A stretch of 34,939 nt of DNA from Planctomycetota bacterium (GTDB lineage Bacteria > Planctomycetota > Phycisphaerae > Tepidisphaerales > Tepidisphaeraceae), in contig JBCDKH010000015.1 of assembly GCA_038746835.1 (NCBI GenBank), forward strand, positions 1 to 34,939, given 5' to 3'. The notes under the pieces are model-generated. The model was not told the DNA's origin and searched no databases. It saw nothing but the letters and a program-made list of their open reading frames with translations. Both the position numbers and the translations under genes were made by a program. Of the stretch, positions 1 through 34,939 are shown one piece after another; the stretch's first letter is position 1, and the number at the start of each line of letters is the position of its first letter.

Positions 1-456
1 CCCGAGTCGATGAGAAGCCCGGAGCCGAAAGGCCTGCTGCTGAGGCGGCGGGAACTTTTCGGCGGGCTTCGGCTTGCGTCGGAGTCCCGTGTATCCGTTG
101 TTCCGCGTCGCAGGCGGATCGGCGGGTCATGTCCAGCCGGTGCTTGTCGCTCGTTGCGACGACGCCGGTGGATCCCGCCGTCGGCAACGGGCCGTCGCCG
201 GATCGGGTCGGATCGTCCGACGCGTTCGGCAAGCCGAGTCACTCGGCAAGACGGTGTGACGGGATCGAAACGGCGTCTTGGCTGGAATGGACCGGCCGGA
301 CGCCGTTGCGGAGTTGGTCCTGCCGCGGCGTGTTGCTGCGGGCCAGGCCGATTCCGGGTCGTGCCACGGCCGGTCATGTGACCGGCGACGACACCCGGCG
401 TTACGCCGGTTCGAGCTGGCCCAGGGCCGGCAACCCCACGGAAGGACACTTACGCC
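1..456. other. Non-coding region upstream of flagellin, rich in small stem-loops
   Basis: I see no convincing gene here. The open frames crossing it are arginine-rich, low-complexity and lack ribosome-binding sites. Several short perfect inverted repeats are visible: gtcgga-tcg-tccgac at about 207-221, an 8-bp stem at 369-386 and a 6-bp stem at 395-409. The last two lie just ahead of the flagellin start and may belong to its mRNA leader. A gccgatt motif at 347-353 resembles the -10 of a flagellar sigma-28 promoter, but no TAAA-like -35 sits at the right distance, so no promoter is called. Confidence 0.5.
369..409 (+). repeat. Tandem stem-loops in the presumed flagellin leader
   Basis: Two perfect hairpins lie back to back. 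The first has an 8-bp stem, gccggtca/tgaccggc, at 369-376 and 379-386. The second is ccggcg-tta-cgccgg at 395-409. They end about 30 nt before the flagellin ribosome-binding site (ggaagga, 440-446). They could stabilise the abundant flagellin mRNA or present a regulatory site. This is inference from position only. Confidence 0.4.
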
Positions 457-1866
457 ATGTCGCGTATCAACACGAACGTGAACTCGCTGGTCGCACAGCG
501 CGTTCTCTCGCAGAACAACGCTTCGCTCAACAAGAGCCTCGAGCGTTTGTCGACAGGTCTGAAGATCAACAGCGGTGCCGACAACCCGGCCGGCCTGATT
601 GCATCGGAGAACCTGCGTGCCGAGAAGACCGGCATCACCGCCGCCCTGAACAACGCCGAGCGTGCCGGCAACATCATCGCCACGGCCGAAGGTGGCCTGG
701 CGGAAGTTGGCAACCTGCTCAACGAGCTTCAGGGTCTGGTCGTCGAGACCGCCAACTCCGGCGGCCTCAGCGCCGAAGAGCTTGAGGCCAACCAGCTTCA
801 GGTCGACGGCATTCTCAACACCATCAACCGCCTCGCCGGCAGCGTCAACTTCCAGGGCCAGAAGCTCCTGGACGGCACCTACGGTTACGAGACGAGCGGC
901 ACCAACCTGTCGTCCGTCAACAACCTGCGTGTCAACAGCGCTCGCCTGCCCGACGGTTCGACCCAGGCTGTGACGGTTCAGGTGACGGGCTCGGCCCAGG
1001 TCGCCAGCATCGCCACCGCCGCCGGTGCCACCCTCAGCGCCGCTGTGACCATTGAGGTCGCCGGCAACAAGGGCACCGAGCAGCTCAGCTTCCTCTCGAG
1101 TGCTGCGATCAGCAGCGTCGCCGCCGGCATCAACGCCCTCAAGGACGTCACCGGCGTCGAGGCCACGGTCAGCGGCACGAGCCTCCGTATCGATTCGACC
1201 GGCTTCGGTTCGGATCAGTTCGTGAAGGTCACCGCCATTTCCGGCGGCGGCTTCAACGGCGGTACGGGCAGCGACGAGGGTCAGGACGCCACGGTCAGCG
1301 TCAACGGTGGCGAAGCCAGCGTCGACGGCCTTTCCGTCAAGTACCGCAGCAGCAACCTCGACGTCGAGTTCGACCTCATCGAGGGTGCCAACTACAACGG
1401 TTCGACTGTCGCCAAGAGCTTCAGCGTCGTTGCTGGTGGTGCGGACTTCTCGCTGGGTTCGAAGGTCTCCGAGACCGAGAAGGCCTCGATCGGCATCAAT
1501 TCGGTGTCGACAGGCAGCCTCGGCCTCGACGGCTCGTTCCTGTCGAGCATTGCCTCGGGTGGTGCCAACAGCCTCACCAGCGGCAACTTCACCACCGCTC
1601 AGGAAGCCCTGTCCGAGTCGATCAAGCAGGTCAGCCAGGCCCGCGGTCGTCTGGGCAGCTTCCAGAAGTTCACCATCGGCAGCACCGTCAACCAGCTCGG
1701 TGTCGCCTTTGAGAACGCTTCGGCCGCCGAGAGCGCCATCCGCGACGCGGACTTCGCCCTCGAGACTGCCGAACTGACCCGCAGCCAGATCCTGGCTCAG
1801 GCCAGCACGACGGTTCTCGCCCAGGCGAACCAGCAGCCCCAGCGAGTCCTCTCGCTGCTCGGCTAA
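457..1866 (+). CDS. fliC: Flagellin
   Basis: This is the structural subunit of the flagellar filament, exported by the flagellar type III apparatus and polymerised outside the cell. The 469-residue product shows the classical layout. An N-terminal D0/D1 coiled-coil region covers residues 1-140 (it begins MSRINTNVNSLVAQ, with RLSTGLKINSGADNPAG near 30-46 and FQGQKLLDG at 132-140). A variable middle contains a hook-IN-like segment at about 195-260. The C-terminal D1/D0 helices at about 375-469 end in VLSLLG. There are no cysteines, as is usual for flagellins. The ATG is supported by ggaagga at 440-446, 10 nt upstream. A strong terminator follows, so the gene is probably expressed alone at high level. 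The next gene downstream is a divergent flagellin relative. Confidence 0.97.
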   Translation: MSRINTNVNSLVAQRVLSQNNASLNKSLERLSTGLKINSGADNPAGLIASENLRAEKTGITAALNNAERAGNIIATAEGGLAEVGNLLNELQGLVVETANSGGLSAEELEANQLQVDGILNTINRLAGSVNFQGQKLLDGTYGYETSGTNLSSVNNLRVNSARLPDGSTQAVTVQVTGSAQVASIATAAGATLSAAVTIEVAGNKGTEQLSFLSSAAISSVAAGINALKDVTGVEATVSGTSLRIDSTGFGSDQFVKVTAISGGGFNGGTGSDEGQDATVSVNGGEASVDGLSVKYRSSNLDVEFDLIEGANYNGSTVAKSFSVVAGGADFSLGSKVSETEKASIGINSVSTGSLGLDGSFLSSIASGGANSLTSGNFTTAQEALSESIKQVSQARGRLGSFQKFTIGSTVNQLGVAFENASAAESAIRDADFALETAELTRSQILAQASTTVLAQANQQPQRVLSLLG

Positions 1867-1879
1867 ACCACCACAAGCC

Positions 1880-1901
1880 GTCTGCCGGTTCGCCGGCAGA
1901 C
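1880..1901 (+). other. 9-bp perfect hairpin after flagellin stop
   Basis: The stem gtctgccgg/ccggcagac closes a ttcg loop, 13 nt after the flagellin stop codon. There is no T-tract directly behind it. It is more likely an mRNA 3'-end stabiliser working with the terminator that follows than an independent terminator. Confidence 0.6.
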
Positions 1902-1915
1902 ATCGCGTTCCCCAC

Positions 1916-1949
1916 AAGGGCGTCCCGCAATGCGGGACGTCCTTTTTTT
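1916..1949 (+). terminator. Rho-independent terminator of flagellin
   Basis: An 8-bp GC stem cgtcccgc/gcgggacg with loop aat is extended outward by weaker pairs and followed by a run of seven T. It sits about 50 nt after the flagellin stop. It should separate flagellin transcription from the downstream flagellin-like gene. Confidence 0.9.
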
Positions 1950-2034
1950 GTATGAAACCGGATTCAGGACGGCCGTCCGTCTGGTCGATGAACAGCATTG
2001 GTGACGCCTTGCACGGCGTGACCGGGGGCCTTCG

Positions 2035-2052
2035 GCGGACAACGTTGTCCGC
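2035..2052. promoter_or_regulatory. 18-bp perfect palindrome upstream of the flagellin-like gene
   Basis: The palindrome gcggacaac|gttgtccgc lies 15 nt before the ggagg ribosome-binding site of the next gene and after the flagellin terminator. Its size and position fit a dimeric repressor operator or a leader hairpin. No matching copy was noticed elsewhere in the window. Confidence 0.4.
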
Positions 2053-2078
2053 ACCGCGACGTATGCGGAGGCAGGTGG

Positions 2079-3458
2079 ATGGAACCCGCCAAGACATCCA
2101 AAGCGACTGATTCGCAACGCAAGGGGCAACCCGACCAAGCAGTCACCGAGTCTCTCAGGCAGACTCACGTCGCCCGTGAAGAATATCGCCAGGTATTGGC
2201 AACGCTCGCCGGGATTGGAACGATCCTTGTCAAAGGGGCGTCGCTTGCGGGGAGCGTTCTGTGCGAATCGAATTGCTGCAGGTCGTGTGAGTCGTGTAGT
2301 CGTGAGCCGACGTGTGACGGCATCGTCCGCGCGTTGGAGCGCGTTGATCAGCTGCTGGCACGATGCACGGTCGCCGGCACGCCCGCCTTCGATGGGCAGC
2401 GGGATCATCGCTGTCGGCTCGGTAACCGACAGGACGAATGCACCTCTTCCATGCTGCCGGGCGCGGTCACGCCGAACCAACTGACCATCCGACCCATCAC
2501 GGTCGCGCGTGAGCAAACACTTGGCAAACGCTCGTTTCACGTCCGCGTCCACGAAGCGCCCACGAGTGCTTCCTGCACGATTCGCCCACGCTCGTCAGCC
2601 ATCGCCGACAAGGACGCGCAGCCAGAGGCGAACTGCCGGTGCATGATCACACCTGGCAAGGAAACGCGTCTTCGTGCCTGCTCCCTCAATCAGGGAGCCA
2701 ACCTCTTTCTTCCGCCGTATCCAGTCAAGCGAACCGAACTGGCCGCCATGCGACGCGCCCTGGCACCGCTCGGCCTTCGCGTAACCGTCCGAGGTCAGAC
2801 GCTGCTGATTCGGGCCACCTCCGAAGGCTCCGCGAACAATTTCAAACTCAAACTGCTCAACGGCATCGACCGCCACTACAGCCTTGAAGCAGCCGTCGTC
2901 GGCCGCGATGCCTCCATTCGCATCGACGGGCGACCTGTTTCGGCGGTCGGGGCTGTCGCCCATCTGCGTCGCGACGACGACCACCTCGCCGTCGAGATTG
3001 GCGGACAGCTCGACGCAGCTGGCAGCGAACTGCTGATTCACGTCGACGGCGGTTGCGTCCTGCCGATCATCCGCCAGACCCATCGCGACGGAAAGACCGT
3101 CTGGCTGCCCGAAGACTGGCCCACGAACAAACGGACCGGACGCATGGTCCGCTCCGACGGCTGCCGCGTCAGCATCGGCCTGCCCGAACTCTCGACACGA
3201 ACGCTCGGCCTGCCACGACTGACGCTGGCGGCACTCATCCGATCCACCAACGCCGGCTACATGCCGCGTCGCAGCAGTGAGGCGATCCTCGCCGCGATGC
3301 GGCAGGTGCTGGACGTTCAGGCGCGGCTCGAGCACGCGTGCAAGCTCATCGACGCCGCCCTGATCGCCGCCTCGGCAGATTGGCCGACCATGCGGGCCGA
3401 CAAAGCTCAGGACGAAGGTTGCGACCCGACGCAGCAGAACCGACGATCCGCCGCGTGA
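2079..3458 (+). CDS. Divergent cysteine-rich flagellin-like protein lacking D0 helices
   Basis: This 459-residue protein has no obvious name but lines up with the flagellin just upstream. Residues 232-257 (GLRVTVRG...) match flagellin 233-258 (GVEATVSG...). GRDASIRIDG (275-284) matches GQDATVSVNG at the same residue numbers. VSIGLPELSTRTLG (364-377) matches ASIGINSVSTGSLG (343-356). FDGQ at 104-107 matches FQGQ at 132-135. Relative to flagellin it lacks roughly 30 N-terminal and 45 C-terminal residues, which are the D0 helices needed for export and polymerisation. It has 17 cysteines (six between residues 62 and 79), while the flagellin has none. The ATG is supported by ggagg at 2067-2071. 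The stop overlaps the next gene start by 4 nt (GTGA), implying coupling. The role is unknown; a flagellin-binding regulator, a decoy or a decaying paralogue are all possible. Homology is inferred by eye. Confidence 0.75.
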   Translation: MEPAKTSKATDSQRKGQPDQAVTESLRQTHVAREEYRQVLATLAGIGTILVKGASLAGSVLCESNCCRSCESCSREPTCDGIVRALERVDQLLARCTVAGTPAFDGQRDHRCRLGNRQDECTSSMLPGAVTPNQLTIRPITVAREQTLGKRSFHVRVHEAPTSASCTIRPRSSAIADKDAQPEANCRCMITPGKETRLRACSLNQGANLFLPPYPVKRTELAAMRRALAPLGLRVTVRGQTLLIRATSEGSANNFKLKLLNGIDRHYSLEAAVVGRDASIRIDGRPVSAVGAVAHLRRDDDHLAVEIGGQLDAAGSELLIHVDGGCVLPIIRQTHRDGKTVWLPEDWPTNKRTGRMVRSDGCRVSIGLPELSTRTLGLPRLTLAALIRSTNAGYMPRRSSEAILAAMRQVLDVQARLEHACKLIDAALIAASADWPTMRADKAQDEGCDPTQQNRRSAA

Positions 3459-4810
3459 CGCAGGCTTCGTCCGACGCAACCACGCCGACGGTCGAGGCAA
3501 CGCCACGCCAGCGCGTCGCCTGGATGCTCTACGACTGGGCCAACAGCGGCTACGGACTCGTCTGGGGCTCCATCTTCCCGCAGGTCTTCATCCGCTCGCT
3601 TCTGCCCGAGCAGTCGACGTGGGAACCGCGCATCGTCGACGGCAAGACCGAGCCCGCGACGGGCCTGGTCGTCATTGGCATCGACGTTCCCGGCAGCAGC
3701 GTCTTTGCCGTTTTCGTCGCAATGGTCGCGTTCCTGACAGTGCTGAGCGCGCCCGTCCTCGGAGCCCTGGCCGACGCACGCGGCTGGCAGAAGCGGCTCT
3801 TCATCACCACCGCCACGGCCGGGTCGTGCGTCGCGATGCTGCAGGTGCTCGTGCCCGTCGACTCCGCCTACGGCTGGCAGCTGGCGATGGGCATCTACTG
3901 CGTGAGCCTCTATTTCTTCGGCCTGTCGATCGCGTTCTACAACGCGTTCCTGCCCGTTCTTGCCGGATCGATGGGTGAGAACAAGCTGGGCGGATGGGGC
4001 TTTGCCGTCGGCTACATCGGCGGGGCGATCATGCTGATCATCGCCGGCCTGGTGTTGCCGGCCGTGTTGCCGGACTTTGAGAATCGCTTCAATCTCGGCC
4101 TGGGTCTGAGTGGGCTGTGGTGGCTGCTCTTCAGCCTGCCCGCCTTCTTCCTGCTGCCCAAGGTGCCGCCCGCCAGCGACGCGCACCTTCGGCCCAAAGG
4201 CATCTTCGGCCCGTTCAAGCAGGTCGCCGGGACCCTCAGGCACCTGCGCAGCTACCGGATGCTCTTCCTGTTCCTGCTGGCGTTCCTGGTCTACATCAAC
4301 GGCGTCGAGTCGGTCATCAACCTCGCCAGCGCGTTCGCAAGCGACGTCCTGATGATGAGCGTCGGCGAGCTGACCGTCATGTACCTCGTCGTCCAGTTCG
4401 TCGCCTTCGCCGGTGCCGCGACCTGCGGCTACGCGGCGGAGCGCTTCGGCAACAAGCCCGTCATCACCACGACGCTGCTCGCCTGGTGCGTCGGCGTCGG
4501 GCTGACCTACTTCGTCCAGACGCCGACGCAATTCACGCTGCTGGGCGTGCTGATCGGCCTGGTGCTGGGCGGCGTGCAGTCGTCCAGCCGCAACCTCATG
4601 AGCAAGCTCGCCCCGAGCCACATCCGCAACGAGGCCTTCGGCTTCTACGCCATCGGCACCAAGGCGATGAGCATCTTCGGCCCGCTCCTCTTCGCCGGCG
4701 TCGGCATTCTCGCCGGGCCACGCTTCGCTGTCTTCGCCGTCCTGCCCTTCCTCATCGTCGGCCTGATCCTGCTGCAGTTCGTTCGCGAACCAAAGCCAGC
4801 AGTCGCGTAG
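3455..4810 (+). CDS. MFS transporter, UMF1 (Atg22-like) family
   Basis: This is a predicted inner-membrane transporter of the major facilitator superfamily, 451 residues, with about 12 hydrophobic helices. The N-terminal segment RVAWMLYDWANSGYGLV matches the characteristic YDWANS signature of the UMF1/Atg22-like family. Members are annotated as efflux permeases, and the substrate cannot be read from sequence. I chose the GTG at 3455, which overlaps the preceding stop as GTGA, because an upstream in-frame start (3338) would bury more than 110 nt in the previous gene and add an arginine-rich, non-membrane extension. Coupling to the flagellin-like gene is a strange pairing and may only reflect operon compactness. 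Confidence 0.9.
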   Translation: MTQASSDATTPTVEATPRQRVAWMLYDWANSGYGLVWGSIFPQVFIRSLLPEQSTWEPRIVDGKTEPATGLVVIGIDVPGSSVFAVFVAMVAFLTVLSAPVLGALADARGWQKRLFITTATAGSCVAMLQVLVPVDSAYGWQLAMGIYCVSLYFFGLSIAFYNAFLPVLAGSMGENKLGGWGFAVGYIGGAIMLIIAGLVLPAVLPDFENRFNLGLGLSGLWWLLFSLPAFFLLPKVPPASDAHLRPKGIFGPFKQVAGTLRHLRSYRMLFLFLLAFLVYINGVESVINLASAFASDVLMMSVGELTVMYLVVQFVAFAGAATCGYAAERFGNKPVITTTLLAWCVGVGLTYFVQTPTQFTLLGVLIGLVLGGVQSSSRNLMSKLAPSHIRNEAFGFYAIGTKAMSIFGPLLFAGVGILAGPRFAVFAVLPFLIVGLILLQFVREPKPAVA

Positions 4811-4846
4811 GGCAACGTTTCATCGGACTTAGCGCGCTGGCGAAGG

Positions 4847-4874
4847 TTGAAACGCGATCTCGCCGATGTACACT
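4847..4874 (+). promoter_or_regulatory. Candidate sigma-70 promoter of the SahR-like gene
   Basis: TTGAAA (4847-4852) and TACACT (4869-4874) are separated by 16 nt and match the -35/-10 consensus at 5/6 and 4/6 positions. The box overlaps the first possible TTG start of the following frame, which argues that translation begins downstream, at the TTG of 4910. This is prediction only. Confidence 0.4.
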
Positions 4875-4909
4875 CCATCCGTCCAGCCGGATCAACGGTT
4901 CGAACGCTT

Positions 4910-5851
4910 TTGCCGCATCTCGCCGAGACATCTTCCGTCGTCGACCACCTCGCCGTCCTTGCGGACGCCACGCGGCTGCGGCTCCTGCGTGTGCTGGAAG
5001 CCGACGAACTCACGGTCGCGGACCTACGCGACGTCCTGCAACTGCCGCAGAGCACCGTCAGCCGGCACCTCAAAACCCTGCTCGACGGCGGCTGGGTCGT
5101 CCATCGACGCGAAGGCACTGCCGGCTTCTACCGGCTCATTCTCGACGAGCTCGACGAGTCGCGTCGCACGCTCTGGCTCGCCACGCGTGAATCGAGCGGC
5201 CACTGGGCGACGGCAGAGCAGGACTTGCTTCGGCTTCGTCAACACCTCGCGAATCGCGATGCCGGCGGGTTCTTCGCAGGCGTCGCCGGCGATTGGCAGG
5301 CCATCCGCGACGAGCAGTACGGCCGATCGTTCGAGGCAATGGCGGGCCTGGCGTTGCTGCCGGCCGACGCAGTCGTCGCCGACCTCGGCTGCGGTGGGGG
5401 ACACTTCACAGAACAGCTCTCGGCCTTCGCTGCCGAAGTCGTAGGGATCGACGCCTCTCCCGACATGCTCAAGGCCGCACGTCGCCGCCTTCGGCCACTG
5501 GACAACGTCAAGCTCAAGCAGGCCGAGCTGTCGGGCGTGCCGCTCGACGACGCGTCGTGCGACGCCGTCTTCTGCGTTCTGGCCCTGAGCTACGTCGAAT
5601 CGCCCGCCGCGGTGGCGAGTGAGATGCGTCGCCTGCTCAAGCCGAACGGCCGCTGCGTGATCGTCGACCTGCTCGCCCACGACCTCGACGACTTCCGCCG
5701 CCGCATGGGCCAACGCCACCGCGGCTTCACCGCCGACACCGTCGCCGACCTCCTCGCCAGCTTTACGAACACCCGCGTCGTCCCCCTCCCGCCCGAGCCG
5801 GACGCCAAGGGGCCGGCGCTGTTCATCGCAAGCGGGGGTGCTGGTGGATGA
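4910..5851 (+). CDS. SahR-like regulator: ArsR-type HTH fused to SAM-dependent methyltransferase domain
   Basis: About 313 residues. The N-terminal third is an ArsR/SmtB winged helix (LADATRLRLLRVLE, then LPQSTVSRHLKTLLDGGWV as recognition region). The rest is a class I methyltransferase fold with motif I VADLGCGGGHFTEQ and acidic loop IDASPDML. This architecture matches SahR, an ArsR-family regulator that senses S-adenosylhomocysteine and controls methionine-cycle genes, and ahcY follows closely. The methyltransferase domain probably serves as ligand sensor, though catalysis cannot be excluded. An in-frame TTG at 4847 gives a 334-residue version. I prefer 4910 because 4847 coincides with a promoter-like -35 and the extra 21 residues precede the HTH without family-like sequence. 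Neither start has a clear Shine-Dalgarno. The stop overlaps the next small gene. Confidence 0.85.
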   Translation: MPHLAETSSVVDHLAVLADATRLRLLRVLEADELTVADLRDVLQLPQSTVSRHLKTLLDGGWVVHRREGTAGFYRLILDELDESRRTLWLATRESSGHWATAEQDLLRLRQHLANRDAGGFFAGVAGDWQAIRDEQYGRSFEAMAGLALLPADAVVADLGCGGGHFTEQLSAFAAEVVGIDASPDMLKAARRRLRPLDNVKLKQAELSGVPLDDASCDAVFCVLALSYVESPAAVASEMRRLLKPNGRCVIVDLLAHDLDDFRRRMGQRHRGFTADTVADLLASFTNTRVVPLPPEPDAKGPALFIASGGAGG

Positions 5852-6014
5852 GAAGCCGATCCTCGACTACTCCGGACCACGCGATGACGAGCAGAAACCG
5901 CGTCGCTTCGGAAGCTCGCCACTCGCTGCATCCATCATCGTCATTCTGATTCCGTTCGTGATCATCCCAAGCCTCATCTTCACGCTGCTGGCGATCGCCT
6001 ACAGGTACTTCTGA
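5844..6014 (+). CDS. Small single-pass membrane protein (56 aa)
   Basis: A GTG at 5844 overlaps the end of the SahR-like gene by 8 nt and opens 56 codons. The product has a charged soluble N-terminus (DEKPILDYSGPRDDEQ) and one strong hydrophobic segment (about residues 29-51, SIIVILIPFVIIPSLIFTLL), ending AYRYF. Codon choice is GC-rich at third positions as in its neighbours. It sits between the regulator and ahcY, and the three could form one transcript. I do not recognise a family. It is short enough to be missed by gene callers, and no clear ribosome-binding site is present, so it relies on translational coupling. Confidence 0.55.
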   Translation: MDEKPILDYSGPRDDEQKPRRFGSSPLAASIIVILIPFVIIPSLIFTLLAIAYRYF

Positions 6015-6049
6015 CCCTCCTCCCTCAGCCCTCCTCCTTCCTCCTTTCT
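6013..6049. repeat. Polypyrimidine repeat arm directly upstream of ahcY
   Basis: A 37-nt C/T-rich stretch ends 7 nt before the ahcY ATG. It is identical at 34 of 37 positions to the reverse complement of 17216-17252, the left arm of an inverted repeat inside the GNAT gene. Only one arm is present here. It occupies almost all of the spacer in which an ahcY ribosome-binding site would be expected. Confidence 0.75.
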
Positions 6050-6056
6050 GAACAAC

Positions 6057-7598
6057 ATGACCGCAACTGCCACCGACATCGGAACCTCCGCCGCCACCAA
6101 GAGCGGCCTCGAATACCAGCTCAAGCCCGGGGCCTCGCTCGACGAGCTCCAAGAGCTCGCCCTGCAGGGCCGCAAGGAGCTCGACCTCGCCGAGCAGGAG
6201 ATGCCCGGCCTCATCGCCTGCCGCGAAGAGTTCGGCCCCAAGAAGCCGCTGGCCGGCCTTGACATCGGCGGCTCGCTGCACATGACCGTGCAGACGGCTG
6301 TCCTCATCGAGACGCTGACTGAGCTCGGCGCCAACGTCCGCTGGTGCTCGTGCAACATCTTCAGCACCCAGGACAACGCCGCCGCCGCGGTCGTCGCCGG
6401 CAAGAACGGCACGATCCGTGATCCCAAGGGCGTGCCCGTCTTCGCGTGGAAGGGCGAGACCCTCGAAGAGTACTGGGCCTGCACCGAGCGCATGCTCGAC
6501 TTCGGCGACTTCAAGGGTCCCGACCAGATCGTCGACGACGGTGGCGACGCCACGATGCTCATCACCAAGGGCCTCGAGTACACCAAGGCCGGCAGCGTCC
6601 CCGGCCCGGAGACGACCGACAACACCGAGTTCAAGGAAGTCCTGAAGCTCCTCGCCAAGACGATCGAGGCCACGCCTGACCGCTGGGTCAACGCCGCCAA
6701 GACCTGCAAGGGCGTCAGCGAAGAGACGACGACCGGCGTCATGCGGCTCTACGAGGCCGAGCGCAACGGCACGCTGCTCTTCCCGGCCATCAACGTCAAC
6801 GACTCGGTCACCAAGACCAAGTTCGACAACCTCTACGGCTGCCGCCACTCGCTCATCGACGGCCTCAACCGCGCCACCGACGTCATGATGAGCGGCAAGG
6901 TCGCCGTCGTCTGTGGCTACGGCGACGTCGGCAAGGGCTGCTGCCAGAGCCTCAAGGGCCAGGGCGCCCGTGTCATCGTCACCGAAGTCGACCCGATCTG
7001 CGCCCTGCAGGCGGCGATGGAGGGCTACGAGGTCAAGACGCTCGAGGAGACCCTCGACGAGGCCGACATCTTCATCACCACGACCGGTGCGTTCAACATC
7101 ATCACCGCCGAGACGATGCGGAAGATGAAGGACGGCGCGATCGTCGGCAACATCGGCCACTTCGACAACGAAATCGAGATGGCTGAGCTCGAGAAGATGC
7201 TCTCCAAGAAGCAGGTCGAGAAGACCAACATCAAGCCGCAGTACGACCAGTGGACCTTCAGCGACACGGGCAAGAGCGTGCTGATCCTCGCCGAGGGTCG
7301 TCTGCTAAACCTCGGCTGCGCCACCGGCCACCCGAGCTTCGTCATGTCCGCCAGCTTCGCCAACCAGACGATCGCTCAGATCGACCTGGCCATGTACAAC
7401 CGCGGCGAAGAGACGCTCAGCGGCGCGAAGTACGACGAGAAGAAGGTCTACGTCCTTCCCAAGATTCTCGACGAGAAGGTCGCCCGCATGCACCTCGACA
7501 AGCTCGGCGTCAAGCTCACCGTCATGAGCCAGGAACAGGCCGACTACCTCGGCGTCAACGTCGAAGGCCCGTACAAGTCGAACCACTACCGCTACTGA
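6057..7598 (+). CDS. ahcY: Adenosylhomocysteinase
   Basis: This enzyme hydrolyses S-adenosyl-L-homocysteine to adenosine and homocysteine with bound NAD+, removing the product inhibitor of methyltransferases. The 513-residue protein has the family hallmarks: [23 protein letters not shown], the Rossmann motif GYGDVGKG at 287-294, [10 protein letters not shown], and the conserved C-terminus ending YKSNHYRY. The length fits the longer bacterial type, which carries an insertion relative to the roughly 430-residue forms. The ATG at 6057 precedes MTATATDIG. No Shine-Dalgarno is visible because the spacer is polypyrimidine. It follows a SahR-like regulator and ends at a strong terminator. Confidence 0.98.
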
Positions 7599-7622
7599 TC
7601 AACCATTGATCGACCAACGCAA

Positions 7623-7660
7623 CCGCCCCGCGAGTCTCCACTCGCGGGGCGGCTTCTTTG
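7623..7660 (+). terminator. Terminator after ahcY
   Basis: A 13-bp perfect stem (ccgccccgcgagt at 7623-7635, actcgcggggcgg at 7640-7652) with loop ctcc is followed by cttctttgtt. It lies between the convergent ahcY and the minus-strand gene ending at 7680, and could stop transcription from both sides. Confidence 0.85.
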
Positions 7661-7679
7661 TTGAAGTTGAACATCAAAC

Positions 7680-8396
7680 TCAAGCCGCGATGCGCATCGG
7701 CGACTGCTCGTCGGCCTCTTCGATCTGCGCCGCGATGTGCGGCAGATCGACACTCACCGGCTGAGCATTCGGCCCGCTCTGGCCCTTGGCGTTCGTCCAG
7801 AAGGCCGTGATCCAGACCTTCTTGCCGCCGGCACCTTCGGGGAAGACCATCCGGCAGTTCGTTCGGCCCGTGGTCATGGCGTAGTTCCACTCCTTGGCGA
7901 CGACCGGCGCCGTCTCGCCGACGTGCGTGAAGACCAGCGCGTCGGCGACGTTCTCGGGCTTGGCCCGCAGGTCGCCGTCCTGACGCAGCTCGAAGTGGAT
8001 CATGCCGCTCTTGATGTCCGTCACGCGGACGTACGGAGCGACGGTCGGCGGATCGATCCGCGTCGGCGTGGTGTCACGGATGTTGAGCCCCAGCGCCTGG
8101 CGCTGGTCATCGGTGACGTCCATGAGGCCGTTGACCTGCCGTGCGATCTTGCGAATCGCCGCGACCAGGGCGTTCTTGGCCTTGTCCTTCTCAAAGACCG
8201 TGCGCGTACCGCGCGTCATCGGATCGACGGCCTTGGCAAGCTTGGTCACAAAGTCGCTGGTGAGCGCGTCGAGCTGATTGAGGACGGGCTCCTGAAGATT
8301 GAAGGCCACACTGTCAGTGGCACACACGTTGAAGAAGTTGAGCGCAAAGTCGCGCAACTTCGAGTCGGTCGTCGGGACGAAGTCTTTGGAAGGCAT
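7680..8396 (-). CDS. Hypothetical protein with FnIII-like C-terminal end
   Basis: A 238-residue soluble protein without signal peptide or membrane segment. The N-terminal half looks helical (residues 1-105, with LTSDFVTKLAKAVDP and LVAAIRKIARQVNGLM). The C-terminal half is strand-rich and ends in KVWITAFWTNAKGQSGPNAQ followed by PVSVDLP, which resembles the last strands of a fibronectin-III-like or Ig-like domain. The ATG has an excellent ribosome-binding site (ggaaggagg on the minus strand). It is a single gene between the ahcY terminator and the type I operon. Function unknown. Confidence 0.8.
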   Translation of the reverse strand: MPSKDFVPTTDSKLRDFALNFFNVCATDSVAFNLQEPVLNQLDALTSDFVTKLAKAVDPMTRGTRTVFEKDKAKNALVAAIRKIARQVNGLMDVTDDQRQALGLNIRDTTPTRIDPPTVAPYVRVTDIKSGMIHFELRQDGDLRAKPENVADALVFTHVGETAPVVAKEWNYAMTTGRTNCRMVFPEGAGGKKVWITAFWTNAKGQSGPNAQPVSVDLPHIAAQIEEADEQSPMRIAA

Positions 8397-8571
8397 GCCT
8401 TCCTCCTTCCGTTAGACGAGGAAGCCGGCAGCGCCGCCCGTTGGCCGCTGAAACCGCCGACGGCGGTAACTTCGGAACGGCGGCAGGGCGGCTTGAGGTG
8501 GAGGAATGATTTTTCGCTCGTGTTCTTCGCGGCGGCATGACCCACGGGATGTGCAGCGAGTCACGGTCGCC

Positions 8572-11500
8572 TCAGCCTCCAGCTTCAAGACCGGAGCCAG
8601 CGGCTTCGCTCCACGCCCCGCTGAGCCGCTCCGCCTGCTCAATGACCAGCTCCACCGCCTTCTCCTGCCCCTCCGGCGGATACTTGTACTTCCGCAGCAA
8701 TCGCTTAATGAGGAGCCGCATCTTCGCCCGCACGCTCTCGCGGACCTGCCAGTCGACCGTCGTGCTTCGCCGCAACTGATCCGTCAGCTCCACGGCCAGC
8801 TTCTTGAGCGTCTGGTTCCCCATCTCCCGCAGCACGTCCGGTCGCTCGGCTAGGGCGTCGTAGAACGCGATCTCATCAGCATTCAGCCCGAGCTCTTCAT
8901 CACGCTTCACGGCCTCGATGAAGTCCTTCGCCATCGCGATGAGTTCTTCGACAATCTTGCCCGACTCGATCGCGCGGTTGTTGTACTTGCGCAGCGTCTC
9001 GGCCAACCGGTCGCCGTACTTGCTTTCGCGGACGACGTTGTTTCGCGACCGCCCGCGGATTTCATCCTTGATCAGCCGCTCTAAAAGCTCGACGGCCAGG
9101 TTCTTCGCCGGCATCTGCCGAACGTCTTCGAGGAACTCATCACTGAGCAGCCCGATGTTCGGCCGCTCCAAACCTGCCATCGCAAAGATGTCGTCCACGC
9201 CGTCGCTCACGACCGCGTTATCGAGGATGCCTTTCAGCATCGCCGACTTGTCCGTGCCACCACGCTTCGGCCCCTCGACACCGTGCTTCGCGAGGATGCC
9301 GCGGATTGCCGCGAAGAAGGCGATCTCCGTCCGCATCGCCGCTGCCTCGTCGAGCGTCGCGCACAAGCTGAACGCCTTCATCACCGACGCCATCACGTCG
9401 AGGAACCGCCGCTTGCCGTCGTCCAGGCTCAGGATGTGGTTTGTCACCTTCGGCAGAAGCGGCAGCGGGGCGGTCTCGAACCCGCCGTAGTCGACGCCGG
9501 GCGAGTCGGGGCTCTTCTCCCGCATCATGTCCCGCAGGACGCCCATCTTCTCCTTGAGAATCCGCAGCCCGTCCTCCGCCCGCACCGTCGGCTGACCTCT
9601 ACCGGGCGACTCCGTGTACGTCTTGAGCGCCTTCTTCAGATCGACCGCGATCCCGATGTAGTCGACCACCAGCCCGCCGGCTTTCTCGCGGAACACGCGG
9701 TTGACCCGCGCGATCGCCTGCATGAGGGCGTGCCCCTTCATCGGCTTGTCCACGTACATCGTGTGGCAGCACGGCACATCGAACCCCGTCAGCCACATGT
9801 CCCGCACGATCACCAGCTCCAACTCGTCGCGTGGGTCCTTGAACCGCTTCGCCAGCCGCTGGCGCTGGGCCTTGCTGTACTGGTGATGTCGCAGCTCCGG
9901 CCGGTCGGTCGCCGTGCCAGTCATCACGACGCGAATCTTCCCGTCCTCGTGGTTCCACGTCCCGTCCTCGCGGCGAGTGCCCGCCATCTCCGGCCGACGC
10001 TTCACGATCTCGTCGTAGAGCGCAACGCAGATGTCCCGGCTCATCGTGACGATCATCGCCTTCCCGCCGAAGTCCGGCTGCTCGTCCGTCGAAAGCTGCG
10101 ACCGCATCGCCTCCTTCCGCCGGTCGAAGTGCGCCAGCAGATCGTCAGCGATCGCTTCCAGCCGCGGCTGCGCCCCGACGAGCTTGGCCAGCTGCGCCCA
10201 CTTGCCCTTGGTCTTCTCCCGGCCCTCGACCTCCTCGCCTGCGACGACCTCGTCCACCTCCGCGTTGAGCTGGTCGATGTCCTCGCTGTTGAGGTCCAGC
10301 TTCGCCCGCCGGCTCTCGTAGTAGATCTGCACCGTCGCCCCGTCCTCCACGGCGTCGGCGATGTCGTACACGCTCACGTACTCCCCGAACACGCCTCGCG
10401 TGTCCTTGTCCTCGAACGCGATCGGCGTCCCCGTGAACCCGATGAACGACGCTTTCGGCAGCGCGTCCCGCAAATGCTTCGCGTAGCCGTAGACGTACCG
10501 GCCGGTCTTCTTGTCGAGGGTCGGCTTGATCCCGTACTGGCTGCGGTGGGCCTCGTCGCTGATGACGACGATGTTGCTCCGCCGGCTCAGCGCCGGGTGC
10601 GTGTCTTCCCCGTCCATCGGCGAAAACTTCTGCACCGTCGTAAACACGATCCCGCCGCTCGCCCGGCCGTCGAGGTATTCGCGCAGCTGCTCCCGGCTGT
10701 CCGCCTGCTCCGGGGCCTCCCGCAAGAGCGACTTCGCCGCGCTGAACTGCTGGTGCAGCTGCCCGTCGAGGTCATTGCGGTCGGTGACGACCACCAGCGT
10801 CGGATTGTTCATCGCCGGCTGCTGCAACAGCTTCCCGGCGTACATCGCCATCGAAATGCTCTTGCCCGACCCCTGCGTGTGCCAGAACACGCCGCCTTTC
10901 CCGTCGTGCCGTGTCGCCTTGATCGTCTCATCGACCGCCGCCCGCACACCGTGGAACTGGTGGTAGCCCGCAATCTTCTTCACGATTTCTTCATCACCCT
11001 CAAACAGGATGAAGTGCCGCAGGTAGTCCAGCAGCAGGTCCGGCCGGAAGAAGCCGCGGACGACCCGTTCCAGCTCCATCTCGACCGTCGGCTTGTCACT
11101 CTCGGATGCCACCGTCCGCCACGGCAAGAACCACTCGGGCGTCGCGGTGAGCGAGCCGACGCGGGCGGTGATGGCGTCGCTGACGACGAGGGCGGCATTG
11201 GTCGCGAACAGGTCGCCGATCTCGTCCTTGTACGTCTGCAGCTGCCGGTACGCCGCCCACACGTCGGCCGACGCGTCGGCCGGGTTCTTCAGCTCGATCA
11301 CGGCGATCGGCAGCCCGTTCAGATAACACACCACGTCCGGTCGCCGCCCGTCCTTCGTCCCCGCGACGGCTAACTGATTCACCACTAGCCAGTCATTCCC
11401 ACCCCCGGCCTTCACGTCATCGAACGCCACCAGCCGCGCCACGTCCTCGACCTTCGCCCCTGACGCATCCGTGTATGCGACCGGCACCCCGTCGATCATC

Positions 11501-11769
11501 TTCCGGTGAAAGGCCGCGTTCGCCCTCGCCAGGTCGGGATGCTCCCGCGTCGTCGCCGCCCGCACGACCTCCTCGACGGCCTCGGCCGGCAGCTGCGGAT
11601 TGAGCCGCCGCACCGCCGCCGCCAGCCGCCCGGCCAGCACCACGGCCCGCCCGTCCACCCGCTCGTCGGGTGCCACGTCCGGGGCCAGCTTCGCCCCGTG
11701 CAGGTAGGCCCACCCGGCCTCCTGAAACCAGGCGATCGCCTGCTGCTCGACAGCATCTTCGTTAATCAT
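8572..11769 (-). CDS. hsdR: Type I restriction enzyme, R (motor/nuclease) subunit
   Basis: The 1065-residue HsdR subunit cleaves DNA after ATP-driven translocation when the HsdM/HsdS complex finds an unmethylated site. The N-terminal PD-(D/E)xK nuclease is visible as RPD145...E159-L-K161. The superfamily 2 motor has Walker A GSGKS at 300-304, DEAH at 405-408 and GFTGTPI. The C-terminal helical part holds TVDWQVRESV at about 1004-1013. I chose the ATG at 11769 (MINEDAVEQQAIAW), preceded by ggggaag. A longer frame upstream is arginine/proline-rich and overlaps the FRG gene. It overlaps the end of the FRG gene by 8 nt and is last in the operon. All key residues are intact. Confidence 0.97.
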   Translation of the reverse strand: MINEDAVEQQAIAWFQEAGWAYLHGAKLAPDVAPDERVDGRAVVLAGRLAAAVRRLNPQLPAEAVEEVVRAATTREHPDLARANAAFHRKMIDGVPVAYTDASGAKVEDVARLVAFDDVKAGGGNDWLVVNQLAVAGTKDGRRPDVVCYLNGLPIAVIELKNPADASADVWAAYRQLQTYKDEIGDLFATNAALVVSDAITARVGSLTATPEWFLPWRTVASESDKPTVEMELERVVRGFFRPDLLLDYLRHFILFEGDEEIVKKIAGYHQFHGVRAAVDETIKATRHDGKGGVFWHTQGSGKSISMAMYAGKLLQQPAMNNPTLVVVTDRNDLDGQLHQQFSAAKSLLREAPEQADSREQLREYLDGRASGGIVFTTVQKFSPMDGEDTHPALSRRSNIVVISDEAHRSQYGIKPTLDKKTGRYVYGYAKHLRDALPKASFIGFTGTPIAFEDKDTRGVFGEYVSVYDIADAVEDGATVQIYYESRRAKLDLNSEDIDQLNAEVDEVVAGEEVEGREKTKGKWAQLAKLVGAQPRLEAIADDLLAHFDRRKEAMRSQLSTDEQPDFGGKAMIVTMSRDICVALYDEIVKRRPEMAGTRREDGTWNHEDGKIRVVMTGTATDRPELRHHQYSKAQRQRLAKRFKDPRDELELVIVRDMWLTGFDVPCCHTMYVDKPMKGHALMQAIARVNRVFREKAGGLVVDYIGIAVDLKKALKTYTESPGRGQPTVRAEDGLRILKEKMGVLRDMMREKSPDSPGVDYGGFETAPLPLLPKVTNHILSLDDGKRRFLDVMASVMKAFSLCATLDEAAAMRTEIAFFAAIRGILAKHGVEGPKRGGTDKSAMLKGILDNAVVSDGVDDIFAMAGLERPNIGLLSDEFLEDVRQMPAKNLAVELLERLIKDEIRGRSRNNVVRESKYGDRLAETLRKYNNRAIESGKIVEELIAMAKDFIEAVKRDEELGLNADEIAFYDALAERPDVLREMGNQTLKKLAVELTDQLRRSTTVDWQVRESVRAKMRLLIKRLLRKYKYPPEGQEKAVELVIEQAERLSGAWSEAAGSGLEAGG

Positions 11770-12997
11770 CTTCCCCTGCCTTCCGAACTTCTTCGGCTGC
11801 GGCGGCGACCGCCGCATGTGCGGCATCCTTTGCCTGCTCATCCGGGTACTTCGTTTTCAACAATTGTCGACGAAGCCACGTTCTTAAACGCGCGAGCTGC
11901 GATTCACGGATGAACCAATCAACGCCGGCCACTTCATCTACGAAGTTCTCGAACTCCTGAGCTAGCGAACGTGCTTCTGAGGCCGTCAAGGTCCCTTGCT
12001 CACCTTGTGCGTTGAAAATCGCTTCAGCAGCGACCGCCGCGATACCGGAGGCGGACTTAGTGATGGTGATTTGAGCTTTGACCTTGTGAGTTGCCGAACC
12101 GCTCACCTCTTCGACCTGCTGCCGGGACATCCATTCACGCGTTAGCTCGTTGCAATGCTTCGCCGCTCCAATGAGGTCAGGAAACAGACTCGCGTTGTGA
12201 ATGTTCATCTTTCGAAGCCATTGCAGGCACCGTTGTCTCACGTCCGCATCGTTGGGGATGTGGACCTTCCGCAGGTACTTCGCCACCTCGCTCGGCTCGT
12301 TCACGTCGATGTCGGAGTCTGCAAGAGCGCGAAGCAGCGAAGATTCGAGTGTCTCGCCGTACGGCGCGATTGTGAACAAGCCCGCCTGATTGACAAGCCG
12401 CCCGTGATCGTCTTTGGACGGCTCGATGATCCGTGGCCACTTCGAGTCAAAGTCGAGATCACTGATGAACTCGCTGTTGATGATGTAGACCGCGCGGCTG
12501 CTTGCGACGGGCATCTTGTTGCCTTCTTGACCCCACTGAGGGTCGTCCGTCCCGACGAACGCGAAGAAAAGGGCGACGAACGGTGACCGTGTCCAGTCGA
12601 GAAGTGGTGTCGCAAGCTCGTGGTGCTGACCGACCGCCCAAAGCTCGACATCCTCTGCCTCCTCGCCGTCATCGGTGAACTCAAGAATGCTGTTGTCCGG
12701 GACCCGACCGCGGATCGCGAGCCGGAACGCTTGGAGGTGACGATCTGCGAACTTCTTGTCAATCGCGCCCATCTGGAAGCGATCAAGTGTCGGCTCAAGG
12801 AACCACTTGTAGTGGTGCTGGCCGCGGAACGCGTACGACTCGACATTGTCGTTCTCGATGTAGTGGTCGACGACGCGGTCGAAGTCTCGCCAACTCTCGA
12901 TTCGTGACGACGGAATGAGTCCATCAACGGTCTTGTCGAACACGTCGACGTCGGGCCACAACGGCAGCTTCTTCCAGTACGGCGTCTCTTCACTCAC
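11762..12997 (-). CDS. FRG-domain protein with HsdR-like C-terminal module
   Basis: A 411-residue protein encoded between hsdS and hsdR. The FRG domain is seen as YAFRGQ (residues 55-60) and the downstream block ELWAVGQHHELATPLLDWTR followed by SPFVALFFAF, both hallmarks of the family, whose biochemical role is not settled. Such genes recur in type I restriction operons. The C-terminal end (VDWFIRESQLARLRTWLRRQ from residue 359, then LLKTKYPDE) aligns without gaps to HsdR residues from about 1005 (VDWQVRES...KYKYPPE), with 15 of 29 positions identical. The start GTG at 12997 overlaps the hsdS stop as GTGA, and the end overlaps hsdR by 8 nt. This suggests tight co-translation and a role inside, or regulating, the restriction complex. 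Docking is inference. Confidence 0.9.
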   Translation of the reverse strand: MSEETPYWKKLPLWPDVDVFDKTVDGLIPSSRIESWRDFDRVVDHYIENDNVESYAFRGQHHYKWFLEPTLDRFQMGAIDKKFADRHLQAFRLAIRGRVPDNSILEFTDDGEEAEDVELWAVGQHHELATPLLDWTRSPFVALFFAFVGTDDPQWGQEGNKMPVASSRAVYIINSEFISDLDFDSKWPRIIEPSKDDHGRLVNQAGLFTIAPYGETLESSLLRALADSDIDVNEPSEVAKYLRKVHIPNDADVRQRCLQWLRKMNIHNASLFPDLIGAAKHCNELTREWMSRQQVEEVSGSATHKVKAQITITKSASGIAAVAAEAIFNAQGEQGTLTASEARSLAQEFENFVDEVAGVDWFIRESQLARLRTWLRRQLLKTKYPDEQAKDAAHAAVAAAAEEVRKAGEDD

Positions 12998-14295
12998 GCG
13001 TTACTCCCCACAGTTGGTGCGCCAAGCTCACCGCCGAGCAGCTTCGGCAGCAGGGCGTCGCGGAGGGCGGCGAGGGTGCGGGATTCTTGCCGGTTTTGCT
13101 CCATGCGTTCGAGCAGCGGTGCCACGACGGCGTGGAATGCGTCGAGGATTGCGGGATCGGTAGGAACGACGGCTTCGATGGCTTCGATTTGCTCCGGCTT
13201 GACGGCGGGATAGGCGGCCCCGTCCGCCAACTGCCCCAGCTTCTCTGACATCTCCGGGCGTGTCATCAGGACGTAGAGAAACGAGTACGGCACCTTCGGC
13301 GACATGACAGCAAAGCCGGTCGAAGCAATGCGGTCTGCTGGTGGGTCGAGGGCGAGGAAGTACGCCCCGCGGTCTGGCCGCACAGTTGAGATGGCGACGT
13401 CGCCGTGTCGTAGGCGACGCCGTGCTCTGCCGGGTGCGTCGTCCCGGTCGTAACGCGGCATCGACTCGATGTCGCCGCGATTGGCGGCCGAAATCTCGAT
13501 GTATTCCAAGCTGTCGAGTTCGTCCTTCTTTCGCAGCGTTGAAGCGTTGATGTCGCAGAGGTCGCCAATCGTCTTCACCGTCCAGCCCTGCGGGATGTCG
13601 CCGAGGGGGGAGGGCTCGAAGGGGGCGGCGTTGGTGTGGGGGTGGTCCGGGGCGGGGTCGAAGTCGACGAACCAGCTTTGGAACAGGCCGCGGGCCAGCG
13701 ACTCCAGCGTCCGGCTCATCCGGCGGTTCAACGCGATCTTGGCGTCCAGTGACCCCAACACCCCCGCAATCGCCCGCTGCTCCGACAGCGGGGGGAGCAC
13801 GAACGGCACCCGCTCCATGATGCCAGTATTCAGGTTCGGCATCGTCGCCCCGACCGCATGGTTGACGATCCATGCACGCACGGCCGGATGTCCGAGGTAG
13901 AAGGACGCGAAGTCGGGATCAATGACACCTTCACCAAACCGCACCTTCAAGCAACCCGTGCCGCACAGCCAGCCTTCCTGACCTTCGCGGACAATCGCCC
14001 GTCGCTCAACGTCCCCGCGGCGGCTGTAGATGATGTCGCCGACTTGCACGCGATGCTTGGACAGTCGCTCCGCGTCTTCTTCCGTGATGCGTTTGATGTC
14101 TTGCTCGATTAGTCGGTTGTCGCCGATGTTGACCGGCATGATCGACGGGATGCCGTCATCGACGTAATCGTGAGCGTGCAACTGACTACCGAACGGGCCG
14201 GTCTGGATGCTTCCACCGCCGCGTTTGACGATCTCGCCAAGCGTCGGTGTCTCCCAGTGATCCGGTAGCTCCGCAAACAGCGGACTAAACCCCAT
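12994..14295 (-). CDS. hsdS: Type I restriction-modification specificity subunit
   Basis: The 433-residue HsdS subunit recognises the bipartite DNA target for methylation and cleavage. It has two target-recognition domains (about residues 10-165 and 230-375), each followed by a conserved helical region. The central one is LPPLSEQRAIAGVLGSLDAK at about 167-186. The distal one includes LRDALLPKLLGGEL near the C-terminus. The two-domain layout is complete, so a normal bipartite site is expected, but its sequence cannot be deduced. The ATG at 14295 overlaps the hsdM end by 11 nt, and its stop overlaps the FRG gene by 4 nt. Confidence 0.96.
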   Translation of the reverse strand: MGFSPLFAELPDHWETPTLGEIVKRGGGSIQTGPFGSQLHAHDYVDDGIPSIMPVNIGDNRLIEQDIKRITEEDAERLSKHRVQVGDIIYSRRGDVERRAIVREGQEGWLCGTGCLKVRFGEGVIDPDFASFYLGHPAVRAWIVNHAVGATMPNLNTGIMERVPFVLPPLSEQRAIAGVLGSLDAKIALNRRMSRTLESLARGLFQSWFVDFDPAPDHPHTNAAPFEPSPLGDIPQGWTVKTIGDLCDINASTLRKKDELDSLEYIEISAANRGDIESMPRYDRDDAPGRARRRLRHGDVAISTVRPDRGAYFLALDPPADRIASTGFAVMSPKVPYSFLYVLMTRPEMSEKLGQLADGAAYPAVKPEQIEAIEAVVPTDPAILDAFHAVVAPLLERMEQNRQESRTLAALRDALLPKLLGGELGAPTVGSNA

Positions 14296-16033
14296 ACCCC
14301 ACCCCCTTCAGGTTCTCGCGGATCGTCGTCTCCAGCGTGTCCGACTCTTTGAACTGCTCGGCCAGCTCGGCGGTCAGGCGTTGCATCTTCGCGTCGAACG
14401 GCTCGCCGTCGTCCTCGGCCGCGGCGGCGCCGACGTAGCGGCCGGGGGTCAGCACGTGGCCGTGGGCGGCGATCTCGGCCAGCGTCGCCGACTTGCAGAA
14501 GCCGGGGACGTCGGCGTAGGCGGCGGCGGTCTCGGTGCCACCGCATTCTTGCGGTGTTTCGGGGTCGGTATTGGAGCACTGCAAGGATGCAGTGGCACCG
14601 GAGGTGGGCGTCGGGAGGCCCTGCCAGGCGTGGAAGGTTCCGGCGAGTTTGGCGATGTCGTCGGCGGTGAAGTCGCGGAGGACGCGGTCTTTCATGTAGC
14701 CGACGTCGCGGGCGTCGAGGAAGAGAACCTCGCCGGCGCGGTCGCGTTTTCCATCGCGTGCGGATTTGTCTTTCGTCAGGAACCAGATGCAGGCAGGGAT
14801 TTGGGTGTTCGTGAAGAGCTGGCCGGGCAGGGCGACCATGCACTCGACGAGGTCGGCCTCGACCAGGCCGCGGCGGATGTCGCCCTCGCCGCCGCTGGTG
14901 CCTCTCATGCTCCCGTTGGCCAGCAGCAGGGCCATGCTGCCGGTGGGGGCCAGGTGGTGGAGCATGTGCTGGACCCAGGCGAAGTTGGCGTTGCCCTTGG
15001 GCGGGGTGCCGTGTTTCCAGCGGGCGTCGCCGGCGAGCTTGGCGTCCCACCAGTCGCTGACGTTGAACGGCGGGTTGGCCATCACGAAGTCGGCCCGCAG
15101 GTCGGGGTGCTGGTCCTGCGTGAAGCTGTTGGCCCAGCTTTTGCCGAAGTTGTAGTCGATGCCGCGGATGGCCATGTTCATCGCGGCCAGCCGCCAGGTG
15201 GTGGGGTTGGACTCCTGGCCGTAGACGCTGATGCCCCCCACCTTGCCGTGCGTCTCCTCTGCGTACTTCTCCTCGACGTGCTTCTCGATCTCCACGAAGA
15301 AGCCGCCGGAGCCCATGGCCGGGTCGTAGACGCGGCCGTGGTAGGGGCGGAGCATCTCGACGATGAGGCCGACGATGGATTTGGGGGTGAAGTACTGGCC
15401 GCCCTTCTTGCCCTCGGCGAGGGCGAACTGGCCCAGAAAATACTCGTACACGTGGCCGAGGATGTCCTTGGGTTGGAGCTTATCGTGGGTGAAGGGGATG
15501 CTGGCGATCAGATCGATCAGGCCGCGGAGGTTGTCGGGGTCGAGCTGGAGGCGGGCGTAGGTGTCGCGGGCCAGCACGTTGGCCAGGGCGTCGTTCTCCT
15601 TCTCGACGGCGGCGAGGGCGTCGTCGATCAGCAGGGCCGTCGACTTGATGGTGTAGCTCTCGGTCTTGCCGTTCTTGACCTCGACCGTCGTCTGCGGCGG
15701 GAGCTTGGCCCAGCTTTGCAGGTTCTGCCAACGGGCCAGCGGGGGAACCCAGAAGGTGTTTTGGCTGGTGTAGTAGTCGCGGTCCTCAAGCTCTGCGTGA
15801 AGGTCGTCGTCCGACGCGTCCGGGTAGTGCAGGTCGCTGTCCGGGTTCTGCAGGTCGGCCTTGATCTGCTGTCGGCGGGCGTCGAAGGCGTCGCTCACGT
15901 ACTTCAAGAAGATCAGCCCCAGCACCGCGTGCTTGTACTGCGCCGCATCAAGGTTGTTCCTCAATTTGTCGGCCGCGGCCCAGAGCTTGGCGTCGAGGTC
16001 GCGGAGGAACTGGTGTTCGGACACATCGGGCAT
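14285..16033 (-). CDS. hsdM: Type I DNA methyltransferase (M) subunit
   Basis: HsdM methylates adenine using S-adenosylmethionine and forms the M2S core with HsdS. The 582-residue product has the helical N-terminal domain (QFLRDLDAKLWAAADKLR...), SAM-binding motif I DPAMGSGGF (237-245) and catalytic NPPF (320-323), so the enzyme should be active. The ATG at 16033 (MPDVSEHQF) is preceded by taggggc. A longer frame upstream adds 73 non-family residues and is rejected. Residues about 479-500, just before the conserved DVPGFCKSATLAEI segment, are encoded by a paired-hairpin repeat element and look like an in-frame insertion in a surface loop. It is first gene of the hsdM-hsdS-FRG-hsdR operon. Confidence 0.97.
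   Translation of the reverse strand: MPDVSEHQFLRDLDAKLWAAADKLRNNLDAAQYKHAVLGLIFLKYVSDAFDARRQQIKADLQNPDSDLHYPDASDDDLHAELEDRDYYTSQNTFWVPPLARWQNLQSWAKLPPQTTVEVKNGKTESYTIKSTALLIDDALAAVEKENDALANVLARDTYARLQLDPDNLRGLIDLIASIPFTHDKLQPKDILGHVYEYFLGQFALAEGKKGGQYFTPKSIVGLIVEMLRPYHGRVYDPAMGSGGFFVEIEKHVEEKYAEETHGKVGGISVYGQESNPTTWRLAAMNMAIRGIDYNFGKSWANSFTQDQHPDLRADFVMANPPFNVSDWWDAKLAGDARWKHGTPPKGNANFAWVQHMLHHLAPTGSMALLLANGSMRGTSGGEGDIRRGLVEADLVECMVALPGQLFTNTQIPACIWFLTKDKSARDGKRDRAGEVLFLDARDVGYMKDRVLRDFTADDIAKLAGTFHAWQGLPTPTSGATASLQCSNTDPETPQECGGTETAAAYADVPGFCKSATLAEIAAHGHVLTPGRYVGAAAAEDDGEPFDAKMQRLTAELAEQFKESDTLETTIRENLKGVGYGV
14534..14599. repeat. Paired-hairpin repeat element, copy inside hsdM
   Basis: Two 23-bp arms (14534-14556 and 14577-14599) are inverted repeats of each other at 20 of 23 positions, separated by 20 nt. 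Each arm is itself a hairpin with a CAC...GTG stem of 18 nt. The layout, the terminal GTGsCAC motif and the G-rich spacer (tcggggtcggtattgg) match the element at 16245-16312, but the stem sequences differ. The 66 nt keep the hsdM frame open and encode about 22 residues. Confidence 0.8.
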
Positions 16034-16244
16034 CGCCCCTACGTATACCGGCCCCTCGACATGGGTACCAGTCGACGGCGACCGTCGATCGGGGACGATC
16101 GGGGCGTCGATCGGTTCCGCGGCAGCGACAAAAAGCGCTCGGCCGACCTGCGGCATCGTCCCCACCCCGTCCCTCACCCCCACCCTTCCCAGCTCCGGCC
16201 GGTCTACGTCGTCGCGACGTGAGGCCGCAGCATCATGCTTAAGT

Positions 16245-16312
16245 CGTGGCACGATCTTCAGATCGTGTCGGGGTTGGGATTTGGGGACGCACGATCTGAA
16301 GATCGTGCCACG
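16245..16312. repeat. Paired-hairpin repeat element, intergenic copy
   Basis: Two 23-bp arms (16245-16267 and 16290-16312) are perfect inverted repeats around a 22-nt G-rich spacer (tcggggttgggatttgg...). Each arm folds by itself: cacgatct/agatcgtg. The structure therefore can form either two small hairpins or one long cruciform. It is the sister of the copy inside hsdM at 14534-14599. Confidence 0.85.
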
Positions 16313-16351
16313 GGGAGCGTCGCGGGCGGGATGCCCCTCAACGTCTTGAGG

Positions 16352-16561
16352 GTGCCCGGGGAAGTCTTCAGGACACCTGGGGAAGTTGGAAACATACCCG
16401 GGAAGGTTTCCAATATGGCTGGGGAAGTTGGAAATCTATGTTTGGGGCTTCCAAATATACCCGGGGAAGTTAGAAACACGGCTGGAGAAGTTCCAAACAT
16501 ATCCCGGGAAGTTGGAAAGATGGCTTGGAAAGTTCCAAACATACCCGGGAGAGTTCTAAAC
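16352..16561. repeat. 21-bp tandem repeat array (about ten units)
   Basis: Ten consecutive 21-nt units follow a loose consensus atacccggggaagttggaaa plus one base. Many contain cccggg and a ggaa or ttcc core whose orientation alternates, so neighbouring units can pair (for example ttggaaac/gtttccaa). The array is less GC-rich than its surroundings. Because the period is a multiple of three, frames stay open on both strands as heptad repeats (plus strand like EVGNIPG). No ribosome-binding site or recognisable protein is attached, so I treat it as a minisatellite rather than a gene. Confidence 0.85.
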
Positions 16562-16819
16562 ATACCTTTCTAACTTCCCAGGGAGTCCCTGAGAAGTTTC
16601 CAGGGATTCCCTTGGCCACTCCCAGCCTGCAAACAGCGTTTGTATCGGAACCGGCGAGAAACCGGGGAAGGGATGGAGCGGGGCGGGCGGGTGGTCGATG
16701 GCTGGGGCATGGACGCGACAGGTGACATCGTGGCGGGTGGGCAGGCTCGGGCGAACATGGCCGAGGGGGAGGCGTCGGAAGGGGGTCACTTACCGCTGGT
16801 GAGTCGCGTTGATTCGTGC

Positions 16820-18022
16820 ATGGCGATTCGCGAGGGGACGCTGGACGATCTGGCTTGGATCGACAAGCTGCAGAAGGCCGAGCGGGCGGCGCTGGGGTTC
16901 TTGCCGTGGACGGCGTTGCGGGAGAAGGTCGAGCGGAACGAGGTCCTCGTGGCCGACGTCATCGGCAAGCCGGCCGGGTACCTAATCGCCAGCGATCGCT
17001 ACCAGAAGCGCGACGAGCTGGGGCTCATCACGCAGATGAACGTTGACCCGCTCTACCGCGGCAACCTCGTCGCGGCGGCGCTGCTCCAGGCCCAGTTCGA
17101 CCGCAGCGCGTACGGCTGTCGGCTCTACTCGTGCTGGTGTGCCCAGGACCTGGAGGCGAACCGGTTCTGGGAAGCGATGGGGTTTGTGGCGATCGCGTTT
17201 CGGACAGGCGGGGGCAGAAAGGATGAAGGAGGAGGGATGAGGGAGGAAGGTCAGAATCAGAAGTCTGGTGTCGGACCCTCCTCCCTCCGCCCTCATCCTT
17301 TCTCCCTTTCACCAAGCCCCCGCGTCCACCTGTTCTGGCAAAAGCGGATTCGTCCCGACGATAAGACCACGGCTTGGTGGTATCCGGCCAAGACCGACGG
17401 CGGGCAGTTGCGGGCGGACCGGATCGCGCTGCCCATTCCGCCCGGGACACACTGGCGGGATGTTGAAGCCGTCGCGGTGCCGGAGGTGGAAGTCGAGAAG
17501 GGACTGAGGGACGAAGGGACAGAGGGACAAAGGGATGCAGACGAATGTCCGTCAGAGCCCTCAGTCCCTTTGTCCCTGAGTCCCTCTGTCCCTTCAGTCC
17601 GCTACCCCCGCGGCATCGAGGAGCGCGACGGCAAGGTCTATCGCGGCGAGAAGCGACTGATGACGATCGCGATGATCAAGGCCGAGCAGGGCGCGGCGGA
17701 GAACGGCATGTGGTACATGCCCGAGGGCGTCGAGGTCGTCAAGGAGATGCCCGAGCCAGAGATCATCAAGCCCAAGGCGAAGCGGCCGAGGGCCAAGCGG
17801 GTGAAGCAGACGCCGGCCAGGACGGTCGATCCGGCGTTCGTCGCGTGGTCGCGCGAGCTGCGCGATCGCTGGCTGGAAGAGGTCGAGCTCGAGCCGACGC
17901 TGCTCATGGCGGCGAACCCGAAGTACGACGTCCGACGGTCGGCCAAGCGATCGATGCGTCAGCTGACGGGCAAGTGGCCGATGTCGGTGAAGGCGCTGCC
18001 GGCGTATCGCCAGGCGGCGTAG
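16820..18022 (+). CDS. GNAT-family acetyltransferase with C-terminal extension, interrupted by two low-complexity inserts
   Basis: The 400-residue product begins with a GNAT N-acetyltransferase domain (residues 1-128: MAIREGTLDDLAWIDKLQ, then ITQMNVDPLYRGNLVAAALL for the acetyl-CoA region, and EANRFWEAMGFVAIAFR). A C-terminal part of unknown fold follows and ends in a basic helical tail. GNAT enzymes move an acetyl group from acetyl-CoA to an amine, and the substrate here is unknown. Two inverted-repeat elements are read through in frame: residues about 130-168 (GGGRKDEGGGMREEGQ...) and 227-260 (RDEGTEGQRD...PSVPLSLSPSVPSV). The segments around them (RVHLFWQKRI, YPRGIEERDGKVYRGEKRLM) look like ordinary protein. 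I chose ATG 16820 because the upstream 60 codons are low-complexity and precede the domain. Confidence 0.8.
   Translation: MAIREGTLDDLAWIDKLQKAERAALGFLPWTALREKVERNEVLVADVIGKPAGYLIASDRYQKRDELGLITQMNVDPLYRGNLVAAALLQAQFDRSAYGCRLYSCWCAQDLEANRFWEAMGFVAIAFRTGGGRKDEGGGMREEGQNQKSGVGPSSLRPHPFSLSPSPRVHLFWQKRIRPDDKTTAWWYPAKTDGGQLRADRIALPIPPGTHWRDVEAVAVPEVEVEKGLRDEGTEGQRDADECPSEPSVPLSLSPSVPSVRYPRGIEERDGKVYRGEKRLMTIAMIKAEQGAAENGMWYMPEGVEVVKEMPEPEIIKPKAKRPRAKRVKQTPARTVDPAFVAWSRELRDRWLEEVELEPTLLMAANPKYDVRRSAKRSMRQLTGKWPMSVKALPAYRQAA
17208..17323. repeat. Polypurine/polypyrimidine inverted repeat inside the GNAT gene
   Basis: The left arm 17208-17252 is nearly all purine and the right arm 17274-17323 nearly all pyrimidine. 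The arms are imperfect inverted repeats with matching ends gcgggggc (17208-17215) and gcccccgc (17316-17323). One arm shares 34 of 37 positions with the stretch before ahcY (6013-6049). The element is translated in frame as a low-complexity linker. Confidence 0.8.
17499..17600. repeat. Octamer-based inverted repeat (GGGACNNA) inside the GNAT gene
   Basis: The left arm (17499-17535) is a run of about five 8-nt units gggacnna. The right arm (17558-17600) is a similar run on the opposite strand, so the two can fold into a hairpin around a spacer of about 22 nt. It keeps the reading frame open, encoding the segment GTEGQRDADECPSEPSVPLS and its flanks. It differs in sequence from the polypurine element 170 nt upstream but has the same strand asymmetry. 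Confidence 0.8.
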
Positions 18023-18073
18023 CGGGCGGGTTTGCCCGTTCCAACAGGCATCGCCGCTCGCTACAACGCTCGC

Positions 18074-18658
18074 ATGCCGAAAGCCGCGATCGTTTACTTC
18101 TCCGGGCAGGGTCACACGCACCTCATGGCCGACGCGTTGGCCGACGGGTTCGGTAAGGCCGGCGTCGATGTCTTTCGCCATCGCGTCGACGGGGCGGACA
18201 TCAAGGAGGGGCGCTGGAGCGATCCCGGCGGGGTGGTCGACGGAATCAAGTCAGCCGACGCGGTGATCTTCGGCACGCCGACGTACATGGGCGGCGTGGC
18301 GGCGCAGCTGAAGGCGGTCATCGACGCGATGGGCGGGCTGTGGTTCGAGCAGGCGCTGGCCGGCAAGCTGGCGGGCGGGTTCACGCACTCGTCGTCGCCG
18401 TGCGGCGAGAAGACGGCGACGATGCAGTACCTCATGGTCCACGCCGCTCAGCACGGCATGCTGTGGGTCAGCAACAACTTCCTCTCCGACCGCTACACCG
18501 GGCAGTCGAACGACATCAACCACTGGGGCAGCTTCGTCGGCGTCTTCGGCCAGGCAGACATCGACATGTCGGAGAACCCGACGATCGAGCTGCACAGCCA
18601 CGAGGTGAACAACCTGCACGCCTACGCCAAGCGCTTCGCCGAACAGCTCGGGGCGTGA
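18074..18658 (+). CDS. Flavodoxin-like NAD(P)H:quinone oxidoreductase family protein
   Basis: A 194-residue soluble protein with the flavodoxin fold. The FMN phosphate loop is YFSGQGHTHLMADALADGF near the N-terminus. The second cofactor loop is FGTPTYMGGVAAQLKAVIDA, and SSPCGEKTATMQYLMVH follows. It resembles WrbA-type quinone reductases but is not assigned a symbol. Likely role: two-electron reduction of quinones or redox buffering in the cytosol. The ATG at 18074 begins MPKAAIVYF directly before the first strand. An earlier in-frame start would add 14 residues without support. Confidence 0.88.
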   Translation: MPKAAIVYFSGQGHTHLMADALADGFGKAGVDVFRHRVDGADIKEGRWSDPGGVVDGIKSADAVIFGTPTYMGGVAAQLKAVIDAMGGLWFEQALAGKLAGGFTHSSSPCGEKTATMQYLMVHAAQHGMLWVSNNFLSDRYTGQSNDINHWGSFVGVFGQADIDMSENPTIELHSHEVNNLHAYAKRFAEQLGA

Positions 18659-18856
18659 GGCGCGTCGGTCTGGTGGGAGGCTCAATCGACGGAGCTATGC
18701 GGACGCGACGATTCGGGGCGGCGTCCCCGGCGCGACGGCTCGAAACGTCAGCGGGTTGACGTCGGCAACGACACGTTTGTTGACCTCACTTCCGCTCACT
18801 TCCACACGCAGCAGTCGGCCTCTTGGGGCAGAGAACGGTGCTCTTTCGTGAATCGA

Positions 18857-19543
18857 TCACGACTCATCAAGCACGGCATCGCGAACCAGTCGCACGGTCG
18901 AATCGTCTGTGGACAACAGTCGTGCAGTGTGGTGACGCCAGAGTGACGCGAGTTGATCAAAGTGGCTGCAGCCAAACACGAAGGACGACGTGATGCGATC
19001 TGAAAGGTGGTCGTCGTCTTGGATGACTCGATTGGCGAGCGTCGACTGCTCCGCAAGGTTGGCGTCGCGGTTGGCGGCAAGGAGCAGTTGTGCGAAGGAG
19101 AGGTACGGCAGTTCGTCCGTCTCATGTTGCGCGATCAGTGCCGCCCGTAGCTCGTCAATCGTTTCGGGCAGCAAGGCAAGAAGCGGTTCATCCGCGGTCG
19201 CAACGGCATCATCGATCAGGCCAATTGCCGTGTAGTTCGGAGCTCGGTCATCACACGGATCGCCATCTCGGATGGTCAGGCAAAGTGCGATGCTGTTGGT
19301 AAAGACGCGGAAGCGTCGGAAGGCGTCAGGGGCACGCTCGCTATTCCGATCCCCCCACCGAGTCAGGCTGATGGCCTCGCTGACGCCTGGGTCGGCCTTC
19401 TCGGGCAGCCGACGGTCGGCCAGGATCGCATTGAGTCCGCGAACATAACTCAAGTAGCCCGGGTCATTCGGTGCGAACTCCTCCACATCGGACGGATGGA
19501 CCTGCTCACAAGCATGGTGGAAGACTGCGAGACTGGCGTGCAT
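18857..19543 (-). CDS. Hypothetical protein (228 aa)
   Basis: An acidic, mostly helical-looking soluble protein with no signal peptide or membrane span. Recognisable only as an intact frame with ordinary codon use: MHASLAVFHHACEQVHPSDV at the start, LPETIDELRAALIAQHETDE in the middle. I recognise no domain. It stands alone on the minus strand between the flavodoxin-like and DinB genes, with about 200 non-coding nt on each side. In 18659-18856 and 19544-19738 I saw no other gene. Confidence 0.65.
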   Translation of the reverse strand: MHASLAVFHHACEQVHPSDVEEFAPNDPGYLSYVRGLNAILADRRLPEKADPGVSEAISLTRWGDRNSERAPDAFRRFRVFTNSIALCLTIRDGDPCDDRAPNYTAIGLIDDAVATADEPLLALLPETIDELRAALIAQHETDELPYLSFAQLLLAANRDANLAEQSTLANRVIQDDDHLSDRITSSFVFGCSHFDQLASLWRHHTARLLSTDDSTVRLVRDAVLDES

Positions 19544-19719
19544 CGAACCGTTGGTGGCGGGACGATCACACTACCCCACCACCTGTGAACTCACGGGCCG
19601 TCAAACCCTCGGTTATGTCATCCTGGAAGTCTCGTCGCATCGGCGGGTGTTGCACCTGGAGTTCAGCGACGCATCGCTCGGCGGCGGGTTGCGGTGGGCG
19701 TTCGTGTAACGGCGACCGA

Positions 19720-19732
19720 TTTCGTTAAGATC
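19720..19732 (+). promoter_or_regulatory. TTTCGTTAAGATC motif before the DinB gene
   Basis: This 13-nt motif lies 6 nt before the DinB ATG and recurs with one change (TTTCGTTAAGCTC) at 34192-34204, upstream of the Ser/Thr kinase. TAAGAT within it could serve as a -10, which would give a leaderless or near-leaderless mRNA. No good -35 is seen. Two copies are too few to establish a regulon. Confidence 0.25.
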
Positions 19733-19738
19733 CTGGTC

Positions 19739-20242
19739 ATGACCACGCTTGAACTGCTGCGGCATCAGCTCGAGACCAGTCGCGATTGGTTTCTGCCGGG
19801 GGCCAGGGACATGGCCGATGCGGCGATGACGTTTCCGACGCCCAAGGGCGGGAACCATCCGACGTGGCTCATCGGGCACCTCACGCTCGCGGAAGATCAG
19901 ATGCGGGCGATGGTCACCGGCGAGCCCGTCGAGGCCGAGGCGTACAAGGCGACCATGGACATGGGCAGCGAGCCGTCGGCCGACGCTTCGAAGTACCCGC
20001 CGTACGACGAGATGCTGGCGGCGTGGGAAGCCTCGCGGGCCAAGACGCTCGCGCTGCTCGACAAGTTGAGCGAGGCCGACCTCAATCAGCCGCCAAAGAA
20101 CGTCCCGGCCGAGGCGGCGAGCATGTCGATCTTCAAGAACGTCGCGACCGTGCTCAACCTGATCGTTCAGCACCAGCTCGGCCACGTCGGGCAGCTGTCC
20201 GATGCCCGTCGCGCAGCGGGTCGCAAGCCGCTGGTCGCGTGA
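19739..20242 (+). CDS. DinB family protein
   Basis: A 167-residue four-helix-bundle protein of the DinB/YfiT-like superfamily, typically a metal-dependent thiol-transferase or related enzyme. The metal ligands are likely His47 (WLIGHLTLAEDQM) and His145/His149 (QHQLGHVGQL). The length is normal for the family. The substrate is unknown. The ATG at 19739 starts MTTLELLRHQLE, which matches the first helix. A GTG 45 nt upstream is unnecessary. It lies 102 nt before the nitroreductase gene on the same strand. Confidence 0.9.
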   Translation: MTTLELLRHQLETSRDWFLPGARDMADAAMTFPTPKGGNHPTWLIGHLTLAEDQMRAMVTGEPVEAEAYKATMDMGSEPSADASKYPPYDEMLAAWEASRAKTLALLDKLSEADLNQPPKNVPAEAASMSIFKNVATVLNLIVQHQLGHVGQLSDARRAAGRKPLVA

Positions 20243-20344
20243 GCGAGGTAGTGCGTCGGATCGCGTTGCTTGCCGTTGCAACTGGTAGCGGGCAGGCCGT
20301 CCGCATCACCCGATGCCTCGAATCGATGCGGGTACCGTCGGACG

Positions 20345-20992
20345 ATGACGACGCACGAGCGAGCCGAGGCGGTGGAGCAGGTCATTCGAGCACGCAGGAC
20401 CGAGAAGGTCTGCTGCGAAGCCAACGCTGCGGTGCCTGTGCCGGCGGAGGTGGCAGAGCGGAACGACGCGATCGTGTTGCAGGCACTGGAAACGGCGGGG
20501 ATGGCGCCGTTCCACTTCCCGCGGAATGTCGATGGCCTGGCCGAGCCGTGGCGGGCACGCGTGTTGTTCGACGCGGACGTGCGAAAGCTGGCGGCCCATC
20601 TTCGTGACGATCACGGGATCACCAACAAGCTGCCCAAGCTGTGCGACGGCTGCAGTGCGCTGGTGCTCGTGACTTGGCTGCCGGAGACGCGTGAGAAGGC
20701 CGACATGACCGATCGCAACGAGGAACACCTCGCCGCGACGGCTGCGATGACGCAGAACCTTCTGCTGTTGCTGACCGCGCACGGCATGGGAACGTACTGG
20801 TCCAGCGGCGGCAAGCTGCGACAGCCGGACCTGCTTCGCCACATCGGAGCCGATGGCAGCGCCGAGCGTCTAGCGGCTGCCATCTTCGTCGAGTATCCGG
20901 AAATGACACAGCGCAACTCCGACCACGAACGCCAGCCCGGAAAGCTGCGGAACATCAGAAAGACCGGGTGGATCCGCAAGGCGAGCCTTTAG
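20345..20992 (+). CDS. Nitroreductase family protein
   Basis: A 215-residue FMN-dependent oxidoreductase of the nitroreductase superfamily. The N-terminal VEQVIRARRTEKVC corresponds to the flavin-phosphate arginine segment. AAMTQNLLLLLTAHGMGTYW is the typical core helix and loop of the fold. A likely role is NAD(P)H-dependent reduction of nitro- or quinone-type compounds, with the true substrate unknown. The ATG at 20345 was chosen because the upstream in-frame part is compositionally unlike the family. A weak GC hairpin (20997-21024) follows the stop. Confidence 0.85.
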   Translation: MTTHERAEAVEQVIRARRTEKVCCEANAAVPVPAEVAERNDAIVLQALETAGMAPFHFPRNVDGLAEPWRARVLFDADVRKLAAHLRDDHGITNKLPKLCDGCSALVLVTWLPETREKADMTDRNEEHLAATAAMTQNLLLLLTAHGMGTYWSSGGKLRQPDLLRHIGADGSAERLAAAIFVEYPEMTQRNSDHERQPGKLRNIRKTGWIRKASL

Positions 20993-21065
20993 CGAGGCGT
21001 TCGCCCGGCCCGGGGGACGAACGCGTTCGCCGCGTGTCCAAGGCGAACTCGGTACCCTGGATCTC

Positions 21066-21698
21066 GTGCCGCACGCGTTGCTGCCGATCGCAGGGATGCC
21101 GTCGTTCACGTTGAGCGACCTGGCGGCGATGCGGGTGGAGACGATCTCGTTTTTCGTCGTCGTGCTGCTGGTTGCGACGTGGTTGCTGCAGCGCCTGTGG
21201 AACGGGCTGCAGAAGGACTTTTCGAAGTTGCCGCGGCTGACTTACGTTCGGGCGTTGTCACTGGTGGCCTTGTGGGGCTTGGTCTTCGTGCTGGTGCTTT
21301 CGATGATCAGCGGTGCGCGTGAGCTGATGACGCCGAACGCCTGGCACCGCGAGGGCGTGACATACACGCTGGCGGACGCGGCCGATCGCGAGGCGGCCGA
21401 GTCGCGGCGATGGTCAAAGATGGCAGCGTTGAAGGTCGCGCTGTGGGGCTACGCAGAACAGCACGACGGGCGGTTTCCAGACCGAGGCGAAGGCATTGCC
21501 ACGGAGGTGTGGAACACGACCGACGTCACTGCCGCACCGTTCGTCTTCTTCGGCGGCGAGATCGGTGACGGGTCGCGTGTGATTGCGCACGAGCCGACCT
21601 GGTTCGAACCGCCGATTCTGACACTGTTCGATGACGGCACGATTCGTCGGCTGGACCTGCGCGAGCTCGAAGCGATCAGCAGCATGGAGGCTCGATGA
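21066..21698 (+). CDS. Membrane protein with pseudopilin-like C-terminal domain
   Basis: A 210-residue protein with two predicted transmembrane helices (about residues 25-45, ISFFVVVLLVATWLLQRLW, and 60-82, LSLVALWGLVFVLVLSMI). A soluble domain follows. ALKVALWGYAEQHDGRFPD and ILTLFDDGTIRRLDLRELEA resemble the H-X9-DG type periplasmic domain of planctomycete pseudopilins. It lacks the prepilin leader. The GTG at 21066 gives the longest form, and an ATG at 21096 is an alternative. The stop overlaps the next gene as ATGA, and the next gene has the same domain order, so the two look like tandem paralogues. Confidence 0.75.
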   Translation: MPHALLPIAGMPSFTLSDLAAMRVETISFFVVVLLVATWLLQRLWNGLQKDFSKLPRLTYVRALSLVALWGLVFVLVLSMISGARELMTPNAWHREGVTYTLADAADREAAESRRWSKMAALKVALWGYAEQHDGRFPDRGEGIATEVWNTTDVTAAPFVFFGGEIGDGSRVIAHEPTWFEPPILTLFDDGTIRRLDLRELEAISSMEAR

Positions 21699-22438
21699 CG
21701 AGGGCCTTTCTCATCGTCATTGCCCTTGGCGTCTTGGCATTGGTGAGCTTCGCGATCGGCTGCGGCGCGCCATTTATCTTGGCGTTCTACGGCGTTGCCG
21801 GCTGGCTGCTGTACCTGCGTCGCGTGGTGCCGGAGGTCGAGGTGCCGCTGGACAGCGTTGCGGTCGCGATCGCGTGCGTGGTCGGCATCGTCGTCCTGCT
21901 GCACGTGACCGCGCGGTGGTTGTGGAGCGCGACAAAGGCGGACAATGCACCGCCGTGGCGCGTGAAGTACACGGCGACCGGCGTAACGGGCATCGTGCTG
22001 CTCTTCGCCTGCGGCATGGCGGCGACGGGCGCGGCGCACCAGGTCGGATGGATGATGCAGGACACGGGGCCGTTCTGGGTGCGGCAGATGAACGAGCGGA
22101 CGACGCGGCTGATCTGTCAGTCGAATCAGCGCGATCTGTGGATGGCACTGCGGCACTACGCCGACGAGAACGACGGCAAGCTCCCGGCCGATCTGGTGGG
22201 CTTTGTCGATGACAATCGGCGCCTCGACCTCAACTGCCCGCATGTTCCAGGGTTGCCCTACGTCACCTATCTCGACGGCCTTCGAGACTTTCCTGACGAA
22301 GAGGATGTTCCGCTCGTCGCCGAGCCGTTGGCGAACCACGGTGGCGAGGGGATGAACATTCTGTTCGCTGACGGAGAGGCGCGATTCGTCACGCCGGAAG
22401 AAGCGGCGAGCATCTTGGGACGCCGAACGACTGATTGA
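21695..22438 (+). CDS. Polytopic membrane protein ending in an H-X9-DG-like motif
   Basis: A 247-residue protein with about four N-terminal hydrophobic helices (residues 3-40, 55-72 and 95-115). A C-terminal soluble domain (about 135-247) follows: LWMALRHYADENDGKLPADL, then NHGGEGMNILFADGEARFVT. The latter closely resembles the H-X9-DG signature of planctomycete prepilin-type proteins, with one extra residue between His and Asp-Gly. It is translationally coupled (ATGA) to the upstream relative. A role in envelope assembly is possible but not shown. Confidence 0.75.
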   Translation: MTRAFLIVIALGVLALVSFAIGCGAPFILAFYGVAGWLLYLRRVVPEVEVPLDSVAVAIACVVGIVVLLHVTARWLWSATKADNAPPWRVKYTATGVTGIVLLFACGMAATGAAHQVGWMMQDTGPFWVRQMNERTTRLICQSNQRDLWMALRHYADENDGKLPADLVGFVDDNRRLDLNCPHVPGLPYVTYLDGLRDFPDEEDVPLVAEPLANHGGEGMNILFADGEARFVTPEEAASILGRRTTD

Positions 22439-22492
22439 AGCGCGTCGACGATCTCATGAGACGACCAGCAGTCGTGCGCACGGCGTGCGATC

Positions 22493-24931
22493 TCACTGCG
22501 ACGGCTGCGTCTGGTCCCGCGAGGCGAGGTGGGCGAAGTAGTTGGCGGTTGGGCCGATGGTTTGGTGGACGGTGTACTCGTTCATCTCGACCCAGTTGCC
22601 GACGTCGAAGTAGCACTCGGCGATCGGCCAGTCTCGCCACGCGGGGATGGTGTTGGGCAGCGTCCAGCGTTTGATGTAGTTCGGTGCGCGGGCAGGGTCG
22701 TGCGTGCCATAAACGGTGATGCCGGGCGGTGGCGGGGCGGCGAGTCGCATGGAGTCGATGTGGAGCGGTTCGACCGGCCAGGCGTGGCCGAGGCCGGTGG
22801 TCATGGTCATGCCGGTCGGATTGATACCGATGCCGTAGCTGGTCGCGCGGATGGCCGCGGCGAGGTAACGGTCGTCGCCAGTCAGGTGATGGGCGCGGGT
22901 GAGCGTCGGGCCGATGACGCTTTCGGGCGTGGTGAAATAGCCGACAAAGCCCATCATCGGCATGGTCGGCACGCGGTGCGAAACACCGATCGTGTTGCCT
23001 CGGCCGAAGGCGAGCGTCTTATCCGCCTCGGCAACGACGGCATCGATCGCGGCCTGCTTCAGGTCGGCGTCGGCGAGGTCGTCGGGAAGCGTGGCGTAAG
23101 CGAAGGTCGCTTTGAGGTTGTCGTCGGTGAGACGCGTGAGTTCTTGAAACGCTGCGTGAAAGCGTTGTTCGCCGGTCGCGCGGTAGAGCTCGACGGCGGC
23201 CAGCTCGGCGGCGTCGCGGTAACTCTGGCGAAGCTTGTCGAACGTCGGCTCTCGATCGCCCGGGAGCGACGTGATCTCGCGGAGCTTGGCGTCGGTGTCG
23301 TCGGTCGCCCAGTCGAACGCTCGGATCGCGTCGGCCAGCAGCGCTTCCGCGTGGGCCTCGTCGAACGGTCGGAGCACGTCAGCAGTCGCAGCTGCAGCAG
23401 CGGCGAAGCGCTGGCTGGTGATCGGCTCGGCACGGAAGGCTCCGAGCATGAGGCTCTCCTGCCAGCTGGTCTCGCCGTTCTGCGGGTGGGCGGTTGATTC
23501 GATGCCACCGCGGACGCCGCCGTCGTCGCGTTGCAGGCGTTGGAAGAACTCGACGTTCCAGAGGATCTCATCGATGAGATCCGGCACGCCGTTGTCGAGC
23601 TCCTCGTCGGGCACGTTGAGCGCGAGCGTTGCGAAGAACTCGGGATTGCCGCGGTACGACTCGATGAGCAGTTGCGTCGGATGCAGGTGCTGGCTGCGGC
23701 GGTCCCAGTCGCCGGCATCCATGTAGCCGCCCCATGCACCTTCGACTTCAACGAGGCCCGTCGCGTCGGTGCCGCCGTTGGTGAGCCGCATGAGGCTCTT
23801 GGACATGGTGCCCGACTCACCGTTGAAGATGGTGACGTCCCCTTGGAAGACCTTGACGCCGTCGTCGGCGTGCATGGGACGCGGCCGGTCGTAGCCGGCG
23901 ATGCGGGGCGGCAGGGCGATGCCACTGCGGTGATTCGTGAGGCCCGAGAGTGAGACGCGAAACGCCTCGGTCCAGACGTCGTCATCGATCACAATCGGGT
24001 GGCTCGTTCCGACGCCGGGAACGTGAATGCGGTAGGTGCCGGGCGTGTCGAAGGCCGAGTAGTCGAGCTCGTAGACGTCGGTGCGGAAGACGTTTTTGCG
24101 ATGCAGGTTTTCAAGCTCGTCGGCCGGGCGAACAAGACTGACGGGACTGGCAAAGACGACGCGGCCATCCTCGTCGATGAGCTCGAACATGTCGACGAAT
24201 GAGAAGTCGAACCCACCGCCCGTGCCGGTCCATTGGCTGAGGAGGGCGCGCTTGTACGGATCGTCCGGGCGATGCCCGACGTGGCTCGCGTGGATGGCCG
24301 GGCTTCGCAGCTCGGCCGAGTCGTAGGTGAAAGCGTGGGAGGCGTCGCGCGTGTTGATGCCGACGAAGTCGATCTGGTACTCGTGCCCGATGCTCATCGG
24401 CTCGGCGAGCGTGAGGTAGAGCGTGATCTGTCGCGGATGGTTGCCGCCGCCGGTTTCGAAGGGTTTGGCCTTGACGGCGACGGCGATCGGATGCGGGCGT
24501 TCGACCTCGCCGGCCGGCCCGACGCGGTACGCCTTTGGCTCCAAGAGCGTGGTCTCGGTGATGCGCTGGCCGGTGATCGGCGAACTGCGTGAGAGCCACT
24601 TGCCATCGCCAGACAGTGTGCCGATCGCGCGGTCTCGGCCGTCGATGTTCCGGAAGACTTTCCGGCCCGTTCGGACCATCGTCATCTCGCCGTCGATGTA
24701 GCCGAGCAGCTCGCGATCGCCCTGGCGAATCTCGTCGCCGGGCTGCGGCTCGTAAGGAATCTGCGGGCGAGGATCGACGGTGCGTTCGATCAGCTCGACA
24801 ACCACGACACTCGGGCTGAGCGCGCCGACATGAACCACCTGTGGCCCGTCTGCCGGATGGTCGGCATGACTGCTAGCGGGTAACAGCAGCCACCCGACCA
24901 AAGCCAGCACGAAGGCGATGCGTTGCGGCAT
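22493..24931 (-). CDS. Secreted glycoside hydrolase family 9 protein (cellulase-like)
   Basis: The 812-residue precursor has a clear signal peptide (residues 1-23, MPQRIAFVLALVGWLLLPAS). An N-terminal region of about 300 residues includes an Ig-like CelD-type domain (GTYRIHVPGVGTSHPIVI). The GH9 catalytic (alpha/alpha)6 barrel follows. The GH9 nucleophile-base motif is GGYMDAGDW (DAGD at 405-408) and the likely acid is Glu785 in MNEYTVHQ near the C-terminus. GH9 enzymes cleave beta-1,4-glucans by inversion. No dockerin or carbohydrate-binding module is fused, but a three-CBM6 protein is encoded next door in the same direction. An extended -10 just before the ATG suggests a leaderless mRNA. 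Confidence 0.92.
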   Translation of the reverse strand: MPQRIAFVLALVGWLLLPASSHADHPADGPQVVHVGALSPSVVVVELIERTVDPRPQIPYEPQPGDEIRQGDRELLGYIDGEMTMVRTGRKVFRNIDGRDRAIGTLSGDGKWLSRSSPITGQRITETTLLEPKAYRVGPAGEVERPHPIAVAVKAKPFETGGGNHPRQITLYLTLAEPMSIGHEYQIDFVGINTRDASHAFTYDSAELRSPAIHASHVGHRPDDPYKRALLSQWTGTGGGFDFSFVDMFELIDEDGRVVFASPVSLVRPADELENLHRKNVFRTDVYELDYSAFDTPGTYRIHVPGVGTSHPIVIDDDVWTEAFRVSLSGLTNHRSGIALPPRIAGYDRPRPMHADDGVKVFQGDVTIFNGESGTMSKSLMRLTNGGTDATGLVEVEGAWGGYMDAGDWDRRSQHLHPTQLLIESYRGNPEFFATLALNVPDEELDNGVPDLIDEILWNVEFFQRLQRDDGGVRGGIESTAHPQNGETSWQESLMLGAFRAEPITSQRFAAAAAATADVLRPFDEAHAEALLADAIRAFDWATDDTDAKLREITSLPGDREPTFDKLRQSYRDAAELAAVELYRATGEQRFHAAFQELTRLTDDNLKATFAYATLPDDLADADLKQAAIDAVVAEADKTLAFGRGNTIGVSHRVPTMPMMGFVGYFTTPESVIGPTLTRAHHLTGDDRYLAAAIRATSYGIGINPTGMTMTTGLGHAWPVEPLHIDSMRLAAPPPPGITVYGTHDPARAPNYIKRWTLPNTIPAWRDWPIAECYFDVGNWVEMNEYTVHQTIGPTANYFAHLASRDQTQPSQ

Positions 24932-24937
24932 TCGCCC

Positions 24938-24946
24938 AAGATATCA
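24938..24946 (-). promoter_or_regulatory. Extended -10 element directly before the GH9 gene
   Basis: Reading the minus strand, TGATATCTT ends 6 nt before the GH9 ATG. The same nonamer occurs on the plus strand at 26893-26901, upstream of the BNR-repeat protein. Its position would put transcription start at or near the start codon. No -35 match is visible at the expected distance. Confidence 0.35.
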
Positions 24947-25025
24947 CGGTTGACCTCCAGCTGGGCCGGGCACTTGATCCGAACGACGGCCGTTGCGGCT
25001 GGTCGAGCAGGACGGCCAAGCGAAG

Positions 25026-25052
25026 GCGGGCCCGCTCGTCGCGCGGGCCCGC
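25026..25052 (-). terminator. GC hairpin downstream of the triple-CBM6 gene
   Basis: Two copies of gcgggcccgc (25026-25035, 25043-25052), each self-complementary, are separated by 7 nt and form a 10-bp stem 23 nt beyond the CBM6 stop. There is no strong T-tract (cttcgctt follows on the minus strand), so it may be an inefficient terminator or processing site before the GH9 gene. Confidence 0.5.
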
Positions 25053-25075
25053 TGGAGGTGCGCTTTGATGGAGGG

Positions 25076-26602
25076 TCAGATCAGGGTCAGTGAGAACTGA
25101 TCGAAGTGCCAGCCGCTGCCGACACTCTGGAAGCGGATCGTCTGAACACCAGCGTCGAGCTGCACTGTGGTCGTCACGTCGGCGTACGTGTCCCAGCTGC
25201 CGGTGTCGGGCAGGAAGACTCGCGAGCCGAGCGGATCGCCGTCGTTGAAGAGATCGACCTTGCCCCACTGGAATGGTGAGGCAACGGTCAGGTCAAGCTC
25301 GTACGTGCCAGCCGTCTCGACATCGATCGTGTACTCGAAGTACTCGGAGTTGCCGATCCAGCTGACTTGGAAGTCGCCGGGGTCGCTGTTGATCTCGGTG
25401 ATCTCCGGGCCGCCAAGACGATACTTGCCGCCGGTGTTGTCGAGTGTGGTATCGAACCAAGCGCCACCGTTGCCACCCTGGTCGTAGTCCTCCGCTTCGA
25501 TGGTCGTCGTGCCGGTCTCAGGGACCGCCCATGCCAGACCATCGTTGTTGAAGGTGTTGGCGGCGCTGGCGTTGGTGAGTTCGAACCAGTTGAGGTTGAA
25601 GCCGATCCGCTCGAACTCGAGCTGAAGGGTGTTGACGCCCTCGTCGAGCTCGACAGTGGAAGTGATCGTCTGCCAGATCTGCCAGCCTCCGGTGCTGGGC
25701 ACGTCGACGTCGGTGCCGACCTCGACACCGTCAACCGTCAGTCCGATGCGACCGTCATTGCCGGCGACGCGGAAGCTGATGTCGTAGGTGCCGGCGTTTT
25801 CGACATTGAGCGTGTACTGCAGGTACTCGCCGAAATCGATGTAGCCGATGTTGAAGCCGCCGCCGAAGTCGATGCTGGTTTCGATGTCGGGCCCGGCCAC
25901 TCGGTACTCGCCGCCCAAGTTGTCGAGCGTGTCGTCAAACCAGGCCCCGCCGTTGCCGCCGGTGTCGTAGTCCTCGGCCTGTATTCGGACGGTGTCTCCG
26001 CCGAAGACATTCCACGCGCGACCGTCGTTGTTGAACGTCGATGCCGAGACCTGCTTTTCGAGCTCGAACCAGTTGATGTTGATGCCGGTGGTGCTGCTGA
26101 CGTTGAATCGCAGCTCCTGGACGCCGGCGTCGAGTGTGACCGTCTCGGTGATCGTGGTCCACGTCTGCCAGGCACCGGTTGCGGGCACCGTGAAGTTGGC
26201 GATCGTCGTGCCATCCGCCTCGACGAAGAAGCTGCCGCCGTTGAGGCTGGCGACGCGGTAGCTCAGGTCATAGGTGCCGGCCTGTTCGACATCGATCGTG
26301 TAGGTCAGGTACTCGCCCTGATCGGTCCAGCCGATGTTGAACGCGCCGCCGGTATCGAGCGTGTTCTGGATGTCGGGACCGGCGACGCGGTATTCGCCGC
26401 CCAGGTTGTCGAGCGTGTCGTCGAACCAAGACCCGCCGTTACCGCCCAGGTCGTAGTCCTCGGCCTCGATGCGGGTCGGATACGGATCAACCGGCCAGGG
26501 CTGTCCGTCGGGGGCAAAGGTGGTGTTGGAAAGCAGCCGACGACCCTCGAGTGGTTCGATGGCTTTGGCAAAAGACCGGCGTGTGGAAGGGGTAGGGGTC
26601 AT
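25076..26602 (-). CDS. Surface protein with three CBM6-type carbohydrate-binding modules
   Basis: The 508-residue protein starts with an N-terminal motif IEPLEGRRLLS (15-25) that resembles the planctomycete LEPR-XLL export/anchoring motif. Three homologous beta-sandwich modules follow, at about 44-182, 206-343 and 367-508. Each opens with (R/T)I(E/Q)AEDYD.GGNGG(S/A)WFD and ends with a NWFEL or DQFSL strand. The fold is carbohydrate-binding module family 6. No catalytic domain is present, so it probably binds polysaccharide at the cell surface beside the secreted GH9 enzyme. Modules 1 and 2 are the most similar (both contain LDNLGGEYRVAGPDI), indicating recent duplication. The ATG at 26602 is preceded by gaggagg; a longer frame upstream is rejected. 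Confidence 0.9.
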   Translation of the reverse strand: MTPTPSTRRSFAKAIEPLEGRRLLSNTTFAPDGQPWPVDPYPTRIEAEDYDLGGNGGSWFDDTLDNLGGEYRVAGPDIQNTLDTGGAFNIGWTDQGEYLTYTIDVEQAGTYDLSYRVASLNGGSFFVEADGTTIANFTVPATGAWQTWTTITETVTLDAGVQELRFNVSSTTGININWFELEKQVSASTFNNDGRAWNVFGGDTVRIQAEDYDTGGNGGAWFDDTLDNLGGEYRVAGPDIETSIDFGGGFNIGYIDFGEYLQYTLNVENAGTYDISFRVAGNDGRIGLTVDGVEVGTDVDVPSTGGWQIWQTITSTVELDEGVNTLQLEFERIGFNLNWFELTNASAANTFNNDGLAWAVPETGTTTIEAEDYDQGGNGGAWFDTTLDNTGGKYRLGGPEITEINSDPGDFQVSWIGNSEYFEYTIDVETAGTYELDLTVASPFQWGKVDLFNDGDPLGSRVFLPDTGSWDTYADVTTTVQLDAGVQTIRFQSVGSGWHFDQFSLTLI

Positions 26603-26730
26603 GGTTTCCTCCTCGGGCAGTCGCCCGATGGCCACGGAAAGGGAAGGCGTCGCACCACGTGCTCGCTCGGTCGAGCGGCACACTTTTAGAAACAATTCAG
26701 ATTGTGCGACAAACAGTTCACTTGTTGCGG

Positions 26731-26758
26731 AACATATCGGCCGGCCGAGGCGCGTCAA
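26731..26758 (-). promoter_or_regulatory. Predicted sigma-70 promoter for the triple-CBM6 gene
   Basis: On the minus strand TTGACG (26758-26753) and TATGTT (26736-26731) are 16 nt apart, matching the consensus at 5/6 and 4/6. The predicted transcript would have a leader of about 120 nt before the ATG at 26602. Confidence 0.5.
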
Positions 26759-26872
26759 GAGAAAAAATCGGCAACATCCGCACAGGCAGAACAGGTGCAG
26801 CTTCAGCCGTTGTTCCCAGATTTTTTCGCTACACGCTCGGAACGAGGAGTTCCAAGGCGTCCACGACCACTA

Positions 26873-26901
26873 TTGATCTGTTTCTCAACTACTGATATCT
26901 T
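26873..26901 (+). promoter_or_regulatory. Predicted sigma-70 promoter for the BNR-repeat gene
   Basis: TTGATC (26873-26878) and TATCTT (26896-26901) are 17 nt apart, with a TGA extension giving an extended -10 (TGATATCTT). The leader to the ATG at 26968 would be about 60 nt. The same nonamer precedes the GH9 gene. Confidence 0.5.
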
Positions 26902-26967
26902 TGGCAGCCCACCCTGCTCATCCAGCGTCGGCGGGTGGCGATTTCACGCTTCAATCTGGAGGAACCC

Positions 26968-29766
26968 ATGCGTCTGGTTGCAACCCGTCCAGTCGTCCCG
27001 TCGTCAAAAATCAGCGTCGAGTCGCTCGAACTTCGGCGACTGCTCTCGGTCTCCACGATCCAGTGGCAGCCGATGGGGGAGCCCGGCGTCGGGGGGCGCG
27101 TCGACTCCGTCACCATCAGCCCCTTCGACAGCGACCATGTCCTTGTCGGCGGCGACATCCTCGCCACAGGGCTCTCTCGTGACGGCGCGATGACTTGGGA
27201 GCCGACCGTCGGCTGGGACGCCGGGCAGATCTCCGACTTCACGTTCCATCCGACCAATCCCGACATCGTCTGGGCTGGCACGCTCAGCGGGCCGCACGTG
27301 TCGTTCGACGGTGGCCGATCTTGGGCCGACCGACGCGATGGCATGCTCACGCCGGCGCCCGGCAACTTCGGCCACCCCTACGCCGTCGAGACGGTCCTCT
27401 TCGACCCGAGCGACACCACAAGCCAAACGCTGCTCGCGTTCGGCGGCGATCATCGCGAGCTCAAGTTCTCCAATCCGAATCAGACCCAGAACTACGGCTT
27501 CATCTGGCGTTCGACGGACTCGGGGCAAACGTGGTCGGTCATCACCGATCTCGACGCGAACATCGTAGCCGCGGACTACGTCGGCGGAAGCTCCGACCAG
27601 CTGTGGGTCGCCGCCTTTGAGAAGGTCTACCGAAGCACGGGTGATGGTGCTGGCGCATCATGGCTCGTTAAGAACAACGGACTGCCCGCAATGAACAGCG
27701 ACGTGCGCCTCACCGGCATCGTCGGCCACCCGACCGATCCGGACGTTGCCCTCTTGACCATCGGCGTGCGTCAGACATCGAGTGAGAAGGCAGACCTCGG
27801 CGGCATCTTCAAGACGACCGACGGCGGCGACAACTGGATCCGTGTCGAGGCCGGTGTGACGGCTGGCAACAACCCACCCGAGTTCCGCCACATCGACATC
27901 AGCAGTGATGGCAACACCGTCTGGGCGAGCGACATCAACTGGGGCCAAAGCAAAGGACTCTGGCGAAGCACCGACGGCGGCGACACCTGGACGCATGTCC
28001 TGACGCAGGCCAACGCACCGCAACTCATTTTCGGCGGCACACCCATGACGACCGGCAGCGCCATCGGTGCCTGGTGGGTCGAGATCGATCCCAACGATAG
28101 CGACCGCGTCTACGCCGGCACCAGCGGTTTCGTCATTCGCACCGAAGACGGCGGCACCACGTGGAAAGACGTCGTCAATCAACGCGACGACAACTCCACC
28201 CGATTCCGCAGCAACGGCTACACCGGCTACGTCGCAAACAACTTCGAGGTCAGCCCCTATGACTCAAGCCTCCACGTCGCGCAGGGCTGGGATCGGCTGC
28301 TCTCCGGCATCAGCCGAGACGATGGCTTTTACTGGGAGATCGGCCAACCTGGCCTGCCCGACTTCAACGGCGGACGCGACGTCGCATTCGCACCCAATGG
28401 TCTGCTCTTCGCTGCCCTTGGCCAGACGGGTAACACGTCGCAGCACGTCGCCCGCAGCACCGACAGCGGACAAACGTGGGAGATTCTCGCCAGTCCGATC
28501 GGTGCGCTTGGCGTCGCGGACAGCGTGCACGTCAGTCCGATCAATCCTGCAGAGGCCTGGGTTGTCATCGACGGCACGCTCTATCGCTCGATCAATGCCG
28601 ACGCTCCCGCGGCCGACGTGACGTGGAAAGTCCGCGACATCAACGGCCTCACGGTCGAGTCGATCTGGCCCACAACGGACACGCCAAGCAGCTTCCAGGG
28701 TGACGACTTCTACATCGTCACAGAGGACGGCGTCTATCACACGAACAACGGCGGCTGGGCCGTCACGCGCGTCGGCGGGACCGATTCGATCAATCCGAGT
28801 GAGCGCGTCCGCCTCTCTGTGCCGAATGACAACAGCGGCGAGCTGTGGGCGTCATCGAACGGCGTCGGCGCGTTCTTCTTCGACGGCACGAGCTGGTCCG
28901 AAGTCGACCTGCCCGGCAATGCTGACAAGTGGGCCAAAGACGTCGCCGTCGACCCGACCAATCCCGACCGCATCGCGATTGCGACGGGCCAAGACCCGTA
29001 CGTCACGGTTCGCGAAGGCACCGGCATCTGGATCACCCAAGACGGCGGCAAGACGTGGTCGAACGAGAACGGCTCACTGCCGCTCGTCAACGTCAACACC
29101 GTTGATTTCACACCGAATGCCGATCGGCTCGTCATCGGTACAAGCGGCCGGGGCTTCTTCGTCTCCGAGCTGGATCGCACTGAGCCAGGCACACAGGCGG
29201 AGCTGCTCAACGTCGGCGCTGCCGGAGGTCGGCAGTTCGAAGTCGGCACCAATTCGGCTGCCGAGGGTGAACGATTCATCGAGGTGCCTGCCGGCAGCGG
29301 GGACAACTGGAATCGCAACGCAGACGCCCCTGTTGCCAAGTTCTACTTCGAGCTGACGGCGCCTGAGTCCCAAGTCTCTTTCCGAGGGCGTGTGCAGACA
29401 CCACTCGGCGGCAACGACGACTCGTTCTTTGTTCGCGTCAATCAAGGGCCGTGGCAGCTTTGGGACACGCCGCAGAACACGACAGGCTGGTCTTGGGGTG
29501 CCATTCAGGATCGCGGTGCATCGGATCCCTTCGCGGTCTCACTCGACGTGGGCTTGCACGTTCTGGAGTTCAAGCACCGCGAAGACGGGACCCGCCTCGA
29601 CGCGGTTGATGTCATCATCAGCACGCCGGGCACCGGTACCTCCACGTCAGAACCGGGGCTGCGCGATGACCGCCTCTTCTCGGAAGACCCAATCGCTCAG
29701 GCGACGTTCACTCCCAACGCGTACGCGACCCTGTTCGAATCGAGCGATGAGGACGACGTCCCCTAA
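26968..29766 (+). CDS. Large surface protein with BNR/sialidase-like repeats (GH74/VPS10-type propeller)
   Basis: A 932-residue protein with an N-terminal LEPR-XLL-like motif (VESLELRRLLS, about 18-27). A large beta-propeller region (about 35-735) contains at least six Asp-box repeats of type S-x-D-x-G-x-x-W: RSTDSGQTW, KTTDGGDNW, RSTDGGDTW, RTEDGGTTW, a second RSTDSGQTW and TQDGGKTW. Such propellers occur in sialidases, VPS10-type proteins and GH74 xyloglucanases. I cannot pick catalytic residues, so the activity is open. The C-terminal about 130 residues (FYFELTAPESQVSFRGRVQT...) look like a jelly-roll carbohydrate-binding domain. It probably binds or degrades polysaccharide with the GH9 and CBM6 proteins. 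The ATG at 26968 is preceded by tggagga. The stop overlaps the convergent aldo/keto reductase stop. Confidence 0.85.
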   Translation: MRLVATRPVVPSSKISVESLELRRLLSVSTIQWQPMGEPGVGGRVDSVTISPFDSDHVLVGGDILATGLSRDGAMTWEPTVGWDAGQISDFTFHPTNPDIVWAGTLSGPHVSFDGGRSWADRRDGMLTPAPGNFGHPYAVETVLFDPSDTTSQTLLAFGGDHRELKFSNPNQTQNYGFIWRSTDSGQTWSVITDLDANIVAADYVGGSSDQLWVAAFEKVYRSTGDGAGASWLVKNNGLPAMNSDVRLTGIVGHPTDPDVALLTIGVRQTSSEKADLGGIFKTTDGGDNWIRVEAGVTAGNNPPEFRHIDISSDGNTVWASDINWGQSKGLWRSTDGGDTWTHVLTQANAPQLIFGGTPMTTGSAIGAWWVEIDPNDSDRVYAGTSGFVIRTEDGGTTWKDVVNQRDDNSTRFRSNGYTGYVANNFEVSPYDSSLHVAQGWDRLLSGISRDDGFYWEIGQPGLPDFNGGRDVAFAPNGLLFAALGQTGNTSQHVARSTDSGQTWEILASPIGALGVADSVHVSPINPAEAWVVIDGTLYRSINADAPAADVTWKVRDINGLTVESIWPTTDTPSSFQGDDFYIVTEDGVYHTNNGGWAVTRVGGTDSINPSERVRLSVPNDNSGELWASSNGVGAFFFDGTSWSEVDLPGNADKWAKDVAVDPTNPDRIAIATGQDPYVTVREGTGIWITQDGGKTWSNENGSLPLVNVNTVDFTPNADRLVIGTSGRGFFVSELDRTEPGTQAELLNVGAAGGRQFEVGTNSAAEGERFIEVPAGSGDNWNRNADAPVAKFYFELTAPESQVSFRGRVQTPLGGNDDSFFVRVNQGPWQLWDTPQNTTGWSWGAIQDRGASDPFAVSLDVGLHVLEFKHREDGTRLDAVDVIISTPGTGTSTSEPGLRDDRLFSEDPIAQATFTPNAYATLFESSDEDDVP

Positions 29767-30704
29767 GGCAGCTTCGTGCCACGCGCTGCGAGATGGACGC
29801 GGTACCAGTCGGTGTGCGAGAGATCGACATCGACCGCTTTCGCGGCGGCCGTGATGCGTCCTGGCTTGCTGGTACCGAGGATTGGGACGATGCCCGCCGG
29901 GTGCTTCAGCAGGAAGGCGAGTGCGATGTTGGACCTGATCGTGTCGTAGCTGTCAGCGAGCTCGTCGAGCACGGACTGGACTCTATGAACCTGTTCGTCA
30001 CCACCGGAATCGACACCGTCACCCAGCTTGCCGCGTCCGACAGGGCCATAGGCGAGCGGCGTCACCTTGCGGGCCTGGCATTGGTCGAGCAGGCCGTCGT
30101 CCATGTGCGCCGGGTCGAGCGCGTGCAGCAGAATCTGATGGCTCTCGAGCCGCACGCCTTCCGCGGCACACGCGTCGGCGACGAGATCGAATGTCTCGCT
30201 GCGGAAGTTGCTCAGCCCGAAGTGGAGCACCTTGCCGGCATCCCGAAGCTCCCGCAGGACACCCGCGATCTCGCCCGCGTCGAGCAGCAGGTCGGGGCGA
30301 TGAAGCTGGTACAGATCGATCCGGTCTGTCGCGAGGCGTCGCAGTGAAGCGTCGACGCTCCGACGGATGTAGTCGGCCGACAGGTCGTAGCGGGGCGGGT
30401 CGCCAGGGCGCGGTTGGTCCGCGAAGACGACGCCGCACTTGGTTGCGATTTGAATGCCACCGCGGTGCTGCGGATGGTCGCGCAACCAGTCGCCGAAGAC
30501 GCGCTCGCACTCGGTCTGGCAGTAAATGTCCGCGTGGTCGAACAGCGTGATTCCGCAATCGAGCGCTGCCTCGACGCAGGCGTGCGCGTTCGCAACTCGC
30601 GTCGCGTCCACCTCGGCGGGCGACCACGTGTTGAGGTAGCTCATGCAGCCGTAGGCCAACCGCGACACGGCCACGTCCGTCGCACCGAGTAGCTGAGATT
30701 GCAT
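29763..30704 (-). CDS. Aldo/keto reductase
   Basis: A 313-residue NAD(P)H-dependent oxidoreductase with a TIM barrel. The catalytic tetrad is intact: Asp56 and Tyr61 (FDHADIYCQTECERVFG), Lys89 (IATKCGV) and the histidine in DLYQLHRPD. The C-terminal cofactor region VPILGTSKPGRI is present. It resembles the YdhF-like subgroup. The substrate is probably a carbonyl compound but cannot be specified. The gene is tail-to-tail with the BNR-repeat gene, and the stop codons overlap by 3 nt with no terminator between them. Confidence 0.93.
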   Translation of the reverse strand: MQSQLLGATDVAVSRLAYGCMSYLNTWSPAEVDATRVANAHACVEAALDCGITLFDHADIYCQTECERVFGDWLRDHPQHRGGIQIATKCGVVFADQPRPGDPPRYDLSADYIRRSVDASLRRLATDRIDLYQLHRPDLLLDAGEIAGVLRELRDAGKVLHFGLSNFRSETFDLVADACAAEGVRLESHQILLHALDPAHMDDGLLDQCQARKVTPLAYGPVGRGKLGDGVDSGGDEQVHRVQSVLDELADSYDTIRSNIALAFLLKHPAGIVPILGTSKPGRITAAAKAVDVDLSHTDWYRVHLAARGTKLP

Positions 30705-30862
30705 CCGCCGACGGTAGCGGCAGCAGCGGGTCGGCTCTCAGCGTGTCGCCTGGAAGACGCCCACCGATTTGCATTGCAGTCCGAAGTCGGATTGTTACCT
30801 TGACCGCACTGCGCTCGGAGCGCTGGCCCGGGCACCACACGGGCTTGAGAGAGAGACTACAG

Positions 30863-31444
30863 ATGCACAAGCACACCTTCGCGGCGATGGCCGCTGTCGC
30901 CGTCTCCGCCACGGCAGCTTCGGCCGTCGTCACCGTGACGACCGATCCGGCCGACGTCACGGCTGACTTCTTCCAGGACTTTGCCGGTGTTCCCGACGAA
31001 GACTTCACCTTCGCGCTCAACGCCGGCAGCGTCGACTTGAATCCGACGTTGCCGCTGACGATCTCGGTCGTCGGCAACTCGACATTCGGACGCGATGTAG
31101 AGATCGCGAATGAAGCGCTTGAGCTGTTCCTCATTCCGCCGACCGCCTCGGGCTTCCCTGAGATCACGTTCACCTTCGATGAGCCGATCCTCGCCTTCGG
31201 TGCGGACTTCTTCGACAACGCGCCGCCGTTTTCGTCGGAGATAATCGTCGACGGGCAGACGTTCGCGTTATCGCCCGGCTTCCTGGGCTTCGTGAGCGAC
31301 ACGCCGTTCACCGAGATCACGTTTGTCGAGAATGGCTTCGACGCCTTCATCCTCGACGACATCGCGATCACCTTCGTTCCCGAGCCGACCAGTGCGGCGG
31401 TGCTGGGTCTTGCCGGTCTGGCAGGGCTTCGCCGGCGACGCTGA
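30863..31444 (+). CDS. PEP-CTERM sorted secreted protein
   Basis: A 193-residue exported protein. The signal peptide is visible at residues 1-20 (MHKHTFAAMAAVAVSATAAS). The mature part is beta-rich and acidic and ends with a PEP-CTERM sorting signal: VPEPTSAAVLGL, then a short hydrophobic stretch and RRRR. Proteins with this tail are processed by exosortase and often become extracellular matrix or surface components. No exosortase is encoded in this window. The function of the mature domain is unknown. The ATG at 30863 was chosen for its match to the signal peptide; an upstream extension is basic and lacks a signal. Confidence 0.88.
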   Translation: MHKHTFAAMAAVAVSATAASAVVTVTTDPADVTADFFQDFAGVPDEDFTFALNAGSVDLNPTLPLTISVVGNSTFGRDVEIANEALELFLIPPTASGFPEITFTFDEPILAFGADFFDNAPPFSSEIIVDGQTFALSPGFLGFVSDTPFTEITFVENGFDAFILDDIAITFVPEPTSAAVLGLAGLAGLRRRR

Positions 31445-31510
31445 CTTGTCGGTTCAAGCAGCCGCACTCGGTACGACTCGCCCGGAGTCGATGTGGTACG
31501 CTCGCGAGGC

Positions 31511-32089
31511 ATGGCGGACGAGATGTCGAGCGATCGCCAAGGTTCCGACGCCGAGCCGGATGTCGAAGCCGTCGTGGACAAGGTCCGCGAGATCGCCTCG
31601 CGCCTGATGCGACGCGAGCGCGGCGATCACACGCTCCAGACCACCGCCCTAGTCAACGAAGCCTTCCTGAAACTGCACGGCGATCGCAAGACGCAATGGC
31701 GGCCGACGGTGCAGTTCTACAGCGCTGCGGCCGAGGCGATGCGACGTGTGCTGGTCGATCACGCCCGCAGCCGACTCGCAGAAAAGCGTGGCGGGCAGAC
31801 GGATGACGGCGGTCGACGCGTCAGCCGACGTGTCTCGCTGGACGTCGCCGAGCTGGCCTCAGGCGATGACCCCGCTGCCGTGCTCGACGTCGAGGAGGCG
31901 ATCGAGTCGCTGGCTAACGTCGACGCCGACGCGGCTCAGGTCGTTCGCCTCCGCGTCTACGCCGGCATGAGCGTGGCCGAGGTCGCGACGGCACTAGCCA
32001 CGTCCGAGCGGACCGTCGCTCGCGAGTGGTCCTTTGCCAAAGCCTGGCTGTACGAGCGGCTCTCTAACGACGACAACCCTCGCCGCTAG
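31511..32089 (+). CDS. ECF RNA polymerase sigma factor, planctomycete type
   Basis: A 192-residue ECF sigma factor. Region 2 contains QTTALVNEAFLKLHGDRKTQ and the conserved AAAEAMRRVLVDHARSRLAE block. Region 4 (VVRLRVYAGMSVAEVATALA with TSERTVAREWSFAKAWL as helix-turn-helix) binds the -35. These signatures match the ECF subgroup expanded in planctomycetes, often linked to Ser/Thr kinases. A truncated kinase gene lies about 2.2 kb downstream, though not adjacent. The ATG at 31511 is preferred over a GTG at 31493. The stop codon lies within a strong hairpin. Confidence 0.92.
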   Translation: MADEMSSDRQGSDAEPDVEAVVDKVREIASRLMRRERGDHTLQTTALVNEAFLKLHGDRKTQWRPTVQFYSAAAEAMRRVLVDHARSRLAEKRGGQTDDGGRRVSRRVSLDVAELASGDDPAAVLDVEEAIESLANVDADAAQVVRLRVYAGMSVAEVATALATSERTVAREWSFAKAWLYERLSNDDNPRR

Positions 32090-32099
32090 GCGAGGGTTG
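32074..32099 (+). terminator. Hairpin overlapping the ECF sigma stop codon
   Basis: The 11-bp perfect stem caaccctcgcc/ggcgagggttg with loop gcta includes the tag stop. No T-run follows. Because it lies between convergent genes it could terminate in both directions or protect the mRNA end. Confidence 0.55.
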
Positions 32100-32130
32100 C
32101 CCCTGAGAAATCCTGGGTTGGATGAGCGTC

Positions 32131-32892
32131 TCAAGCGCGCTGCTGACGACGCAGCACGAGCAAGCTGCCGCCCGCGATCAGCCCAAGGGCAGAGGTCGGC
32201 TCGGGAACGATGACGGTCAGTTCCGCACCACCGCCGCCGACGTTCTCGCGCGATGCGAAGACGGGTCGGATCGGGCTGTTCGACCCGGTGTTACCCGTCA
32301 GGATGAAGGTGATTGCGTCGTTCGTGTCGCCGTTGATCAGCGGCAGCAGTGGCGTGGCGTCGATCGTGAAAGTGATCGTGTTGCCGTCGCCCAGCTGCGC
32401 CCCGGCGATTTCCGATCCCGTCGGCGAGAAGGAGCCGACGAGGACGGTCTCCGAAGCGACGACGGCTGAAGCGACGGCCGACGTGCTGCCGCTCGTCAGG
32501 TTCGACGGTGCGTTGTTCCACGTCAGGCCGGACTCGGACCACGTGTCTTCGCCGGCAACGCCGTCGTTGATGGCGTAGATGTTGATCGGACTGCCGCCCG
32601 AGGCGGTGTTGGTGAACGAGAAGTCAAACGAGAGCTCCGCATCGACCGCCGTCCCGACGACGGTCGACAGGTCGAATCGGACGTACGCCTTGCGGGCGAA
32701 GCTCAGATCGTTGCCAGGAAGTACGAGAAGGTTCTGGGCGGTGGTTCCGTTTTGACTGCTGTTCGCGTTGCTGCCGCCGCGGATGAAGGCATCGGCTTCG
32801 GGCTGCAAGACGGCGGCCTGGCCAGTGCTGCCGACGACGGCGACGACCAGCGAGGCGACAAGAGACGGGATGAGACGGTTTCGAATGGGCAT
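32131..32892 (-). CDS. PEP-CTERM protein with DNRLRE/CBM96-like domain
   Basis: A 253-residue secreted protein with a signal peptide at about 1-26 (LVASLVVAVVGSTGQA). A beta-sandwich starts with AVLQPEADAFIRGGSNANSS and ARKAYVRFDLSTV, the signature of DNRLRE/CBM96-type modules found in extracellular polysaccharide-binding proteins. It ends with the PEP-CTERM tail VPEPTSALGLIAGG followed by a basic end. The ribosome-binding site ggagga precedes the ATG. The gene is transcribed divergently from the XylR-like regulator across a 116-nt spacer, which suggests control by it. Surface attachment or matrix is a likely location. Confidence 0.85.
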   Translation of the reverse strand: MPIRNRLIPSLVASLVVAVVGSTGQAAVLQPEADAFIRGGSNANSSQNGTTAQNLLVLPGNDLSFARKAYVRFDLSTVVGTAVDAELSFDFSFTNTASGGSPINIYAINDGVAGEDTWSESGLTWNNAPSNLTSGSTSAVASAVVASETVLVGSFSPTGSEIAGAQLGDGNTITFTIDATPLLPLINGDTNDAITFILTGNTGSNSPIRPVFASRENVGGGGAELTVIVPEPTSALGLIAGGSLLVLRRQQRA

Positions 32893-32938
32893 CGGCTTCC
32901 TCCGGTGTGATTGCGGTCAGAGTGGCTCGCGGGAGACA

Positions 32939-32957
32939 TTCTTTGAACGTTCGTGAA
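32939..32957. promoter_or_regulatory. Palindromic candidate operator between CBM96-like and XylR-like genes
   Basis: The core gaacgttc (32945-32952) is a perfect 8-bp palindrome, flanked by ttc (32939-32941) and gaa (32955-32957). It sits mid-way in the divergent spacer, where a dimeric regulator could control both genes. No second copy was noticed. Confidence 0.3.
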
Positions 32958-33008
32958 GCTACCCCGTCCGGCCGACGTCGCCATGCAATATGTCGTAGAT
33001 TCTTTTCG

Positions 33009-34181
33009 ATGCAGCGCAAAGCCATCGTGCCCGGTCCCACGATCGCGACGACCAACGCCGCCAGGGTGGTCACCCTCATGGACTGCATCCACGACTACGG
33101 CCGGCGAGCCCTGGAAGGCATTGCCCGCTTCGGCAACACGCAGGGCGGCTGGACGCTCGAACTGCACCACGAAGATCAGATCCACCAACGCCTGCCACCC
33201 ATCGCCGACAATGTCGTCGGCATCATCGCGCACGCCTTTCGGCCCAAGCTGATCGACGCGATTCGCCGGACCGGCCTGCCCGCGGTCAACACGTCGTCGG
33301 TCCTTCATCGCACTGGCTTGCCGACGGTCATCCCCGACAACGACGCGATCGGCGTCACCGCGGCCGACGATCTGGTCCGCCGCGGCTTCCATCGGCTCAT
33401 GACGTTCGTTCACCCGCGCTGGTTCCACAGTGTCCAGCGTGCGGCCGCCTTTGAACGGACGGCTCGGAGTTCCGGAGCCTCGGTGGTCACTGTCGAACTC
33501 ACGTCGATCCAACGCGCTGAAGACGACATCGCGACCGCACTCGCAGACTCGCCGACCCCGCTCGGCGTTTTCGCCGGCTCAGATGGGATGGCCGTCTTCG
33601 CGGTGCGGCAGTGTCTGCACCTTGGGCTGAGCATGCCGGAGCAGGTCGCGGTGCTGGGCGTGGACAACGACAGCCTGACGACACGAATGATGTCGCCCAG
33701 CATCAGCAGCGTCGAACTTCCGTGGGAGAAGCTTGGCTACGAAGCGGCTGCGCGGCTGCATCGCCTCTTGCAGGGCGAAACCGACGACGACGGACCGCAG
33801 CTGATTCCGCCGACCGGCGTCGTGACGCGGCAGACGACGGACGGCGTGAGCGTCGCCGACGGCGCTGTCGCCTCTGCGATCGCCTTCATTCGCCAGCGTC
33901 TGACGGTCCCGTTCACGCTCGATGACCTCGCCGCCGAAGTCGCGCTTTCCAGGCGCTCGCTCGAACTTCGCTTCAAGAAAGCGACCGGCCGAACGCTTCA
34001 GGGCTACCTGACTGAAGCACGCATCGAGCGGGCCAAGCAGCTTCTGACCGAGACCGACAGGGCCATGCCCGACATCGCCGAGAGTTCGGGCTTCACCAAT
34101 GCCAGCTACTTCGCGACGGCGTTCCGCAAGCACGCCTCGACGACACCCACTGCCTTTCGCGCGCGTCATCGCCTGGGCTGA
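33009..34181 (+). CDS. XylR-like transcriptional regulator (LacI-type sensor, AraC-type HTH)
   Basis: A 390-residue regulator. The N-terminal about 275 residues form a periplasmic-binding-protein-like sugar sensor as in LacI-family proteins (IADNVVGIIAHAFRPKLIDA, LGVDNDSLTTRMMSPSISSV). The C-terminal about 100 residues are an AraC-type double helix-turn-helix (TLDDLAAEVALSRRSLELRF and IAESSGFTNASYFATAFRKH). This order is that of XylR-type regulators, which respond to a pentose or similar sugar. There is no N-terminal LacI HTH, as expected for this architecture. It is divergent to a carbohydrate-binding surface protein and near a GH9/CBM6 cluster, which are possible targets. The ATG at 33009 is chosen; a longer frame is basic and overlaps the promoter spacer. 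Confidence 0.92.
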   Translation: MQRKAIVPGPTIATTNAARVVTLMDCIHDYGRRALEGIARFGNTQGGWTLELHHEDQIHQRLPPIADNVVGIIAHAFRPKLIDAIRRTGLPAVNTSSVLHRTGLPTVIPDNDAIGVTAADDLVRRGFHRLMTFVHPRWFHSVQRAAAFERTARSSGASVVTVELTSIQRAEDDIATALADSPTPLGVFAGSDGMAVFAVRQCLHLGLSMPEQVAVLGVDNDSLTTRMMSPSISSVELPWEKLGYEAAARLHRLLQGETDDDGPQLIPPTGVVTRQTTDGVSVADGAVASAIAFIRQRLTVPFTLDDLAAEVALSRRSLELRFKKATGRTLQGYLTEARIERAKQLLTETDRAMPDIAESSGFTNASYFATAFRKHASTTPTAFRARHRLG

Positions 34182-34191
34182 GGAAACGCGT

Positions 34192-34204
34192 TTTCGTTAA
34201 GCTC
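34192..34204 (+). promoter_or_regulatory. TTTCGTTAAGCTC motif upstream of the kinase gene
   Basis: One mismatch from the motif before the DinB gene (19720-19732). It lies 65 nt upstream of the kinase ATG and 10 nt after the XylR-like stop. It could be a promoter element of an alternative sigma factor, but two copies do not establish this. Confidence 0.22.
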
Positions 34205-34269
34205 ACCGGCTGCACCTGACAGGTCGCGCACTGGTTTGTCGCGATCAGGAGGAAAGGGCAGTCGATTTC

Positions 34270-34728
34270 ATGAGCGACACGATTCAAGACGACACCACGC
34301 CACGAGCCAAAGCGCTCTTCCTCGACGCCCTCGAACGCCCGGCCGAGGAGCGTGAGGCGTTCGTGCGAACCTCGGCCGAGACGAATGCCGCGCTTCGCGA
34401 CGCGGCCTTGCGCTTGCTCGCGTCGCACGAGGAGGCGGAGGCGTCCGATGACTTTGACCGGCTCACCTTCACGCTCGACTGGCAGTCGCTGGCAGGTGAC
34501 ACGCCCGCGAGTCTGCCGGACATCTCGCCCAATGACACGATCGGCGACTACCAGTTCGTGCAACGGCTCGGCACTGGCGGGCACGGCGAGGTCTGGCAGG
34601 CGCAGCAGCTCCGGCCGGTGCAGCGCGAGGTCGCGATCAAGCTGCTGGCCCGCGTGGACAATCGGCTGCGCGATCGGTTCGCCTTCGAGCGACAGGCACT
34701 CGCGAGGCTGGACCATCCCGACGTTGCT
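34270..34728 (+). CDS. Serine/threonine protein kinase, 5' part only
   Basis: The first 153 codons are genuine. A helical N-terminal extension (ALFLDALERPAEEREAFV ... LRLLASHEEAEASDDFDRL) typical of planctomycete kinases is followed by the kinase N-lobe, with Gly-rich loop GTGGHGEV (101-108) and the catalytic lysine in VAIKLLA (Lys124). After residue 153 the plus-strand frame runs into a fold-back inversion and ends at 34749 with six artefactual residues. The true continuation is readable on the minus strand from 34820 to about 34728: RVLDAGDHDGRPFLVVELAP, then GRPITEFCE. The ATG at 34270 has aggaggaaaggg upstream, with unusually long spacing. Membrane anchoring and partner are unknown because the 3' part is missing. 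Confidence 0.9.
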
Positions 34729-34939
34729 CCGCCTCGCAGAACTCCGTGATGGGTCGGCCGGGCGCGAGCTCGACGACGAGGAACGGCCGTCCGTCGTGAT
34801 CGCCGGCGTCAAGCACGCGGGCAACGTCGGGATGGTCCAGCCTCGCGAGTGCCTGTCGCTCGAAGGCGAACCGATCGCGCAGCCGATTGTCCACGCGGGC
34901 CAGCAGCTTGATCGCGACCTCGCGCTGCACCGGCCGGAG
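34609..34939. repeat. Perfect 119-bp inverted duplication at the right end (fold-back)
   Basis: Bases 34609-34727 equal the reverse complement of 34821-34939 without a mismatch. The 93-nt middle (34728-34820) reads, on the minus strand, as the direct continuation of the kinase. The simplest view is a chimeric fold-back read or assembly end rather than a biological palindrome, since both arms encode the same kinase N-lobe. Confidence 0.93.
34728..34939 (-). other. Duplicate kinase N-lobe fragment plus its continuation
   Basis: Read on the minus strand this repeats kinase residues 115-153 (VQREVAIKLLARVDN...) and then supplies about 30 further residues (DGRPFLVVELAPGRPITEF), as expected for the hinge region between the kinase lobes. 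It should be annotated as part of the same kinase gene, not as a separate gene. Confidence 0.85.

Follow-up and report, generated by a model that had tools for sequence, protein, structure and literature searches.

The DNA analysed here (the window, 34,939 nucleotides) forms the start of contig C15 in a 3.8-Mb Phycisphaerae genome that encodes both FliW and FliS. A flagellin gene, a flagellin-like gene whose product lacks the D0 ends (hereafter the D0-less gene) and a transporter gene follow one another on the plus strand, with these features:

457-1866, plus strand: flagellin of 469 aa with intact D0-D1-D2-D1-D0 order and no cysteine (Flagellin_N and Flagellin_C above the Pfam cut-off)
1916-1944, plus strand: intrinsic terminator 3' of the flagellin gene (stem and T-run; RNA fold z -4.6)
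2035-2052, no strand: 18-bp perfect palindrome GCGGACAACGTTGTCCGC, just 5' of the D0-less gene
2067-2071, plus strand: Shine-Dalgarno-like GGAGG in the sequence, 7 nt 5' of the ATG
2079-3458, plus strand: probable D0-less flagellin paralogue, 459 aa, 17 cysteines (intact ORF, profile matches, frame scores)
2262-2315, plus strand: cysteine cluster C-x3-CC-x2-C-x2-C-x5-C, residues 62-79
2769-3059, plus strand: best-conserved part, a D2-type beta region, residues 231-327 (HMM domain hit; AF2)
3267-3377, plus strand: D1-C-like helix, residues 397-433, with D0-C absent beyond (HMM alignment and AF2)
3455-4810, plus strand: ATG22-like MFS transporter with a GTG start (PF11700, E=2.3e-58)

The flagellin shared at most 66% identity with flagellins of other genera in its family, and a counterpart was found in 23 of the 26 family genomes. 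The palindrome is the only perfect copy in the whole genome and is a possible regulator site. At the other end of the D0-less gene, its TGA stop overlaps the GTG start of the MFS gene by 4 bases (GTGA), and this GTG is the sole start 5' of the first transmembrane segment. Farther along the window, hsdR, hsdS and hsdM of a Type I restriction-modification system lie at 8575-16435 on the minus strand.

Relation of the D0-less protein to flagellin

Flagellin is built on a conserved D0/D1 core, of which D0 lines the filament channel, and D2 is its variable surface part. The first-pass annotation had described the product of 2079-3458 as a flagellin relative, and this was borne out at the profile level. 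Pairwise BLAST against the window flagellin gave E=0.02 at 22% identity. A profile of 31 family flagellins matched the D0-less protein with E=2.3e-7 (Z=1), while the best of 2000 shuffles reached 9e-4. When a flagellin profile was run over all ORFs of the window, the D0-less ORF (E=1.2e-4) was the sole match besides flagellin itself, the next one having E=2.3. The HMM-HMM comparison proposed in the first-pass annotation did not return an absence of relationship: hhalign aligned residues 229-423 with residues 230-402 of flagellin at E=5.7e-4, with a probability of only 29%. Both the profile and hhalign place the homology in the D1/D2 region of flagellin. The alignment is collinear, running from a D1-N helix through D2 to a D1-C helix with no large shift, and the glycine positions invariant in flagellin D2 are retained. 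The motif pair singled out earlier, GRDASIRIDG in the D0-less protein and GQDATVSVNG in flagellin, indeed occupies residues 275-284 in both proteins.

Searches of Pfam (up to E=10), NCBIfam and PHROGs with the D0-less protein yielded no matches, no sequence model of the FliD or FlgL families matched it, and a PDB sequence search returned only noise. The empty curated and PDB searches indicate that the relation to flagellin is remote. Compared with the flagellin of the same locus (FliC/Hag; PF00669, PF00700), the D0-less protein shares the D1-D2-D1 order, the D2 residue numbering and an adjacent gene position, but it lacks D0 and a Pfam flagellin match and carries cysteines. The empty family searches, together with two long antisense ORFs that overlap the gene, would also fit a long ORF that arose by chance in GC-rich DNA, or an unrelated orphan gene that happens to resemble flagellin. 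This explanation is very improbable given the frame scores throughout the gene, the collinear profile match, the outcome of the shuffle test and the position right after flagellin. Homology of the D0-less protein to flagellin is hence highly likely.

Structure prediction agreed with this in outline. Without an alignment, AF2 produced a flagellin-like order of helices and strands at low confidence (pLDDT 40). With an alignment that included flagellins, pLDDT was 59 overall and 80-90 around residues 190-260 (D2). The latter model resembles flagellins with Z up to 13.8, a score that is partly circular because of the flagellin rows in the alignment; for the same model, built with flagellin rows, the predicted beta domain matches FliD D2-D3 as well as flagellin folds.

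Coding status and age of the D0-less gene

The frame at 2079-3458 contains no stop in 459 codons, against about 7 expected from the dinucleotide content, and neither the premature stops nor the frameshifts of a pseudogene were found. In every 150-nt block it outscored the other two forward frames, and in nearly all blocks the three antisense frames too. Codon and residue usage, on the other hand, is far weaker than in real genes and worst over the first 200 residues, where codon adaptation was 0.53 as against 0.60-0.86 in the window genes; the remainder reached a normal-low 0.64. In residue composition the protein is halfway between real proteins and what random codons would encode. The earlier claim of a live gene, made from the palindrome and the ribosome-binding site, holds for the open, gene-like frame with its own GGAGG and for the presence of the single-copy palindrome; codon usage is poor.

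Comparison with flagellin by codon position gave an indication of age. Identity at third positions was at the level of chance (0.332 observed, 0.353 expected), and where residues were identical, codon sharing did not exceed expectation. First and second positions were well above chance, a value inflated by the alignment having been made on protein. Saturated third positions with retained protein similarity point to an old duplication that was under protein-level constraint for much of its time, and they rule out a recent flagellin duplicate. The D0-less gene is therefore not newly duplicated, and it is not a simple pseudogene either.

No orthologue was found in 61 relatives, in 397 genomes of the class or in a contig set of 84,980 species genomes; the weak matches among the class genomes carried stops or were other genes. 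Nor was a positional orthologue present 3' of flagellin in 19 loci of the family, several of which have a different MFS gene there, or at the MFS neighbourhoods of four genomes (G016, G011, G017 and G024). The MFS gene of the window belongs to the same family as that of G016 and runs in the same direction as flagellin; in G016 (L076:5013-7867), the ATG22-like MFS gene is convergent to flagellin at a distance of about 60 bases, and no D0-less gene lies between them. The terminal branch of the window protein in the tree measured about 10 changes per site.

The first-pass annotation had listed a decaying paralogue among its options, and such a reading is a real possibility. The ORF would then be the translated leader of a functionless duplicate, kept free of stops by coupling to the MFS gene through GTGA. 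The overlap and the lack of any other MFS start ahead of the first transmembrane segment favour it, as do codon usage near background, the residue composition, a cysteine content near random expectation, the weakly coding appearance of the N-terminal half, the absence of orthologues in the genomes searched and the loss of the D0 ends, which belong to the best-conserved regions of flagellin. It accounts less well for similarity that has outlasted the saturation of synonymous sites and is concentrated in D2 and D1-C, or for the conserved glycines of D2. Our main reading is that the window gene is a very old flagellin paralogue that is translated, evolves fast and has lost D0 at both ends, to which we give slightly less than even odds (about 0.47). 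The odds are about the same for a translated, D0-less paralogue outside the filament and for a decaying one kept open by its coupling to the transporter.

Missing D0, retained D2 and the cysteines

The absence of both D0 ends, noted in the first-pass annotation, was confirmed: no D0 sequence occurs in any frame of 1867-2078, between flagellin and the D0-less gene, and the frame stops before D0-C. A frameshifted remnant of an ordinary flagellin can be rejected, since no frame around the gene contains D0 sequence. The protein accordingly lacks what marks a filament subunit, namely Flagellin_N and Flagellin_C including the D0 helices at both ends. In Campylobacter jejuni, FliS requires the last residues and an intact C-terminus of flagellin, and FliW binds its N-terminal part (PMC5466977; PMC8306008). 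Without D0-N the window protein would be missing the export and polymerisation region of flagellin, and without D0-C it would be missing the FliS site. With both ends missing it would not form part of the filament and would probably remain inside the cell; neither handling by FliS nor filament building is to be expected, so that a role outside the filament is the simplest reading. The retained part, the D2-type beta domain, could make the protein a soluble mimic of flagellin that does not assemble and would contact FliW, flagellin or a new partner, the choice among these being a guess. The most natural mechanism would be that of a decoy for, or a sensor of, FliW or flagellin.

Flagellin homologues outside the filament have been described. 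Campylobacter FlaC is a secreted, non-structural flagellin that keeps D0-D1 and is largely without D2-D3 (PMC5466977), and filaments assemble without YvzB, a flagellin homologue of Bacillus subtilis (PMC8929632). The window protein would resemble FlaC in being a flagellin paralogue outside the filament, but it keeps the opposite part of the molecule and so is not of the FlaC type. Like YvzB, it is a second flagellin homologue. No precedent for D0-less flagellin paralogues was found in the searched literature.

The count of 17 cysteines, as against none in the window flagellin, was correct. The cluster at residues 62-79 is missing from the other D0-less Phycisphaerae proteins, which have 0-1 cysteines each and in nearly all cases none, and cysteine makes up 3.7% of the window protein compared with 3.0% expected for random codons at the local G+C. 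Cysteine richness is thus peculiar to the window gene and near the level of unconstrained codons. The suggestion of a redox-sensitive regulator did not stand up to these figures, and a cysteine-based redox switch was rejected, as the cysteines are not common to the other D0-less proteins.

The highest 19-residue hydropathy of the protein, 1.71, falls just before the cysteine cluster (residues 39-62). This stretch bears on another explanation, in which the protein has a flagellin-type beta domain but is non-structural and either secreted or exposed at the envelope, with a role comparable to that of FlaC; it would use another export signal or the hydrophobic helix as an anchor, and its cysteine cluster would form disulphides outside the cell. 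Known non-structural flagellins lend it some precedent (PMC5466977). A transmembrane helix at residues 39-62 was nevertheless rejected, because 21% of shuffles reach the same hydropathy and a lysine lies at the centre; by eye no lipobox or typical signal peptide was seen, and FlaC, unlike the window protein, retains D0. Secretion or exposure at the envelope is therefore improbable.

D0-less flagellins in other Phycisphaerae

The first-pass annotation had suggested looking for D0-less flagellins beside fliC in Phycisphaerae. Across 80 flagellin neighbourhoods and several hundred genomes of the class, the following were found:

L127:5925-6569, plus strand: D2-only ORF, 214 aa (PF07196), in UWPOB_PLANC1
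L190:3254-4204, plus strand: short flagellin-like ORF, 317 codons, with degenerate but recognisable D0 ends, in G220
L192:5226-6479, minus strand: D0-less member, family f4
L191:3734-4780, minus strand: D0-less member, family f4
L268:1857-3152, minus strand: D0-less member, family f4
L270:1202-2236, minus strand: D0-less member, family f4
L266:3738-4661, plus strand: D0-less member, family f4
L227:6667-7965, plus strand: D0-less member, family f4

D0-less proteins therefore do exist, and one is encoded directly beside flagellin genes, but none of them is an orthologue of the window gene. The D2-only ORF directly follows a tandem of flagellin genes with a terminator-like hairpin. The 317-codon frame is likewise directly 3' of tandem flagellins and is apparently a partly decayed intermediate in D0 loss. 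Two flagellin genes in the survey (L043:4603-6157 and L123:3779-5651) appeared to be split over two frames in their C-terminal part, which may reflect a pseudogene or an assembly error.

In five genomes of family f4 (G108, G212, G414, G431 and G103, from five genera), the D0-less protein is encoded beside the same PfkB-type kinase gene or no more than 2 kb away from it; the gene of a sixth member (G331) is located elsewhere. In these proteins a low-complexity N-terminus replaces D0, and D1-N and D2 are kept. Their genes have no stops and encode 0-1 cysteines, with strong constraint at first and second codon positions and third positions near chance. Five of the members (all but that of G431, which was found later) formed one clade with 100/99 support in the tree, which is limited by long branches. 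A profile of all six, run against 163 genomes of f4, returned no further member above flagellins among the matches listed.

The window protein resembles this kinase-linked group in lacking D0, keeping D2 and not being a filament-type flagellin, and differs in its cysteine cluster and in its position beside flagellin, since the f4 genes mostly lie beside the sugar-kinase gene. The two had no direct profile match (hhalign E=0.18), and kinship was rejected on this value and on the neighbours of the window gene, flagellin and the ATG22-like MFS gene. With no direct match between them, D0 seems to have been lost several separate times. D0-less flagellins elsewhere in the class retain D2 too, under protein-level constraint, and their genes show purifying selection as well as normal codon bias (three have a GC3 of 0.86-0.92), a recurrence that speaks against mere decay of the window gene.

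The more interesting result is that D0-less paralogues recur in Phycisphaerae, with one group conserved beside a kinase gene. We tentatively propose that the class has repeatedly made D0-less, D2-keeping, non-filament proteins whose role is regulatory or unrelated to motility, of which the window gene and the kinase-linked family would be independent instances. The loss of D0 and retention of D2, more than once in one class, is the inverse of the usual constraint on flagellin, and it suggests a separate function for the surface domain outside the filament. Concrete loci are now available for asking whether flagellin-like decoys regulate the handling of flagellin.
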